Source: Gammaproteobacteria bacterium
GTDB taxonomy: Bacteria > Pseudomonadota > Gammaproteobacteria > Xanthomonadales > SZUA-5
DNA: 64,000 nucleotides
Direction of reading: 5' to 3'
Assembly (NCBI GenBank): GCA_030430155.1
Contig: JAUIFV010000006.1
Span: forward strand, 1 to 64,000
In this document: positions 1 through 64,000 of the stretch, piece after piece
Layout of the letters: every line of letters starts with the position of its first letter
Numbering within the stretch: position 1 is the stretch's first letter
Translations under genes and position numbers: made by a program
Notes under the pieces: generated by a model
Told to the model about the DNA's origin: nothing
The model's database searches: none
What the model saw: the letters and a program-made list of their open reading frames with translations, nothing else

Positions 1-2
1 CC

Positions 3-194
3 GCTGTCGACGCCCTGGCCAGCCGGGGCGAATTTTACACCGCCTATACCCCCTATCAGCCCGAGATCAGCCAGGGGACGCTCCAGGCGATTTTCGAGTA
101 CCAGACGCTCATCGCCCAGCTCACCGGCATGGATCTTGCCACGCTACGGCCCACCCTGGAAATCGATGCCGAGGTGCCCTATGCGGCGCCGTAG
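3..194 (+). pseudogene. Fragment resembling glycine dehydrogenase (decarboxylating) subunit 1, 3' truncated; 5' end outside window
   Basis: Frame 3 reads [46 protein letters not shown], the Gcv[27 protein letters not shown] motif, then unrelated [17 protein letters not shown] and TAG at 192-194. Confidence 0.6.
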
Positions 195-693
195 CCCACT
201 CGCCCTAGCAGCCCTGTGTGCGCCGGTGCCTGCCTACGCGGACACCTACTCGCACTGGGGCGTGAACGCGATCGTCTTTATGGTCATGGTGATCGTGGTG
301 GTGGCCACCATCATGGTGCACTACCTGGGCCTGACCTACGCCTGGCGGCAGCTGCAGCGCCGCCCGGCCAGCTTCCGCCATCGCCGGGTGCTGTACGGGA
401 TCCTGTTCGCCTTGGCCCTGCACATCGTCGAGATCTGGATGTTCGGACTGACCTATTGGCTGTTGGACCCGTGGGCAGCGGCCGGGCAGGTGGGAGTCGG
501 CACCGATCTGTCCCTGCTCGACGCGGTGTATTTCTCCGCGACCACCTATTCCACCGCGGGCTATGGTGATCTGGTGCCGGTGGGTCCGGTGCGATTGATC
601 GCCGGTACCGAGGCGTTGGTCGGATTCCTGCTGATTACCTGGAGTGCCTCCTTCACCTATTTGGAGATGGATCGCAACTGGCGCGGCAGATAG
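181..693 (+). CDS. Two-TM potassium channel family (Ion_trans_2-like) protein
   Basis: Hydrophobic helices plus pore-like [15 protein letters not shown] selectivity-filter region; the ORF could also start at 136. Confidence 0.8.
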
Positions 694-846
694 GCCGTCT
701 CGGTGCGCAGCGCTCGCGCAGCGAACCTTGCCTACGGCGTGCATGAACAAACGTGGCGGAGCAGAAGTCCGTTCATCTTCGGTGGCGCCGGCGAGAACTA
801 AACTTCGCGGTTTGCCCTGGTGGCCTGCTTGATGGAAGCTGTACGC

Positions 847-2085
847 ATGCGTTTGCTCGCTGCCCACGCCACGAAGTTCCGCGGGATGTACGCGTTGCTA
901 CTGCTGCTGTTCGCCAGCACGGCGGCGGCGAAGAGCTATGAGGTGGAGTTTGTCCTCACCCTGGATCCCAAGACTCGCGATATCGCTGGGGAGATCCGTT
1001 TGGGCAAGGGCGCCGAACGGCTGATCGCACTGAACCTGGATGCCAATCCAGAGCGCTACTCGCAGTTTTCGGTCAGCAGCGGTGAGCTGAAGTTGGCCGA
1101 TGGACGGGCGATCTGGAGCCCCGAGGGCAAGGGTGTGCTGCGTTACCGGGCCAAGGTCGATGAGCTGCGCGGCCGCGGTCGCTACCGCTCCCGCTTCGCC
1201 GACGACTGGGCCATCTTCCGCGCCGACCGGGTGATTCCGGGAGTCAAGGTACGCAGTCGCCCCGGCTCGCGGTCGATCAGCCATCTGCGCGTGCATACGC
1301 CTGCCAAATGGCGCCAGGACACGCCCTATCCCAGTGTCGCGGACGGACGCTACCGGGTCGATATACCCGAGCGCCGCTTCGATAGACCGGTGGGCTGGAT
1401 GATCGCCGGGCGCATCGGGATCCGCCGCGACACCGTTGCCGGGGTGGAGATCTCCATCGCCGCGCCGGTGGGCCGTGATGTGCGGCGCATGGACGTGATG
1501 ACCCTGCTCGGCCACACCATGCCGGAGACGAAACGCGCCTTCGGCAAGCTGCCAGAGAAGATCCTGCTGGTATTCGGCCCCGAGCCGATGTGGCGAGGCG
1601 GGCTGTCGGCGCCGCACTCGCTGTACCTGCACGCCGATCGGCCGCTGGTCAGCCAGAACGCAACCAGCACCCTGCTGCACGAGCTGGTCCACGTGATCAC
1701 CCGGGTCCGTGGCAAGAGCGACCGCGATGACTGGATCGCCGAGGGCCTGGCCGAGTACTACAGCCTGCAGCTGCTGCTGCGCTCCGGCGGTATCACCCAG
1801 TCGCGCTACGACAAGGGCATCGGCTTCCAGCAGCGCTGGGGCAAGGCGGTCAAGAGCCTGCGCAGCAAACGCTCCAGAGGCCCCATCACCGCCCGCGCCG
1901 TGGTCCTGATGGCCGCCGTCGACGAGGAAATCCGCGAACTGAGCAACGACGAACACAGCCTCGATGACCTGATCCGGCACTTCAAGAACAACAGCCGCGA
2001 GGTGTCGACCAAGGCGTTTATTGCCTACGCCGACCGACTCGCCGGGGCGGAGGTGACGGCGTTGCGGACGCCGTTGTTGGATTGA
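847..2085 (+). CDS. Secreted gluzincin-like zinc metallopeptidase, hypothetical
   Basis: N-terminal hydrophobic signal; LLHELVHVITR...DDWIAEGLAEYY (HExxH plus downstream Glu). Exact start uncertain (820/847/889). Confidence 0.7.
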   Translation: MRLLAAHATKFRGMYALLLLLFASTAAAKSYEVEFVLTLDPKTRDIAGEIRLGKGAERLIALNLDANPERYSQFSVSSGELKLADGRAIWSPEGKGVLRYRAKVDELRGRGRYRSRFADDWAIFRADRVIPGVKVRSRPGSRSISHLRVHTPAKWRQDTPYPSVADGRYRVDIPERRFDRPVGWMIAGRIGIRRDTVAGVEISIAAPVGRDVRRMDVMTLLGHTMPETKRAFGKLPEKILLVFGPEPMWRGGLSAPHSLYLHADRPLVSQNATSTLLHELVHVITRVRGKSDRDDWIAEGLAEYYSLQLLLRSGGITQSRYDKGIGFQQRWGKAVKSLRSKRSRGPITARAVVLMAAVDEEIRELSNDEHSLDDLIRHFKNNSREVSTKAFIAYADRLAGAEVTALRTPLLD

Positions 2086-2092
2086 ATGAGGT

Positions 2093-2195
2093 GAGGGCAC
2101 AGGGCTCAGGGCCCAGAGAAGCCGGGCTCGCGGCAGCTGGGCCCTCCTGCCCTGGGCCCTGGGCCCTGCGCTCGCCTGGGCCCTACGCCCTAGCC
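2093..2195. repeat. (AGGGCNC)n heptad inverted array, copy A
   Basis: agggcacagggctcagggcccag ... ctgggccctcctgccctgggccctgggccct. Confidence 0.85.
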
Positions 2196-2899
2196 TTCAA
2201 CACCCTTCTGACCGCCGCCAGATTCCTCCGACTCACCTCCAGCTGGGCGCCGCTGCGCAGGCTGACGCAGGTGCTGCCGTCGTCGCTGCGGCGTAGGCCG
2301 GCGAGCTGCTCCAGCGCAACCAGGCAGTTGCGATGGACGCGGACGAAACGCTCGCCGAAGCGCTCCTCCAGGGATACCAATGAGTCTTCGATAAGCACGC
2401 TGTAGTCGGCGCAATGGACCTCGACGTACTTGGAGTCGGCGAGCAGATAGTGCACCTCCTCGACCGGAATCAGACGAATCTCGCCGCGTACTCTGGCCTG
2501 CAGGCAGGGGCCGCTTTGCGCGCTCGGCGGATGGGCGCCGAGCAGCTTCTGTGCCTTGTCCAGGGCCTGGCGTAGCCGTTCTACGCGGACCGGTTTGACC
2601 AGGTAGTCGGTGGCGCTGACCTCAAAGGCGCTCAGTGCGTGATCGTCGTAGGCAGTGCAGAACACCACCAGCGGCGCATGCGGATGGGCCATCAGCTCGC
2701 GGGCCGTGCTGATGCCATCCATGCCCGGCATGCGAATGTCCAGCAGCAGCAAATCGGGCTGCAGCTGATCCACCTTGGCCAGCGCCTCCTCGCCGGCCTG
2801 GGCGGTGCCGACCACGCTGCAGTCCGGTTGCGCCGCGACCATCTGTGCCAGCCGCTGGCGCGCAAGCGGTTCGTCGTCAACGATCAGCACCCTCATCAC
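2183..2899 (-). CDS. LytTR-family response regulator (AlgR-like)
   Basis: Receiver domain MRVLIVDDEPLARQRL...LLLLDIRMPGMDG...VKPV plus C-terminal LytTR domain. Confidence 0.9.
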   Translation of the reverse strand: MMRVLIVDDEPLARQRLAQMVAAQPDCSVVGTAQAGEEALAKVDQLQPDLLLLDIRMPGMDGISTARELMAHPHAPLVVFCTAYDDHALSAFEVSATDYLVKPVRVERLRQALDKAQKLLGAHPPSAQSGPCLQARVRGEIRLIPVEEVHYLLADSKYVEVHCADYSVLIEDSLVSLEERFGERFVRVHRNCLVALEQLAGLRRSDDGSTCVSLRSGAQLEVSRRNLAAVRRVLKARA

Positions 2900-3930
2900 T
2901 GGCTTTCCATCGGCAGTCGCAGCTGCGCCTGATAGTAGTCAGCGCCGCGTTCAACGACCAGATCGGCCCGATCACCGAAGCATTGGCGCAGACGAGCGCG
3001 TATGTAGTCCTGGGCCATCCCCATCCCTTGGTGGTGGTCGGCCTCGGCCGCTGGCGCGTCGTTGCGTACCTGCAGGTGCCACTGCTCACCGTCCTGCCGG
3101 CTGTATACCGAAATGCGTCCGCCAGCGACCAGCTGCTGCACGCCGTGGTAGATGGCGTTCTCCACCAGCGGCTGCACGATCAATGGCGGGATGCGCAGCC
3201 GATCCGGTGCGGCCACCTGCCAGTCCAGCTGCAACCTGTCACCCAGCCGCAACCCTTCGATGGACAGATAGCGCCGGGTCAGCTCCAGCTCCTGATCGAT
3301 GTCGATCAAATCCTCGCCGGCTTTGAGCGAGGCCCGAAACAGATCAGCCAGGTCCAGTGTTGCCTCTTCAGCGGCCTGCGGCGCACTGTCTATCAGCGCC
3401 GCGATGGTGTTGAGACTGTTGAACAGAAAGTGCGGGCGTATTCGAGCCTGCAGCGCATCGGCTTCGGCACGCGCCTTGGCCTCCACCTGCAGTCGCCACT
3501 GGGTATGGACGAAGGCGTAGCGCAGGCCGGCCGCCGCCACCAACCCGGCGAGCGCGGTGCTATTGAAGACAAAGGCCATTGGTCCGGCGGGCATGGTTGG
3601 TGTCCAGCCTAGCGCTGGATCAAGGGCGCTCACACCCAGAGCGCAGGCCGCGCAGACCACTACGCATAGCGACCAGCTGAGCCAGCCGCCGAGCAGCGTC
3701 GGCAGCCGCAGTATGGCCGTGCGCAGGCTGCACAGAATGACCGCGCAGCTCAGCGCCAGCCACTGCACGTACAGGCTCACCGGTCCCAATCGGCGCCAGA
3801 AACCGCCCTCGTACTCGCTGGTTGGCGCCAGCACCACCACCAGGGCGACCAGCTCGGCACCGAGCACGATCACCATCACCGGCTCCAGTCGGCACAGATC
3901 GGGCAGCCAACGGGAGCGCTGCAGGCTCAC
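2896..3930 (-). CDS. LytS/AlgZ-type sensor histidine kinase
   Basis: IRPHFLFNSLNTIAALI motif (His_kinase); overlaps regulator by 4 bp; probable GTG start at 3930 overlapping upstream esterase stop (GTGA). Confidence 0.85.
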   Translation of the reverse strand: MSLQRSRWLPDLCRLEPVMVIVLGAELVALVVVLAPTSEYEGGFWRRLGPVSLYVQWLALSCAVILCSLRTAILRLPTLLGGWLSWSLCVVVCAACALGVSALDPALGWTPTMPAGPMAFVFNSTALAGLVAAAGLRYAFVHTQWRLQVEAKARAEADALQARIRPHFLFNSLNTIAALIDSAPQAAEEATLDLADLFRASLKAGEDLIDIDQELELTRRYLSIEGLRLGDRLQLDWQVAAPDRLRIPPLIVQPLVENAIYHGVQQLVAGGRISVYSRQDGEQWHLQVRNDAPAAEADHHQGMGMAQDYIRARLRQCFGDRADLVVERGADYYQAQLRLPMESQ

Positions 3931-4613
3931 TCGAAGCGCCGCTCCAGCCAGTTGCCCAGGTCGGTGATCTCTTCCAGGCAGACCTGATGGGCCATCGGAT
4001 AGGAATGCCATTCCGGCTGCAAACCCACCCCTTCCAGGAACTGCCTGGACATCTCCCCCAGCGCCTCCGGTACCACCGGATCGAAGCGGCCATGGGCCAT
4101 GAACAGCGGCATGGTTGCCGCCGCAGCGGTGGTCTGCGGCAGCAGATGCTCGTGGATGGGCACATAGCTGGACAGCACGACCATCCCGGCCAAGGGTTCC
4201 TCGCGGGTCAGGCCGCGGGCCAGGGTAATTGCGCCGCCCTGGGAGAATCCGGCCAGGATCAGCCGCTGCGGCGGGCAGCCGCGGGCAATCTCCTTGCGCA
4301 GCAGCAGTTCAATGGCCGCCACCGACCCTTCGACACCCGGAATATCCTGCTTTTCGGCCAGGCTGGGGCCAAGGATGTCGTACCAGGCGCGCATGCGCGC
4401 ACCGCCGTTGACGGTCACCGCGCGCACCGGGGCGTGCGGAAAAACAAAGCGCAGGCTGGGCCAATGCGGCCGCACCAGCTCCGGCACGATGGCTTCAAAG
4501 TCATGCCCATCGGCGCCCAATCCATGCAGCCAGACGATGGTCCAGCGCGGGTCGGGTCCGGTCTGCAGTTCGACGAAATCCAGTTCGGCGACGGCCTTTT
4601 CCATCAGCGCCAC
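3927..4613 (-). CDS. Alpha/beta hydrolase, phospholipase/carboxylesterase family
   Basis: VWLHGLGADGHDFEAIVPEL, GFSQGGAITL nucleophile elbow, MAHGRFDPVVP. Confidence 0.9.
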   Translation of the reverse strand: MALMEKAVAELDFVELQTGPDPRWTIVWLHGLGADGHDFEAIVPELVRPHWPSLRFVFPHAPVRAVTVNGGARMRAWYDILGPSLAEKQDIPGVEGSVAAIELLLRKEIARGCPPQRLILAGFSQGGAITLARGLTREEPLAGMVVLSSYVPIHEHLLPQTTAAAATMPLFMAHGRFDPVVPEALGEMSRQFLEGVGLQPEWHSYPMAHQVCLEEITDLGNWLERRFE

Positions 4614-4709
4614 GCTCCGTGACCAGGCAACGATGGCCTATTCGGGCTGGTGAGCTGCGGTAGGCTTGGGCGACAATCACCCAGGCCGGGATCGAAAGTA
4701 GCAACCAAC

Positions 4710-4907
4710 ATGAATCATGCCTCCAGCAATCGAGTCTCAAAGAACAGCACGCCGCGCCGGCAGGCGCGAACCGGCGTGCAGTATAGCCAGCGCCGTAGCG
4801 CGCGCTGGCTGCTATGCGCGGCTTTGCTGGGGCTGATATTGGGTCTGGGCGGATGTGGCAACAAGGGTCCGTTGAAGCTGCCTGAGAACAGCGGTCAGTA
4901 TCGATGA
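4710..4907 (+). CDS. lptM: LPS translocon maturation chaperone LptM (YifL) family lipoprotein
   Basis: Lipobox LGGCGNKGPLKLPE immediately upstream of and overlapping dapF. Confidence 0.8.
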   Translation: MNHASSNRVSKNSTPRRQARTGVQYSQRRSARWLLCAALLGLILGLGGCGNKGPLKLPENSGQYR

Positions 4908-5728
4908 GCCTGCGTTTTCACAAGATGCACGGCGCCGGCAACGATTTCGTGCTGATCGATCGTTTGCGCGAGCACGCCGAGTTGGATGCGGAACTGGTGC
5001 GACGGCTGGCCAATCGCCGCTACGGCGCTGGTGCCGATCAGGTTCTGACCATCGAACGCGGCGTAGAGCTGCCCTTTGCCTACCGTGTCTACAACGCAGA
5101 CGGCTCCAGCGCCGGGCAGTGTGGCAACGGCGCGCGCTGCGTCGGTGCCTTCCTGCAGCGCTACTACGACCTGCCGCAGCGCTTCAGCGTCGAATCGCCC
5201 TCCGGCGTGGTGCAGGTGCGGCTGCTCGATGAGGGCGAGGTGGAAGTCAGCCTCGGACAACCGCGATTGGCCTCCGATCAGGTGCCGACCCGTCTGCAGC
5301 CCGACCCTTCGGGTCTGGCCAGCTTCGCCGCCCTGGGCCGGCAGTGGCAGGGCTCGCCGCTGTCGATGGGCAATCCCCATCTGGTGATCGAAGTGGAGGA
5401 CGTGGCCAGCGCGCCGCTGGAGGCGCTAGGCGAGTGGCTGCAGCGTTCCACGTTGTTTGCCGACGGCTGCAATCTGGAAATGGTGCAGGTGCTGGACGCC
5501 AACACCCTGCGCGTGCGCGTCTACGAGCGCGGCGTCGGCGAAACCCTGGCCTGCGGCTCCGGCGCCTGTGCCGCGGCCATCGCCATGCAGCGGCGCGGGC
5601 GGGCGACCGGCCCGCTGCGCTTGCAGCTGCCCGGCGGTCGATTGCGGGTGCGCTGGGACGGGCCCGGGCACAGCGTGTTTCTGGCTGGCGGTGCGGTATT
5701 TGTCTACAGCGGAGAATGGCAGCAATGA
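4904..5728 (+). CDS. dapF: Diaminopimelate epimerase
   Basis: MHGAGNDFVLID, NADGSSAGQCGNGARC, ERGVGETLACGSGACA. Confidence 0.97.
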   Translation: MSLRFHKMHGAGNDFVLIDRLREHAELDAELVRRLANRRYGAGADQVLTIERGVELPFAYRVYNADGSSAGQCGNGARCVGAFLQRYYDLPQRFSVESPSGVVQVRLLDEGEVEVSLGQPRLASDQVPTRLQPDPSGLASFAALGRQWQGSPLSMGNPHLVIEVEDVASAPLEALGEWLQRSTLFADGCNLEMVQVLDANTLRVRVYERGVGETLACGSGACAAAIAMQRRGRATGPLRLQLPGGRLRVRWDGPGHSVFLAGGAVFVYSGEWQQ

Positions 5729-6417
5729 GCGAAGCGCAAGCCGATCAGATTGCCGCCTACCTGCGCGACCATCCGGAGTTTCTGGCCGACTATCCCGATC
5801 TGGCGCTGAGCCTGCGCGCGCCGCGCGAAGACGGCGCCACCACTCAGCTGGCCAGCTATCAGATCGACATCCTGCGCGACCGGGTGCGCGGGTTGGAAAC
5901 GCGCTTGCGCGAGCTGCTGACCATCGCCAGCGACAACGAGGCGCTGCTGCAGCGGCTGCACCTGCTGGCGCTGCGGCTGTTGCGCATCGGTGATCTGCGC
6001 GAGGGGGTGCTGGCCATTGCCGCCGGACTGAACGAGGACCTGCAGGCCGAGCATGCCCGGCTGCTGTTGATTGGCGCGCCAGCGGTGGATTTGCTGGCGC
6101 CGTGGCTGCTGCAGTGGCCGGCTGACGACGCCCGGCTGCAGCAGTTTGTCGACCTGTGGCCGCATCGCAACGCGCGCTGCGGGCGGATCAGGCGGGAACG
6201 GCTCAGCGCGCTGTTCGGCGAAGCCGCACCGGGGATCGCCTCGGCGGCGCTGGTGCCGCTGATCGGTGATGCCGCGCCCATCGGCCTGCTCGCCATCGGC
6301 AGCAGCGATGAGCAACGCTTCCAACCGGGCATGGCCACCGATCTGCTGACCCGGATGGGCGAGATGATCGCAGTGGCGGTACTGCGCTGGAGCCAGGACA
6401 GCGCCGCGGGCGGATGA
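5725..6417 (+). CDS. DUF484 family protein
   Basis: Between dapF and xerC with 4-bp overlaps; YLRDHPEFLADYPDL N-terminus typical of DUF484. Confidence 0.9.
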   Translation: MSEAQADQIAAYLRDHPEFLADYPDLALSLRAPREDGATTQLASYQIDILRDRVRGLETRLRELLTIASDNEALLQRLHLLALRLLRIGDLREGVLAIAAGLNEDLQAEHARLLLIGAPAVDLLAPWLLQWPADDARLQQFVDLWPHRNARCGRIRRERLSALFGEAAPGIASAALVPLIGDAAPIGLLAIGSSDEQRFQPGMATDLLTRMGEMIAVAVLRWSQDSAAGG

Positions 6418-7334
6418 GCGTCCGGGCTCCCGAGCTCGACCCGCTGCTGCAGGACTTCCTGCGCCATCTGCAGGTCGAACGCCGGCTGTCGCCGCGCACC
6501 GTCGATGCCTACCAGCGTCAGCTCAACGAACTGGCCCACGGCCTGTGGCCGGAACGGCCATCGGCTTGGCCGCAGCTGGCCGCGGCGCAGCTGCGCCAGG
6601 CCATCGCTGGCGCCCACCGCGGCGGGCTGGCGCCGAAGAGTCTGGCCCAGCGGCTGTCGGCGGTACGCAGTCTGTACCGCTTCCTGCGCCGCCGCGGGGT
6701 GGTCGACGGGGCCAACCCGGCGGCCGGCCTGAAGCCGCCCAAGGGCGAGCGCCGACTGCCCGGGGTGCTCGACACCGACACCATCACCCGCCTGCTGGAA
6801 ATCCCCGATGACGAACCGCTGGCCACCCGCGATCGGGCCATCCTGGAGCTGTTCTATTCCTCCGGTCTGCGTTTGTCCGAGCTGGCCGCGCTGTCCTGGA
6901 TCGACGTCGACCTGAGCGAAGGCTCGGTGCGGGTGCTGGGCAAGGGCAGCAAGACCCGCATCGTACCGGTGGGCAGCAAAGCCATCGCCGCCCTGCAAGC
7001 CTTGCGCAACCAGGATCTGCACGGAGATCCGCAGCAGCCGCTGTTTCGCAGCCGCGGCGGTCGTCTGGGGGTGCGCGCAATCCAGCTGCGGCTGCGCCAC
7101 TGGGCGCGCAAACAGGGCCTGTGGCAGCGCGTCCATCCTCATCTGCTGCGGCACAGCTTCGCCTCGCACATGCTCGAGTCCAGCGGCGACCTGCGCGCGG
7201 TGCAGGAGCTGCTAGGCCACGCCGATATCGCGACCACGCAGGTGTATACGCATTTGGACTTTCAGCATCTGGCGCAGGTGTATGACGGGGCGCATCCCAG
7301 GGCTAAGAGAAAGGGCCCAGGGCCCAGGGAATAG
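6414..7334 (+). CDS. xerC: Tyrosine recombinase XerC
   Basis: Catalytic RDRAILELFYSSGLRLSEL, HLLRHSFASHML, LGHADIATTQVYTH; C-terminal KGPGPRE is encoded by a heptad repeat array. Confidence 0.95.
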   Translation: MSVRAPELDPLLQDFLRHLQVERRLSPRTVDAYQRQLNELAHGLWPERPSAWPQLAAAQLRQAIAGAHRGGLAPKSLAQRLSAVRSLYRFLRRRGVVDGANPAAGLKPPKGERRLPGVLDTDTITRLLEIPDDEPLATRDRAILELFYSSGLRLSELAALSWIDVDLSEGSVRVLGKGSKTRIVPVGSKAIAALQALRNQDLHGDPQQPLFRSRGGRLGVRAIQLRLRHWARKQGLWQRVHPHLLRHSFASHMLESSGDLRAVQELLGHADIATTQVYTHLDFQHLAQVYDGAHPRAKRKGPGPRE

Positions 7335-7412
7335 GGCCCAGGAAATCAAGAGCGGTTGGCGGCGCGGTTGTTGCTCTACTGGGCCCTGAGCCCTGTGCCC
7401 TGGGCCCTCGCC
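7308..7412. repeat. Heptad inverted array, copy B (overlaps xerC 3' end)
   Basis: aagggcccagggcccagggaatagggcccagg ... ctgggccctgagccctgtgccctgggccct. Confidence 0.85.
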
Positions 7413-7538
7413 CGTTCCTAGCAGGGAACTTCCCCGCTGCCTGATACACCAACAGCTGCCGAAAGCCCCGGGCACCCGCCACCGCTTTCCGCTAAGCTGC
7501 GCCCCCTTTCCACCGCCATACGGTCACAGGAAGCACTC

Positions 7539-8471
7539 ATGAGTCAGGATTTCGCCACCTACAAGGCCTTTTGGGATCATCAGGCCCGTGATCGGCTCAA
7601 TGCGATGCTGGCGGTGGACGGCAGCGGTGATGATGAGGTGCTGCTGTGTACCGGTCAGTACACCGCCGATCAGGTGGTCGCCGCGCTGGATCTTAAGGCC
7701 GATGATCGGGTCCTGGAGCTGGGCTGCGGGGTCGGGCGGATCGGCTCCGAGTTGGCCGCCAGGGTCGGTCACTGGCAGGGCGTGGACATCTCGCAGAAGA
7801 TGATCGATGTGGCCCGCGATCGCCTCTCGGGGTTCAGCAACGTCAGCGCCGACGTGCTCGAGCGCACCCGACTGGATCCGGCCGCCGATGCGAGCCTGGA
7901 CAAGGCCTACTCGGTGGCGGTGTTCATCCACCTCGACAAGGAAGATCTGTTTCTCTATCTGCAGGATCTGTATCGCGCCCTCAAGCCCGGCGGGCGGATC
8001 TATTTCGACACCTGGAACATCGCCCACCCGGTGGGCTTCAAGCGCTTTGCCTACGAGGTCAATCGGTTCCGCGATCAGGCCCCGGTGGCGCGCAAGGACG
8101 TGGCGCGCAATCAATTCAGCTGTCCGCAGGAGATCGAGATCTACCTGCAGCAGGCCGGTTTCGAAGTCGCCATGCTGCTCGCTGACTCGCCGTGGATTCA
8201 GGCGGTGGCGGTCAAACCCGGCGGCAGCGAGCCTCTGGAGCAGATCAAGAGCAAGCTGGAGCAGCAACGCGACACCATCATCTACGGCGCCGGCTGGACC
8301 GAGTTCTTCGACCGTTTGCTGCAAACCATCTTCGAAGGGGTGCACCCGCAGGCGCTGTACGACTCGCTGCTTGCCCGTTCAGGCGACCGCGAAGCAGACA
8401 TGTTCCGGACCTGGCTGCGTGGCTTCTGGAAGCTGTCTGAGGCGCAGTTTGGGGCGGCGCCCGGCGCATAG
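7539..8471 (+). CDS. Class I SAM-dependent methyltransferase
   Basis: VLELGCGVGRIGSEL motif I, Rossmann methyltransferase pattern. Confidence 0.85.
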   Translation: MSQDFATYKAFWDHQARDRLNAMLAVDGSGDDEVLLCTGQYTADQVVAALDLKADDRVLELGCGVGRIGSELAARVGHWQGVDISQKMIDVARDRLSGFSNVSADVLERTRLDPAADASLDKAYSVAVFIHLDKEDLFLYLQDLYRALKPGGRIYFDTWNIAHPVGFKRFAYEVNRFRDQAPVARKDVARNQFSCPQEIEIYLQQAGFEVAMLLADSPWIQAVAVKPGGSEPLEQIKSKLEQQRDTIIYGAGWTEFFDRLLQTIFEGVHPQALYDSLLARSGDREADMFRTWLRGFWKLSEAQFGAAPGA

Positions 8472-8477
8472 CGGTTG

Positions 8478-8519
8478 GAAGGGCCCAGGAAGAAGGGAAA
8501 GGACCCAGGGCCCAGGAAG
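8478..8519 (+). repeat. Heptad array, single arm, copy C
   Basis: aagggcccaggaagaagggaaaggacccagggcccagga. Confidence 0.75.
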
Positions 8520-8567
8520 CAGATCCCGCGCCGCTGCCGTGCCACGCGTTGTCCGTGGCTGCCCTTG

Positions 8568-10957
8568 CTACTGACTGCGCAGGGCTTCGACCGGGTTGAC
8601 GGCTGCGCTTTGAGAGCCGGGATCAGGGCGGCGAGGGTGGCGCAGGCCAGCAGCAGGCCGGTGGCGGCGGCCAACACCCAGGGCTGTTGCTCTTCGAGCG
8701 CGTACAGCTGGTTTTGCAGCAGCTGCAGTATCGCCCAGGCCCCCAAAAGCCCGGCGCCTACGCCGACGCTCAGCGAGCGCACGCTGTCGCCCAGCGCGGC
8801 ACGCACCAGGGTCTTGGGGCGCGCCCCGATGGCCAGGCGCAGGCCGAACTCGGCCACCCGCTGCTGCTGGCGTAGCGCAGCAACGGCATACACGCCCGCT
8901 GCGGCAAGCAGCAGCGCAGCCAGGGCAAATGCGCCGACGGTGCCGGCGAAAAAGCGTGCCGGCGCCAGTTCGTCGTCGATCTCCGCGCTGAGTGCAAAGA
9001 TGCGCGTGGTGGCTTCGTTTTGATCGACCGCGTAGAGCGCGTCCTTGAACAGGTTGTCGATGCCGGCGATCGGTTGGTCGCTGCGCAGCAGGAAGGTCAT
9101 CGCCATGCTCGGCTGCGCATCGAAGGGGATCCACGCTTCCGGCCCTGCCGGCAGGCGCAGACCGCGATTGCTGACGTCCGCGCTAACCCCGATCACCCGA
9201 TGCGGGAGACTCAGCTCGTTGTTCAAGGGCAGCTCGATGGTCTGGTTGAGCGCCGACTGATTGCCGTACAAACGCTGCGCCAGCGCCTGGTTGATCACCA
9301 CCACAGGCTCGGCGCCGTCGCGATCGCTGTCGGCGATGGCGCGGCCGGCCAGCAGCGGAATCTGCAGCAGCTGTTGATAATCGGTAGAAACCCGGCGCAG
9401 GCCCAGGGTGATGGGCTCGGCGTAGGCATCGTCGTTGGCCTTGAGCTCCACGCTGCTGCTGCCGATCACCGACAGCGGCGCGGCGCTGGTGACCGCGACC
9501 TGATCGGCACCCGGGATGGCACGCAGCTGTTCAACCAGCGCGGCGGCGAACTGGCGCTGCTGCTGCGCGCCGTCGCCGTGGAAAAGCTGCATGGCGTGGA
9601 CCTGCTGGTGCGCAAAACCGGGATCGACCTGCCGCAGCTGCAGGAAGCTGTACAGCAGCACCCCGCCCGCGCACAAACTGACCGTGGACAGAGCCACCCC
9701 CAGGGTGGGCAGCCAGCTGCGCGAGTGCGAGTCGCCGAGCACGCTGCGCGCGCCGCCGCGTATTGCCTCTTGCGCCTGACCGCGCAGGCGCAGCGAACCG
9801 GCAGCTGCGGCCAGCAGCGGCGCCGCCAGGGCCAGTGCGGCGACGAACAGCCACAGCGGCTGATCGACGGCGATGGCATTGCTGCGTGGCAGGCTGCCCG
9901 CGGCCAGCTCGCGTAGCGTCTGCACGCTCAGACTGGTCAGCAGCGCGCCCAGGGCCACGGCGAACAGCGACAGCAGGGCGATCTCCAGCAGCAGCGCCAG
10001 ATACACCCGGGCACGACTGGCGCCCAGGGCCTGCAGCACCGCAAACTGCTGGCGCCGGGCGATTTGCCGGGCATCAATCAATATCGCCACGTTGGCACAG
10101 GCGATCAGCAGCACCAGCATGGCCACCGCAAAGGCGCCCCACAGCACCCCGCGCACATCACCCACCTGCACGCTGAGCAAGTCGCGCGTGCCCAGCGTCC
10201 AGCGGCCATCTTCCAGCGCGTGGCGTTGCGTCAGCTCGGCGCTGATCGCCGCGAGCTGCGCATCCACCTGTGTGGTAGACAGCGCCGGATCCAGACGCGC
10301 ATGCGCATACAGAAATCGCGCGGTGTGGGTCCAGGCCTGCTCCAACGGGTAGGCGCCGGCCGCCAGCGGCAGCCACACCTGTACCCGGGCCCCCGGCGCG
10401 TTGTAGTCCGCAGGCATCACCCCGACCACCTCCATCATCCCGGCGCTGGTGTTGAAGCGTTGACCGATCACCTGCTCACTGCCGCCATGGCCCTGCTGCC
10501 ACTCGGCGTGGGAAAGAATCACTGCAGTGGCGCCTGGCACATGGTCGTCGCTGTTGAACCAACGTCCCAATGCCGGCGGCGTGGCCATGGTCGAGAAGAA
10601 GCCGGAGCTGACGCTGACCGAGCGCAGCTCGCGCGGACGCTGCTCGCTGAGCACGGTCATCCCGCCCCACACGTAGTAGCCGAAGTCGGTAAAGGGCGAC
10701 GGTCCGGTATCGAGCCGCGCCGCCTCCAGCGGAGTCAACGCGCCCTGCTGCTGGCCGGCAGCGGGATTGGCGCTCTCCACCACCACCAGCTGCTCAGCAT
10801 CCGGGTAGGGCAGACTGCCGAGCACGCCGCGCAGTACCGCGAACATGGTCGCGCTGATCGCGATGCCCAGTGCCAGCATCAGCACGCTGGCGACGCTGAA
10901 GCCCTTGGACTGAAGCAGGCGCCGCAGCGCATAGCGCAGGTCGGTTGTCAAAGGCAT
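8568..10957 (-). CDS. MacB/FtsX-like (ADOP-type) ABC transporter permease with probable C-terminal frameshift
   Basis: MPLTTDLRYALRRLLQSKGFSVASVLMLALGIA; multiple TM segments. In-frame ORF runs to 8282 with junk C-terminus, whereas the expected NPVEALRSQ* ending lies in another frame at 8568. Confidence 0.8.
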
Positions 10958-11100
10958 GGCAGTTACTGGGCGGCTGGACTGAACCTGATCTGAGCAGATT
11001 GCGTGCCAACCGCCTGTGACCCCCGTGCTGGGGCGATTCATCCCCCACTGCGTCGGCCCATCTGTTCGCCAGCGGGCGCGATTGTTCATTTTCGGCGCGG

Positions 11101-11411
11101 CACTAGGGACTCCCTGAACAATGCACGCGAGCCGCGTTGCGAGTCCAAATCGTCTGCCCCCGTCACCAACAAGCAGGGGCGCAGCCCCCGAGAGGCATAG
11201 TCATTCTATGTCCGAGGGCTGCAACGCCGCAGCAGGCGCTGGGCCTCCAGAACTCACGGGACAGCACCTGAGAAGCCCGCCAGCTGCGTTGGACGTCTTG
11301 CTCAGAGCGCAGGCTTTGACCTGCGACGCCCGCCTTGCTGGCGAACCCCCTTCTCAGCAAGACATGGAGGTGCCGTCGCGGCCACGTGCATTGTTCAGGG
11401 AGTCCCTAGTG
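11101..11411. mobile_element. MITE-like element, 27-bp perfect terminal inverted repeats
   Basis: cactagggactccctgaacaatgcacg (11101-11127) is the exact reverse complement of 11385-11411; no transposase ORF inside. Confidence 0.8.
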
Positions 11412-11575
11412 TGGTGAACCATTAATTCGTTGACTTTAGTTCCGATGGACAATTCCGGAGGCAAGGCGCGAGGAGGAGGCATAGCAGGGCTATGGTGACG
11501 ACGAGCAACGCAGCATTCAGGGAATTGGCTCACTAGCGCGGTGAATTCAAGGCATTAATGGTTCACCACACTAGG
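11405..11575. mobile_element. MITE-like element with 22-bp perfect terminal inverted repeats
   Basis: cctagtgtggtgaaccattaat (11405-11426) and attaatggttcaccacactagg (11554-11575); a shorter relative is at 28724-28819. Confidence 0.85.
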
Positions 11576-11684
11576 CCACCACCAGAGCCGACGTGAGCAC
11601 GGCGCAAAGCCCAGCCTTGACCTGCATCATTCGCCGTTTATGCGCAGTTCGCTAATATCGGGGGCAGTACAGAGGAGATCGAGT

Positions 11685-11999
11685 ATGTCCGCCAAGCCCA
11701 CCAACCGCCGCCGTTTTCTGGTCCAGTCCGCCGTCGCGCTGAGCAGCGTGCCGCTGGTCGCCGAGCTGCTGCGCCAGAATGCCCACGCCGCGCTGCCGAT
11801 GCTGCCCCTGGACAACGCCCAGGCCAAAGCCCTGCAGTATGTAGAGGACGCCAAGGAAACCACCAGTCCGGCCTTCAAGGAAGGCAGCAACTGCGCCAAC
11901 TGTCAGCTGTTCGTCGCCGACACCGGCGCCTGCAACATCTTCCCCGGCTTCGCCGTCACCCCCGAAGGCTGGTGTGCCGCCTGGGCCTTGAAGCAATAA
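11685..11999 (+). CDS. High-potential iron-sulfur protein (HiPIP), Tat-exported
   Basis: Twin-Arg leader NRRRFL; Cys pattern NCANCQLF...GACNIFPG...GWCAAW. Confidence 0.92.
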   Translation: MSAKPTNRRRFLVQSAVALSSVPLVAELLRQNAHAALPMLPLDNAQAKALQYVEDAKETTSPAFKEGSNCANCQLFVADTGACNIFPGFAVTPEGWCAAWALKQ

Positions 12000-12230
12000 G
12001 CAACGTAGCACCCGACGCCGCAACGACCCCAAGCGGCGCCGAGCTCGGCGTGGACCGTGAGCGTCTCAGCGCACCTTCCGCGCCTTTTCTTTGCTCTGAA
12101 CCTGCCGCTGTGCGGAGCGGCCCGCTGCCGCCAGACGCTGCTGCGACCGGTGTCGCCAAGGTTGCTGCTGATAGCGATTGCGTGCATTTGACGCCTCTGT
12201 ATCATCGCGCCAATCAGCGAGGGGCAGGCG

Positions 12231-13142
12231 ATGACTATAGACAGCTATACGACGACGTTGCGCGGCAAGCGCGTCGTTGATTTCAAAATGGGCGACAAGG
12301 CCGGCGATACCGACGTCGTATATCGGCTCTGTCAGGAGTACGACTGCGAAGAGACCCAATCTGAGCTTCTCGATCATTTTCTGTCCCAGATCGATCCAGC
12401 GAAGCTTGAGGCGTTGGTCATCGGACCCTGGAGCGAAGCCTACGATGAGGGTCCGCAGGGCTATTTGGATTCGCTAGTAGAGCGGCAACCCCAACTGACC
12501 GGCTTAAAAGCGTTGTTTGTGGGCGACATGACCTTCGAGGACTGTGAGATCTCCTGGATCAATCAATGCCCATACAACGATCTGCTGGTCGCCTTTCCCG
12601 GGTTGGAGAGTTTGCGCATCAGAGGGACCATCGATCTGGTCCTCGAGCCTTTCGAACACTCGGAATTGCGCAGTCTGGCAGTGGAAAGCGGCGGAATGCC
12701 GCTGAGCATCCTCAATGCGATCGGCGCCTCGCGGCTTCCCGCACTCACCCACCTGGAACTCTGGCTGGGCGACGACAACTACGGCTACGACGCCACACTG
12801 CAGGACATCCAAAGGGTCATCGAGGCCACGCAGCCGCAGCGCCTGCGCTACCTGGGTCTGCGCAACAGCCAGGGCACGGACCAACTGGCAAGCTGGCTGG
12901 CCACCCAACCCTGGCTGGCCGGCCTGGAGACGCTGGATCTGTCTCTGGGCACGTTGGGCGACATCGGGGCCGAGGCGCTTTGCGCGAGTCCTCACATTAA
13001 TGGCTTGTCACGCCTGGACCTGAGCCACCATTACGTCAGCGATCAATGGCAGAGCAAGCTGAGGCAGCTTCCGCTGACGGTGGTGCTGGATGAGCCGATG
13101 GACGAGGACGATGGCGAGCGCTATGTCGCTGTCTCCGAATGA
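12231..13142 (+). CDS. STM4015 family protein (leucine-rich-repeat-like)
   Basis: LRIRG..., LTHLELWLGDDNYGYDATL, LRYLGLRNS, LETLDLSLGTLGDIGAEAL, LDLSHHYVSD, RYVAVSE C-terminus; gene order matches STM4011-4015 cassette. Confidence 0.85.
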   Translation: MTIDSYTTTLRGKRVVDFKMGDKAGDTDVVYRLCQEYDCEETQSELLDHFLSQIDPAKLEALVIGPWSEAYDEGPQGYLDSLVERQPQLTGLKALFVGDMTFEDCEISWINQCPYNDLLVAFPGLESLRIRGTIDLVLEPFEHSELRSLAVESGGMPLSILNAIGASRLPALTHLELWLGDDNYGYDATLQDIQRVIEATQPQRLRYLGLRNSQGTDQLASWLATQPWLAGLETLDLSLGTLGDIGAEALCASPHINGLSRLDLSHHYVSDQWQSKLRQLPLTVVLDEPMDEDDGERYVAVSE

Positions 13143-14279
13143 GTGGTGAATGATCACACGTGGATTCTGGTAGGACCACGCGACAGCCGCCGCATTGAGC
13201 TGATGCAGCGCGCGCTGATCGCTCAGGGGCACGGCCCTGCGCCGGTCGTCGATTACATCGATCTGCTGCAGGATCCAGATCGTCTCGCCGAGCAGGTTGC
13301 ACTGCATCCGCATGCGACCATCAAGCTGGAGTCGCCTGGGGAAGCAGCCGACCTGCATCATTGCTTGGTCGTCAGAGGCTGGGAGCTTACTGGCCAGCGC
13401 GGACCCCGACCGCAGCGGGCGCAACACGGCGAACTGCGTGATCAGCATCTGTGGTTTGCCGGATTTCGCGATTTGCTCGAAAGGCTCCCCTCGTCCCTTC
13501 GCTATCTCAATTCGCCCGAATCGCTGCTGCAGTTGATCGACAAGAGCGAGTGCCAACGGCGATTGCTGGACCACGGGGTCGCCGCCCCAGATTTCTATGG
13601 ACCGGTCACCTGCCACGAGCAGTTGCGCCTGAAGCTGCGCGAGGTGGGCTGCAGAGCGGCATTCGTGAAGGCCCGCTACGGATCTTCCGCGGCCGGCGTG
13701 CTCGCCTACCGGCAGGGCCCGATGGGCGAGGAGATAGTCACTACGTCCAGCGAGCTATGCCGGAATCGCGGCGAACTGCGCCTGTACAACAACCTCCGCT
13801 TGCGCCGCTACCGCGATTCTGACGATATCGCTGCGTTGGTCGACGCCATTGCCGGGCAGGGTGCCTACGTGGAGCGCTGGATCGCCAAACCCAGGGCTGG
13901 TCCACCGCATATGGGTAGCTTCGACATTCGCGTCGTAGCGCTAGACAGCAATCCGCGACACAGGCTGGCTCGGGTCGGCAAAGGTCCGATGACCAACCTG
14001 CACCTGGGCAACAAGCGAGCTGACGTGACTGCGGTCCTGGATCGCAGCGAGATTCGTGTGCTTGAACGCAGCGTGGCGAGCGTCGGCGCCGTGTTTCCGC
14101 GCTGCCGCGCGCTGGGCATCGACATCATCGTCCGCGGCTCGCGCTACTGGGTCGTTGAAGTCAATGGCTTTGGCGACCTGCTGCTGGGGCAGCGCTGGCT
14201 AGGCTTGGGCACGTACGAAGATCAAGCGCAATGGCTGGAACGCAACCCGCAGCGAGACTCTGCACCATGTCTGCACTGA
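13143..14279 (+). CDS. STM4014 family protein (ATP-grasp/RimK-like)
   Basis: GTG start next to the previous stop; FVKARYGSSAAGVLAY, YVERWIAKPR...FDIRVVAL, GIDIIVRGSRYWVVEVNGFGDLLL ATP-grasp motifs. Confidence 0.82.
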   Translation: MVNDHTWILVGPRDSRRIELMQRALIAQGHGPAPVVDYIDLLQDPDRLAEQVALHPHATIKLESPGEAADLHHCLVVRGWELTGQRGPRPQRAQHGELRDQHLWFAGFRDLLERLPSSLRYLNSPESLLQLIDKSECQRRLLDHGVAAPDFYGPVTCHEQLRLKLREVGCRAAFVKARYGSSAAGVLAYRQGPMGEEIVTTSSELCRNRGELRLYNNLRLRRYRDSDDIAALVDAIAGQGAYVERWIAKPRAGPPHMGSFDIRVVALDSNPRHRLARVGKGPMTNLHLGNKRADVTAVLDRSEIRVLERSVASVGAVFPRCRALGIDIIVRGSRYWVVEVNGFGDLLLGQRWLGLGTYEDQAQWLERNPQRDSAPCLH

Positions 14280-15091
14280 GCGATCCCAATATGAATGAGG
14301 TGGTGGGTCAGGACGATCTGGTGTTGATTACGCTCGATACACTGCGCTATGACGCTGCCCAGCGCTGCTTTGAAGAGGGCCGATTGCCCGTGCTGAGCCG
14401 TTTTCTGCCCGCCGAGGGTTGGGAAAAGCGTCACACGCCCGCTAGCTTCACCTACGCGGCGCACGCCGCCTTCTTTGCCGGTTTCCTGCCCACTCCGGCC
14501 GCCCCGGGTCCGCACTCGCGGCTATTCGCGCTGGCCTTCGAAGGCAGCCAATCAACCGCTCAACAGACCTTTGTTTTTCAGGGCAGTGACAACATCGTGC
14601 AAGGTCTGGCGCAGACCGGCTACCGCACCATCTGTATTGGCGGCGTCGGATTCTTCAACAAGCGCAATCCTCTTGGCTCGACATTGCCTGGACTGTTCGA
14701 TGAAAGCTACTGGAGTCCGCGCTATGGCGTGGCTGAACCGCGATCCACAGAGAATCAGGTGTCGTTTGCCTGCAGTCGCTTGAGCGAGGCGGATCTGAAT
14801 AAACAGCGCTGCTTCTTATTCATCAACGTTGCGGCTTTGCATCAACCAAATCGCTGCTATCTTCCGTCCAGTAGTGGCGATGATTTCGAGTCCCACTGCG
14901 CTGCATTGAGCTACGTCGATGGCGCGTTGAAGCCGCTGTTTGACTGCCTGAGAAAGCGCAACCGCAGCTTCGTTATCGTTTGCTCCGATCACGGCACCGC
15001 CTATGGTGAAGACGGCTACTACGGTCATCGTCTCGCACATGAGGTGGTCATGACCGTCCCCTACACCCATTTCCGCCTGAACCATGACTGA
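14267..15091 (+). CDS. STM4013/SEN3800 family hydrolase (alkaline-phosphatase/sulfatase fold)
   Basis: LVLITLDTLRYDAA, HTPASFTYAAHAAFFAGFLP, IVCSDHGTAYGEDGYYGHRLAHEVVMTVP. Confidence 0.85.
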   Translation: MSALSDPNMNEVVGQDDLVLITLDTLRYDAAQRCFEEGRLPVLSRFLPAEGWEKRHTPASFTYAAHAAFFAGFLPTPAAPGPHSRLFALAFEGSQSTAQQTFVFQGSDNIVQGLAQTGYRTICIGGVGFFNKRNPLGSTLPGLFDESYWSPRYGVAEPRSTENQVSFACSRLSEADLNKQRCFLFINVAALHQPNRCYLPSSSGDDFESHCAALSYVDGALKPLFDCLRKRNRSFVIVCSDHGTAYGEDGYYGHRLAHEVVMTVPYTHFRLNHD

Positions 15092-16442
15092 TCGCTCGCT
15101 CGGTGCGATGCTGCAGCTGCAGCCCTATCAAGCCTACTCCTACGCCTACCCGCACAAGTCCAGCTACCGAGCGCTAAAACCGTCCTTGGACCTGGAGGCG
15201 CTCTGGTCCGACGAAGACAAGCGCGCGCTGTTCCTGTACTTGCATATCCCCTTCTGCAGCTATCGCTGCGGCTTCTGCAATCTGTTTGCCTTGGCCAGAC
15301 CTGCCGCTGAGACGGTTGAACGCTATCTACATCAGATCGAGCAGCAGCTGCGGGTGACTGCAGCCGCGCTGGGGCCACATCAGTTCGCCCGCTTGGCGAT
15401 CGGCGGTGGTACGCCCAGCTACCTGCAGGAGGAGCAGCTGGCCAGACTATTCGCGGCGGTGGATCGCTACGCATCGATCGAGTTGGGCCGGGTCGGCGGT
15501 GGGATCGAGGTTTCGCCGGAGACACTGAGTGTTGAGAAGTTGCGGATTTGCCGCGACGCGGGGCTGGAGCGGGTCAGCATGGGTGTGCAGAGTTTCAACG
15601 ACACTGAGGTGCGGGCGCTGATCCGGCCGCAACAGCGCAGTGTGGTGGAGAGATCCATCGGATTGATCCGTGAACAGGGCTTCCCGATTCTCAATCTGGA
15701 CCTGATCTACGGAATCGAAGGCCAGAGTCGGCACAGCTTCCTGGCTTCGATAGAAAGTGCGCTCAGCTTCGCTCCGGAGGAGCTCTACCTCTACCCTCTT
15801 TACGTCCGTCCGCAGACCGGTCTGCAGAGGAGCCGCAGCGGTCGGCGTGTGCGCCTATTCGAGATCTTGCCGGAGCCAGTCGAAGACCGACTGTCGCTGT
15901 ACCAGGCCGGTCGCGAGTTGCTGATCTCGCGCGGTTATGAACAGGTGTCGATGCGCATGTTCACCGCGCCCGGCAGGTCCGGCCCCGCGACTCCCGACTA
16001 TCGCTGTCAGGATGACGGCATGGTTGGTGTCGGCTGCGGCGCGCGTTCGTACACTCGCCGGTTGCACTATTCCAGCGAGTACGGTGTCAGTCGCTCGTCG
16101 GTGGCCGATATCCTTGGCGACTACCTGCGCCGACCCAGCGAGTCCTTCGCCAGTGTGGATCATGGGTTCGTGCTTGATCTGGACGAAAGGCGGCGGCGCT
16201 ACCTGATCCAGTCGCTGTTGATTCGGCCCGGATTGAGTCACGCCGAGTACCGCGCGCGCTTCCACGACAGCTGCTATGCGCACTACCCGCAACTGCTGGA
16301 GCTGTTGGATTTCGAATTGGCTACCGATAGCGATGGCGTCATCTCGCTCTCGCCTCAAGGGCTGGCCAGAGCAGACACCATCGGGCCGTGGCTGGCTTCG
16401 TCGAAGGTGAACGAGTTGATGCAGGACTATGAATACGCCTAG
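15084..16442 (+). CDS. STM4012 family radical SAM protein (HemN-like)
   Basis: YLHIPFCSYRCGFCNLF radical SAM cluster, LAIGGGTPSYL, SMGVQSFND. Confidence 0.88.
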   Translation: MTDRSLGAMLQLQPYQAYSYAYPHKSSYRALKPSLDLEALWSDEDKRALFLYLHIPFCSYRCGFCNLFALARPAAETVERYLHQIEQQLRVTAAALGPHQFARLAIGGGTPSYLQEEQLARLFAAVDRYASIELGRVGGGIEVSPETLSVEKLRICRDAGLERVSMGVQSFNDTEVRALIRPQQRSVVERSIGLIREQGFPILNLDLIYGIEGQSRHSFLASIESALSFAPEELYLYPLYVRPQTGLQRSRSGRRVRLFEILPEPVEDRLSLYQAGRELLISRGYEQVSMRMFTAPGRSGPATPDYRCQDDGMVGVGCGARSYTRRLHYSSEYGVSRSSVADILGDYLRRPSESFASVDHGFVLDLDERRRRYLIQSLLIRPGLSHAEYRARFHDSCYAHYPQLLELLDFELATDSDGVISLSPQGLARADTIGPWLASSKVNELMQDYEYA

Positions 16443-17325
16443 CCACCTGACAGTGCTCTATCGCGGCAAGCTGAGTAGTTGCAACTACGCCTGCGACTAC
16501 TGCCCCTTCGCCAAGACCTACGACTCGCGCGCGGCGCTGGATGAGGACGCCGCGGACCTGCTGCGCTTTGTCGACTGGGTCGGCGAGCAGCCCCATGCGG
16601 TGTCGGTATTGTTCACGCCCTGGGGAGAGGGGCTGGTCCGAAAGCATTACCGCGAAGCCATGGTTCGCCTGAGTCGACTGGAGCATCTACGTCGCGTCGC
16701 GATCCAGACCAATCTATGTGTGGGTCTGCGCTGGTTGGACTTGGCTGACCACCGCAAACTGGCGCTATGGTGCACCTTTCATCCGTCTCAAGTGTCCCGC
16801 TCGGCATTTGTTCGGCGCTGTATGCAGCTCAGTCGGCGTGGGATTCGCTACAGCGTCGGGATGGTTGCGCTGCAGGCGCACATGGATGAGATCGACATGC
16901 TCCGCGCTGAAGTGCCTGTCGAAGTGCCGATGTGGATCAACGCCTATGACCAGCGGACGGCCGATTACTACAGCGAACAACAGGTCGAGCGATTGCAGGT
17001 TCTCGATCCACATTTTCGCTACAACCTTGATCCGGGCGACAGCAAGGGCGCTCCTTGTCGCACTGGGGAGGACGTAATCACTGTAGACGGCGAAGGCAAC
17101 GTGACCCGCTGCCACTTCGTCGCCGAACCATTGGGCAATCTTTACGACCAGAGCTATTTGGCCAAGCTGCAGCCGCGCGCGTGTCCGAACCGCTGCTGTG
17201 ACTGCTTCATCGGTTACGTCCATCGCAAGGATCTGCCCTTTCAGCGCGACTACGCGGAAGGCTTGCTGGAGCGCATCCGGTTGCCGCGGGTGAGCCGCGA
17301 AATGGAGAGATTCTCGACTTGGTAG
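16429..17325 (+). CDS. STM4011 family radical SAM protein with SPASM-like Cys-rich C-terminus
   Basis: CNYACDYCPF radical SAM motif; C-terminal CRTGEDVITVDGEGNVTRCHF...ACPNRCCDCFIGY. Confidence 0.88.
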   Translation: MNTPSHLTVLYRGKLSSCNYACDYCPFAKTYDSRAALDEDAADLLRFVDWVGEQPHAVSVLFTPWGEGLVRKHYREAMVRLSRLEHLRRVAIQTNLCVGLRWLDLADHRKLALWCTFHPSQVSRSAFVRRCMQLSRRGIRYSVGMVALQAHMDEIDMLRAEVPVEVPMWINAYDQRTADYYSEQQVERLQVLDPHFRYNLDPGDSKGAPCRTGEDVITVDGEGNVTRCHFVAEPLGNLYDQSYLAKLQPRACPNRCCDCFIGYVHRKDLPFQRDYAEGLLERIRLPRVSREMERFSTW

Positions 17326-17383
17326 GGGACGCTGGGCACGCCCAGCGCATACACTTCCGACTCTTGAAGCTAAGGAGCAGGCA

Positions 17384-17593
17384 ATGGGTGCGACCAAGGC
17401 GATCGGACTGGTGTTGATGGTGCTCGGCGGGGTGCTGCTGTATTTCGGCTACCAGTCCACCGAGTCCTTCCGCGAGCAGCTGGTGGAGGGGCTGACCGGG
17501 CGCTATAGCGACGAAACGATGCGCTATCTGATCGGCGGCGCGGCTGCTGCTGCGGTGGGTCTGGTGCTGCTGATCATGGGCAAGGGTCGCTGA
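17384..17593 (+). CDS. DUF3185-like small membrane protein
   Basis: 69 aa, two TM helices: IGLVLMVLGGVLLYFGYQSTESF...GLVLLIMG. Confidence 0.75.
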   Translation: MGATKAIGLVLMVLGGVLLYFGYQSTESFREQLVEGLTGRYSDETMRYLIGGAAAAAVGLVLLIMGKGR

Positions 17594-17612
17594 CCGCCCT
17601 AGAATTCAGCGT

Positions 17613-18056
17613 TCAGCTGTGAGCTTCCACTTCCAGCACCATATCGTTGATCGCCACCACCTTGACTCGTTCACCGGCGGATAGATCCGGACCGCTGACG
17701 CTCCATAGTGCGTCGCCGATCTTTACCTTGCCGCGGCCGTTCTCGATGGCGCTATGCAGCACATGCACCTGGCCGACCATCTGCGCCAGCTTCTTGTTCA
17801 GCAGCGGCTGATCGCTGGCCTCGGTGTTGTACTTGGCACGCAGGTGCCGGTAGTAGAGGGCGAAGGCGAACGAGAGTACGGCGAAGGCGACGGCCTGCAG
17901 CGGCCAGGGCAACGCCGGCACCAGCCACACCGCAGTCCCGACGATCAGCGCGGCCAGTCCAAACCAGATCAGGAAAACGCCGGGTGCGGCCAGCTCGGCA
18001 ATCAGCAGCAGGAAACCGATTGCCAGCCACCACTGCCAGACGGTCAGATCCAACAC
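17613..18056 (-). CDS. NfeD family protein
   Basis: N-terminal TM helices and C-terminal OB-like region (GKVKIGDALWSVSGPDLSAGERVKVVAI), next to an SPFH protein. Confidence 0.88.
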   Translation of the reverse strand: MLDLTVWQWWLAIGFLLLIAELAAPGVFLIWFGLAALIVGTAVWLVPALPWPLQAVAFAVLSFAFALYYRHLRAKYNTEASDQPLLNKKLAQMVGQVHVLHSAIENGRGKVKIGDALWSVSGPDLSAGERVKVVAINDMVLEVEAHS

Positions 18057-18059
18057 GGC

Positions 18060-18989
18060 CTAGCCCTCGCCGCTGCTGCGCTGCTTGGTCAGCGCTTCCT
18101 TGGCCAGCTCGGCAACGCCGGCCAGACTGCCGAGTACGCCGGTGGCCTCCATCGGCAGCATCAGCAGTTTCTGATTGGGGCTGGCGGCAATGGCCTTGAT
18201 GGCGTGGATGTATTTGTCGGCAACGAAGTAGTTGATTGCCTGCAAATCACCCTGGGCAATGGCTTTGGACACCATCATCGTCGCCTTGGCTTCGGCTTCG
18301 GCCAAGCGCTCGCGCGCTTCAGCTTCGCGGAAGGCGGCCTCCTTCTTCCCTTCGGCCTCCAGTATCGCCGCCTGTTTCTCACCGTCGGCGCGCAGGATTT
18401 CGCCCTGACGGGCGCCTTCGGCTTCCAAAATGGTGGCGCGCTTCTCGCGCTCGGCCTTCATCTGCCGGGCCATGGCGTCGACCAGATCGCGCGGCGGGGT
18501 GATGTCCTTGATCTCGATACGGTTGACCTTGATGCCCCAGGGATGGGTGGCGTCGTCGACCACGCTGAGCAATCGGGCGTTGATCTCGTCACGCTTGGAC
18601 AGGCTCTCGTCCAGATCCATCGAGCCCAGCACGGTGCGGATGTTGGTCATCACCAGGTTCAGTACGGCGCGCTCCAGCACCGCCACCTGATAGGCCGCCT
18701 TGGGCGCATCCAGCACCTGGAAGAAGACCACGCCGTCGACCTTGACCACCGCATTGTCGCGAGTGATGACCTCCTGTGAGGGCACATCCAGCACCTGTTC
18801 CATCATGTTGATCTTGCGGCCCACCGAGTCGACCAACGGCACCAGGAATGCAAAACCAGGCTCTCTGGTGTTGATGTATTTGCCGAAGCGCTCGATGGTG
18901 TAGTGGAAGCCCTGCGGAACAAAGCGGATAGATCTGATCAACACTATGACGGCGAAGACCAGAAATATGATGATCAAGACATCGCCCAT
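18060..18989 (-). CDS. SPFH/Band 7 (paraslipin, QmcA-like) protein
   Basis: IRFVPQGFHYTIERFGKY...; AEREKRATILEAEGARQ coiled region. Confidence 0.92.
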   Translation of the reverse strand: MGDVLIIIFLVFAVIVLIRSIRFVPQGFHYTIERFGKYINTREPGFAFLVPLVDSVGRKINMMEQVLDVPSQEVITRDNAVVKVDGVVFFQVLDAPKAAYQVAVLERAVLNLVMTNIRTVLGSMDLDESLSKRDEINARLLSVVDDATHPWGIKVNRIEIKDITPPRDLVDAMARQMKAEREKRATILEAEGARQGEILRADGEKQAAILEAEGKKEAAFREAEARERLAEAEAKATMMVSKAIAQGDLQAINYFVADKYIHAIKAIAASPNQKLLMLPMEATGVLGSLAGVAELAKEALTKQRSSGEG

Positions 18990-19060
18990 CGGCTTGCTCC
19001 GTTAGCGTAAGTTCCGGCGAGCGCCAGTTTACGCCGATGACGGGGGCAGGGGCTATGCGC

Positions 19061-20393
<1,333 letters not shown>

Positions 20394-20479
20394 TTAACCC
20401 GCGATGGGCGCGGATGGGCAGGTCGACGTGCCGGTGATGTTTGCCGGCTAAAATAGCGGTCTACACGCGCAGGAGCACG

Positions 20480-20731
20480 ATGGTGATCGACGTACTCAAA
20501 CTGGACGAGTTGGCGCGCCGCCTGACCAGCATGATCCCGGAGGATCTGCAGGGGGCGCGCGAGGACATCGCCAAGAATTTCCGCAGCGTGCTGCAGTCCA
20601 GCCTGCAGCGGCTGGAGCTGGTTACGCGTGAGGAGTTCGAAGTGCAGCGGGAGATCCTGCGCCGTACCCGCAGCAAGCTGGAGGCACTGGAGCAGCAGAT
20701 CGCCGAGATGGAAGGGCAGGCCGACCGATAG
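20480..20731 (+). CDS. ubiK: Ubiquinone biosynthesis accessory factor UbiK (BMFP/YqiC family)
   Basis: 84-codon coiled-coil ORF: IPEDLQGAREDIAKNFRSVLQSSLQRLELVTREEFEVQ. Confidence 0.85.
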   Translation: MVIDVLKLDELARRLTSMIPEDLQGAREDIAKNFRSVLQSSLQRLELVTREEFEVQREILRRTRSKLEALEQQIAEMEGQADR

Positions 20732-20786
20732 CCCGGTCGGGCCTTTCCGGCTGCGGTCACTGCCGCAGCCGGAGGTGTAGCTTGAC

Positions 20787-21110
20787 TCAGCCCTTCTTGC
20801 CGATCACGTGGAAACCCAGCAGGCCCACACCGGCGGCGACGAACAGCAGGCCGTAGGTGGCCGGGTCCTCTTCGGTCAGCTTGGCCATCTGCTGAATGAA
20901 GAAGGCCACGCCGATGGCGGTTAGCACCATGCCCCACTTCAGCGCGCTGACGCGGCGATTTTGCTCATCGGCGGTCATCAGCGTCTTCACCAGGTCCTCT
21001 GAACCGTTTGTTTCCACCATTCGCCGACGCACCCGGGCGTCAACAATGATCTTCACCGCGTAGGTGATACAAACAAACAACACCATTGGGATAAACAGCG
21101 CCAGATCCAT
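20787..21110 (-). CDS. DUF6249-like membrane protein
   Basis: MDLALFIPMVLFVCITYAVKII...GLLFVAAGVGLLGFHVIGKKG; the longer ORF start (21404) reads through a dispersed repeat. Confidence 0.75.
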   Translation of the reverse strand: MDLALFIPMVLFVCITYAVKIIVDARVRRRMVETNGSEDLVKTLMTADEQNRRVSALKWGMVLTAIGVAFFIQQMAKLTEEDPATYGLLFVAAGVGLLGFHVIGKKG

Positions 21111-21179
21111 TTCCTGCTCCTTTTTGTAGTCGAGCCATTGCTCGCTTGTGGGTGTTGGATACAGTGGCTGTGCGCGCGG

Positions 21180-21347
21180 TTGCAGCGGCAACGAGTCTTG
21201 GTGGACGGGTTGCGGCCCTGCGGCTGCTGCGGCATTGCAGCCCTCGGGCATAGAATGACCATACCTTTCGGGACTGCGCCCCTGATTGTTGGCAACGGGG
21301 GCAGACGCAAAACTCGCAACGCGGCTCGCGTGAATGGGAGTCCTTAA
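21180..21347 (-). repeat. Diverged copy of the 11101-11411 element, opposite orientation
   Basis: Reverse complement aligns: (TTAA)GGACTCCCATTCACGCGAGCCGCGTTGCGAG...GTCTGCCCCCGT...CAGGGGCGCAG...GGTCATTCTATGCCCGAGGGCTGCAATGCCGCAGCAG. Confidence 0.75.
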
Positions 21348-21385
21348 CTGCAACCGTTGCGCCATCAGCTGTATCCAAGCTGGGC

Positions 21386-21955
21386 ATGGGCGAAGATCAA
21401 ACATTGGTACGTGCGGTACTGGCCGGGGACAGCAAGGCCTTTGCGCAGCTGGTGGAGCGCCATCAGCGGCTGGTCTGGCATCTGGTCTATCGCGTGGTGC
21501 AGCATCCGGAGGACGCCCGCGAGCTGTGCCAGGAGGTCTTCCTGAGGGTCCACCGCTGCCTGCGTCAGTACCGCTTTGAGAGCGCCTTCTCCACCTGGGT
21601 GGGGCGCATCGCCTACACCATTGCGATGCGCTTTGTGCAAAAGAAGCGGCTGCCGGTGGAAGCGCCCAAAGGTGATGATGAGGAATCGAACGAGCCGCTG
21701 GCCGCGGTTGCCGACGGCTTCGATCTGGAGACGGCCTGCGCCGATGCCGAAGTCATGGCCCACCTGGGTGCGGCGATAAGCTGTCTGCCCACCGTGCAGC
21801 GGACCCTGGTTACGCTGTATCACTTGGAGGAGCTGGGCATCGCCGAGATCGCGCAGATCACCGATCTGCCCGACGGCACGGTCAAGAGCCATCTGTTTCG
21901 CGCCCGCAAGCAGCTCAAGCGGCAGCTGGAGGAGCGATTGGGAGAACTGGCATGA
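21386..21955 (+). CDS. ECF-type RNA polymerase sigma factor
   Basis: HQRLVWHLVYRVVQHPEDARELCQEVFLRV (region 2) and LGIAEIAQITDLPDGTVKSHLFRARKQLK (region 4). Confidence 0.93.
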   Translation: MGEDQTLVRAVLAGDSKAFAQLVERHQRLVWHLVYRVVQHPEDARELCQEVFLRVHRCLRQYRFESAFSTWVGRIAYTIAMRFVQKKRLPVEAPKGDDEESNEPLAAVADGFDLETACADAEVMAHLGAAISCLPTVQRTLVTLYHLEELGIAEIAQITDLPDGTVKSHLFRARKQLKRQLEERLGELA

Positions 21956-22407
21956 ATGAATTGGAGAAAGAGGCGCAGTGGCAGCGCCAGGCCGAGCAGG
22001 CTGAGCAAGGTCATTCCAACGCCAAGGACGACCCACAGGTCGATCGCTACCGGCTAGTGCTGCGCGCCCTGCGTCAGCCGGTGGGACCGCAGCTGCCGGC
22101 GGACTTCGCCGCCCGACTACAGCAGCAGGTCATCGATAGCAATCGACGCGCGGCGCTGGAGGACGGTTTGGTCACCCTGCTGATGGCGATCATGGTAGCG
22201 GTCGGGCTGGTTGTCGCCTATCCGTACCTGGCCTCCCTGATCGACCAGCTGCGCGGCAATCTGCCGGTGGCCGAAAGCCTGCTGGGGATGACCGACGGCG
22301 CCCTGACCAATGTGCCCTGGAAATCCATCCTCGGCTCGGCGCTGGCCATTGCCGGGGTGCTGCTGATCGAGCGCAATCTGGGTGGTGACGAGCAGTTGTC
22401 TGTTTGA
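21952..22407 (+). CDS. Hypothetical membrane protein, putative anti-sigma factor
   Basis: Overlaps sigma gene by 4 bp; one or more TM segments. Confidence 0.65.
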   Translation: MNELEKEAQWQRQAEQAEQGHSNAKDDPQVDRYRLVLRALRQPVGPQLPADFAARLQQQVIDSNRRAALEDGLVTLLMAIMVAVGLVVAYPYLASLIDQLRGNLPVAESLLGMTDGALTNVPWKSILGSALAIAGVLLIERNLGGDEQLSV

Positions 22408-22491
22408 GGGCTGAGGGCCCAGGGAAAAGGGCCCAGGGCCCAGGAGTGCGGGTTCCAGCTGGGCCCTGTGCCCTGTGCCCTGTGCCCTCAG
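22406..22491. repeat. Heptad inverted array, copy D
   Basis: agggctgagggcccagggaaaagggcccagggcccaggagtgcgggttccagctgggccctgtgccctgtgccctgtgccctc. Confidence 0.85.
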
Positions 22492-22595
22492 CTCGGAAGT
22501 CGAAGTACGCATCAATCTCGTCCACCCCTTCCGGCACCGTGCAGCCACCCCAATAGCGCTTATCATCGGCGGTTCGATTGCGATGGAGTTGGTTT

Positions 22596-25013
22596 ATGCG
22601 CGCCTTGCACCTGTTGTTGGTCCTTTTGCTTTTCGCCCCGGCGCTGCACGCGCAGGACCAGGCTCAGCCGACGCTCACCCTGGAACAGGCCATGGCTGAC
22701 CCGGATTGGATCGGCAATCCGCCCGAACAGCCCTATCTGAGTCTGGATGGTCGCCATGCCTACTACCTGCAGAAACGCCAGGGCTCGACGCTGCGCGATC
22801 TGTGGCGGGCCGATCTGCGCAATGGTGCCGCGAGCATCGTTGCCGATGACCAGCGCGGGCAGATCGATGGTGCCGATTGGGTGCTGGACAAGAAGGGCAA
22901 GCGTGCGCTGTACACCATCGATGGCGATTTGTGGGTGCGCGAGGTTGGTGGCGCCGCCCGCCAACTGACCCGCACCAGTGCCGCCGAACGCAATCCGCAG
23001 TGGATGACCGACGGCCGCGCCGCAGTGCTTTCCGGACAGAACTGGCTGATTGTCGACACCCGCAGCGGACTCAGCCACCTCGCCGCAGAGCTGGCTTTTG
23101 AAGAGGCGCCGGATGAGAAACAGCCCGAAGGCCTTTCGGCCGAAGAGCTGCGGCTGATCTCCACCTTGCGCTATGAGTACGAACAGGAGAATGCGCGGCG
23201 CGAGCAGGAGCAGGCGCGGGCAAAGGCCAATCCCGCCGCGCTGGCGCCAAAGATCTTCCTGGGCGACAAGCACGAACAGGTCGCTGCCTCGCTGTCGCCG
23301 AATGGCCGCTGGCTGGCGGTAGTGGTGCAGGCCAAGGGCTATAGCCACGGTGAGGGCGACAAGATGCCCAAATATGTGGCGCGCTCGGGCTATGTAGAGA
23401 TCGAGGATGTCCGCACCCTGGTCGGACGGGACGCGCAGGCGCCGCACACGCTGCTGCTGGTCGATCTCAGTGACGGCAGTCATCGCAGCGTAGCGGTCGA
23501 TGAGCTGCCACAGATCAAGCGTGATTCGTTGGCCGATCTGCGCGCGGCGGCGCGGGTGCGCGAGGCCGAAGCGAAGGGCGAAAGCCTCGATGCCGAAGAG
23601 GCTGCGCCGAAGGTCGAGCTGGAACAGCCGCGACCGCTGCAGTACCAGGAGTTGACTTGGAATTCAGCCGGCGACCAGCTGGTCGTGCGCGCGCACAGCA
23701 ACGACTTCAAGGATCGCTGGATCGCCGCGGTGGACGTCGACCAGGCCAAGCTGGTGGCTATGCACCATCTGCATGATCCGGCCTGGATCAACTGGTCCTT
23801 CAACGACCTCGGCTGGCTGCCCAACGGCGAGGCGCTGTGGTTCCTCTCCGAGCACAGCGGCTATTCACACCTGTACCTGCAGCGGCCTGGCGAGAGCAGC
23901 GCGCGTGCGCTCACCGAGGGCCAGTGGGAAGTGCAGAGTGACTCGGTGACGGTCAGCAATGACGGCCGCTGGATCTACTTCAGCGCCAATCGCGAAAGTC
24001 CCTTCAGCCTGGAGGTGTATCGGGTCGCTGCGCGCGGCGGCCAGGTGCAGCGGGTGACCGAACTGGGTGGGCAGAACAGCTTCCAGCTTTCGGCAGACGG
24101 CCGTCAGCTGCTGATCAGCCATGCCCGCAGCTATCTGCCGTCGCAGCTCTACGTGCAGTCATCCAACCCCGGTACACCGGCCAAGCAGCTCACCGATACC
24201 CGCACTAAACGCTATCGCGCCTACGACTTCCAGCAGCCCGAGTTCGTCTGGTATCCGTCCACCCACGGTGATTTCCAGATTCCCGCCAAGCTCTATCGAG
24301 GCCGCGGCGAGGGCAAGGGCAAGGGCGCGGCGGTGATTTTCGTCCACGGCGCCGGCTACACCCAGGACGTACACCAGGGTTATCCCTACTACTTCCGCGA
24401 GCAGCTGTTCCACAACCTGCTCACCGCGCGGGGCGTCACCGTCATCGTGCCCGACTACCGCGCCAGCGAAGGCTATGGCCGCGATTGGCGCACCGCGATC
24501 TACCGCAATATGGGCCATCCGGAGCTGGAGGATCTGCTCGACGCCAAGACCTGGCTGATCAACGAGCACGGCGTCGACGGCGAACGCGTCGCCGTCTACG
24601 GCGGCAGCTACGGCGGCTTCATGACCATGATGGCGCTGTTCCGCGCACCCACCGAATTTGCCGCCGGCGCCGCGCTGCGTCCGGTCACCGACTGGGCCCA
24701 CTACAACCACTACTACACCGGCAACATCCTCAACACCCCGCAGATCGACCCCGAGGCCTACCGTATCTCCAGTCCCATCGAACACGCCGAAGGCCTGCAG
24801 CGTCCGCTGCTGATCGCCCACGGCATGCTCGACGACAACGTCTTCTTCAAGGACTCGGTGCGCCTGGTGCAGCGGCTGATCGAGCTGCGCAAGGGCGAGT
24901 ACTTCGAACTGGCCGCCTATCCGCTGGAGCGCCACAGCTTCGTCTATGCCGACGGTTGGTATGACGAGTACGGGCGGATCTGGCGGTTGTTTGGGCGGGA
25001 AATTGGGTTTTAG
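22596..25013 (+). CDS. Secreted S9 family peptidase (prolyl oligopeptidase/DPP-like)
   Basis: Signal peptide; WD/TolB-like propeller; GGSYGGFMTMMAL nucleophile elbow; AYPLERHSF. Confidence 0.9.
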   Translation: MRALHLLLVLLLFAPALHAQDQAQPTLTLEQAMADPDWIGNPPEQPYLSLDGRHAYYLQKRQGSTLRDLWRADLRNGAASIVADDQRGQIDGADWVLDKKGKRALYTIDGDLWVREVGGAARQLTRTSAAERNPQWMTDGRAAVLSGQNWLIVDTRSGLSHLAAELAFEEAPDEKQPEGLSAEELRLISTLRYEYEQENARREQEQARAKANPAALAPKIFLGDKHEQVAASLSPNGRWLAVVVQAKGYSHGEGDKMPKYVARSGYVEIEDVRTLVGRDAQAPHTLLLVDLSDGSHRSVAVDELPQIKRDSLADLRAAARVREAEAKGESLDAEEAAPKVELEQPRPLQYQELTWNSAGDQLVVRAHSNDFKDRWIAAVDVDQAKLVAMHHLHDPAWINWSFNDLGWLPNGEALWFLSEHSGYSHLYLQRPGESSARALTEGQWEVQSDSVTVSNDGRWIYFSANRESPFSLEVYRVAARGGQVQRVTELGGQNSFQLSADGRQLLISHARSYLPSQLYVQSSNPGTPAKQLTDTRTKRYRAYDFQQPEFVWYPSTHGDFQIPAKLYRGRGEGKGKGAAVIFVHGAGYTQDVHQGYPYYFREQLFHNLLTARGVTVIVPDYRASEGYGRDWRTAIYRNMGHPELEDLLDAKTWLINEHGVDGERVAVYGGSYGGFMTMMALFRAPTEFAAGAALRPVTDWAHYNHYYTGNILNTPQIDPEAYRISSPIEHAEGLQRPLLIAHGMLDDNVFFKDSVRLVQRLIELRKGEYFELAAYPLERHSFVYADGWYDEYGRIWRLFGREIGF

Positions 25014-25182
25014 AGGGCACAGGGCTTAGGGCCCAGGGCCCAGGACAAGCACCGGAATCCGGCTTTGATCCTGGGCCCTACCGTTGCCGTCGGATTCAGC
25101 GGCGGAGCATCGGGATCGGGCCAGAACGCCGCGGCGTTGCGGATACCAATCCTGGGCCCTCTGCCCTGGGCCCTGGGCCCTT
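25014..25182. repeat. Heptad inverted array, copy E
   Basis: agggcacagggcttagggcccagggcccagga ... tcctgggccctctgccctgggccctgggccct. Confidence 0.85.
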
Positions 25183-25356
25183 TGTGAGCCCCATGAGACC
25201 GATCTCACCCCCAAAAAGCGACATCCGTCACCCAAAAACGCCCCAACCTGTCCGAAACCACCACTACAATGTCGTATCCGCCGCTCCCTGGACGCTGTGT
25301 CAACGACCATACTGTCGTCCAACGGGTATCCTCCCGTCTAAGCAAGGAGTCATACG

Positions 25357-25779
25357 ATGTCCCGTACTACTGTCCAACTGATTTCCGCGCTGGCCCTGTT
25401 GAGTGCCAGCAGTCTTTCCGCCGGTGAGCAGATCGCCACCGATTACGTGGCCGGCAGTCACTACACCGCCACCTTCCATCAGCACGCCGGTGACTGGCAG
25501 TACACCCCGGCCGACGGCCAGGACCTGAGCCTCACCGGTGCCAACGGCTGCGGCGTGCAGTCCGACCTGCCCAAGGGGGTATGGCTGCTGACCAGCGACG
25601 CCAGCGGCGCGCCGGAGCTGCAGGCGCCGTCGGCGCTGAGCCTGCCTGAGGGCCACAGCGGTTCGGTTGCTCTGGTCGCCTGTGATCAGCCGGCCGATGG
25701 CATCACCCGCATCGCCGCTCCCCAGCTGCTGCTGGACCTGCTCGCCGCCAGCGCTGGCGCGGTGCGTATCGATGACTGA
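25357..25779 (+). CDS. Hypothetical secreted protein
   Basis: Signal peptide LISALALLSASSLSAG; 140 aa; overlaps the downstream regulator. Confidence 0.65.
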   Translation: MSRTTVQLISALALLSASSLSAGEQIATDYVAGSHYTATFHQHAGDWQYTPADGQDLSLTGANGCGVQSDLPKGVWLLTSDASGAPELQAPSALSLPEGHSGSVALVACDQPADGITRIAAPQLLLDLLAASAGAVRIDD

Positions 25780-26785
25780 GCGCGCGCAAGCGCCGCTGCT
25801 GCGGGTCGGCATACTGGCGCTGGACGGCGTGATGCTGTCCAGCGTCGCCGGACCCAGCGATGCGCTGAAAGTGGCCGGCAAGCTGGCTTCAATTCGCGAC
25901 CCGATCGCGCCGGTGCGTTTTGAAAGCGTGGTACTCAGTGCCCGGGGGCAGGATCAGGTGGCGACCTCGGCCGGGGTCAGCATCGCTGGCCTGGACGGGC
26001 CGCGCGAGGATTTGGACGTGCTGCTGGTTCCGGGCGTCATGCACGAGTGCCCCTCGGGGCTGACCGGTCAGCTCGCCGCCTACACCGCCGAATACGAATA
26101 TCTGCACAACCTGCACAACCGCGGTACGGTGATCGCTGCCACCTGCAGCGGCACCTTCCTACTCGCCGCCAGCGGCCTGCTCGATGGTCATCGCGCCACC
26201 ACCAGCTGGTGGCTGGCCAGCAACTTCCGCAATCGTTTTCCCAAGGTGACGCTGGAAGCCGACCAGATGATGGTCAAGGACGGCAAGCTGGTCACCACCG
26301 GCGCGGCCACCGCGATCTACAGCTACATCCTCGAATTGGTGGCCCAGCACGGGGGTGAGGATCTGGCCCAGCAAACCGGCCGCATGCTGGTCATCGACCG
26401 CGAGCGGCAAAGCCAGGCGCCCTATGTGTCGCTGGCCATGTTGGAGAGGCCACGGCACTCGCTGAGCGAGCGCGCCGAGCGCTTCCTGCAGCGCGAGCTG
26501 CATCAGGAGATGACCGTCGCCAAGCTGGCCGAGCACTGCGGAATCAGTGAGCGCAGCCTGCTCCGCCACTACCGCAGCCACCACGGCATCACCCCGCTGG
26601 AGCACATTCAGCACCTGCGCGTGGAGCGCGCCAAGGCGCTGCTGGAGACCACCCACTTGAGCTTCGAGGAAATCGTCGAGCGCTGCGGCTACAGCGACGT
26701 CTCCAGTTTCAGGAAGCTGTTCAAGCGGGCCAGCGCAACGACGCCCAGCGACTACCGGGAGCGGTTTCGGCTTAGGGCGCACTGA
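25772..26785 (+). CDS. GlxA-family AraC-type transcriptional regulator (DJ-1/PfpI + HTH)
   Basis: VIAATCSGTFLLAASGLLDGHRATTSWW; C-terminal AraC HTH. Confidence 0.92.
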   Translation: MTERAQAPLLRVGILALDGVMLSSVAGPSDALKVAGKLASIRDPIAPVRFESVVLSARGQDQVATSAGVSIAGLDGPREDLDVLLVPGVMHECPSGLTGQLAAYTAEYEYLHNLHNRGTVIAATCSGTFLLAASGLLDGHRATTSWWLASNFRNRFPKVTLEADQMMVKDGKLVTTGAATAIYSYILELVAQHGGEDLAQQTGRMLVIDRERQSQAPYVSLAMLERPRHSLSERAERFLQRELHQEMTVAKLAEHCGISERSLLRHYRSHHGITPLEHIQHLRVERAKALLETTHLSFEEIVERCGYSDVSSFRKLFKRASATTPSDYRERFRLRAH

Positions 26786-26789
26786 TTTG

Positions 26790-26986
26790 TAAGGGCCCAG
26801 GGCAGAGGGCCCAGGGCCCAGGAGAGTAATAGCGTGCGGTATCCAGCTCCGATGAGTGTCTTTGCGTCACGCTGATCTGGCCGCTCTAAGGGTCCTTTCC
26901 AGGGCTCAGGGCCCAGAAGGGCAAGAGCGCGGGGAGCCCGGCTTTTCTGGGCCCTGTGCCCTGTGCCCTGTGCCCTGTGCCCTAAG
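26790..26986. repeat. Compound heptad array, copy F
   Basis: aagggcccagggcagagggcccagggcccagga ... agggctcagggcccagaagggc...ctgggccctgtgccctgtgccctgtgccctgtgcccta. Confidence 0.85.
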
Positions 26987-27048
26987 CGCCAGCAATCCGC
27001 CCGCGAATAGCCTCGTCAAAGCGCACCTCCCCCACTAAGCTCTACGCC

Positions 27049-27795
27049 ATGGACCGCCTGCGCCTTTCCCAGCACATCTCCCGCCAGTTCAATGAGGAAC
27101 TGGAGACCATGCGTAGTCTCGTGCTGCGCATGGGCGGTCTGGTTGAGCAACAGCTGGGCATTGGCGTGCGCTGCCTGCGTGAGCGTGAATCGGCCGGCCT
27201 CAAGCAGGTGGTCGAAGCCGAGCGCGAAATCAACCGGCTGGAGCTGAGCATCGACGAGGACTGCGTGCGGATCATGGTGCGCCGACAGCCGGCTGCCTCG
27301 GATCTGCGCTTGCTGCTGATGGCCGGCAAGACTGTGGCCGATCTGGAGCGCATGGGCGATGAAAGCACTCGGGTGGCCAAGCTGGCTGCGCGACTGGTGG
27401 CCGGTCCATTTGAGCCGCGCTACCTGGATGAACTGGCCGCCTTGGGCGAGATCACCCGGGAGATGCTTCGCGGCTGCCTGGATGCCTTTGCTCGCGGCGA
27501 TGTGGCTCTGGCCCGGCGAGTGATGGCTGAGGACAAGATTGCCGACCGCAGTTACAAGGCGCAGCTGGTGGAGCTGGCCGAATACATGGAGCGCCTGCCG
27601 GCAATCATTCCGCGCGCCATCGATGGATTGTTCGTGGCCCGCTCACTGGAACGGGTCGGCGACCACTGCAAGAACATCTGCGAGCAGGTGATCTATCTGG
27701 TGCGAGGCGAAGACGTTCGTCACCCCAAGAGTCGCCGCGAGCAGGCCGACCAAACATCCGAACAGGGCACGTCAGGCGACCTCGCTGCGGGATAG
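27049..27795 (+). CDS. phoU: Phosphate signalling complex protein PhoU
   Basis: HISRQFNEELETMRSLVLRMGGLVEQQL; RSLERVGDHCKNICEQVIYLVRGEDVRH. Confidence 0.95.
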   Translation: MDRLRLSQHISRQFNEELETMRSLVLRMGGLVEQQLGIGVRCLRERESAGLKQVVEAEREINRLELSIDEDCVRIMVRRQPAASDLRLLLMAGKTVADLERMGDESTRVAKLAARLVAGPFEPRYLDELAALGEITREMLRGCLDAFARGDVALARRVMAEDKIADRSYKAQLVELAEYMERLPAIIPRAIDGLFVARSLERVGDHCKNICEQVIYLVRGEDVRHPKSRREQADQTSEQGTSGDLAAG

Positions 27796-28626
27796 CTCCT
27801 CGCCTACCGGCAGCGCCGGCTCGCGATTGGTCAGCATCTGCTTGAGCTCAGCGATCTCGCGGTGCAGGGAAAGCAGATCCTGGTGTAGCTGCTGCTGGTG
27901 CACTTCCTCGGTGGCGCTGCGCTCGGCATCGTGCTCGGCCTGCAGGGCGCTGACGATCACGCCCACGAACAGATTGAGCAGGGTGAAGGTGGCGACCATG
28001 ATGAACGGCACGAAGAACAGCCAAGCCCAGGGGTACTCGGCAATCACCGGGCGGGCGATGCCCATCGACCAGCTCTCCAGGGTCATGATCTGAAACAGCG
28101 TGTAAGCGGTCTTGCCCAGCGTGCCGAACCATTCCGGAAAGCGCTCACCAAACAAATTGGTTGCGACTACCGCGCCGATGTAAAAGAACAGCCCAAGCAT
28201 GCTGAACACCGCACCCAGCCCGGGAATAGCGGAAAGCAGGCCGGCCACCATCCGGCGCATGCTCGGCACCGCGCTGAGCAGGCGCAGCACGCGCAATATG
28301 CGCAGCGCGCGGAGGACCGAGAAAGCTCCACCGGCGGGAACCAGCGCGATGGCGATGACGGTAAAGTCGAACAGACTCCAGGGGTCGGTAAAAAAGCGTA
28401 GCCGGTGGACGTAGATGCGGATCAGCAGCTCGACCACGAAGATGGCCAGGATCACTTGATCGGCGCCGTGGATCAGCGCGCCCCAGTCCGCCATCAGACT
28501 GTCGGAGGTGTCCAGGCCGAGCACGACGGCGTTAAGGACGATCAGCGCGATGATGCTCTGCTGCACGCGCGCATGCTGTAGCCAGCGATGCAGGCTGCCG
28601 CGTATTCCCGAGTAGTTACCGTCCAT
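27772..28626 (-). CDS. Voltage-gated ion channel family (ion transporter) protein
   Basis: Six-TM pattern, S4-like RALRILRVLRLLSAVPSMRRM, pore FQIMTLESWS. Confidence 0.9.
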   Translation of the reverse strand: MDGNYSGIRGSLHRWLQHARVQQSIIALIVLNAVVLGLDTSDSLMADWGALIHGADQVILAIFVVELLIRIYVHRLRFFTDPWSLFDFTVIAIALVPAGGAFSVLRALRILRVLRLLSAVPSMRRMVAGLLSAIPGLGAVFSMLGLFFYIGAVVATNLFGERFPEWFGTLGKTAYTLFQIMTLESWSMGIARPVIAEYPWAWLFFVPFIMVATFTLLNLFVGVIVSALQAEHDAERSATEEVHQQQLHQDLLSLHREIAELKQMLTNREPALPVGEELSRSEVA

Positions 28627-28723
28627 AGTGAAGCTTGCGTCGTCAATGCGCCTGCATCGGAGCGGGGCGCGGGGGCGCGATTTAAAGGGCTAAGCGGCAA
28701 TCAGGCAAGCTTGGTGAAACCGG

Positions 28724-28819
28724 TGTGGTGAACCATTGGCGACGAGGAGCAACGCCGCAATCAGAGGAATCTGGTCACGAGCGCGGTGAGCTCAAGGAGT
28801 TCTCGGTTCACCACACTAG
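28724..28819. mobile_element. Short, internally deleted copy of the 11405-11575 MITE-like element
   Basis: TGTGGTGAACCATT ... GGTTCACCACA(CTAG); right half aligns (gacgaggagcaacgccgcaatcag...gcgcggtga). Confidence 0.8.
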
Positions 28820-28820
28820 T

Positions 28821-29912
28821 TCAGGCCGGGTATATCGCTCCCAGCACGCGCAGGCCGCGGGCGCCGGTGACCGACGGCAGGTTGCCGGGGCGGCCATCGA
28901 GGGCCTGCGCAGCCAGCCAGGCGAAAGCGCTGGCCTCAACGAAGTCGGGATCCAGCCCGTGCTCGGCCGTGGATTGCACCGCAATCGGGCTCAGCCTGCT
29001 GCGCAGCGCCGCCATCATGGTGGGATTGCGCACCCCGCCGCCGCAAACCAGCAGCTGCCCCGCGCTGGGCAGATGGTCCTCGAGCGCGCGCGTCACCGTT
29101 TCCACGCTTAGCGCCAGCAGCGTTGCCATCACATCCGCCGCGGCCAGCTCGGCGCCGGCCAGCTGCGCATCCAGCCAGGCGGCGTTGAAGTCTTCGCGAC
29201 CGCAGCTCTTCGGCGGCGGCAGCGCAAACCAGGGATCGGACAGCATCTGCTGAAGCAAGGCGTCGTTGACCTGGCCGGCGGCAGCGCAGGCGCCGTCGCT
29301 GTCGCACTCGCCCAGGCCGCAGCGCTGCGCCCACAGATCCATCAGCGCGTTGGCTGGGCCGGTGTCGAAGCCGCGCACCGGGCCGTTCACCGGCAGCAGG
29401 GTCAGATTGGCGATGCCGCCCAGATTGAGCACGGCGCGATCCTCGGCCGCGGCGAATACGTCGGCATGGAAGGCCGGCACTAGCGGCGCGCCCTGACCGC
29501 CAGCGGCCATATCGCGACGCCGAAAATCGGCCACCGTGGTGATGGCAGTGGCTTCGGCGATGCGGCTGGGGTCGCCGATCTGCCAGGTAAAGGCGGTCTC
29601 GGCGCGCGGGCGGTGACGGATGGTCTGGCCGTGGCTGCCGATCGATCGCACCCGCTCGGGGTCGACATGCTGTTCTGTCAGCAGCGCATTGGCCGCGGAC
29701 GCAAACGCTTCGCCAACCAGCGCATCCAGCGTGGCCAGCTCATCGACATCGGCTAGTGCGGCGCCGTTGATCAACGGCAGCAGCCGCTGGCGCAGCGACT
29801 CGGGGTAGGGATAGGTGCGTGCGGCCAGTACCGACAGCTGCGGATCAAGACGCACTAGCGCCGCATCAATGCCGTCGGCGCTGGTGCCGGAGATCAAGCC
29901 AAGGTAGAGCAT
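28821..29912 (-). CDS. anmK: Anhydro-N-acetylmuramic acid kinase
   Basis: LISGTSADGIDAALV, SIGSHGQTIRHRP, LNLGGIANLTLL, LLVCGGGVRNPTMM. Confidence 0.95.
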   Translation of the reverse strand: MLYLGLISGTSADGIDAALVRLDPQLSVLAARTYPYPESLRQRLLPLINGAALADVDELATLDALVGEAFASAANALLTEQHVDPERVRSIGSHGQTIRHRPRAETAFTWQIGDPSRIAEATAITTVADFRRRDMAAGGQGAPLVPAFHADVFAAAEDRAVLNLGGIANLTLLPVNGPVRGFDTGPANALMDLWAQRCGLGECDSDGACAAAGQVNDALLQQMLSDPWFALPPPKSCGREDFNAAWLDAQLAGAELAAADVMATLLALSVETVTRALEDHLPSAGQLLVCGGGVRNPTMMAALRSRLSPIAVQSTAEHGLDPDFVEASAFAWLAAQALDGRPGNLPSVTGARGLRVLGAIYPA

Positions 29913-29971
29913 CGGTTCCTGCTCTCCGGGGGGTAGTCATCAGCGCGCACCCGGCGCGCGCGGCAGCGCTC

Positions 29972-31465
29972 CTAGTTCGCCGCCAGCACGCTCTCCAGCG
30001 TCGTCAGCTGGGCGCGAGCGGCCTGCTGTTGGACCCGGAAGCTGGCCAGCTCGGTGCCGGTCAAGGGTTCCGGTCGCGGCATGGTCACGGTCAGCGGGTC
30101 GCGGTGTTTGCCTTTGACCCGGAACTCGTAGTGCAGATGCGGTGCGGTGGCCAGACCGGTCATGCCGACGTAGCCGATGGTTTGACCCTGGGTGACCTTC
30201 TGCCCCTTGCGCAGTCCCGGCGCGTGCCGCGACATGTGCGCATACAGGGTGGTGGTCTGCTTGCCGTGCAGTAGCTCGACGACCTTGCCGTAGCCGTTCA
30301 TGCGGCCCACGAACTTTACGGTGCCGTTGCCAGCGGCGCGAATCACGGTACCTGCAGGGGCCGCATAGTCGACGCCGCGATGGGCGCGCACCTTGCCCAA
30401 GATGGGGTGTTTGCGCGCCGCAGAGAATCGGCTGGAAATGCGGGTGAACTCCACCGGGGTGCGGATGAAGGCCTTGCGCAGGCTGCGTCCTTCGGCGTCG
30501 TAATAGTCCGCCAGCCCTTTGTTATTGCTGTAGCGGAAGGCTTCGTAGGACTTGCCCTGGTTGACGAAGCGGGCGGCGACGATGTCCCCATCGCGCAGGC
30601 GTACGCCGTCGCGGAAGATGCTTTGATAAACCACGGTGAAGCGGTCCCCCTGGCGCAGATCCAGCGCAAAATCGATGTCGTAGTTGAACACTTCGGCCAT
30701 CTTCAGCGTGGTGCGATCGGATATGCCAGCGTCGCTACCAGCCTGGAACAGCGAACTGGAAATCACCCCGCTGGCGTATTCCAGTCGGGTCTCCATTTTT
30801 CGCTCGATAATTTGTTCGACCAACTTATCGCCGGAAGCCTCGATCAGGATGCGACGGTCCTCGCCGCAGTCGAACTGCAGGCCAGCGAGCTTACCGTCGT
30901 CGCCAATCAGAAAGGCCAGCTGGTCGCCCGGATGGATCTGCACCAGCCTGGCGGTGTGCTCACTCAGCCCCACCACCCGGTGCACTTCGCCGCCACCCAG
31001 TCCCAACTCGGCAAAGATCTGGCCGAGGGTCTGGTTGCGCTGCACAGTGACCACGGTCCAGCCGTCATCGCCCATGCCGCGGGTGAAAAGGTCGTTCTCC
31101 AGGTTCGGCGCGCTCTCCAGCGGCAGCACGGTAACCTGGTCGGCGCTGGGCAGATCCAGCGGCAGTTCCAGCCGCGGAATGACGAAACTATCGGTGTCGG
31201 CGACGCGCGCACGTGCCGGATCGAGCATCAGCCCTACGCCGACCACCATGAATGCCGATAGCACCGCCATCGACAATCGACCATGTTTGTGAGCGTGCAC
31301 GCGGGCGTTCGACAGCACTTTGCCGACGCGGTTTGGAGCCTTTGATGGAGCCGGGTTTTCGCTGCGATGGCGAACGGCTTGCGGATGATCAGGGTCGCGA
31401 GGAGGGTGACACGATCGCGGCTCGTAGATCACAGGCCGACTCCAGTTGATGTTGGCGCGCAACAC
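29972..31465 (-). CDS. M23 family peptidoglycan metallopeptidase (OapA-like N-terminus)
   Basis: HRGVDYAAPAGTVIRAAGNGTVKFVGR...LLHGKQTTTLYAHMSR...ATAPHLHYEFRVKG. Confidence 0.93.
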   Translation of the reverse strand: MLRANINWSRPVIYEPRSCHPPRDPDHPQAVRHRSENPAPSKAPNRVGKVLSNARVHAHKHGRLSMAVLSAFMVVGVGLMLDPARARVADTDSFVIPRLELPLDLPSADQVTVLPLESAPNLENDLFTRGMGDDGWTVVTVQRNQTLGQIFAELGLGGGEVHRVVGLSEHTARLVQIHPGDQLAFLIGDDGKLAGLQFDCGEDRRILIEASGDKLVEQIIERKMETRLEYASGVISSSLFQAGSDAGISDRTTLKMAEVFNYDIDFALDLRQGDRFTVVYQSIFRDGVRLRDGDIVAARFVNQGKSYEAFRYSNNKGLADYYDAEGRSLRKAFIRTPVEFTRISSRFSAARKHPILGKVRAHRGVDYAAPAGTVIRAAGNGTVKFVGRMNGYGKVVELLHGKQTTTLYAHMSRHAPGLRKGQKVTQGQTIGYVGMTGLATAPHLHYEFRVKGKHRDPLTVTMPRPEPLTGTELASFRVQQQAARAQLTTLESVLAAN

Positions 31466-31566
31466 TAGCCAAACGTCAGCATTTCGTCAAAGCTAAAAAT
31501 TTCGTTAAGTCGCGGTTCTGGTTCACATTTTCCAGGATCGGGGGCTGTGGTGTGGGTGCAACAGCG

Positions 31567-31594
31567 AGGGCCCAGGGCTTAGGGCACAGGGCCA
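31567..31594 (+). repeat. Heptad array, single arm, copy G
   Basis: agggcccagggcttagggcacagggcc. Confidence 0.7.
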
Positions 31595-31675
31595 AGGCGA
31601 TTGGATCGGCGCACCTGGATAAGGCGAACAGGTGCCGCGGCGAACCTTCCGCGCTAAACTTTGCGCTCTCTACGT

Positions 31676-31751
31676 GCTGGTGTAGCTCAATTGGTAGAGC
31701 ACTCGATTTGTAATCGAGCGGTTGGGGGTTCAATTCCCTTCACCAGCACCA
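31676..31751 (+). tRNA. tRNA-Thr (anticodon TGT), CCA encoded
   Basis: Cloverleaf GCTGGTGTAGCTCAATTGGTAGAGCACTCGATTTGTAATCGAGCGGTTGGGGGTTCAATTCCCTTCACCAGCACCA. Confidence 0.96.
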
Positions 31752-31790
31752 TTATGAAGCTGAAGTGTCGCCAAGCTCTTGCCCTCAGCC

Positions 31791-32450
31791 CTAAAAACAA
31801 GGTATGGGTCTAGCCCCCAGGCGCGCCAGTGCCGGCAGCTGACGCCATTGTTCGCCGGCCTCAGCAAGCGGGTCGAAATCGATCCAGAACTGCTCCTGGT
31901 TGTCGGCGCGTTCGCCAAGGCTGGCTCTGAAGCCCAGCGCCTCGACCTGCTGCAGGCGTCGGCGGGCGTTGTCTTCCTGGCGGAACAATCCCAGTGAGAT
32001 GGTGTTCTCCTGGTCGCCGGCGGTGACTACGTAGTAATCGCGCAGTCCCGCGGCAGAGAGCTGGCGGGCGGCGGTCAGGGCCTGGTCGCGGCTGTCGTAG
32101 GCGGGTAGATAGACGCTGTAGCCGCGCACGACGCGAACGTTGTTGCGACGCACTTGCAGCCTCGCGGTGAGTGCATTGAGCGAATCTGTGGTTCTGGCCA
32201 GTTCGCGCTCGTCGACCAGCGGGCCGGTGCTGTAGCAGACCCCGCTGCCGGGATTGGCGGCGGCAGCCGCCTGACTGGACGCGGCGGCCTGACTCATCGC
32301 GATCGCATCGCGTTCGGACAGCAGCACCAGCGCCGGCACGCCGGAATCGGTGGGGGTGAACGGCACTTTGGGCACGGTCGGACGCAGCAGCCACCAGGCG
32401 CCGGTGGCCACGTTCAGTATCAGCAGCAGCAGGAACAGCACCCGGGTCAA
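31791..32450 (-). CDS. SPOR domain-containing protein
   Basis: TM helix near N-terminus; YSVYLPAYDSRDQALTAARQLSAAGLRDYYVV...SLGLFRQEDNARRRLQQVEALGF. Confidence 0.75.
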   Translation of the reverse strand: MTRVLFLLLLILNVATGAWWLLRPTVPKVPFTPTDSGVPALVLLSERDAIAMSQAAASSQAAAAANPGSGVCYSTGPLVDERELARTTDSLNALTARLQVRRNNVRVVRGYSVYLPAYDSRDQALTAARQLSAAGLRDYYVVTAGDQENTISLGLFRQEDNARRRLQQVEALGFRASLGERADNQEQFWIDFDPLAEAGEQWRQLPALARLGARPIPCF

Positions 32451-32521
32451 GGAAGCGGCTCGATGGAGGTTGGGCGCATTCTAATTGGAGATCCCTGGCG
32501 CGCGGACTGGTCGCTCGCGGG

Positions 32522-32703
32522 CTAGCCCGCAGTTTCATGAGTCTTCTACTGCGGCCGCCGGAGAGCCGTTGTGGCGCGATCTGCTCCCTACAATCGACTC
32601 GACGTACTGTTCAAGTACGCCTTCATCGATTTCCGCATCCGCGGACCGCACCACAACGGCTCTCCGACGCCCTCGCTACGAACACCATGAAACTGCGGGC
32701 TAG
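32522..32703 (-). mobile_element. Hairpin MITE-like repeat, copy 1 (CTAG-bounded)
   Basis: ctagcccgcagtttcatg ... catgaaactgcgggctag (18-bp perfect ends); core shared with 43957-44140 and 53670-53854. Confidence 0.85.
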
Positions 32704-32804
32704 AGTCGCGCTGCGGCCGTCACTTTAACCAATGCGCCGTGGAATCTCAGCTCTAGGGAGTCCCAAGCCGGAATTCTTCACGATAGAAGGCTCGCCCTCA
32801 GACC

Positions 32805-33587
32805 TCAGCCCTCAACAAAGCAATCGGCGTAGCGCGCCAGCCCCTCCAGCACCAGATCGGGCAGAAGTTCGGCGCCGGTCAAGGCATCGGCCAATTGCGG
32901 CGCGTCGCCGCCGGTGAGCAGCAGCCTGGCGTCCATTGCAGCGTACTGCTCCCGACGCAAAGCTATGGCACCGCAGGCGGCGGCGAGTATGCCGCTTTCG
33001 ATCGCCAGGGCGGTGTCGCTGCCGAGCTGATTGAGCGCCAAGCTCGGCGGTGCTATCGCCTCGCCCAGGCTGGCGGTGCCGCGACCCAGCGACTGACGCA
33101 TCAGCGCCAAACCGGGCGCGATGCTGCCGCCCAGATGGGTGCCGTCGGCGGCAAGCACGTCGATGGTCAGCGCGGTGCCCGCGTCCACCACCAACAGCGC
33201 TCGCGCCGGATAGCGGACACGGCCGCCGAGCAGCGCCAGAAAGCGGTCCACGCCGAGCCGCCGCGGCTGCGCGTAGGCGTTACGGATTCCGTCCATCGCT
33301 GCTGGACTGTGGGCGCGGAAAAGCGGCGCGGAAGTGACCGTGCTCAGGTCCACGGCCAGCCGTTCGGCGCCTGCGCCGGCAACACTGGACAGCCAGACCT
33401 CGTCGAACGCCTGGCCACCGATGGCGGCCAGCAGCGCGGCGCAGTGGCCATCTTGGTGCGGCGCACGACCGGCGCGGCTCAAGCTGATGGCGGCGCCGGC
33501 GCGCGGCTGCTGCGTGGCCCACTTCAGCTGGCTGTTGCCCAGGTCGATCAGCAGTCGCGATGCGTGGTGGTCCATCGCCCTAGTCAT
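32805..33587 (-). CDS. coaX: Type III pantothenate kinase
   Basis: LLIDLGNSQLKWA, LGVDRFLALLGGR, LVVDAGTALTIDVL, GGSIAPGLALM. Confidence 0.93.
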   Translation of the reverse strand: MTRAMDHHASRLLIDLGNSQLKWATQQPRAGAAISLSRAGRAPHQDGHCAALLAAIGGQAFDEVWLSSVAGAGAERLAVDLSTVTSAPLFRAHSPAAMDGIRNAYAQPRRLGVDRFLALLGGRVRYPARALLVVDAGTALTIDVLAADGTHLGGSIAPGLALMRQSLGRGTASLGEAIAPPSLALNQLGSDTALAIESGILAAACGAIALRREQYAAMDARLLLTGGDAPQLADALTGAELLPDLVLEGLARYADCFVEG

Positions 33588-34543
33588 CCCATGCGATCGC
33601 TCATTGTGCCAAGCGCAGCCCATTGCCCGTCGGTTCGCACAACGCGCATCACCTCAGCAGCATCGAGCAAGCGTGTACCCTGCGCGGTCTGCAGGCGCAA
33701 TCGGCCGCTGCTGTCGACCGAGTCGGCGATGCCCTCGACCAGCGCGCCGGACTGGCGGACCTGCAGGCGCTGCCCATACAGGCTGTCCAGCTGGCGCCAA
33801 CGGGCCAGCCACTGCGCGCAGTGGCCGTCGGCCAGGGCCTGTAGCGCATCAAGCATGCACAAGCACAGCCGAGCCAGCAGCTCGCTGCGATCGGGCAGGC
33901 GCGGGCAGAGTTCGGCCAGGTCGGTCGCGGCGCGGTCGATCTGCGCCTTGGCTGCCGGCGGCAGCCGCCAGTTGATGCCGGCGCCGATGTGCGCACGCAG
34001 CCCGCAACCGCGGTGCGACAGCTCCACCAGCAGCCCGCCCAGCTTGCGCCCTTCGACGACGATGTCGTTGGGCCACTTCAGCTCTGCCGGCACGCCCAGC
34101 TCGCGCAGCTGCTCGGCGAGTGCCACTCCCAGCAGCAGCGGCAGAGTCGGCAGCGCTGACGGCGCGCCTTGCGCACGCACCGCCAGCGCGATGTAGTAGT
34201 TGCCGCTGAGCGGCGACTGCCAGCGCCGGCCTTGGCGGCCACGTCCGGCCCACTGCCATTCGCTGATCAGCGCGTAGGGTCGGTCGATACTGACGCCCTG
34301 CAAGCCGTCCAGGGTGGAGGGGCAACCCCAGCGCAGATCCAGATGCATGCGCTCAGCAAGGATGGCGATGATGCGCTGTTCGTCCAACGGCGGCGGTGGG
34401 TAGTCCCAGTCCACCCCGGCGCGGAGCAGATCGCGGCGTGCTCGGCGGGTCGCCACGATTCGCTTTGGGCGCGGAGTCGCGTCGGCGTCGGCCTTGGTCA
34501 GCGTGGCGAGATAGGCACGCGCGGCTTGCTGGCGGCGGATCAC
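33584..34543 (-). CDS. birA: Biotin--[acetyl-CoA-carboxylase] ligase BirA
   Basis: SEWQWAGRGRQGRRWQSPLSGNYYIAL, LKWPNDIVVEGRKLGGLLVE, GAGINW. Confidence 0.93.
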   Translation of the reverse strand: MIRRQQAARAYLATLTKADADATPRPKRIVATRRARRDLLRAGVDWDYPPPPLDEQRIIAILAERMHLDLRWGCPSTLDGLQGVSIDRPYALISEWQWAGRGRQGRRWQSPLSGNYYIALAVRAQGAPSALPTLPLLLGVALAEQLRELGVPAELKWPNDIVVEGRKLGGLLVELSHRGCGLRAHIGAGINWRLPPAAKAQIDRAATDLAELCPRLPDRSELLARLCLCMLDALQALADGHCAQWLARWRQLDSLYGQRLQVRQSGALVEGIADSVDSSGRLRLQTAQGTRLLDAAEVMRVVRTDGQWAALGTMSDRMG

Positions 34544-35193
34544 TTGCCGCCGGGCCGGCGCGGCAGCAGCCGGACCTTCTCAAAGCAATGCTCTTCGCCG
34601 GCCCAGACCCGGCGCAGATTGCCGCGGTGCATCCAGACCACCAACGCGGCCGCGAGCAGGCAGATCAGCAGCGCCGGTCCGCTGCCGACCAGCGCCCAGT
34701 ACAGCAGCGGCAGACTAAGCGCCGCGCACACCGTGGCCAGCCCGACGTAGCCGGTCGCAAACAGCACCGTCAGCCACACCGCGAAGGCGAGCAGAGTGAC
34801 CAGCGGCAGCACGGTCAGCAGCCCACCGAACAGGGTGCCGGCGCCCTTGCCGCCGCGAAAGCCATGCCAGATCGGGAAGCAGTGGCCGTGGGCGGCAAAC
34901 AGCACACAGGCCAGCGCCGCCGAGAGCGGATCCAGGCTCATCGGCCCGGGCCAGATGATCTTGGCAATCAGCAGCGCGGCGAGCATGCCCTTGCCCAGAT
35001 CGATCACTGCGGTGGCCAGGGCGAAACGCCAGCCTTGGGTGCGCAGCGCATTGGTGGCGCCAGCGTTGCCGCTGCCGCTGCGGCGGATGTCGACGCCGAA
35101 CAGCTTGCCGACCAGCAGGCTGCCGCTGAGGCTGCCGAGCAGGTAGGCAAGCAGCCAGGAAAGCAAATGCGAGGTCACGCTGGCGCCTGCCAA
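34540..35193 (-). CDS. plsY: Acyl-phosphate:glycerol-3-phosphate acyltransferase PlsY
   Basis: YLLGSLSGSLLVGKLFGVDIRRSGSGNAGATNALR; FRGGKGAGTLFG. Confidence 0.95.
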   Translation of the reverse strand: MAGASVTSHLLSWLLAYLLGSLSGSLLVGKLFGVDIRRSGSGNAGATNALRTQGWRFALATAVIDLGKGMLAALLIAKIIWPGPMSLDPLSAALACVLFAAHGHCFPIWHGFRGGKGAGTLFGGLLTVLPLVTLLAFAVWLTVLFATGYVGLATVCAALSLPLLYWALVGSGPALLICLLAAALVVWMHRGNLRRVWAGEEHCFEKVRLLPRRPGGK

Positions 35194-37001
35194 TCCTGCA
35201 GCGCAATCACCACCGTGCCGGGACCGGCGTGAGCGCCTACCGCGGGCCCGGTTTCACTGATCCAGGCCGCACTCAGCTTGGGCAGCTCAGCCCGCAGCAG
35301 GCGCAGGCACTGCTCGGCGTCGGCGTGTGCATCGCAATGGCTGACCATCGCCCGCGCCTTGCTCAAGCCCTGCCAGGGTCTGGCCGTGGCACGCACGAAC
35401 TTGTGCAGCGCCGCCTCGCGGCTGCCGAAATGCAGGCCCGCCGGCTTGATCTTGCCACCCCGATTGGCGATGCGAATGCGCGCGTGCAGGGCGCGGGCCA
35501 CCGGGACGGTCCAGCCCGGCATGCGTCCGCCGCGAGCGCCATAGCTCAAGTCCTCGACCAGCGCATAGGTGCGGGTGCGCGGCATCATCGCCTGCACCGC
35601 CGCGACGATGGCCGGAGCATCCAGGCCGCGCTGCGCCGCTTCGGCGGCGTACATCGCCAGCAGCGCCTGTCCTGATGACACGTTTAATGAGTCGATGGGA
35701 GTGATGCGTGGCGTAAAGGACTTGGCCGCCAGCAGCGCCGCCTGATAGGTGCCGGACAGTCGGCTGGAGATGTGCACGCTGACCACGCCCTGATGGTGGT
35801 CATCGAGCAGTTCGAACTGGCGGCGGAAATCGATCGCGGGCGGCTGTGAGGTTCGCGGTACCTCCCCGCCGCGCATCCGCGCGTAGAGCTCGGCCGGGCG
35901 CATGGTGATCTTGTCCAGATAGTCCTCTTCACCGAATCCCACCCGCACTGGCACCACCAGGATGCCCAGTCGCTGACATTCGCTCTCGGGCAGATCGGCT
36001 GCCGAGTCGGTGACCACCGCGATCTTGGTCAAACGCTGGCGGGCACGCTGCTGTGCGCGCATGTCGTCGGCCTTGCGCGCGCTGACCCTGCCCAGCGGTA
36101 GCAGCGCGTCGAACAATTCGCCGGGCTGATCCAGATGCGCATGCAGCCGCAGCTTGTCACCGCCGCCGACCACCACCAGCGAATCCATGGCCAGATCGGC
36201 GATCAGCTTGCGGGCGGCCGCCGGATCCAGATCGCTGCCTTCCACCACGCACTCGGTGCAGTAGCGGTACTCGCTATCGGCGTGCATCTCTGGCAGGGGC
36301 GTCAGCGTCTCGGCGGCGGCCGCGTTGGCGGCGCTGTCAACCGCCTTGCGGCCGCGATCCACGTAGTCATTGACCCCCTGCAGGAAATCCACGAAGCCCT
36401 GCGCGCCGGCGTCGACCACCCCGGCTCGGCGCAGCACGGCCAGCTGATCCGGGGTATGCGCCAGCGAAGCCTGGGCCGAGCGCAGCGCATCGCTAAGGAG
36501 CACGCGCAGATCGCGAACGCCGCGATCCACCGACTGCTGCAGCGCCTCGGCGTAGTCGGTAATCACGCTAAGCACGGTGCCTTCGCGTGGCTCGGCGATC
36601 GCCGCGCGGGCTTGGCCGGCGGCATGCCGAGCGGCCTTGGCCAGCGTCACCGCGCCCAGCCGCGCTTGGTCCTTGCAGGCCTGCGCCAGACCGTGGAAGA
36701 ACTGCGCGACGATCGCGCCGGAGTTGCCACGTGCACCGTCCAGCGTGACCTGCGCCGCCACCGCCAAGACCGCATCGGAACCGGCCGCGCGCAGCGGTGC
36801 GATCCCGTCTATCAATGCCTCCATGGTGAAGGCCAGGTTGGTGCCGGTGTCGCCGTCGGCAACCGGGAAAACGTTGATTCGATTCAGCCGCTCGCGATCG
36901 CGCTGCACCTTACGCGCACCAGCGATCAAGGCGCGACGCAGCGCCCAACCGCTGACGTCGGGCAAAGGGGCGAGCGCATTGGCGGTCGGGGCAATGCTCA
37001 T
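35175..37001 (-). CDS. DAK2(DhaL)/FakA-like and DegV(FakB)-like fusion protein
   Basis: NRINVFPVADGDTGTNLAFTM and LDGARGNSGAIVAQFF (DhaL), YCTECVVEG...DSLVVVGGGDKLRLHAHLDQPGELF (FakA-like middle), KIAVVTDSAADLPESECQRLGILVVPV...TSQPPAIDF (DegV). Start at 37001; the upstream ORF extension is unlikely. Confidence 0.88.
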   Translation of the reverse strand: MSIAPTANALAPLPDVSGWALRRALIAGARKVQRDRERLNRINVFPVADGDTGTNLAFTMEALIDGIAPLRAAGSDAVLAVAAQVTLDGARGNSGAIVAQFFHGLAQACKDQARLGAVTLAKAARHAAGQARAAIAEPREGTVLSVITDYAEALQQSVDRGVRDLRVLLSDALRSAQASLAHTPDQLAVLRRAGVVDAGAQGFVDFLQGVNDYVDRGRKAVDSAANAAAAETLTPLPEMHADSEYRYCTECVVEGSDLDPAAARKLIADLAMDSLVVVGGGDKLRLHAHLDQPGELFDALLPLGRVSARKADDMRAQQRARQRLTKIAVVTDSAADLPESECQRLGILVVPVRVGFGEEDYLDKITMRPAELYARMRGGEVPRTSQPPAIDFRRQFELLDDHHQGVVSVHISSRLSGTYQAALLAAKSFTPRITPIDSLNVSSGQALLAMYAAEAAQRGLDAPAIVAAVQAMMPRTRTYALVEDLSYGARGGRMPGWTVPVARALHARIRIANRGGKIKPAGLHFGSREAALHKFVRATARPWQGLSKARAMVSHCDAHADAEQCLRLLRAELPKLSAAWISETGPAVGAHAGPGTVVIALQDWQAPA

Positions 37002-37308
37002 GCGGCGGTCGGCACCGGATGCAGCGAAGGGGTGAGTGTAACCAAGCGGCGGCGTGAGTCCCTCGCCCGATGGCGTCTTCGTCTTGTAAAAAAGTGGACT
37101 GCGCACACCAATGCATTGCCGCAGCGGTTGCGGGGTCGGACCGGTGAAGCCTTGGTGAAATAGGCCAGTGTTCGGCGCGAGTGTACGGTTGTCCGCGAGC
37201 GGACACCCGTACAGTCCTTGGCTACTCAATAGAAACAATCACTTAGCGCAGTGAATCGCTGGCATGAGACATGCATGACTTATGGCAATCTCGAATGGGG
37301 CAGTCGCT

Positions 37309-37512
37309 GTGACCAAGTTCAAGTTCAAACTGGGTGTGGGTTTGCTGGCAGCCTTCGGCGCCGTGGGCGCCCTGGCCTTGACCGACTTGTCCCCGGCGGT
37401 CGACTCGGCGAAGCTGCTGTCGGGCTGTCTGGATACGCCAGCGGCTAGCGCCTCCAGCGGCGAAAGCGGCTCCAGCAACTGGCAGTCCTTCCTGCCCGGG
37501 ATGCTCAAGTAG
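37309..37512 (+). CDS. Small hypothetical protein with N-terminal hydrophobic segment
   Basis: VTKFKFKLGVGLLAAFGAVGALALTDLSPAVDSAK...; start could be 37282. Confidence 0.4.
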   Translation: MTKFKFKLGVGLLAAFGAVGALALTDLSPAVDSAKLLSGCLDTPAASASSGESGSSNWQSFLPGMLK

Positions 37513-37538
37513 TACCCCTTGGCGCGACAGCGGACTCG

Positions 37539-38087
37539 GTGACTCCGACCCTGCTGCCTAAAACCGACCAGGCCACCGTGGCCTGGAAGAACGGCGGCGG
37601 TCAGACCCGCCAGCTGCTGTGCTGGCCCAAGCAAGGCGATGGCAGCGATTTTCGCTGGCGACTGTCAGTGGCGCGCATCGACCGCGACGGTCCCTTCTCG
37701 GCCTTTCCTGGCTACCAACGCTGCCTGATTCTGCTCGATGGCGCCGGCATGGCGCTGCGCTTTGCCAGCGGTGATGTCCGCGTTGACGCTGAGCAACCAC
37801 GGATCGATTTCGATGGCGCGCAGGCGCCGGGCTGCAGGCTGCTGGACGGCCCCACCAGCGATTTCAACCTGATCATCAGGGACGCTGACTACTACAGCGT
37901 GGAAACCATCGAGCTGGACGGTAACTGGTCCGCCAGCGTCGAGTCCGGGCACTTGTTGGCGCTTTATCTGTGCAGCGGCCAGGCCAGCTGTGCCGAGGGC
38001 GCGCTCAATGCCGGTGACCTGTACTACGGCAGCGCGCTGCGGCTTACAGGCAGCGGCCAGGCCCTGGTATTGCGACTGCCGATGTAG
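37539..38087 (+). CDS. HutD family protein
   Basis: TVAWKNGGGQTRQLLCWP...FRWRLSVARIDRDGPFSAFPGYQRCLILLDGAGMAL; GTG start. Confidence 0.87.
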   Translation: MTPTLLPKTDQATVAWKNGGGQTRQLLCWPKQGDGSDFRWRLSVARIDRDGPFSAFPGYQRCLILLDGAGMALRFASGDVRVDAEQPRIDFDGAQAPGCRLLDGPTSDFNLIIRDADYYSVETIELDGNWSASVESGHLLALYLCSGQASCAEGALNAGDLYYGSALRLTGSGQALVLRLPM

Positions 38088-38096
38088 CCCGCGCAC

Positions 38097-39029
38097 CTAT
38101 GTTTTGCGCCGCCGCGCCGCCAGACTGGCGGTGATCGAGCCGCCGACCACCAGCAGCGCACCGATCGCTCCCAGCCAGCCAATCTGCTCTTCCGGTACCT
38201 GGCCGGGGAAAGCCAGGGCCAGGGCAGCGCCGAAGGCCAGGGTGGAGATGGGCGTCAAGGCCAAAATGGCGCTGACCCGCGAGGCCTCCCAGTGATTCAG
38301 CGCTTCGGCAAAGCAGCCGTAGGCGCCCAGGGTGTTCAATGAGCAATAGGCGATCGCCAGCCAGTGCCAGGCATCGACCTGCGCAAGCGCGCCCGGTGTG
38401 GCGGTAGGCAGCAGCACGATGCTGGCCACCACGTAAATGAAGCCCATCACCTGCTGCGGCTTGAACTGGCCCAGCAGCTGTTTCTGCGCCAGTGCGTAGA
38501 TCGCCCATAGCAGCGCGCCCAGAGCGATCAGCAGCGCACCGATGCCGTAGCTGTGCACGTCGCCGGCGCGGCCGCGCTGCTCGGCGAAGAACACCAGCAG
38601 GCCGATGACGATGACCACGAATCCGCCCAGCTGCGCCCGCAGCAGCTGTTCCTTGAATATCACCACCCCGCCTACCGCCAGCAGTAGCGGCGCGGACTGG
38701 ATCAGTATCTGCGCATTGCCCGGCGTAATCCGCGCCAGACCCAGCAGATAGGCCAGATAGTTGCCGATCAAACCGGCGCTGGCGATGGCCAACAGCAGCC
38801 AGCTGCCCTTGCCTAGACCAACGAATCCGCGCCAGCGTCCGCTGGCCAGTATCCAGCTGCCGACGATCAGCGCGGCGACCAAAAAGCGCAGCCAGGTCAG
38901 AGTCCAGGCGTCGATCTGCTGCAGCGAGATCTTCAGCGCCAGCGGCAGCGTCGCCCAAAAGCCCACGGTGGCCAGAGCCAAGCCCAAGCCCAGGCGCCAG
39001 CGGCCGCTGGTGGTGTGGAGCGTGGCCAT
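38097..39029 (-). CDS. DMT superfamily transporter (EamA domain)
   Basis: Two EamA-like repeats, about 10 TM segments; start at 39029 (alternative 39074). Confidence 0.88.
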   Translation of the reverse strand: MATLHTTSGRWRLGLGLALATVGFWATLPLALKISLQQIDAWTLTWLRFLVAALIVGSWILASGRWRGFVGLGKGSWLLLAIASAGLIGNYLAYLLGLARITPGNAQILIQSAPLLLAVGGVVIFKEQLLRAQLGGFVVIVIGLLVFFAEQRGRAGDVHSYGIGALLIALGALLWAIYALAQKQLLGQFKPQQVMGFIYVVASIVLLPTATPGALAQVDAWHWLAIAYCSLNTLGAYGCFAEALNHWEASRVSAILALTPISTLAFGAALALAFPGQVPEEQIGWLGAIGALLVVGGSITASLAARRRKT

Positions 39030-39077
39030 GGGCGTCTCCGCGAATCCTTCGTTCTGGCTCCGATGATGCCGCAAACA

Positions 39078-39159
39078 ACAGGGCCCAGGGCCCAGGGCTC
39101 AGGGCCCGGATGTCGGGCGCTGCTCCTGGGCCCTGGGCCCTTCCATTCTGGGCCCTGGC
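39078..39159. repeat. Heptad inverted array, copy H
   Basis: acagggcccagggcccagggctcagggcccgga...gctcctgggccctgggcccttccattctgggccctgg. Confidence 0.85.
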
Positions 39160-40871
39160 TACTTGGTTGCCATCATCTCATCCCGCCGCGCCTTGAACTC
39201 CGAGCCTTCCAGCCACTGCGGCCAGCCGTCGGAGTCGGCGACGCGTTTGCCGACCGCGTAGAGCAGCTGCACGTCCTGGGCCATGCCGCGCAAATCCCAG
39301 TCCGCCGAGTACTCGTCGGCCGGCTTGTGATAGCGGTTGGTCACGTAGTCCACCGCCTGGGCACTGCCGTACTCCTTGCCTTTTTCGACATGGTCGATGC
39401 CACCCTTGGCGTATAGCGCCGGCACGCCCACTTTGGCGAAGTTGAAGTGATCAGAGCGGAAATAGAAGCCGTTTTCCGGGGTCGGCTCCTGCACGATCAT
39501 GCGGTCCTGCGCCTGCGCCGCGTCGGCCAAAACGTTCTCCAACTCCGAGCTGCCAAAGCCCACCACCACCACGTCCTTGGTCGGCCCGATCACCGGCAGC
39601 GCGTCCATATTGATGTTGGCCACGGTCTGGGTCAGCGGATAGACCGGGTTCTCGGCATACCAGCGCGAGCCGAGCAGGCCCGATTCCTCCAGGGTCACTG
39701 CGAGGAACAGGATCGAGCGCGCCGGCGGCTCGGGGTCGGACGCGAAGGCTTCGGCCAACTCCAGCAGCGCGGCAACGCCGGTGCCGTTGTCGATGGCGCC
39801 GTTGTAGATGTCGTCGTTGGGGCTGCCAAAGGTGCGGCCCAGGTGGTCCCAGTGCGCGGTGTAGATGATGTACTCATCCGGACGGCTGCTGCCCACCACC
39901 TTGCCCAGCACGTTCTTGCTATCGGCCTTGCGCACCGCGTTCTTGACCTTGCCCGAGGCGCTGGCATTCAGCGCCACAGCTTCGAATTCACGGGTGTCGG
40001 CGGCCTCGCGCAGGGCGTTGAAGTCCAGACCGGCGGCGTCGAACAACCGCACCGCGCTGTCGCGAGTGATCCAGCCGCGCATCGGCACCACCGGGTCGGA
40101 ACCTTCGCCGCGCGGTAGATCGAACTCCGGACCGCTCCAGCCGTTGCGCACCACTTCCCAGCCATAGCTGGCGCCGGCGGTTTCGTGGACGATGATGCAG
40201 GCGCGCGCGCCCTGTCGCGCGCACTCTTCGAACTTATAGGTCCAGCGACCGTAGTAGGTCATCGCCTTGCCCTTAAACAGGCTCTCATCACCGTTGCCGA
40301 AGCCTGGATCGTTGACCAGCACGATCACCGTCTTGTCCTTGGGGTCGATCCCGGCGTAGTCGTTCCACTCGAATTCCGGGGCGACTACGCCGTAGCCGGC
40401 GAAGACCACCTCGCTGTCGCTCATCGCCACTTCCGGATCGAGCAGCGGCGAACCGAGCACGAACTCCTCCAGAGGCTTGAGCTGCATCTCGCTCTCGCCG
40501 ACTTTGAAGGTCAACGGCTCGACGATCTCGCCGCGCACCTCCACCATCGGCACGTCCTGGAACCAGCTGTCGCCGTTGCCCGGAGCCAGTCCCATGCGCT
40601 CAAATTCGGACTGCAGATAGGCCAGGGTGACCGTTTCGCCCTTGCTGCCCGGACCGCGCCCTTCGAAGGCGTCGGAGCTGATCGTTTTGATCTGCGCGGC
40701 CAAATCCTCGACGGTGATTGGCGGATTGGTCTGCGGACTGGCGATCGCGGTCTCAGCTGCGGCGCTCTCGGTGGTTTCCGGTGCGGCCGGCGCCGGCGGT
40801 GGCGGCGCCTCTTCGGCGCATCCCCAAAGAACCAGGCTCAGCGGCAACGCGCCCAGCAACAAACGTTTCAT
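39159..40871 (-). CDS. M28 family metallopeptidase lipoprotein
   Basis: Lipobox LVLWGCAEE; AHWDHLGRTFG, YNGAIDNGTGVAALLELAEAF, AVTLEESGLLGSRWYAE. Confidence 0.92.
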   Translation of the reverse strand: MKRLLLGALPLSLVLWGCAEEAPPPPAPAAPETTESAAAETAIASPQTNPPITVEDLAAQIKTISSDAFEGRGPGSKGETVTLAYLQSEFERMGLAPGNGDSWFQDVPMVEVRGEIVEPLTFKVGESEMQLKPLEEFVLGSPLLDPEVAMSDSEVVFAGYGVVAPEFEWNDYAGIDPKDKTVIVLVNDPGFGNGDESLFKGKAMTYYGRWTYKFEECARQGARACIIVHETAGASYGWEVVRNGWSGPEFDLPRGEGSDPVVPMRGWITRDSAVRLFDAAGLDFNALREAADTREFEAVALNASASGKVKNAVRKADSKNVLGKVVGSSRPDEYIIYTAHWDHLGRTFGSPNDDIYNGAIDNGTGVAALLELAEAFASDPEPPARSILFLAVTLEESGLLGSRWYAENPVYPLTQTVANINMDALPVIGPTKDVVVVGFGSSELENVLADAAQAQDRMIVQEPTPENGFYFRSDHFNFAKVGVPALYAKGGIDHVEKGKEYGSAQAVDYVTNRYHKPADEYSADWDLRGMAQDVQLLYAVGKRVADSDGWPQWLEGSEFKARRDEMMATK

Positions 40872-41014
40872 GGTCAGCTCCCTGTGCTCCAAAGCGGCTG
40901 GGGAGCATAGCAAGGCGGCGGCCACGCAATGCGTAACATATTGGGTACCGAACGCCTGATCGCCGCAGGAACTGGCGCAGAACGCGCCCAATTGGCAATT
41001 TGGTCGGTCGGGCT

Positions 41015-41044
41015 TTGCTTGTTGTCAACAACAGTGGCTATAAT
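41015..41044 (+). promoter_or_regulatory. Candidate sigma70 promoter of rpsU with a palindrome in the spacer
   Basis: TTGCTT (41015-41020), 18-bp spacer, TATAAT (41039-41044); TTGTTG-T-CAACAA at 41019-41031. Confidence 0.5.
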
Positions 41045-41105
41045 TGCCGGCTCGCTCGTTTGTAGTGAGCGTTTACTATGCCATCAGCACAGATTTGGAG
41101 AGTCC

Positions 41106-41321
41106 ATGCCTAGCGTCAAGGTCCGTGAGAACGAACCCTTTGAGTTCGCCCTGCGCCGCTTCAAGCGTTCCTGCGAGAAAGCCGGCGTTCTGACCGAAGT
41201 CCGTCGCCGCGAGTTCTACGAAAAGCCCACCGCCGAGCGCAAGCGCAAGCTGGCCGCCGCGGTCAAGCGCAACAGCCGCCGGGTCGGTCGCGACGTCACC
41301 AAGCGCAAGCGCCTGTACTGA
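41106..41321 (+). CDS. rpsU: 30S ribosomal protein S21
   Basis: [48 protein letters not shown]. Confidence 0.98.
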
Positions 41322-41355
41322 TTCGCCCCACGGCGAGCACCTTGCGAGCGCCCGC

Positions 41356-41802
41356 ATGACACTCAAGCAACGCCTGCTTGAGGACATGAAGTCCTCAATG
41401 AAATCCGGCGACAAGCCGCGTCTGGCAGTGATCCGCCTGGTCCAGGCGGCGATCAAGCAGCGCGAAGTCGACGAGCGTATCGAACTCGACGACACGCAGG
41501 TGCTGGTGGTGATGGAGAAGATGCTCAAGCAGCGTCGTGACTCCGCCGCACAGTATGAGGCGGCCGGCCGCCAGGACCTGATGGATCAGGAGAACTTCGA
41601 GATCGGCGTGATCGGCGACTACATGCCGCAGCCGCTGAGCGAGTCCGAAGTCGACCAGATCCTCAGCGACTGCATCGCCGAATCCGGCGCCACCGAGGCG
41701 CGCGACATGGGCAAAGTGATGGCCCTGCTCAAACCGCGCGTCGCCGGCCGAGCCGACATGCAGGCCCTGGCCGGCAAGGTCAAGGCCAGACTGGGCGGCT
41801 GA
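41356..41802 (+). CDS. GatB/YqeY domain-containing protein
   Basis: MTLKQRLLEDMKSSMKSGDKPRLAVIRLVQAAIKQREVDER; GKVMALLKPRVAGRADM. Confidence 0.95.
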   Translation: MTLKQRLLEDMKSSMKSGDKPRLAVIRLVQAAIKQREVDERIELDDTQVLVVMEKMLKQRRDSAAQYEAAGRQDLMDQENFEIGVIGDYMPQPLSESEVDQILSDCIAESGATEARDMGKVMALLKPRVAGRADMQALAGKVKARLGG

Positions 41803-41830
41803 AGCCGCAGTCTCGCAAACGTTAGTACCG

Positions 41831-41865
41831 ACGCCCCGCAGCGTGAGCCGCGGGGCGTTTTCTTT
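41831..41865 (+). terminator. Rho-independent terminator after the yqeY-like gene
   Basis: 9-bp perfect stem acgccccgc / gcggggcgt followed by ttttcttt. Confidence 0.85.
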
Positions 41866-41966
41866 GGCGCCTTGCCTGGTCGTCAGCCCAAACGGGCCTC
41901 AATGATGTCGATTCGCCGGCAGATGCGCGAAGCGGCGGTTTCCTCGCCGGCATCGGAGCTGTCGAT

Positions 41967-42066
41967 GATGCGGTTCGCTGCGCTCACCACATCCTACGCG
42001 CGGCATGACGCCTCCTCGTTGCAGCCAGAGCAGCCGAGTAGGATGCGGTGAGGAACGAACCGCGTC
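41967..42066. repeat. Inverted repeat of the GTAGGATG(C/T)GGTGAGC...GAACCGCATC type
   Basis: gatgcggttcgctgcgctcaccacatcctac ... gtaggatgcggtgaggaacgaaccgcgtc; second copy at 58691-58787. Confidence 0.7.
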
Positions 42067-42211
42067 GGTCGCGGTGCAGTCCCCGACCCCCCCCCAGGTT
42101 GCAATCCCCATGCCCTGACCGTGCATACCCGCGGCATTATTCTTGGCTTTTCCTCAGCCCTCAGCCCTCAGCCCTCAGCCCTGGCTCCACCAAACCAGTC
42201 ATAATCCCGCC

Positions 42212-43960
42212 ATGAGCGGCCGCATCCCCCAGACCTTCATCGACGACCTGCTGGCACGCGTGGATATCGTCGATGTGGTCGGTCAGCGTATCCAGCTCAA
42301 GCGCGCGGGCAAGGAGTTTCAGGCCCGCTGCCCCTTCCACGACGAGCGCACGCCGTCGTTTACGGTGGTGCCGCACAAGCAGTTCTACCACTGCTTCGGC
42401 TGCGGCGCGCACGGTACCGCGCTGGGCTTTTTGATGCAGTACGACGGCCTGGAGTTCGTCGACGCGGTGGAAACGCTGGCCGGGCAGCTGGGCATGCCGG
42501 TGCCGGAGCTGAGCCAGGCTCGCGATCGCGGGACCGAGGAACTCTATGCCCTACTGGCCGAGACCAGCGGCTATTTTCGTCAGCAGCTCAAGTCCAGCAG
42601 CACCGCGCAGGGCTATCTGCAGCGGCGCGGCATAAGTGACGAGATTGCCGAGCAGTTCGGGCTCGGCTACGCGCCGCCAGGCTGGGACAATCTGCTCAAG
42701 CGTTTTGGTCAGAGTGGCAAAGGCAGTCGATTGCTCGGCGCGGCGGGATTGCTCAGCCAGGGCGATCGCGGCCAGTACGACAAGTTTCGCGACCGTCTGA
42801 TGTTTCCCATCCACGATCGCCGCGGCCGGGTCATCGCCTACGGCGGTCGGGTCATGGGTGACGATCAGCCAAAGTACTTGAACTCACCCGAAACGGCCGT
42901 TTTCCACAAGGGCGAGACCCTCTACGGGTTGTTTCAGGCGCGCCAGCGCCGCGGCGGGCTGGATCGGCTGATCGTTGTCGAGGGCTATATGGACGTGCTG
43001 GCACTGGTCCAGCACGGCTTCAGCGAGGCCGTCGCCACCCTGGGCACGGCGACTACCCGTTCCCACGCCGAGCTGCTGTTTAGGCAGGCCGGCGATGTGG
43101 TGTTCTGTTTCGACGGTGATCGTGCCGGACGCGAAGCGGCCTGGCGAGCGCTGGAATCGGTACTGCCACGGCTCACAGACGGTCGCCAGGCCAGCTTTCT
43201 GTTCCTGCCTGACGGCGAGGATCCCGATAGCCTGCTCGTCGCGCAGGGCGCCAGCGGTTTCGAAAGCCAGCTAGGTCAAGCCGTGCCGCTGAGCGAGTAT
43301 TTCTTCCAGACCCTGGCCAAGGACGCAAGACTGGACACGGTAGACGGCCGCGCCCGGCTCGCCGAGCGCTGCAAGCCGCTGATCGCGCAGATTCCGGACA
43401 GCCCATTCCGAGATCTGATGGAGGCAGAGCTGGCTCGTCGTGCCGGGCTGCCCAAGCCGGTGCAACCGCTGCCCCAGCAGGCCTCGGCAGCGGCGCCGCG
43501 GCGGCTGGATCGCCGAGCCGGACAGCGCCGCGTGCAGCGCACGCCGGTGCGCGCCATGATCAGTCTGCTGCTCACCGAGCCGCAGCTGGCGCGGCGGCTG
43601 AGCACGCCGATTCCGTTTGCCGAACTGCAGTTGCCTGGGGTCGATCTGCTGCTGCGGCTGATTGCACGGCTGCGCGACTCAGCGGCTTCGGCCGGCGTCG
43701 TGATCGAATCCTGGCCGGATGAAGCCGAGGGCGTGGCGCTGCGCCGCCTGGCGGAGGTCGAACTGCCCGGCGAGCGGGAGGATTGGGAAAACGCCTTCGA
43801 CGAGTTCGTGCAGCGGCTGGTGGAGAAGCAGCGCCGAGAGCGTCGCGCCGAACTACCGACGCAGCTGGATCAGATCAGCGATGAGGATCGCCGCCGTTAT
43901 CTGCAGCACTTGGCGAAAAAGGCCGAAGCGGCGCGGGGCGACCAAGCCGGCGAGGACTAG
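42212..43960 (+). CDS. dnaG: DNA primase
   Basis: CPFHDERTPSFTVVPHKQFYHCFGCGAHG zinc finger; VEGYMDVLAL toprim; FCFDGDRAGR. Confidence 0.97.
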   Translation: MSGRIPQTFIDDLLARVDIVDVVGQRIQLKRAGKEFQARCPFHDERTPSFTVVPHKQFYHCFGCGAHGTALGFLMQYDGLEFVDAVETLAGQLGMPVPELSQARDRGTEELYALLAETSGYFRQQLKSSSTAQGYLQRRGISDEIAEQFGLGYAPPGWDNLLKRFGQSGKGSRLLGAAGLLSQGDRGQYDKFRDRLMFPIHDRRGRVIAYGGRVMGDDQPKYLNSPETAVFHKGETLYGLFQARQRRGGLDRLIVVEGYMDVLALVQHGFSEAVATLGTATTRSHAELLFRQAGDVVFCFDGDRAGREAAWRALESVLPRLTDGRQASFLFLPDGEDPDSLLVAQGASGFESQLGQAVPLSEYFFQTLAKDARLDTVDGRARLAERCKPLIAQIPDSPFRDLMEAELARRAGLPKPVQPLPQQASAAAPRRLDRRAGQRRVQRTPVRAMISLLLTEPQLARRLSTPIPFAELQLPGVDLLLRLIARLRDSAASAGVVIESWPDEAEGVALRRLAEVELPGEREDWENAFDEFVQRLVEKQRRERRAELPTQLDQISDEDRRRYLQHLAKKAEAARGDQAGED

Positions 43961-44140
43961 GCCCGTGGTTTCATGAGTGTTCGTAGCGAGGGCGTCGGAG
44001 AGCCGCTGTGGTGCGGTCCGCGGATGCGGAGATCGATGAAGGCGTACTTGAACAGTACGTTGAGTCGATAGCAAGGAGCAGATCGCGCCACAGCGGCTCA
44101 TCGGCGACCGCAGTAGAAGACTCATGAAACTACCGGCTAC
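43957..44140 (+). mobile_element. Hairpin MITE-like repeat, copy 2 (left CTAG overlaps dnaG stop codon)
   Basis: ctaggcccgtggtttcatgagtg ... ctcatgaaactaccggctac. Confidence 0.85.
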
Positions 44141-44144
44141 TCGC

Positions 44145-44956
44145 CTACGCCGCGTGCTCCAGGCTCGCCGCCGGCAGTTTGGCGGTGACCGCAATGGGCA
44201 GGTGATCGGACAGGGTCAGCGCCAGCGCCTGGCACTGCTCAATCTCGATGCCGTCGCTGACCAGCACGTGATCGATGGCCCGTCGCGGTCGCCAGGCAGG
44301 GAAGGTGGCCGGTGGGTTGGCAGCCGCAGCGAGCTGCGCTCCATGAACTGGCGAAAACCGCGATCTTCGGGCAGGCAGTTGAAGTCGCCCATCAGGATCA
44401 CGTGGCGGTGGTCGGCGGCCAGCTCGTTGAGAAAATCCCACTGTTTGCCGCGCGAGGTGGGTCCCAGCGAGAGGTGCGCGATGATCACCGCCAGGCCGTG
44501 TTTGGGATCGCCTATGCGCGCCAGCAGCGCGCCGCGGCCGGGAATGCGCCCGGGCAGCGGATGGTCTTCGGCGTCGCCGATGTGGAAGCGGCTGAGCAGG
44601 CAATTGGTGCTGTGGGCAATCGGCCCCACCTTGCGGTTGCGCTGCTGGGTCCAGTAGGGAAAGCGCGCGCTCTCGGCCAGATAGCGGGCCTGATTGAGAA
44701 AGCCGCTGCGCAGACTGCCGCCGTCGGCCTCCTGCAGCCCGACCAGATCAAAGCCGTCCAGATGCGGCACCAGCGCGTCCAGATTGCGCTGCTTGCCTGA
44801 ATCCGGCCAGACGTGCTTCCAGCTGTTGGTGATGTAGTCGCGGTAGCGGTGGGTGGCGTTGCCAGCCTGGATATTGAAGCTGAGGATGCGCAGCCGGGCA
44901 CCATCGCTGTCGCCGCTGGTGCCCGACCGTGACGCGCTGGCCGGCGTTGTCTTCAA
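44145..44956 (-). CDS. Endonuclease/exonuclease/phosphatase family protein, probable frameshift
   Basis: LRILSFNIQAG, VGLQEADGG, ILMGDFNCLP in one frame; C-terminal RAIDHVLVSDG...LSDHLPIAV in another, with the switch near 44295-44315. Confidence 0.8.
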
Positions 44957-44968
44957 CGCCAGTCCAGA

Positions 44969-45643
44969 TCAGCCGCCGCTGCCGGCGCGCTCTTGAGCCG
45001 CCTTGGCGATCAGGTGGTTGAGCAGCGCCATCGCCGCCTGCTCGCTGCCACCAGCGCTTTGCACGTTGAAGCGATACTTGCCGTCGACAATCATCGCCGG
45101 CGTACCGCGCACGCCGTAGCGCGGCACCATGCTGTTGGCGCGCTTGAGATTGGTTTCCACCGCAAACGAGGTGGCGGTCTTGATGAAGGTCTGCGCGTCG
45201 ACGCCGAACTTCTCGTAGAAACCGGCCAGATCCTCGACGCTGCGCAGCGGCATCTTGTCCCGATGCAGGGCATCGAACAGGGCCTGATGCGACTCGGCCG
45301 GAGCCTTGAGCACCTGTGCGGTGTAGAAGGCGCGCGCATAAAGCGCATAGACCTGATTCCAGGTCGCCGGCATCAGCACCAGTTCGGCGTTCTCCGGCAT
45401 GGTCTTCTTCCAGGCCTGGATATGCGGCTCGAAATTGGCGCAGTGTACGCAGGCGTAGCTGAACACTTCAACCACTTCGACCTTGTCGCCGCTGCTGGTC
45501 GGTTGGGCCGGGTTGATACGCTCGTAGTGCTTGCCTTCTTCCCACAGGCTGACGCCCTGGGCGGACAGTATCGGCATCCACAGCAGGGCCACCGCGGCGA
45601 CCGCCAGCTGAACCACAAAAGATGAATAGTTATTGAAACGCAT
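44969..45643 (-). CDS. dsbA: Thiol:disulfide interchange protein, DsbA family
   Basis: Signal peptide; VEVFSYACVHCANFEPH (CVHC active site), cis-Pro region GVRGTPAMIVDGKY. Confidence 0.9.
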   Translation of the reverse strand: MRFNNYSSFVVQLAVAAVALLWMPILSAQGVSLWEEGKHYERINPAQPTSSGDKVEVVEVFSYACVHCANFEPHIQAWKKTMPENAELVLMPATWNQVYALYARAFYTAQVLKAPAESHQALFDALHRDKMPLRSVEDLAGFYEKFGVDAQTFIKTATSFAVETNLKRANSMVPRYGVRGTPAMIVDGKYRFNVQSAGGSEQAAMALLNHLIAKAAQERAGSGG

Positions 45644-45847
45644 CGGACTCATCGCTCCTTGAATGAATGCCTGAAACAGCAAGGCTCGCAGGCTCGCACA
45701 GACCAGCTGAAAGGGAATTGAAGGCCCGGTGCAGGCTAGCGTAATGAATTGTCAGTTTAGCGGGTCTGCAGTCGCTGCCGGACGACTGCGCAACGGGTGG
45801 GCCTGTATGCCGCTCAATTCGCCCCGCCCGACCACTTGCGACTCCGC

Positions 45848-46492
45848 TTAGCGCGTGTGCAGACCTTCCAGATAGGAGGCCAGCGAGTCGATCTCGGCGT
45901 CGGTCAGCTGCTTGGCTACTGCCGCCATCACCGGGGCGTTGGCGCTCTCGCCAAAGGCCGCCCCGTCGCGATAGCGACGCAGCATGTCGGCGCTGTAGTT
46001 GGCGTGTTGACCGCCCACCGCCGGATAGGGCACCAGCGGATTGCCGGCGCCGCCGGGTCCGTGGCAGGCCATGCAGGCGGGAATGCCACGCTCGGCATCA
46101 CCGCCGCGGTACAGCGCCTGGGCCTGTTCAACCATGGTTTCGTCGGCCACCCCGGCCTGCACCGTCTGGGTGGCGAAGTAGGCGCCGATATCCTGCATGT
46201 CTTCGCTGCTGAGGACGGTTGCAAAGCCAGCCATGATCGCGTTCTCGCGCTCGCCGCTCTTGTACAGCTCCAGATGGTGCGCAGTGTAGGCGGCATGCTG
46301 GCCGGCCAGTTTCGGGTACTGCGGGTCGGAGCTGTTGCCGTCCAGACCGTGACACGCCGCGCAGACGGCGGCCTTGCCTGCGCCGGCTTCGGCATCGCCT
46401 ACCGGAAAGCTGGCCGGGGCCGCTTGGTCGGCAGCCCAGCTGGAACTGGCGAGCATGGAAATCAACAGGCCTGCGAGATACCGCGCGCGCAT
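45848..46492 (-). CDS. Dihaem cytochrome c4-like protein
   Basis: Signal peptide; two haem sites CAACH and CMACH. Confidence 0.92.
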   Translation of the reverse strand: MRARYLAGLLISMLASSSWAADQAAPASFPVGDAEAGAGKAAVCAACHGLDGNSSDPQYPKLAGQHAAYTAHHLELYKSGERENAIMAGFATVLSSEDMQDIGAYFATQTVQAGVADETMVEQAQALYRGGDAERGIPACMACHGPGGAGNPLVPYPAVGGQHANYSADMLRRYRDGAAFGESANAPVMAAVAKQLTDAEIDSLASYLEGLHTR

Positions 46493-46807
46493 AGACGTAA
46501 ATCCTTTAAGGTGAAGTGCAAGCTACCACGGCTGCGCTGCAAACTCCCCCCAGCGCCACCGGGTCCAGCCCGGCGTCCAAACGCAAAGCTGCAAGCCCGG
46601 CATTTTCCCATGACTTGCGCGGAGGAGCCAGCCCCAGGCCGCAATGGATGTCAAGTTGGCCGCGCTCGCCACCGCCACGACCCTGAATCAGGCGACGATC
46701 AGCCAGACCGCATCTGACCTGGCCGCGCAGGCGCGTAGCCCTTTTGTCAGGGGCTCATCACCAGCGTCCTGCCTATAATCACCGGCCCGCCTGACCGGAG
46801 ATTGCCC

Positions 46808-49800
46808 GTGCGCCTCGCCCTATTCGCAGCCGCGCTGCTCGCCATGCCCAGTTTGGCCCTCGGCCAAGACAGCGGAACGCTGCTGCTGCGCTTCCCGGAC
46901 CTGTCCGCCACTCAGGTGGCTTTCGTTCACGGCGGCGACATCTACGTCGCGCCGCGCAACGGCGGTCGAGCCACCCGGCTGACCAGCCACGCTGGCGAAG
47001 AGCTGTTTCCCAAGTTCTCTCCGGACGGACGCTGGATCGCCTTCTCCGCCGAGTACTCCGGCACCCGTCAAGTCTGGGTGATGCCCAGCGCCGGGGGCGA
47101 GCCGCGCCAGCTGACCTATCGCAACGACGTCGGCGTGATGCCGCCGCGCGGCGGCTGGGACTACCGCGTGTTGGACTGGACCCCGGACGGCAGCAACATC
47201 CTGGTGAGGGTCAACGCGGTGCCCTGGGGCGAACGCGGCGGTCGGCCCTATCTGGTGCCCGCAGCCGGCGGGATGGAAACCCCCCTGGCGATCCCTGAAA
47301 CCGGCGGCGGCGCGCTGTCGCCGGACGGCAGCAAGTACGTTTACACCCCCATCGATCGCGAATTCCGCACCTGGAAGCGCTACCGCGGCGGTCGGGCCCA
47401 GGAACTGTGGATCTACGACCTTGAGGCCAACACCTCGGTGCAGATCACCAATCATCCGGCCACCGACAATCAGCCGTCCTGGGTTGGTGATCAGATCTAC
47501 TTCAGCTCCGATCGCGAGTACACCCTGAATCTGTACGCGATGCCGGCCAGCGGCGGCGAGCCGCGCAAGATCACCAACTTCTCCGACTACGACGTGCTCT
47601 GGCCCAGCGGAGGTCCGGACGGGGTGGTCTTCGAGTCCGGTGGCGCCCTGTGGCTGCACCAGCCCAGCACCGGCAGCACCGACAAGCTGGTGATCTCCAT
47701 TGCCAACGACCGTCCGGCGGCGCTGCCGCGGTTCGTCAAGGTGGCGGCACAGATGGATAGCTTCGATCTGGCGCCGAACGCCGAACGGGCGCTGTTTGCC
47801 GCCCGCGGCGAGCTGTTCACCATGCCCGCCAAGCACGGCGAGGTGCGCAATTTGAGCAACACGCCGAATGCGCGCGAGATCTCGGCCAGCCTGTCGCCAG
47901 ACGGGCAGTCGGTGGCTTACCTGTCCGATGCCAGCGGCGAATATGAGCTCTACGTGCGCGCCTCCGACGGCAGCGGTGAGCCGCGCAAACTGACCAGCGA
48001 CGGCGACATCTGGCGCTTCGCCCCGGTGTGGTCGCCGGACGGCACGCGGCTGGCCTACGCCGACAAGAAGCTGCGCCTGCGCTATGTGGAGATCGCCAAC
48101 GGGCGCACCGTCGAGGTCGATCAGATCGATACCGGCAACGAGATCACCGTGTACGTCTGGTCGCCGGACTCCAAGGCCCTGGCCTATGTGACCACCAACG
48201 CCGCCGGCGTCGGTAGGATCTGGCTCTTCGACACCGTTGCCAAGCGCAAGCACGCGGCTACCGAGGCCGATTACAACGCCGGCAACCCGGCATTCGATCC
48301 GGACGGTCGCTATCTCTATTTCACCTCTGATCGCGACTACAACTTGGAGTTCGAGGCCTACGAGTTCGACTACATCTACGTGCGGGCTCAGAAGCTCTTC
48401 GCGGCCAGCCTGCGTGCCGATGTGGAGCCTGCGGTGCAGCTGCAGAGCGACGAGATCAAGGCGCCCAACGGCGACGACAAGAAGGCCGACGGCGACAAGG
48501 CGGCCGACAAAAGCATTGATTACGCCGGCCTGATCGCGCGCACCGTGGCGCTGAAGGTGGATGGCGGCAACTACGGCGGCCTGCTCGCCTCCAGCGAAGG
48601 GCTGTACTACCAGTCCGCCGGCGCTCAGGGTGCGCCGCCGGAACTGCGCCTGTACAAGCTCGATGAAGACAAGAGCGATCAGGTGGCGGCCGGGATCACT
48701 GGCTACGCGCTGTCGGCAAACGGCAAGAAGCTGCTGCTGGCCCAGGCTGGCAACAAATACGTCATCGCCGATGCCAAGTGGAAGACCGACGTCAGCAAGC
48801 CGCTGCCGATGGACAAGCTGCAGCTGCGGGTGGATCCCAAGGCGGAGTGGGCGCAGATGTTTCGCGACGGCTGGCGCATCCTCCGCGACTGGTTCTACGA
48901 CGAAGGCATGCACGGCAACGATTGGGAGCAGATCCACGATCGCTACGCCGCTTTGCTGCCGCACGTCAGCACCCGCGCCGATCTGGACTATCTGTTCAGC
49001 GAAGTCGCCGGCGAGCTCAACGCCGGCCACATCTACGTGCAAGCCGGTGATCAGCCGCGACCGGAGCGGGTCGCCGGTGGGCTGCTCGGCGCAGAGCTGA
49101 TCGCCCATTCCTCCGGCTACTTCGAGTTCAGCAAGGTCTATCGCGGCGAAACCGGCATCGATCTGTATCGGGCGCCGCTGGATACGCCGACCACCCGGGT
49201 TGAGGCCGGCGAATATCTGATCGCCATCGACGGCGTGGATGCGCGCACGGTGCGCAACGCCTATGCGCTGCTGGAGAACAAGGGTGACAAGCAGATCGAA
49301 CTCACCGTCAACGACCGTCCCAGCGTCGAGGGCGCGCGCAAGCTGCTGGTGCAGACCATCAGCACCGAAACCCAGCTGCGCTATCTGGACTGGATAGAAA
49401 GTCGTCGCGCCCTGGTCGACGAGCTCTCCGGCGGCCGCATCGGCTACGTGCATCTGCCCAACACGGCGGTGGATGGCAATCGCGAACTGCTGCGACAGCT
49501 GCTGCCGCAAATTCGTAAGGATGCGCTGATCATCGATGATCGCTACAACGGCGGCGGCTTCATTCCCGACCGGATGATCGAGATGCTCTCGCGCACTCCG
49601 CTGCACTACTGGAAGCGCCGGGGTCTGCAGCCGCAGGCCAGCCCCTTCATCTCCCATACCGGCCCGAAGGCGATGCTGATGAACGGGCAGTCCAGCTCCG
49701 GCGGCGACGCGCTGCCTTACTACTTCCGCAAGCTCGGTCTGGGACCGTTGATCGGCACCCGCACCTGGGGCGGTTTGATCGGCATCTCCGGTAACCCCAA

Positions 49801-50035
49801 TCTGGCCGACGGCGGTCAGCTGCTCGCCTCCACCTTCCGTTTCCTCGCCAACGACGGTCAATGGGCGGTGGAAAACGAGGGCGTGTCGCCGGATATCGAA
49901 GTCGTTGACGCGCCGCACCTGATCGCCGCAGGGCGTGATCCCAGCATCGAGAAGGCGGTGGAGGTGCTGCTCGCCGAGTTGGCCAAGAATCCGCCGCAAC
50001 CGGTCTCGGTGCCGCCGGCGCCGACGGAGTTTTAG
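46808..50035 (+). CDS. Secreted S41 family tricorn-protease-like peptidase
   Basis: Signal peptide, TolB/WD-like propeller, PDZ-like region, IDDRYNGGGFIPD...NGQSSSGGDALPYYFRKLGLGPLIGTRTWGG. Confidence 0.92.
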   Translation: MRLALFAAALLAMPSLALGQDSGTLLLRFPDLSATQVAFVHGGDIYVAPRNGGRATRLTSHAGEELFPKFSPDGRWIAFSAEYSGTRQVWVMPSAGGEPRQLTYRNDVGVMPPRGGWDYRVLDWTPDGSNILVRVNAVPWGERGGRPYLVPAAGGMETPLAIPETGGGALSPDGSKYVYTPIDREFRTWKRYRGGRAQELWIYDLEANTSVQITNHPATDNQPSWVGDQIYFSSDREYTLNLYAMPASGGEPRKITNFSDYDVLWPSGGPDGVVFESGGALWLHQPSTGSTDKLVISIANDRPAALPRFVKVAAQMDSFDLAPNAERALFAARGELFTMPAKHGEVRNLSNTPNAREISASLSPDGQSVAYLSDASGEYELYVRASDGSGEPRKLTSDGDIWRFAPVWSPDGTRLAYADKKLRLRYVEIANGRTVEVDQIDTGNEITVYVWSPDSKALAYVTTNAAGVGRIWLFDTVAKRKHAATEADYNAGNPAFDPDGRYLYFTSDRDYNLEFEAYEFDYIYVRAQKLFAASLRADVEPAVQLQSDEIKAPNGDDKKADGDKAADKSIDYAGLIARTVALKVDGGNYGGLLASSEGLYYQSAGAQGAPPELRLYKLDEDKSDQVAAGITGYALSANGKKLLLAQAGNKYVIADAKWKTDVSKPLPMDKLQLRVDPKAEWAQMFRDGWRILRDWFYDEGMHGNDWEQIHDRYAALLPHVSTRADLDYLFSEVAGELNAGHIYVQAGDQPRPERVAGGLLGAELIAHSSGYFEFSKVYRGETGIDLYRAPLDTPTTRVEAGEYLIAIDGVDARTVRNAYALLENKGDKQIELTVNDRPSVEGARKLLVQTISTETQLRYLDWIESRRALVDELSGGRIGYVHLPNTAVDGNRELLRQLLPQIRKDALIIDDRYNGGGFIPDRMIEMLSRTPLHYWKRRGLQPQASPFISHTGPKAMLMNGQSSSGGDALPYYFRKLGLGPLIGTRTWGGLIGISGNPNLADGGQLLASTFRFLANDGQWAVENEGVSPDIEVVDAPHLIAAGRDPSIEKAVEVLLAELAKNPPQPVSVPPAPTEF

Positions 50036-50046
50036 GTTGGGTCAGA

Positions 50047-50079
50047 AAGGGCCCAGGGCATAGGGCCCAGGGCCCAGGT
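50047..50079 (+). repeat. Heptad array, single arm, copy J
   Basis: aagggcccagggcatagggcccagggcccagg. Confidence 0.8.
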
Positions 50080-50084
50080 GGGGT

Positions 50085-51377
50085 TCAGAAAATCTCGTCG
50101 CCGCCGCCCTCAACGGGCGGCACCGGGGGAACTGGCGGTACCGGCGCGACTGGCGGCGGCGGTGGTGACGGCGGGCTCGGCGGCTCGGGGGGAGAAGGCG
50201 GCGCAGGCGGGGTAGGAGCGATGGGGATGAAGCGGTGCTCCGGCACCGTGACAGCCAGCTGCACCCGCTCGCGCTCGCGCCACACGGTGACCTGCTGTGA
50301 GCTGCCGGCTTGGCCATCGCGCAGTTCGCGCCAGGCCTGACGCGGACTCTCCACGTCCTTGCCGGCGACCTGCAGGATCACATCGCCGGCGCGCAGATCG
50401 CGATAGTCCTCGCCATTGCTGGCCAGCACCAGGACGCCGCGGTCTATGCCGAAGTAGCGGCCCAGATCCGCATTCAGTGCCGACAGCGACAGATTGCTGT
50501 TGTCGCTGCTCATCTCGATACGGTGATTGCCCGAACCGTGGCGGTTGATCAGGCGCAGGCGCAGCCGCTCGGCGCGCTCGGCCTCGCGAACGGCGCGGAC
50601 CTGGTCGCGTTCTATACGGGCCTGGATCCGAGCCCTGTCGCGTTCACCTCGTGCCCGCTCCCGCTCGGCTCTGGCCTGGTCGCGTGCGGCGCGGGCTTGT
50701 TCCAAGGCTTCCTCGGCGCGCTCGCCTTCCAATCCGGCCGCGGCCAGTGCCGCTTCGACCTGGGCGGCGATCTCGTCGGCCCACTCATCGCCGAAATCGA
50801 TGTCAATTTCCGGCAACACGATCTGCGGCATCCAAACGCCATCGCCGTCGCCACTGCGGAAGCTGAAGGTGTGCGAGGTCTTGGGCGTGATCTCCAGCTC
50901 GAAGCGCCGACTGTCACGGATCAGGGTCAGCTTGACCGCTCGCTCCACGCTCAGATCGCGCAGCGCGGCGCGGGCTGCGGCCAATCCGCTGCGCTCGCTG
51001 TCCACCAGCGCTGCGCCATCGATGGCGACGATGCGATCGCCGCTGCGCAGTCCGGCCTCGGCTGCGGCGCTCTCCGGTGTGACCGCGGCGATGCGCGCGC
51101 CGGGGTCAGCACTTTCGGCCAGCACCACGCCCAGCACCGGGCGACCAAAGCCGCTGAAGCTGAACTGGGTGCCGCGCAATGCTTCCGCGCCGATTTGCGA
51201 TGACAGCTCGGCGACCCGGCGGCTGGCTACACGCAGCTGTTCCTTGGCTTCGGCCAGTTCGCGGCGGACCTCCTCGCGTTCGGCTTCACTGATCTGCTCG
51301 GCTGTGGCCAGCACCGGCAGCCATAGCAGCAGCACTGCCAGCAGCAGCATCCATCGGGGAATAGTGTTCGCTTTCAT
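50085..51377 (-). CDS. PDZ domain-containing exported protein with Pro-rich C-terminus
   Basis: GVVLAESADPGARIAAVTPESAAAEAGLRSGDRIVAIDG; Ala/Arg/Glu coiled coil; PPSPPEPPSPPSPPPPP tail. Confidence 0.8.
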   Translation of the reverse strand: MKANTIPRWMLLLAVLLLWLPVLATAEQISEAEREEVRRELAEAKEQLRVASRRVAELSSQIGAEALRGTQFSFSGFGRPVLGVVLAESADPGARIAAVTPESAAAEAGLRSGDRIVAIDGAALVDSERSGLAAARAALRDLSVERAVKLTLIRDSRRFELEITPKTSHTFSFRSGDGDGVWMPQIVLPEIDIDFGDEWADEIAAQVEAALAAAGLEGERAEEALEQARAARDQARAERERARGERDRARIQARIERDQVRAVREAERAERLRLRLINRHGSGNHRIEMSSDNSNLSLSALNADLGRYFGIDRGVLVLASNGEDYRDLRAGDVILQVAGKDVESPRQAWRELRDGQAGSSQQVTVWRERERVQLAVTVPEHRFIPIAPTPPAPPSPPEPPSPPSPPPPPVAPVPPVPPVPPVEGGGDEIF

Positions 51378-51439
51378 TGTTTGCTCCCGGCCCACTGCGG
51401 GCCCTTGTAATCACTCAAACGGTCGAGCTGACCGTCCAC

Positions 51440-52012
51440 TCAGTTCAGTTGCACCCACTCCACGCCGCTCCCCAACGGCGGTCCCAGCGACTGCTCGGCC
51501 AATCCGGCCAGCAGCGCCACTCGCTGTGTCCACAGCTGCAGCTTCTCTTCCTCGCCCGGCTGCGCGGCCAGATCCGCATCGACCTGATGCAGGGCCAGCT
51601 GCAGCGACTGTTCCACCCAGGCCTGATCGTCGCCGTAGATCGGCGACGTCGGCTCGTTCAGCAGGACCTGCTCCAGGTCGGCCGAGGCCGCCTGCAGTCG
51701 GGCCAGCTCATCAGCGCCCGCGTCTGCTGTGGGCTGCGCGGCGAACTGCGGCTGCGCCTGCGGGTTTGCCGGCGGACGCTCACCCAGCCAGAAGAACCAC
51801 AGGAACAGCATCGCGCTGCAGGCCGCCAGCGCCAGGCCGGCGCGCGCAGCCGCCGAGCCGAACCACGGCCGTCTGCTGCGCAAATCGACCACCGCCGCGG
51901 GCTCTGCTGCAGCCTGCAGCGAGTCCATCACTCGCGATTGCAGTTCGGCCGGCGCTGCTACCGTCGGCAGCTCGCGCAGGCGCTGTGCCAGCTTTGCCTG
52001 ATCGTCGTTCAT
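51440..52012 (-). CDS. Hypothetical membrane protein, putative anti-sigma factor
   Basis: Directly downstream of the ECF sigma gene; one TM segment (AGLALAACSAMLFLWFFWLG). Confidence 0.6.
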   Translation of the reverse strand: MNDDQAKLAQRLRELPTVAAPAELQSRVMDSLQAAAEPAAVVDLRSRRPWFGSAAARAGLALAACSAMLFLWFFWLGERPPANPQAQPQFAAQPTADAGADELARLQAASADLEQVLLNEPTSPIYGDDQAWVEQSLQLALHQVDADLAAQPGEEEKLQLWTQRVALLAGLAEQSLGPPLGSGVEWVQLN

Positions 52013-52022
52013 AGCCAACTCC

Positions 52023-52631
52023 TCAACTCATCCACTGGCGCAGCCGGCCCAGACTGCGCGCCACCTGTGACTTGGAGAAACTCACGCTCTTGCCGAACAT
52101 CCGGGCGATTTCTTCGTGGCCATAGCCCTCGGCCAGATGCAGCCACAGCACGGTGCGGGTTTGTGCCGGCAGCCGCGACAGCTGATGCTGTAGATCGCAG
52201 CCGGCAGCGGGGTCTTCGTGCAGCGGCTGGGTGTACTCACCCACTTCTTCGGCGCCGCCCAGACCGACGCGCTGCTTGCGCACGTGGGCAACCGCCACTC
52301 GCGCGGTGATCTGCCGCAGCCACATGCCGAAGGGCGCATCGCCGCGATAGCCGTTCAGGCCGCGCAGACCGTTGACGAAGGCATCGTGGGCGACGTCCTG
52401 CGCCTGTTCGCTGCAGCCGGTGGTGCGCAGCGCCAGGGTGTAGACGGCGTCGGCATAGAGTCTGTAGATCTCGCCCTGCGCATTGCGATCACCCGCCCTT
52501 GCCGCGCGCAGCACGGATTCCGGCAGCGGCTGACCGAATCCGGCCTGACCGCGCACTGGCTCCGCCGGGGGCACCGCGCTGATCACCTCAATGTGTCCAC
52601 CATCGCCCACCACCTTCACCACCGCGACCAT
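52023..52631 (-). CDS. ECF-type RNA polymerase sigma factor
   Basis: AGDRNAQGEIYRLYADAVYTLALRTTGCSEQAQDVAHDAFVNGLR; YGHEEIARMFGKSVSFSKSQVARSLGRLR. Confidence 0.9.
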   Translation of the reverse strand: MVAVVKVVGDGGHIEVISAVPPAEPVRGQAGFGQPLPESVLRAARAGDRNAQGEIYRLYADAVYTLALRTTGCSEQAQDVAHDAFVNGLRGLNGYRGDAPFGMWLRQITARVAVAHVRKQRVGLGGAEEVGEYTQPLHEDPAAGCDLQHQLSRLPAQTRTVLWLHLAEGYGHEEIARMFGKSVSFSKSQVARSLGRLRQWMS

Positions 52632-52789
52632 CGACCATCATTGTCGTCAATCCACAAGGAGTCGGCGAGGCAGCGAATGGTCGCAGCGGTTTCGATCCAT
52701 CCCGTTGCGGCTGCATCCGGCCGAAAACGGGTCGACCTTGCGCGTCGGTCATATCATGCTCAGCGTTCAGCTCTCAGCCCTGAAATCGA

Positions 52790-53596
52790 ATGGACAGCGC
52801 AATCCGACTGCAGCCCACGCCGTTTGGTCAGCGGCTCGCCCCGCCCACCCTGGCCTGGCTGCTGCTGGTCGCTGCCGCGCTGGCCTACTGCTGGGCACAC
52901 GCCTGGGTGGACAGCGCGCAGCCTCACGACGCGCTGCTCAGCCTGCGCTGGGCGTTGATCCATTGGGGCTGCTGGCCGCTGTTGCTGCCGCCCTGTCTGG
53001 CCCTGGTTCGGCGCTTGCAGGCACGTTACGGCGTGCTTCTAGCAGGCGCGCTGGTGGCGCCGCTGGCGGTGCTGGGCGCGACCGGCTTTGCGCTAATTAT
53101 CGACCAGCTCTGGGGTGGTCAATGGACGCTGCAATCGGCGCTCTATCGAATGCTGCCGGTCGCCGGGGCCAGCTATGGATTCCTGCTCGCCGCTGCTTTG
53201 GTCCGTGCGCCACGCGCAGAGCGCCAAGCGCAACCCCGAGCCGACACGGCCATCTCGACGACGGTCAGTCGCGCCGGAGTGAGACTGACCGTGTCCACCG
53301 GTAGCCGCGAACAGCAGATCGCCGCGTCGGCGGTTGACTGGATCGCCGGCGCGCGCAACTACGCCGAGCTGCACGACGGGCAAACCAGCTATCTGCTGCG
53401 TACGCCGCTGCGTGAACTGGAAGCGCAGCTGATCGATGACGGCTTCCTTCGCGTGCATCGATCCCATCTGGTCAACCGGCGTCGGGTCAAGGCTGTGCAG
53501 CAGCGGCGAGGCGAACTGTTGCTCAAGCTATGCAATGGCGTGGAGTTGCCGGTGGGCCGCAGCTACCGCGAGCGGGTCAAGGCCGCGTTTGGCTAA
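52790..53596 (+). CDS. Membrane-anchored LytTR DNA-binding domain protein
   Basis: N-terminal TM segments; DWIAGARNYAELHDGQTSYLLRTPLRELEAQLIDDGFLRVHRSHLVNRRRVK. Confidence 0.9.
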   Translation: MDSAIRLQPTPFGQRLAPPTLAWLLLVAAALAYCWAHAWVDSAQPHDALLSLRWALIHWGCWPLLLPPCLALVRRLQARYGVLLAGALVAPLAVLGATGFALIIDQLWGGQWTLQSALYRMLPVAGASYGFLLAAALVRAPRAERQAQPRADTAISTTVSRAGVRLTVSTGSREQQIAASAVDWIAGARNYAELHDGQTSYLLRTPLRELEAQLIDDGFLRVHRSHLVNRRRVKAVQQRRGELLLKLCNGVELPVGRSYRERVKAAFG

Positions 53597-53669
53597 CCGG
53601 CACTGGGGACCGCGCTCGCAGAATCGCCCGCGCTTTGCCGCAAGTTCACGCAAACCCGTCTATAGTTCC

Positions 53670-53854
53670 ATAGTCCGCATACTTCATGAGTGTTCGTAGC
53701 GAGGGCGTCGGAGATCTGCTGTGGTGCGGTCCGCGGATGCGGAGATCGATGAAGGCGTACTTGAACAGTACGTCGAGTCGATCGTAGGGAGCAGATCGCA
53801 CCACACCCGCTGTCCGGCGGCCGCAGTAGAAGAGTCATGAAGTATGCGGGCTAG
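53670..53854 (+). mobile_element. Hairpin MITE-like repeat, copy 3
   Basis: tagtccgcatacttcatgagtg ... agtcatgaagtatgcgggctag; core matches copies 1 and 2. Confidence 0.85.
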
Positions 53855-53959
53855 TGCCGCCAAGGCATTGATCCCGCGCTCCTGGTTACCCACCTTCAGC
53901 GCGCTGTGCCGGATTCACCGGACTCCAACCCGAACTGACCGTAGCCGCGAGTGTGTGCG

Positions 53960-55018
53960 ATGTCTGCTGTTGCGCTAGATGCCCCTGTTCCCGTCGTCAA
54001 CGCGGACGCCCGTGCTGTCGGTCGCTGGCTGCTGTTCTGTTGCGTCGTGCTGTTGGCGCTGGTGATGCTGGGCGGCGCCACCCGGCTCACCGAATCGGGG
54101 CTGTCCATCGTTGACTGGAAGCCGGTCGCTGGAGTGATGCCGCCGATCGGTGAGCAGGCCTGGCAGAAGGAATTCGATCGCTACCGGCAAAGCCCGCAGT
54201 ACACCAAGGTCAATCGCGGCATGGCCATGGGCGATTTCAAGCTGATCTTCTGGTTCGAGTACGCCCATCGCCTGCTGGCGCGCACCCTGGGGCTGGTCTT
54301 TGCCGTGCCGCTGCTGTGGTTCTGGATCCGCCGCCGTCTGCCTGCCGGCACCGGCTGGCCGCTGCTGGGCATCCTCGCGCTGGGTGCCGCGCAGGGCTAC
54401 ATGGGCTGGTACATGGTCAAAAGCGGCTTGGTCGACATCCCCAGGGTCAGCCACTATCGCCTCGCCGCCCATCTGTCGCTGGCGCTGGTGATTTACGCCT
54501 GCATGTTCGCGCTGGCGCTGCGCCTGCTGTGGCCGCGCCCGGCAGCGACTGATCGTGCGCTGCGGCCCGGACTCTATCGCGGCTTGCTGGCCTTGCTGGC
54601 GCTGACCATCGTCTTCGGCGCCTTCGTCGCGGGCCTGCGCGCCGGACTGATCTACAACACCTTCCCGTTGATGGGCGGCCAGCTGATCCCTGACGGCCTA
54701 TTCACCCTGCAGCCGGCGCTACTCAATTTCCTCGAGAACCCGCTGACCATCCAGTTCACCCATCGACTGCTGGCGTTGACGACCCTTGCCCTGGTTCTGC
54801 TGCTCACCTGGCGACTGAGCCGCGTCGCGCTGGACCGCACCCAGCGCCTAGCCCTGGGTGCGTTGGCCGCGATGACCTGTGTCCAGGTCGCTCTGGGCAT
54901 CGCCACCCTGCTCACCCACGTCCCGGTCTGGCTGGGCACCCTGCACCAGGGTGGCGCGGTGTTGCTGCTCAGTGCCGTTCTGGCACTCGGTCATTTCTTG
55001 CGCGGTACTGAGCGCTAG
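53960..55018 (+). CDS. COX15/CtaA family heme A synthase
   Basis: VMLGGATRLTESGLSIVDWKPVAGVMPP, FEYAHRLLAR, FTHRLLAL, LGTLHQGGAVLLL. Confidence 0.94.
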   Translation: MSAVALDAPVPVVNADARAVGRWLLFCCVVLLALVMLGGATRLTESGLSIVDWKPVAGVMPPIGEQAWQKEFDRYRQSPQYTKVNRGMAMGDFKLIFWFEYAHRLLARTLGLVFAVPLLWFWIRRRLPAGTGWPLLGILALGAAQGYMGWYMVKSGLVDIPRVSHYRLAAHLSLALVIYACMFALALRLLWPRPAATDRALRPGLYRGLLALLALTIVFGAFVAGLRAGLIYNTFPLMGGQLIPDGLFTLQPALLNFLENPLTIQFTHRLLALTTLALVLLLTWRLSRVALDRTQRLALGALAAMTCVQVALGIATLLTHVPVWLGTLHQGGAVLLLSAVLALGHFLRGTER

Positions 55019-55031
55019 GAGCAGAGCGAGA

Positions 55032-55217
55032 AGGGCCCAGGGCCCAGGGCCTAGGGCCCAGAGCGGCGGATTGGTGTGAAGTCGCGGGGACGGACCGACA
55101 CGGGCGGGAGGCCGGCAGTCCCTTAACCCGCAGGCCGAACGAATCCGCATAACCGACTCAGAGTCCCAACCGACCGGATTCCGCGTTCTGGGCCCTAGCC
55201 CTGGGCCCTGGGCCCTA
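55032..55217. repeat. Heptad inverted array with long loop, copy K
   Basis: aagggcccagggcccagggcctagggcccagag ... ttctgggccctagccctgggccctgggcccta. Confidence 0.85.
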
Positions 55218-55290
55218 AACCTTTGGCTCTTGCACCACCCTAGGCTTTGCCGAGAGACTCGCCCCTCCTCAGCAATCCACAGAGCCCAAC

Positions 55291-58200
55291 ATGCTCCGCT
55301 TGATCACCCTTCTCGCCGTGGCGACAGCAAGCACCCTGGCAGCAGCCGAGCAGGCCTGGTATCGCGATCCGGCAATCCACGGCGACACGGTGGTGTTCAG
55401 CGCCGAAGGCGATCTGTGGCGGGTGCCGGCTAGCGGCGGCACTGCGCTGCGGCTGACTACCCACCCTGGTCAGGAGACCCAGGCCCAGATCTCGCCCGAC
55501 GGAACGCAAGTGGCTTTCGTCGGCAGCTACGACGGTGCCGAGGAGGTCTACGTGATGCCGCTGGCCGGCGGTATTCCGCGCCAGCTCAGCTTTGATGCCG
55601 CGCGGGTGCTGCTCAGTCCTTACGCGCCCGGCGGCGAGGTGGTCTACGCCAGCGGCGCACCGATCGGCCCGGCCGGCAGTCTGGCTCTGCGCATGGTCGA
55701 TCCGAGCAGCGGGCGGACCCGCGATCTGCCCCTGGCCGAGGCCAATCAGGGTGTCTACGATGAGTCCGCGCAGCGGCTGTGGTTCACCCGCTTCGGGCTG
55801 CATGTCTCCACCGACAACGCCCTGGACTATCGCGGTGGGGCGATGGCCAGGCTGTTTCAGTTCGATGTCGGGGCGAAGCGCGAGGCGCAGCCGGTGGCGG
55901 CTGATTGGTCGGCCAATCTGAGTCGGCCGATGTGGTGGCGCGAACGGCTCTACGTGCTCGCCGACGCCGACGGCCGGCCCAATCTGTGGAGCCTGAAGGC
56001 CGACGGCAGCGATCGCCGCGCGCTGACCCGGCATGCGGACTTCAGCGTCGCCTCGCCGTCATTGCACAACGGCCGTATCGTCTATCAGCACGGCGCCGAT
56101 CTGCGCCTGTACGACACCGCCAGCGGCAGCGACACGCTGATCAGCATCAATCTGGTTTCCGACTTCGCCCAGCGCCAGCGCCGCTTCGTCAAGAACCCGC
56201 TGAGCTTCGTCGCCTCCGTGCAGCTGGACGCCAAAGGCGAGCAGGTGGCGATCAGTGCCCGCGGGCGGGTGCTGCTGGCGGCGGTGGGCCCACGCCGCCG
56301 GGTGGAGCTGGCGATACCCGCCGACGCTCGGGCGCGTGAGGCGATCCGGATCGAGGACAAGGTGTATCTGATCCTGGACCGCGACGGCGAGTCCGCGCTG
56401 TGGTCCTTCCCGGCCGACGGCAGCGGTCCGGGCAAGGCGCTGGTCAGCGATACCCGCACCCACCTGTGGCGACTGCATCCCTCCGGCGACGGCCGCTGGC
56501 TGGCCTACACTGACAAGCTGGCCCAGCTGTGGCTGCTCGACCTGCGCAGCGGACAGCGGCGATTGCTTGAGCGCAGCGCGTTCGGTGGTGACGATGGCTA
56601 CGCGGCGGTGGTCTGGTCGGCGGACAATGAGTATCTCGCCGTGGTCCGCCCGGCCAGCGACATCCAGCGCAATCAGATCGTGCTGATCGAGGCGGCCAGC
56701 GGCACCGCCACGGTACTGACCAGCGACCGCTACGAGTCCTACGCGCCGAGCTACTCGGCCGACGGTCAATGGCTGTACTTTCTCTCCAACCGCAGCCTGA
56801 ACCCGACCCCGACCTCACCCTGGGGTGACCGCAACACCGGGCCCTTCTTCGACAAGCGCGCGCAGCTCTATGCGCTGGCGCTGCAGCCCGATCTGCGCTT
56901 CCCCTTCGCCCCGCACGACGAACTGGCGCCGCCGGCCAAGAGCAAAGACGCCAAGTCCAAAGCCGGCGCGGGCGAGGGCACAGCCAAGTTGCCCGGCATC
57001 GTGGTCGAGGGTCTGGCCCAGCGCTTGTTTCAGGCGCCGCTGCCGGCCGGCAACTACAGCGCGATGGCCGTAGCCAAAGAGCGCATCTATGCCCTGGAGT
57101 TGGCCAGCGTCAACGACGACAAAGGCCGGCTGATGCAGCTGCCCATCGTTGCGGTCAATCCGAAGGCGGAGGTTTTCGCCGAGGAACTGGCCGGCTTCGC
57201 GCTGAGCGCCGATAGATCCAAGCTGATGCTGATCAAGCCGCCGGCCGACCCGACCGCCGGCCTGGGCGATGTGTACCTCGTCGATGCCGCGGCCAAGCCG
57301 CCCGAGAAGCTGCCCGAGCATCAGCTGCGCACCGCCGGCTGGGCAGTGCAAGTGGACCCGCAGGCCGAGTGGCGGCAGATGTTCGCCGACGCCTGGCGCA
57401 TGCACGCGCAGTTCTCATTCGATCCGGCGATGCGCGGCGTGGATTGGGCGGCCATGCGTGACAAGTACGCGGCGCTGCTGCCGCGGCTGGCCGAGCGCGC
57501 CGATCTGGATGATTTGCTGGCGCAGATGAGCGCCGAGCACGGCATACTGCACTCGCAGGTGCGCGGCGCCGATTTGCGCAAGGACGCCCACGCGCCCAGC
57601 GTCGCCGCCTTGGGCGCCAGCTACCGCAGCGACGAGCGCGGCTTGCTCATCGAACGGATCTACCGCTCCGACCCCGAACTGCCGTCCGCCGCCGGACCGC
57701 TGCGCCAGCCCGGCGTGGATGCGCGCGAGGGCGACCGCATCGTCAGCGTCGACGGTAAGTCCATTGCCAGCATGGCCGATCTGGCCGCGGCGCTGCGCGA
57801 GCGGGTCGGTCAGCAGGTGCTACTCAAGCTGCAGCGCGGTAGCGCGCCGATCCATCGCACCGTGGTCGTCCCAGTCACGCCCGATGCCGACGCCCTGCTG
57901 CGCTACGGCGACTGGGTGGAAAGCCGCCGTTTGCTGGTCGAAGAGGCGGGCGCGGGACGGTTGGGTTATCTGCATCTGCGCGCGATGGGCGCAGGGGACA
58001 TGGCCACCTTCGTGCGTGAGTTCTATGCCCAGTTCGACCGTGAAGGGCTGATCATCGACGTGCGTCGCAACCGCGGCGGCAACATCGACAGCTGGGTCAT
58101 CGACAAGCTGCTGCGCCGCACCTGGGCCTTCTGGCAGCAGCCCGGATTCACCACCCGCACCTGGAACATGCAGCAGAGCTTCCGCGGCCATCTGGTGGTG

Positions 58201-58584
58201 CTGGCCGATCAATACACCTATTCCGACGGCGAGACCTTCGCCGCCGGGGTCAAGGCGCTGGGCCTGGGTCCGGTGATCGGCATGCGCACCGCAGGCGCCG
58301 GGATCTGGCTGTCCGGTCGCAATCGGCTGCTCGACGGCGGCGTGGCGCGGATCGCCGAGTTTCCGCAGTACGACGCCCAGGGCCGCTGGCTGATCGAGGG
58401 CATCGGAGTGGCGCCGGACATTGAGGTCGACAACCTGCCCTACGCCACCGCGATGGGCGAGGATGCCCAGCTGCAGCGGGCGATTGCCGAATTGCAGGCA
58501 CGGCTGCAGCGCGAGCCGCTGCCGGTGCCGCCGCCGCAGCCGCTGCCGCCGCGCGGTACGCCCGGGCATGACGGCAGTCGTTAA
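55291..58584 (+). CDS. Secreted S41 family tricorn-protease-like peptidase (second paralogue)
   Basis: Signal peptide, propeller repeats, PDZ, IIDVRRNRGGNIDSWVIDKLL...YSDGETFAAGVKALGLGPVIGMRTAGAG. Confidence 0.92.
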   Translation: MLRLITLLAVATASTLAAAEQAWYRDPAIHGDTVVFSAEGDLWRVPASGGTALRLTTHPGQETQAQISPDGTQVAFVGSYDGAEEVYVMPLAGGIPRQLSFDAARVLLSPYAPGGEVVYASGAPIGPAGSLALRMVDPSSGRTRDLPLAEANQGVYDESAQRLWFTRFGLHVSTDNALDYRGGAMARLFQFDVGAKREAQPVAADWSANLSRPMWWRERLYVLADADGRPNLWSLKADGSDRRALTRHADFSVASPSLHNGRIVYQHGADLRLYDTASGSDTLISINLVSDFAQRQRRFVKNPLSFVASVQLDAKGEQVAISARGRVLLAAVGPRRRVELAIPADARAREAIRIEDKVYLILDRDGESALWSFPADGSGPGKALVSDTRTHLWRLHPSGDGRWLAYTDKLAQLWLLDLRSGQRRLLERSAFGGDDGYAAVVWSADNEYLAVVRPASDIQRNQIVLIEAASGTATVLTSDRYESYAPSYSADGQWLYFLSNRSLNPTPTSPWGDRNTGPFFDKRAQLYALALQPDLRFPFAPHDELAPPAKSKDAKSKAGAGEGTAKLPGIVVEGLAQRLFQAPLPAGNYSAMAVAKERIYALELASVNDDKGRLMQLPIVAVNPKAEVFAEELAGFALSADRSKLMLIKPPADPTAGLGDVYLVDAAAKPPEKLPEHQLRTAGWAVQVDPQAEWRQMFADAWRMHAQFSFDPAMRGVDWAAMRDKYAALLPRLAERADLDDLLAQMSAEHGILHSQVRGADLRKDAHAPSVAALGASYRSDERGLLIERIYRSDPELPSAAGPLRQPGVDAREGDRIVSVDGKSIASMADLAAALRERVGQQVLLKLQRGSAPIHRTVVVPVTPDADALLRYGDWVESRRLLVEEAGAGRLGYLHLRAMGAGDMATFVREFYAQFDREGLIIDVRRNRGGNIDSWVIDKLLRRTWAFWQQPGFTTRTWNMQQSFRGHLVVLADQYTYSDGETFAAGVKALGLGPVIGMRTAGAGIWLSGRNRLLDGGVARIAEFPQYDAQGRWLIEGIGVAPDIEVDNLPYATAMGEDAQLQRAIAELQARLQREPLPVPPPQPLPPRGTPGHDGSR

Positions 58585-58591
58585 GCAGGGA

Positions 58592-58624
58592 CAGGGCCCA
58601 GGGCCCAGGGCTCAGGGTCCAGGG
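58592..58624 (+). repeat. Heptad array, single arm, copy L
   Basis: cagggcccagggcccagggctcagggtccagg. Confidence 0.8.
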
Positions 58625-58690
58625 GCGGCGGTTCGAGTGGCGTCGCCACGCGTGAGTGATCCAGGAACCCCGTGCAAAGACGAAGCAGAG

Positions 58691-58787
58691 CGTAGGATGT
58701 GGTGAGCGGAGCGAACCGCATCACGTGAGGGCTCGGGGTGCGGCGAACCATCATTGATGCGGTTCGTGCCTCACCTCATCCTACGCG
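58691..58787. repeat. Inverted repeat, GTAGGATG(C/T)GGTGAGC type, second copy
   Basis: cgtaggatgtggtgagcggagcgaaccgcatca ... tgatgcggttcgtgcctcacctcatcctacgcg. Confidence 0.7.
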
Positions 58788-58858
58788 AGTCCTGAGGGGC
58801 AGCGCTTCGGCTGAGAGTGGCGTCGCGGCCACGAGTTTCGAATAGGAAACCCATTGCA

Positions 58859-60805
58859 ATGACCAAGCAGCAAACCGCGCCCTACGGCACCTGGCGCAGC
58901 AGCATCAGCGCCGCCAGCCTGGCCGCATCGGCGATCGGCATGAGCGATCTGCGGGTGCAGGACGGATGCGTCTATTGGCGTGAATCGCGGCCCGATCAGG
59001 GCGGTCGGCAGGTGTTGATGCGGCGCAGTGGCGACGGCCGGATCAGTGAGATCAGTCCAGACCAGCACAGCGTGCGCACCCGGGTGCATGAGTACGGCGG
59101 CAACGCCTATGTGCTGATTGGCGAAGAGGTGGTTTACGTCAGCTTCGCCGATCAGAGGCTCTATCAGCTCGGCGCCAACGGCAACAGTCGGGCTTTGACC
59201 CCGCAGGGCTTTCAGTACAGTGATTTGAGCTACGACCCGCAGCACCGGTTGATCCTGGCGGTGCGCGAGGATCATCGCGCACAGACGCTGGCTGAGCATG
59301 GCGAGGAGCGCAGCGAGATCGTGGCGATCGGGCTTTCACCGCAGACGGCGGGCGATGGCGGACGCGTGCTGCGCAGCGGCGACGACTTCTACGCCTGGCC
59401 GCGGCTCAGTGCCGACGGCCGCCGGCTGGCCTGGATCGCCTGGAATCATCCCGACATGCCGTGGGATCGAGCGGCGCTGAACGTCGCCGACTACGACGGC
59501 AACGCGTTATCCAACATTCAGGCGCTGGTGGACGCGCCTCGACGAGCGGCCAATGAGCCGTGCTGGAGTGCGGAAGGCGCGCTGTACTACATCGACGACC
59601 CTCAAGACTGGTGGAATCTGTATCGCTATGCGGACGGGAATACAGTCCCGGTGCTGCCGATGTCGCGCGAGCTGGGCGGACCGCTGTGGACGCTGGGCGG
59701 CGCCAGCTATGCGCTGCTGGCCGATGGCGGCGCACTGCTGCGCAGCAGCGTCGGCGGCGTCGATAGGCTGGATCTGCTCTCGGCCGACGGCGCCGCGCGC
59801 CAGCTGTCGCTGCCCTTCGATCATTACGATGAGATTGCGCTGCTTGATGAGCACCACGCGGTGGCCCTGGCCGGCAGCGCGCAGCGCCCGCCGCTGCTGA
59901 TCCAGATCGATCTGCGCGACGGCAGCTGGAGCGCCCTGCATCAGCCCACAGAGCTGAGCGTCAGCGCCGATTGCCTGTCCACGCCACAGGCCATCAGCTT
60001 CCCTACCGCTGGCGAGGACGGCCAGCCGCGTCAGGCCCACGCCTGGTACTACCCGCCCACCAATCCGCACTTTGCCGCGCCCGCCGACCAGCTGCCGCCG
60101 CTGATCGTCACCAATCACGGCGGCCCCACCGCCGCCGCCGGTCCGCAGCTGAATATGCGCACCCAGTACTGGACCAGCCGCGGCTTTGCGGTGGTCGACG
60201 TCAACTACGGCGGCTCCACCGGCTACGGCCGCGCCTACCGCGAACGGCTGCTCGGCCAGTGGGGCGTGGTCGATGTGGCCGATGCGGTGGCCGCGGTGGA
60301 TCACCTGGTCGGCGCCGGATTGGCCGATCCCAAACGGGTGGCCATCCGCGGCGGCAGCGCCGGCGGCTACACCGCGCTGGCCGCGCTGGCTTTCAGCGAC
60401 CGCTTTCGCGCCGGCGCCAACCTCTACGGCGTCGCCGACATCGCCTCGCTGGCCGCCAGCTGCCACAAATTCGAGCGCCACTACGTGGTGTCCCTGGTCG
60501 GCCCGCCCGGCTCGCCGCTCTACGACGCCCGCTCGCCGCTCAAACACCTGGATGGCTTCAACGCCCCGCTGATCACCCTGCAGGGCAGCGACGACCGCGT
60601 CGTTCCGCCCGAGCAGTCCCGAATGATCGTCGCCGCCCTCAAGGCCAAGGGCGTACCCCACGCCTACATCGAGTTCCCCGGCGAACAACACGGCTTCCGC
60701 CAGGCCGCCAACATCATCAGAGCGCAGGAGGCGGAGCTTTGGTTCTACGGCTACGTGTTCGGGTTCGAGTCGGCGGATGAGATTGAGGCGGTGACCATCA
60801 GTTAG
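58859..60805 (+). CDS. S9 family prolyl oligopeptidase-like peptidase
   Basis: VTNHGGPTAAAG, VDVNYGGSTGYGRAYRERL, RGGSAGGYTALAAL nucleophile elbow; no obvious signal peptide. Confidence 0.92.
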   Translation: MTKQQTAPYGTWRSSISAASLAASAIGMSDLRVQDGCVYWRESRPDQGGRQVLMRRSGDGRISEISPDQHSVRTRVHEYGGNAYVLIGEEVVYVSFADQRLYQLGANGNSRALTPQGFQYSDLSYDPQHRLILAVREDHRAQTLAEHGEERSEIVAIGLSPQTAGDGGRVLRSGDDFYAWPRLSADGRRLAWIAWNHPDMPWDRAALNVADYDGNALSNIQALVDAPRRAANEPCWSAEGALYYIDDPQDWWNLYRYADGNTVPVLPMSRELGGPLWTLGGASYALLADGGALLRSSVGGVDRLDLLSADGAARQLSLPFDHYDEIALLDEHHAVALAGSAQRPPLLIQIDLRDGSWSALHQPTELSVSADCLSTPQAISFPTAGEDGQPRQAHAWYYPPTNPHFAAPADQLPPLIVTNHGGPTAAAGPQLNMRTQYWTSRGFAVVDVNYGGSTGYGRAYRERLLGQWGVVDVADAVAAVDHLVGAGLADPKRVAIRGGSAGGYTALAALAFSDRFRAGANLYGVADIASLAASCHKFERHYVVSLVGPPGSPLYDARSPLKHLDGFNAPLITLQGSDDRVVPPEQSRMIVAALKAKGVPHAYIEFPGEQHGFRQAANIIRAQEAELWFYGYVFGFESADEIEAVTIS

Positions 60806-60869
60806 GGGCAGGGCCCAGGGCATAGGGCCCAGGGCTCAGGGCTCAGGGCCCAGGGCCCAGGGCCCAGGA
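60806..60869 (+). repeat. Heptad array, long single arm, copy M
   Basis: ggggcagggcccagggcatagggcccagggctcagggctcagggcccagggcccagggcccagga. Confidence 0.9.
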
Positions 60870-60912
60870 AGCGGGTTCCGGTCACCTGTGACGTTAATTC
60901 GGTTGTGCCGTT

Positions 60913-61410
60913 TCAGTCGGCGCGCAGAAAAGAGGAGCGCCGGCGTCTCGCCGGCATTGCTACTGATCTGGCATCAGGGGCGGTAGCCGGGCAAACCGCT
61001 AAGTTCGAGAGTCGACTATGTGTGCGCTGTGTCATCCTCGCGAGTTGGCGCGACGCTGACATTGCTCGATTCACCGCGTTCGATACCTCTTCGATGGGCA
61101 AGTCGAAGCCGACATTGTTAGGGCCAGAGTAGTTGACGCCAATCAGGCAGCGCGATGCTCTCAGCGATGGCAACCATTCCTGCACAAAAACACTCCACTC
61201 GAACCCGATCGGTTGAAATTCTCTGTAGGCCGGTACGACCTGGATTTGTCTAAGGGCTCTGGACTTCAGCGACCACCAGGGGAATGCGTTCGTCCCATGC
61301 CGGGTCTTGGAAGTCACATAACCTCCGTCCTTCTCCACAGCCCAAACGATTCCATGTTCGGCGACTTCCTTAACGAAGCGATGCCATCTTGATTCATTGC
61401 TTTCAGCCAT
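60913..61410 (-). CDS. DUF2750-like hypothetical protein
   Basis: MAESNESRWHRFVKEVAEHGIVWAVEKDGGYVT...FPWWSLKSRA; start at 61410. Confidence 0.55.
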   Translation of the reverse strand: MAESNESRWHRFVKEVAEHGIVWAVEKDGGYVTSKTRHGTNAFPWWSLKSRALRQIQVVPAYREFQPIGFEWSVFVQEWLPSLRASRCLIGVNYSGPNNVGFDLPIEEVSNAVNRAMSASRQLARMTQRTHSRLSNLAVCPATAPDARSVAMPARRRRSSFLRAD

Positions 61411-61538
61411 GATCGACCCCGCATCCGCATCCGCATCTGTAGGCAGTGAGCTGGACACTTGCAGGGCCCGCTGACGACCCAGGTGACTCGCGCATCGCTC
61501 ATCAGTCCGCCACTGCGACGCCACTCCAAACCGCCGTC

Positions 61539-61602
61539 CCTGGGCCCTATGCCCTGGGCCCTGGGCCCTCTGCTCTTTGTCCCTGAGCCCTGGGCCCTTT
61601 CT
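61539..61602 (-). repeat. Heptad array, opposite arm, copy N
   Basis: tccctgggccctatgccctgggccctgggccctctgctctttgtccctgagccctgggccct. Confidence 0.9.
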
Positions 61603-61603
61603 C

Positions 61604-64000
61604 CTACCGCACCACCACCCCATCTTCATCCAACACCTGCACCCTGCCCAGCTGCAACTCCCGCACCGAGGCCTCGATCGCCTTCAAGTCACCCACCACC
61701 AGCCAGATCAGCCGTTCGGGACGGATGTGGGCCTTTGCAGCGGCGGCGGTTTGCTCGACGGTGACGGCTTCCAGTCTGGCCTTGGTGTTGGCCACCCAGT
61801 CGGCGGGGCGGTCGAAGCGCAGTACGCTGAGCATGGCGCTGGCCACGGCGCCGGCGGTTTCGAACTGGCCGGGCAGACCGCGGATCTGATTGTCGTTGAT
61901 GCGCTGCAGCTCCTCGGCGGTGGGCGGTCGGTCGCCCAAATAGGCCAGTACCTCGCCGCGCAGTTCGCCCAAGGCCGCGGCGGTGTGCTCGGTCTGTACC
62001 GGCGCGTATAGCATCAGCGGGCGCGGTCCCAGTGCGTCGCTCATGAAGCTGTAGGCGCCGTAGGCCCAGTGTTTGTCCTCGCGCAGATTCATGTTCAGTC
62101 GGGAGGAGAACAGACCGCCGAGGATCGCCACCGCGGCGTCCAGGGCGCTTTCATCGGCGGCATTGACCGGCGGTGCGAGCAGGCCGGCGAGCACCAGCGA
62201 CTGCGGCGCGCCGGGTCGATCGAGCAGATAGACGGCCGGCTGCTCAGGGGCCGGCGGTGCGGCCAGGGTGGGTGTGGCTGGTGGCGGCAGCGACGCTTCC
62301 CAGTCGCCGAAGGCCTGCTCCAGCTGCGGCAGGATCTGCTCCAGCTCGGTATCGCCGACTACTACCAGGCGCATCCTCTGGGGGTGCAGGTGCTGCGCGT
62401 GCCACTGGCGCAGATCGTCGGTGCTGATGCTGCGCACCGACTCCACCGTGCCGGTGCCGGTGAAGGGAATCGCATAAGGATGACCCTCGCCGTAGAGCAG
62501 CGGCGGCAGCAGGCGCAGCGCCAATCCCACCGGCTGCGCCTGTTCCTGGGCGATGCCGGCGATCCAGCGCGAGCGCAGCCGCTCCAACTCGGAGGAGTCA
62601 AAGGCAGGGCGACGGATGACGTCGCTGAGCAGCGCCAGCGACTCGGGCAGCTGATCGCTCAGCGCCGACAGGCCCACCGAGGCGTGGTCCAACGTGGCGC
62701 CGCTGGAAATGGCCGCGCCGAGGGTCTCCAGGCGCGCCGCCAACTCCAGCGCACTGTAGTCACCGGCGCCCTCGTCCAGCATCGCCATGGTCAGCGCTGC
62801 GGTGCCCAGCTTGGCGCCGGCGTCGGCGGTATAGCCGCCGTCGAACAGGGCGCTGACCGACACCGTCGGCACCGCGTCGCGGCGCGCGAACTGCACCGGA
62901 ATACCGTTGGACAGCGTCGCGCTTTGCACCTGCGGGAACACCACCGAGGGGAACTCAGTCACCTGCGGCGGGCCCGCACTGCGGTCCAGCGAGTCCGTTG
63001 CGGTCGTCCCGCGGGCGCCGAAGGGCTGGGTGATGATGGTCAGGTCGCCGCTGCTCAGCCAGCGCCGCGCGGCGTCGCGCACCTGTTCCGGGCTGGCCTC
63101 CAGGGTACGCTTGAAGGCCTGGCGGAAGTAGCCCGGATCGTCCAGATAGACCTGCCCGGCGGCGAGCACGTCGGCCTTGCCGCCAAAGCCGCCGATGCGC
63201 TCCACGCCGCGGACGAAATCGGCCTCGATGCCGGTTTGCGCGCGGCTCAAATCATTCGCTGCCGGGCCGCTGTCGATCAGCGCCGCCAGTTCCTCCTCGA
63301 CGATGGCTTCCACCTGCTCGATGGATGCGCCTTGCTTGATGTCGACGCTGATCGCAAACATCCCGGCCAGCTCATAGCTGCTGTTGCCGATCTGCACCCG
63401 GTCGGCGATCTGCTCTTCGTAGACCAGGCGCTGATACAGCCGCGAGGTCTTGCCGCCGCCCAGCACCTCGGCAGCCAGATCCAGATAATCCGCGTCCACA
63501 TCGCCCAGCGGCGCTACGTTCCAGCTGCGCACCCAGCGCACCTGCGGCACCCGGTCGTGAATCACCTGCACGGTGGATTCGCTGCGCTTGGCGATCCAGC
63601 GCTCCGGACGGGTCAGCGGCGGGCCGGAGGCGAGATGGCCGAAGTAGCGTTCGACCTTGTCCTTGGCGGTGGCCAGATCGATATCGCCGGCCAGCACCAG
63701 GGTTGCATTGGCCGCGCCATACCAGGTCTCAAACCAGGTCTTGACGTCGTCCAGGCTGGCCGCGTTGAGATCTTCCATCGAGCCGATGGTGGTGTGGTGA
63801 TAGGGATGACCCAGCGGGAAGCTGGCCGCCTGCAGGCGCTCGAAGAGCTCGCCGTAGGGCTGGTTCTCACCCTCGCGCTTCTCGTTCTGCACCACCCCGC
63901 GCTGTTCGTCCAGCTTGGCCTGATCGACCACGCCGAGCAGGTGGCCCATGCGGTCGGATTCCATCCACAGGGCCAGATCCAGCGCAGTGGTAGGCACGGT
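61604..64000 (-). CDS. M16 family zinc metallopeptidase, 5' end outside window
   Basis: Two M16-like halves: VQNEKREGENQPYGELFERLQA..., SVSALFDGGYTADAGAKLGTAALTMAMLDEGAGDYSALELAARLE. Confidence 0.9.
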   Translation of the reverse strand, partial: TVPTTALDLALWMESDRMGHLLGVVDQAKLDEQRGVVQNEKREGENQPYGELFERLQAASFPLGHPYHHTTIGSMEDLNAASLDDVKTWFETWYGAANATLVLAGDIDLATAKDKVERYFGHLASGPPLTRPERWIAKRSESTVQVIHDRVPQVRWVRSWNVAPLGDVDADYLDLAAEVLGGGKTSRLYQRLVYEEQIADRVQIGNSSYELAGMFAISVDIKQGASIEQVEAIVEEELAALIDSGPAANDLSRAQTGIEADFVRGVERIGGFGGKADVLAAGQVYLDDPGYFRQAFKRTLEASPEQVRDAARRWLSSGDLTIITQPFGARGTTATDSLDRSAGPPQVTEFPSVVFPQVQSATLSNGIPVQFARRDAVPTVSVSALFDGGYTADAGAKLGTAALTMAMLDEGAGDYSALELAARLETLGAAISSGATLDHASVGLSALSDQLPESLALLSDVIRRPAFDSSELERLRSRWIAGIAQEQAQPVGLALRLLPPLLYGEGHPYAIPFTGTGTVESVRSISTDDLRQWHAQHLHPQRMRLVVVGDTELEQILPQLEQAFGDWEASLPPPATPTLAAPPAPEQPAVYLLDRPGAPQSLVLAGLLAPPVNAADESALDAAVAILGGLFSSRLNMNLREDKHWAYGAYSFMSDALGPRPLMLYAPVQTEHTAAALGELRGEVLAYLGDRPPTAEELQRINDNQIRGLPGQFETAGAVASAMLSVLRFDRPADWVANTKARLEAVTVEQTAAAAKAHIRPERLIWLVVGDLKAIEASVRELQLGRVQVLDEDGVVVR

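Follow-up and report, generated by a model that had tools for sequence, protein, structure and literature searches.

We show that the window, a stretch of 64,000 nucleotides from a gammaproteobacterial contig, holds an intact STM4015-STM4014-STM4013-STM4012-STM4011 operon encoding an LRR protein that ends in an invariant glutamate, an ATP-grasp ligase of LysX/RimK kinship, a hydrolase with threonine at its nucleophile position and two radical SAM enzymes, the five families having a conserved gene order and an identical phylogenetic profile. These data support, with a probability of about one half, a model in which STM4015 serves as substrate or carrier: STM4014 couples an amine to the Glu at the STM4015 C-terminus, and the attached group is remodelled by the radical SAM enzymes and acted on by phosphoryl-transfer enzymes. 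The families have so far been named by Salmonella locus numbers only, and in the literature searched we found no published function for them, the loci being mentioned in tables only. New here are the invariant C-terminal Glu tail of STM4015, the LysX/RimK kinship of STM4014 and a recurrent HAD phosphatase. With the invariant terminal Glu, this so far anonymous set of genes becomes a pathway open to direct test.

Operon architecture and distribution

The five plus-strand ORFs lie where the sequence-only reading had placed them, with the GTG start of STM4014 directly 3' of the STM4015 stop codon TGA, as it had described, and with successive overlaps of 0, 13, 8 and 14 bp (Table 1). Its range of 8-14 bp for the overlapping ORFs holds with STM4013 starting at ATG 14267, which we took instead of the upstream ATG 14231, the NCBIfam profile beginning after that point. 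Its assignment of the proteins to the STM4011-STM4015 families was confirmed by the NCBIfam HMMs, all five proteins exceeding the curated cut-offs.

Table 1. Positions of the operon genes and of conserved elements in the window; HMM scores in bits, curated cut-offs in brackets.
Feature	Position	Strand	Remarks
STM4015 family LRR protein, 303 aa	12231..13142	+	NF038076, 314.6 (275)
Acidic linker of STM4015, residues 287-296	13089..13118	+	poorly conserved; low-confidence end of AF2 model
Conserved tail R-Y-V-A-V-S-E of STM4015, residues 297-303; proposed modification site Glu303	13119..13139	+	homologue comparison
STM4014 ATP-grasp ligase, LysX/ArgX/RimK type	13143..14279	+	NF038074, 304.1 (175)
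D261-x-R263, ATP-grasp domain of STM4014	13923..13931	+	D261 invariant, R263 at least 90%; aligned with LysX D-x-R
E339-x-N341, presumed metal-binding motif, ATP-grasp domain of STM4014	14157..14165	+	E339 at least 90%, N341 invariant; aligned with LysX E-V-N
STM4013 alkaline-phosphatase-superfamily hydrolase/transferase	14267..15091	+	NF038075, 398.5 (250)
Thr62 at nucleophile position of STM4013	14450..14452	+	invariant in 22 homologues; aligned to catalytic Cys of choline sulfatase
STM4012 HemN-like radical SAM enzyme	15084..16442	+	NF006067, 554.9 (380)
CxxxCxxC [4Fe-4S]/SAM motif of STM4012	15255..15278	+	invariant
STM4011 radical SAM enzyme, SPASM-like C-terminal half	16429..17325	+	NF038073, 374.8 (200)
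CxxxCxxC [4Fe-4S]/SAM motif of STM4011	16480..16503	+	invariant

The cassette is rare: of 199 genomes of the order it is present in 5, and of 5,426 E. coli genomes in 154. Within the order, the five families have an identical distribution, each being confined to these 5 genomes. Intact cassettes are found in four phyla and a damaged one in a fifth, and the gene order is identical in Lysobacter, Xanthomonas, Salmonella, E. coli, Methylobacterium, Paenibacillus, Deinococcus, Streptomyces, Embleya and Nonomuraea, so that the five-gene arrangement is not due to chance. Synteny and co-occurrence together bear out the conservation of this gene set elsewhere, which the sequence-only reading had presupposed. 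STM4011 of Bacteroides carries a fused HAD-IIB phosphatase, and in E. coli and Salmonella such a phosphatase is encoded next to the cassette.

DUF6745 and YRQGD are further cassette neighbours that the sequence-only reading did not mention; DUF6745 gave no match in the window's own genome and none in the control genomes either. The indication of a repeat common to neighbouring ORFs was not confirmed, and a role in NAD/ADP-ribose metabolism was set aside, the neighbourhood hint being confined to one genome (L041) and not seen elsewhere. We also rejected a defence system: the PADLOC models of anti-phage defence gave no match for four of the five proteins, and STM4012 matched one model, PDC-M51A, weakly and partially (4e-5). 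Viral contigs held no relative of STM4012. Three records of a phage collection match STM4013; two being fragments of 2-6 kb and one being titled as a Salmonella strain, we did not count these as phage genes.

The C-terminal tail of STM4015 and the STM4014 ligase

All 35 complete STM4015 proteins, from six phyla, end exactly in [SGAT]-Glu-COOH, and so does 2RA8 (Q64V53_BACFR), the solved Bacteroides member of the family. The tail usually reads R-Y/F-V-A-V-S/G/A-E; it is preceded by an acidic linker, with 34-79% acidic residues at positions -9 to -17. Relative entropy amounts to 3.9 bits at position -1 compared to approximately 0.4-1.6 at positions -12 to -30. Glu is the sole invariant residue of the tail, position -2 being occupied by S, G, A or T; an aromatic residue is present at -6 or -8 in every tail, the Tyr lying at -8 instead of -6 in enterics and Methylobacterium. 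A C-terminal register fixed in this way is absent in STM4014, STM4013 and STM4011; in STM4012, two positions close to the C-terminus are conserved, but the last residue is not fixed.

The tail is kept in STM4015 copies outside the cassette (genome G366, Embleya, S. cadmiisoli and Calothrix) as well as in duplicated copies, with one to four STM4015 genes per replicon compared to one STM4014. The invariant Glu tail and the presence of a single ligase gene alongside several LRR genes lend good support to the earlier suggestion that the LRR protein acts as scaffold or substrate. The phylum search also gave weak, sub-threshold matches to STM4015, which resemble generic LRR proteins and were discarded; among the three with a readable end, the terminal Glu is missing in two and the tail motif in all.

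The AF2 models, which rest on seven close sequences, cover the LRR body of STM4015, itself strongly conserved, and predict the tail as disordered and lying outside the fold (pLDDT <50). The best Foldseek match is 2RA8 (E=3e-14), a structural genomics entry titled 'uncharacterized protein', naming no function, whose sequence includes a YPMITE tail.

The profile list of STM4014 is headed by 1uc8, 3vpd, 5zct and 4iwx, i.e. the LysX/ArgX/RimK clade, with E=1e-7 for LysX (1uc8) and 4e-6 for RimK (5zct). These profiles and the residues D-x-R ... R-x-S ... TN ... E-x-N place STM4014 in this clade, the distance of the match restricting the assignment to clade level. STM4014 is not LysX itself, as the string GSWGR, the LysX motif reading EDWGE, is absent from the STM4014 of the window. 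PsnB with its precursor peptide and ArgX:LysW are among the best Foldseek matches for the AF2 model, which has a mean pLDDT of 77 with only the best of five models being good; the sequence profile favours LysX/RimK over PsnB.

Radical SAM enzymes and the STM4013 hydrolase

Neither STM4012 nor STM4013 falls into the well-characterised families, true HemN/HemW and canonical sulfatase, against which the sequence-only reading had set them. STM4012 matches the profiles of HemN (1olt, 2e-59) and of the methyltransferase NocN (4e-37), but scores below the cut-offs for HemN (TIGR00538; 144.7 versus 325 bits) and HemW (TIGR00539; 153 versus 205 bits). No fourth Cys, as found in the HemN cluster motif, is present in its CxxxCxxCNL sequence, and none of 19 STM4012 proteins contains the HemW motif HNxxYW. 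We therefore rejected its identification as true HemN or HemW. The C-terminal region of STM4011 matches the SPASM peptide maturase SkfB (7e-5). All 19 STM4011 proteins contain C-x12-G-x4-C followed by C-x4-C-x-C, in which the first half of the SPASM pattern (CX9-15GX4C) is present and the second half is non-canonical, the Pfam SPASM model scoring below its cut-off.

STM4013 matches the Pfam families Sulfatase (1e-8) and Phosphodiest (1e-5). The CxPxR signature for fGly formation is absent in 22 of 22 members and Thr62 is found where the modified Cys sits, which excludes a canonical fGly sulfatase of either the CxPxR or SxPxR type. STM4013-like proteins also exist without STM4015, in nucleotide-type clusters, suggesting that STM4013 may act on a free metabolite.

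Candidate pathway and comparison with known systems

In the model we favour, the LRR body of STM4015 would serve as a docking platform, from which the flexible acidic C-terminal arm presents the terminal Glu. STM4014 would use ATP to convert its carboxylate to an acyl phosphate and couple the activated Glu with an amine-bearing small molecule or amino acid. The tethered group, or else the tail next to it, would subsequently be remodelled by STM4012 and STM4011, and STM4013, together with the HAD phosphatase where present, would transfer or remove phosphate on the tethered group. The product may stay bound to the LRR protein or be released by a peptidase encoded outside the cassette, which itself contains no releasing peptidase, transporter or exporter. 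We infer the action of STM4014 on Glu303 and every later chemical step. Of the dedicated biosynthetic or modification pathway proposed from the sequence, the conserved and co-inherited enzyme set stands, while product and chemistry stay conjectural. More tentatively, the cassette may represent a new type of biosynthesis on a carrier protein, or of protein-bound cofactor formation, in which a group built by radical SAM enzymes resides on an LRR C-terminal Glu and one enzyme set serves several LRR carriers per cell. If true, terminal-Glu carrier-protein biosynthesis would extend to LRR scaffolds and radical SAM chemistry, and organisms possessing the pathway would include, among others, Salmonella, Xanthomonas, Streptomyces, Deinococcus and a minority of E. 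coli strains.

The conserved C-terminus of STM4015 could be a docking signal alone. We consider it rather unlikely that the tail acts only in recognition, for enzyme assembly or protein turnover, with the four enzymes making a free small molecule and STM4015 being a scaffold or regulator. The conservation of the LRR body, the recurring HAD phosphatase and the STM4013-like enzymes of nucleotide-type clusters are consistent with such a role, whereas the exactly fixed terminal residue, the duplication of STM4015 but not of STM4014 and the action of known members of the STM4014 ligase family on a C-terminal Glu all favour the tail as a substrate. Also unlikely is a RiPP-like process, as in graspetides or PQQ-type chemistry, in which the LRR protein is a giant leader and the tail the core, the SPASM enzyme modifying or crosslinking Tyr, Val or Arg and the ATP-grasp enzyme closing a lactam, lactone or other crosslink via Glu. 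The SkfB similarity, the top Foldseek matches to PsnB with its precursor peptide and the aromatic residue in every tail speak for it; however, the mobile Tyr and the variable position -2 leave no fixed crosslink partner besides Glu, the STM4014 profile prefers LysX/RimK, the cassette lacks a peptidase or exporter and two phosphatase-type enzymes are left unexplained. A simple RimK-like tagging of STM4015 with amino acids, e.g. oligoglutamylation, in which case the radical enzymes would have another target, is suggested by RimK being among the closest STM4014 profiles but is improbable, as the strict co-inheritance of all five families argues for one pathway.

RimK, the S6 glutamate ligase, resembles STM4014 as a close profile match and in acting on a protein C-terminus. 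STM4014 is inherited with four partners, whereas RimK is not known to require such partners. With graspetides (PsnB, MdnC) and SPASM RiPPs (SkfB), the cassette shares an ATP-grasp enzyme and, in STM4011, a SPASM-like radical SAM enzyme that would act on a peptide or protein tail, but here the precursor would be a folded LRR protein of which the last residue alone is invariant, and there is no small leader-type precursor, exporter or protease. Pearlins (TglA/3-thiaglutamate, 3-thiahomoleucine) resemble the proposed pathway in being small molecules that are assembled at a carrier peptide's C-terminus by means of radical SAM chemistry (PMC9303977). Ligation here would be performed by an ATP-grasp enzyme and not by a PEARL (LanB-like aminoacyl-tRNA ligase), none of which was detected among the five proteins with Pfam and NCBIfam.

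In LysW, the C-terminal Glu of the motif EDWGE is the residue to which LysX attaches aminoadipate (PMC10433800; PMC9303977). STM4015 is not a LysW homologue, being an LRR protein of approximately 300 aa with the tail R-Y-V-A-V-S-E in contrast to the zinc-binding, Cys-rich LysW of approximately 54 aa, and two radical SAM enzymes and an alkaline-phosphatase-fold enzyme take the place of kinase, reductase, aminotransferase and releasing hydrolase. The cassette nevertheless resembles LysW/LysX, as well as ArgW/ArgX and Vzb22, in that a conserved Glu, preceded by an acidic stretch, terminates one of the proteins, that a LysX/RimK-clade ligase is encoded alongside this protein and that later operon enzymes presumably act on the tethered group.

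The cassette, its distribution and its neighbours

The five open reading frames that the sequence-only reading had described are real and adjoining, lie in the order claimed, STM4015-STM4014-STM4013-STM4012-STM4011, and each scores above its curated NCBIfam cut-off. Taking ATG 14267 as the start of STM4013, successive frames overlap by 0, 13, 8 and 14 bp. The high-potential iron-sulfur protein encoded upstream is a possible candidate electron carrier.

Plasmid and genome searches returned the identical gene order in Lysobacter, Xanthomonas, Salmonella, E. coli, Methylobacterium, Paenibacillus, Deinococcus, Streptomyces, Embleya and Nonomuraea. The five families are co-inherited, all passing their cut-offs in the same five genomes of 199 from the window's order. 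The cassette is rare: among 349 genomes of the phylum only the window's own passes the STM4015 cut-off, and 154 of 5,426 E. coli genomes contain 80% or more of the query spanning STM4013 to STM4011; one of these, isolate AHB18, is a natural knock-out with STM4012 broken by IS1. In two relatives the order is rearranged, at L040 (STM4013-4012-4011 convergent with STM4015-4014) and L041 (STM4013-4012-4011-4015-4014), and in Bacteroides finegoldii STM4013 and STM4012 are reduced to remnants. The window STM4015 clusters with the Lysobacter and Xanthomonas proteins (100/100) and not with the copy of its own genus (G386), suggesting horizontal transfer. Two STM4015 proteins from relatives of the window genome carry an N-terminal WGR domain, a version different from the window's, again suggesting transfer.

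At nine loci from three phyla, a DUF6745 protein and a protein of about 98-109 residues (M-Y-R-x-G-D ... G-E-V-T-G-H) lie beside the cassette or STM4015. The DUF6745 C-terminus is also conserved, mostly as Y-x-P-x-x-E-T/A. In G366, a genome of the window's order with STM4015 on a separate contig from the other four genes, this pair adjoins STM4015 and is absent from the sequence retrieved around the remaining genes. STM4013-like genes also occur in other clusters, of which the one conserved on actinobacterial plasmids looks like an uncharacterised nucleotide-type pathway.

Coordinates of cassette-associated features and related clusters (L numbers, loci from other genomes or plasmids)
Feature	Location	Remarks
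Inverted repeat	window 11405-11436, 11544-11575	32 nt, 91% complementary, spacing 107 nt; upstream of HiPIP gene
HiPIP gene	window 11685-11999	same strand, ~230 bp upstream of cassette; Pfam HIPIP 2e-18
Cof-type HAD-IIB phosphatase	L016:7334-8896; L035:9900-10598; L014:9910-10644	Bacteroides finegoldii fusion; E. coli/Salmonella downstream gene
WGR-STM4015	L038:8500-9960; L040:4924-6132	genus mate and family mate of window genome
DUF6745 and YRQGD...GEVTGH (~100 aa) pair	L009, L010, L012, L027, L030, L031, L032, L038, L040	
STM4012 broken by IS1	L036:5811-7826	E. coli AHB18
Actinobacterial plasmid cluster	L013:4875-8324; L037:4846-8211	MoaA-like radical SAM, thymidylate-kinase-like, small hypothetical, STM4013-like hydrolase, NUDIX
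Ti plasmid genes	L015:7001-10143	Agrobacterium; STM4013-like hydrolase adjoins GTP cyclohydrolase II-like protein and P-loop kinases
NAD metabolism genes	L041:6002-9946	macro domain, ADP-ribosylglycohydrolase, NrtR-like repressor, NMN adenylyltransferase/Nudix adjoin cassette; one genome only

The invariant C-terminal tail of STM4015

All 35 distinct complete STM4015 proteins, from Pseudomonadota, Actinomycetota, Deinococcota, Bacillota, Bacteroidota and Cyanobacteriota, end in [SGAT]-Glu directly before the stop codon, as does 2RA8; a 36th, truncated at its locus boundary, is not counted as complete. Counted from the stop, information reaches 3.9 bits at -1 and about 3.7 at -6 and -7, and is 0.4-1.6 at -12 to -30. 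The same analysis gave no such stop-anchored register in STM4014, STM4013 or STM4011, and in STM4012 two positions close to the C-terminus are conserved but the last residue is not fixed. The tail lies outside the LRR fold (pLDDT <50, AF2 model). In duplicate copies of Deinococcus, Streptomyces, Nonomuraea and Embleya the LRR bodies have diverged while the tail is nearly unchanged, and copies that share a replicon with a cassette but lie far from it also keep it; each searched replicon carries one to four STM4015 genes and exactly one STM4014. The PDB entry 2RA8, a Bacteroides fragilis member whose sequence includes the tail, is a crystal structure without assigned function.

The cassette enzymes

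STM4014 belongs to the LysX/ArgX/RimK ligase clade: of the PDB entries its profile matches LysX (1e-7), 3vpd and RimK (4e-6) best, in alignments that pair the D-x-R, R-x-S, TN and E-x-N residues, and Foldseek with a moderate model listed PsnB:precursor (a graspetide ligase) and ArgX:LysW among many ATP-grasp folds. STM4012 matches HemN (1olt, 2e-59) and the radical SAM methyltransferase NocN (4e-37) but fails both the HemN and the HemW tests and is neither. STM4011 shows C-x12-G-x4-C and C-x4-C-x-C in 19/19 sequences, and the match of its C-terminal half to SkfB makes a peptide or protein the likelier substrate. In STM4013 the Asp and His residues typical of the alkaline phosphatase superfamily are conserved (D24, D241-H242-G243, H258), Thr62 takes the position of the nucleophile, and the protein is no fGly sulfatase. 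From family knowledge, these residues would fit phosphoryl transfer rather than sulfate hydrolysis. A Cof-type HAD-IIB phosphatase, fused to STM4011 or directly downstream of it, is probably a sixth pathway enzyme, making a phosphorylated intermediate plausible.

STM4015 as a putative carrier or substrate

Because the terminal Glu is invariant and the ligase is of the LysX/ArgX/RimK clade, each established by a separate test, we propose, at a probability of about one half, that STM4014 joins an amine to the terminal Glu of STM4015 and that the radical SAM and phosphoryl-transfer enzymes act on the attached group. We infer the tail as substrate, Glu303 as site and the nature of this group. The same conserved tail could instead be a docking signal, which we consider rather unlikely. 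A RiPP-like reading, beside which stand the PsnB and SkfB matches, is doubtful, and RimK-like tagging, despite the RimK match, is highly improbable. Open-access papers, to which the search was confined, gave no function for the cassette, and earlier work in the subscription literature is possible. The proposed carrier or substrate role would have its counterpart in LysW, whose terminal Glu (motif EDWGE) is joined through its gamma-carboxyl to aminoadipate by LysX (PMC10433800), and pearlins have been compared with amino-group carrier pathways (PMC9303977).

Follow-up and report, generated by a model that had tools for sequence, protein, structure and literature searches.

The STM4011–STM4015 gene cassette as a possible system for modifying the C-terminal tail of a leucine-rich-repeat protein, with a predicted Twitch-type auxiliary cluster in STM4011

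The radical SAM gene STM4011 is the last gene of a five-gene cassette in the window (the whole 64,000-nucleotide stretch of DNA analyzed), which runs on one strand in the order STM4015, STM4014, STM4013, STM4012, STM4011 (Table 1). The gene set, a near-invariant tail at the C-terminus of STM4015, the ligase class of STM4014 and a Twitch site in STM4011 are all seen in the sequence. Since the order of the cassette is conserved, STM4015 and STM4011 co-occur, the tail is kept also in unlinked copies, the ligase is LysX-like and STM4011 has a Twitch site, the cassette was read as a protein-tail modification system, in which the C-terminus of STM4015 would be modified by STM4014, STM4012, STM4011 and STM4013. 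We give this reading an even chance of being right. The tail itself looks like the work site of the cassette enzymes.

Table 1. Position of the features discussed (window coordinates unless a locus is named).
Feature	Position	Strand	Evidence
STM4015-family leucine-rich-repeat protein, proposed substrate or carrier	12231..13142	+	NF038076 314.6 bits; co-occurs with STM4011
Acidic variable linker DEPMDEDDGE, before the tail	13089..13118	+	Mean net charge -7 in the 20 pre-tail residues, 101 ORFs
Near-invariant C-terminal tail RYVAVSE of STM4015, terminal Glu	13119..13139	+	100/101 ORFs (descriptive) vs 0/8410 others
STM4014-family ATP-grasp ligase, LysX/RimK-like, GTG start	13143..14279	+	NF038074 304.1 bits; fold and profile matches
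STM4013-family hydrolase, sulfatase/alkaline-phosphatase superfamily, Thr nucleophile	14231..15091	+	NF038075 398.8 bits; Pfam Sulfatase 1.3e-8
STM4012-family radical SAM enzyme, HemN-like	15084..16442	+	NF006067 554.9 bits
STM4011-family radical SAM enzyme with C-terminal Twitch domain, 298 aa	16429..17325	+	NF038073; AlphaFold pLDDT 87.3, pTM 0.86
CX3CX2C motif (C18, C22, C25), predicted SAM-binding [4Fe-4S] cluster site	16480..16503	+	Invariant in 38/38
Twitch cysteines C210-X17-C228 ... C252-X4-C257-X-C259 (C256 variable)	17056..17205	+	38/38 invariant; SkfB spacing
DUF6745 gene and small neighbour	L102:7900-9221, L103:1322-2647, L104:7939-9248, L106:2785-4407, L108:13011-14308		

All five proteins of the window scored above the curated cutoffs of their own NCBIfam families (NF038076, NF038074, NF038075, NF006067 and NF038073) and are members of that same gene set. 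The names STM4011 to STM4015 carry no function, and three of the families are entered as 'hypoth_equivalog'. No function for the five was found in the open-licence literature, outside which most subscription papers lie, and the parts of the sources available mention them only in passing (a table row in PMC3844500, and PMC2784778). Although named by locus tag, these families are widespread, occurring in records of Salmonella, Xanthomonas, Streptomyces, Deinococcus, Bacteroides and Paenibacillus, and the annotated records of Salmonella and Deinococcus have the gene set and order of the window. The family names and the cassette in annotated records were already known; to these the present analysis adds the tail, the class of the ligase and the assignment of the Twitch site. 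If the C-terminus of STM4015 changes mass with the cassette, what is now an orphan system would be defined as a pathway for protein modification that uses radical chemistry.

The distribution of the cassette was analyzed in the 80 best-scoring loci of a scan of species genomes, mostly from Xanthomonadales, Oxalobacteraceae and Actinomycetota. The order STM4015-4014-4013-4012-4011 on one strand was found in 75 of them, 22 of which carry two or three STM4015 genes. Four of the other five end at a contig edge and one (L086) has no local STM4014. Its genome keeps STM4014 elsewhere (431.7 bits), and this relocated gene (L163:6446-7878, G767:C14) lies beside a short ORF with the STM4015-like end RPFVVVGE, possibly a decayed STM4015. 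Two loci of the window's class (L002 and L004) showed a differing gene order or a WGR-like STM4015 downstream, the domain being named by eye. The cassette is patchy, since only 4/369 genomes of the window's class and 1/398 of its phylum exceeded the STM4011 cutoff, the window's own genome, with its single STM4011 copy, being counted. STM4011 and STM4015 were found together: in a sample of 198 Actinomycetota genomes both occurred in the same five, one of them the centre of the draw, and the 13 plasmid records with STM4011 were recovered when STM4015 was searched alone, together with one further plasmid, from Calothrix.

STM4015 is built of a varied leucine-rich-repeat body, an acidic linker of variable length and the tail R-[YFW]-[VTIS]-x-V-[SGA]-E. 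The pattern [YFW][VTIS][ASVTE][VIA][SGA]E was written after the tails had been read, so that its presence at the C-terminus of 100 of the 101 STM4015 ORFs of the best-scoring loci is descriptive; the control is given by the other ORFs of at least 60 residues in the same loci, where it was found in 0/8410. The final residue is Glu in all 101 ORFs. Among 43 representatives, the entropy of the last seven positions was 0.32, 0.67, 1.37, 1.14, 0.43, 1.47 and 0.00 bits; the thirteen residues before the tail gave 2.00–3.35 bits, and the body averaged 1.66. RYVAVSE is encoded by 18 different 21-mers, and the stops TGA, TAG and TAA all occur after the tail, which argues that selection on it acts on the protein. 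That the tail serves the following gene as a signal in the DNA was rejected on account of the same variation in synonymous codons and stops, and because unlinked copies keep the tail; the degenerate DNA form of the tail had one match in the 5.06 Mb genome, at STM4015, and its backwards control also had one. The unlinked copies are the far copy of S. cadmiisoli, the G930 copy about 100 kb away and that of the Calothrix plasmid, a lone STM4015 (L105:2014-3288) with the tail DRYCSVAE. The latter is the only tail with a Cys, this residue being absent from the last seven positions of the 101 ORFs, and no Cys column is invariant in STM4015. In distant phyla the ends differ (AMYTE in Salmonella, PMITE in Bacteroides and PSLTE in Paenibacillus), and what is kept is the Glu, preceded by a small residue. 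An N-terminal WGR-like domain was observed in the STM4015 proteins of Bacteroides (L100:4513-5586) and of locus L004 (875-2227), and tblastn with the Bacteroides protein also finds E. coli WGR/DUF4132 proteins.

The gene next to STM4015 encodes STM4014, for which the LysX/RimK idea was set down before the profile and fold searches were made. STM4014 is weak in Pfam, and its profile matched best LysX (3.3e-5) and then RimK (1.9e-4) among PDB sequences. With the AlphaFold model (pLDDT 93.3, pTM 0.91), Foldseek gave ArgX:LysW as the top match (8.2e-12), with PsnB and RimK:RpsF near the top, and VIA gave LysX (Z 21.8, rmsd 3.0, 266 aligned), ArgX (21.7) and RimK (21.5), with DcsG (20.9) and Ddl (20.5, 1.3 below LysX) close behind and rows within 1 Z counted as tied. 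Alignment by hhalign, with single sequences on one side, yielded a probability of 73% with the RimK of the same genome and 3.5% with its Ddl. The signatures D-x-R ... NLH-x-G and E-x-N are common to STM4014 and this RimK. Residues K134, K176, E244, D261, R263, R277, N285, H287, D327, E339 and N341, which we take to be those that bind ATP and Mg, are invariant in 34/34 sequences. By profile and fold, STM4014 is assigned as an ATP-grasp ligase of the LysX/RimK type, with predicted ligation at a protein C-terminal Glu.

The auxiliary site of STM4011 was also analyzed. The gene is an intact open frame, and the family name that it had received in the earlier note was right, since residues 8–283 matched NF038073 ('STM4011 family radical SAM protein') with 374.8 bits over a cutoff of 200. 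Pfam PF04055 by itself scored 29.0 bits, slightly below its cutoff of 29.5; the invariant CX3CX2C and the matches of the model to many radical SAM structures place the protein in the radical SAM superfamily. The motif CNYACDYC, noticed before near the N-terminus, is the canonical CX3CX2C at C18, C22 and C25. The C-terminal Cys-rich segment was also present as quoted, comprising CRTGEDVITVDGEGNVTRC (C210-X17-C228) and CPNRCCDC (C252, C256, C257, C259), and the conservation check proposed for it came out in its favour: C210, C228, C252, C257 and C259, like the three cysteines of the N-terminal motif, are invariant in the 38 aligned STM4011 homologues, which puts the C-terminal pattern beyond chance. 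Among representatives with less than 75% identity the same five C-terminal cysteines were kept in 26/26 and C256 was variable. The pattern C-X17-C-gap-C-X4-C-X-C was found in 90 of 93 sequences, Salmonella, Bacteroides and Paenibacillus among them, the three exceptions being Massilia sequences with C-X5-C-X-C instead of C-X4-C-X-C.

A SPASM domain was taken as the seven-Cys motif CX9-15GX4C-gap-CX2CX5CX3C-gap-C, with two clusters, and a Twitch domain of the SkfB type as CX9-15GX4C followed by a downstream Cys pair, with one auxiliary cluster. In the STM4011 homologues C210-X12-G223-X4-C228 and C257-X-C259 are invariant, as in a Twitch domain. A full SPASM domain was rejected, since its second half is absent (in 84 of 90 sequences the 45 residues that follow the CXC are free of Cys), and STM4011 was therefore classed as Twitch; Pfam SPASM scored 16.0 bits, below its cutoff of 21.5. 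Hence, of the 'SPASM-like auxiliary cluster region' described earlier, the auxiliary Fe-S site with its five invariant cysteines stands, but it corresponds to the Twitch half only, with one cluster and not two. The presence of this site in the C-terminal domain is very likely, because the five cysteines are invariant and spaced as in SkfB, and because SPASM/Twitch enzymes are among the matches of the AlphaFold model, and one auxiliary cluster is expected besides the SAM cluster. SkfB, a Twitch sactisynthase of Bacillus subtilis, shares the spacing C-X17-C ... C-X4-C-X-C with STM4011, and was the sole PDB chain matched by the STM4011 family profile, weakly (E 0.28) and with an alignment that covers the Twitch cysteines; phmmer of a single STM4011 or STM4014 sequence against the PDB gave nothing useful. 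The available part of a study of SkfB gives C351, C385 and C387 as its Twitch ligands, together with a further C333 and a CX4CXC, describes the auxiliary cluster as [2Fe-2S] and notes that CXC may be indicative of such a cluster (PMC6231123). Unlike SkfB, STM4011 has no N-terminal RRE-type domain, and no thioether is expected on an STM4015 tail without Cys. Two distant radical SAM relatives outside the cassette (L005:1369-2331 and L097:1396-2442) have the same Twitch Cys spacing; their neighbours, read by eye, are sulfotransferase-like (L005) and secretion-type genes.

Of the remaining two enzymes, STM4012 matched HemN (1olt, 2.1e-29) and the radical SAM methyltransferase NocN (9p2u, 2.7e-25). 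STM4013, whose true start is uncertain (14231, perhaps 14264 or 14288), has Thr at the nucleophile position, assigned by eye from the motif, in each of the 81 sequences that are not gapped at that column (84 in all, 3 of them gapped). A formylglycine sulfatase needs Cys or Ser at this position, and so STM4013, named in the earlier note among the possible substrates, was rejected both as such an enzyme and as a substrate of the anSME type. In Salmonella the end of STM4011 overlaps with a gene for a Cof-type HAD hydrolase (L099:7834-8568), and in Bacteroides a HAD-like region, read by eye, is fused to STM4011 (L100:6965-8530). In a Bacteroides plasmid copy, a deletion fuses the start of STM4013 to the end of STM4012.

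In the tail modification that we propose, STM4015 would present its C-terminus, an acidic linker followed by RYVAVSE-COOH, and STM4014 would activate a carboxylate of the C-terminal Glu and attach an amine-bearing group. The next modification, of the tail itself or of the group joined to it, would be made by STM4012 and STM4011, the auxiliary cluster of STM4011 most likely accepting, by analogy, the electron released in a two-electron oxidation. STM4013, plus the HAD phosphatase in Salmonella and Bacteroides, would remove or transfer a phosphate-type group. We infer each of these steps, as well as the sequence in which they follow one another, the nature of the attached group and the fate of the product, kept on the protein or not. 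Several results speak against tail modification. ATP-grasp folds are alike, DcsG and Ddl come close to LysX in Z, and the hhalign probability with RimK is no higher than the value given above. The tail differs in distant phyla, down to the Glu and the small residue before it, and the Calothrix plasmid carries a tailed STM4015 with no STM4014 on the same plasmid and no cassette gene recognized in the 18 kb read. The tail could also be a docking motif only.

It is possible, though we consider it rather doubtful, that STM4015 is a LysW-like carrier. The LysX-like ligase would load an amine onto its invariant C-terminal Glu, where the radical SAM pair and the phosphohydrolase would construct a new group, and the product would be either a cofactor bound to the protein or a small molecule set free from it. 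If true, such a system would combine a carrier of a new kind with radical chemistry, and it would be present in at least five bacterial phyla. According to the sections available, LysX attaches an amino group to LysW through the gamma-carboxyl of its C-terminal Glu, within the motif EDWGE, and the E54A change in haloarchaeal ArgW leads to auxotrophy (PMC10433800), and recognition of LysW-type carriers is electrostatic, via negative carrier residues (PMC9303977). The acidic linker of STM4015 would allow recognition of this kind, and, as in the LysW/LysX (ArgX) systems, a LysX-like ligase adjoins a protein that ends in Glu after an acidic stretch. However, STM4015 is a leucine-rich-repeat protein and not a small zinc protein, its tail is RYVAVSE-like and not EDWGE, and radical SAM enzymes replace those of the lysine and arginine pathways. 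With neither EDWGE nor an invariant Cys column, STM4015 was rejected as a member of the LysW-type carriers, and may work alike. STM4014 shares its signatures with RimK also, but the partner protein differs from ribosomal protein S6 (RpsF). A likeness in route was found with PEARL/pearlin, where, in the part of the source available, an amino acid is added to the carrier C-terminus and then modified, once by a radical SAM enzyme (PMC9303977); unlike PEARL, the cassette ligase is ATP-grasp and not tRNA-dependent, and there is no protease. The cassette has no peptidase, in contrast to carrier pathways with product release, and this also speaks against tail modification.

The main alternative to tail modification, which we place on the unlikely side, is a small-molecule pathway, with STM4011 acting on a free sugar, nucleoside or cofactor precursor, like BtrN or MoaA, and STM4015 serving as a scaffold or sensor whose tail docks the enzymes. 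The earlier note had taken the SPASM/Twitch pattern as a sign of a polypeptide substrate. MoaA and BtrN are Twitch enzymes with small-molecule substrates. The comparison with SPASM enzymes by structure prediction, as that note had suggested, did give matches to SPASM/Twitch enzymes: SkfB was the top Foldseek match of the STM4011 model (1e-7), and anSME, viperin, SuiB, EpeE, MoaA, BtrN and PqqE also matched. In VIA, the best match was BlsE (Z 16.4, rmsd 3.7, 261 aligned), followed by SkfB (14.9), MoaA (14.1), SuiB (14.0), DesII (13.8) and BtrN (11.2). Since BlsE comes first and MoaA, DesII and BtrN match as well, the step from Twitch to peptide is weak, and, with peptide and small-molecule enzymes mixed in the match lists, the fold leaves the type of substrate undecided. 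The first strand of the model is formed by residues 6–12, with no N-terminal peptide-binding domain, and the two phosphatase-type genes (STM4013 and, in Salmonella and Bacteroides, the HAD gene) also agree with a small-molecule substrate. Against it, SkfB and SuiB score close to MoaA and DesII, and an invariant terminal Glu next to a LysX/RimK-type ligase is better explained by covalent chemistry at that Glu. STM4015, one of the substrates proposed before, is favoured by its near-invariant tail, though the substrate may instead be an unlinked peptide.

RiPP-type chemistry within the tail seems improbable. STM4011 would here crosslink, epimerize or oxidize residues (for example the aromatic one or the valines), and STM4014 would make an amide or add glutamates as RimK does. 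The SkfB-type Twitch spacing, the presence of SkfB, SuiB, EpeE and PqqE in the Foldseek list, the graspetide ligase PsnB among the matches of STM4014 and the conservation of aromatic, V and E positions in the tail are in agreement with it. On the other side, the tail aromatic varies between Y, F and W, the tail is without Cys except in the Calothrix copy, and no short precursor peptide was identified, STM4015 being the only tail-bearing ORF of at least 60 residues among the best-scoring loci. Sactionine formation on the tail, and with it STM4011 as a sactisynthase with STM4015 as substrate, was rejected because none of the 101 ORFs has, within its last seven residues, a Cys that could form a thioether. 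An anSME-like activation, converting a Cys or Ser of STM4013 to formylglycine, would fit the Pfam Sulfatase match of STM4013 and the anSME structures among the matches of STM4011, but it is contradicted by the Thr nucleophile, and also by the missing second SPASM half, to the point of being practically out of the question.

Finally, the genes around the cassette were analyzed. A HiPIP gene with a twin-arginine-like start (11640-11999) lies directly upstream on the same strand. This gene and a DUF3185 gene (17384-17593) were rejected as cassette members, being absent from the other loci scanned, which reach that far only partly and from which the own-genome copies (30 kb stretch, L001) were left out. 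PADLOC gave two weak matches only, to STM4012 and to the Bacteroides WGR region. A DUF6745 gene, possibly a second partner, adjoins the cassette in Deinococcus, Methylobacterium and Streptomyces, and its small neighbour contains, in those read, TGHSHR or TGHAHA.
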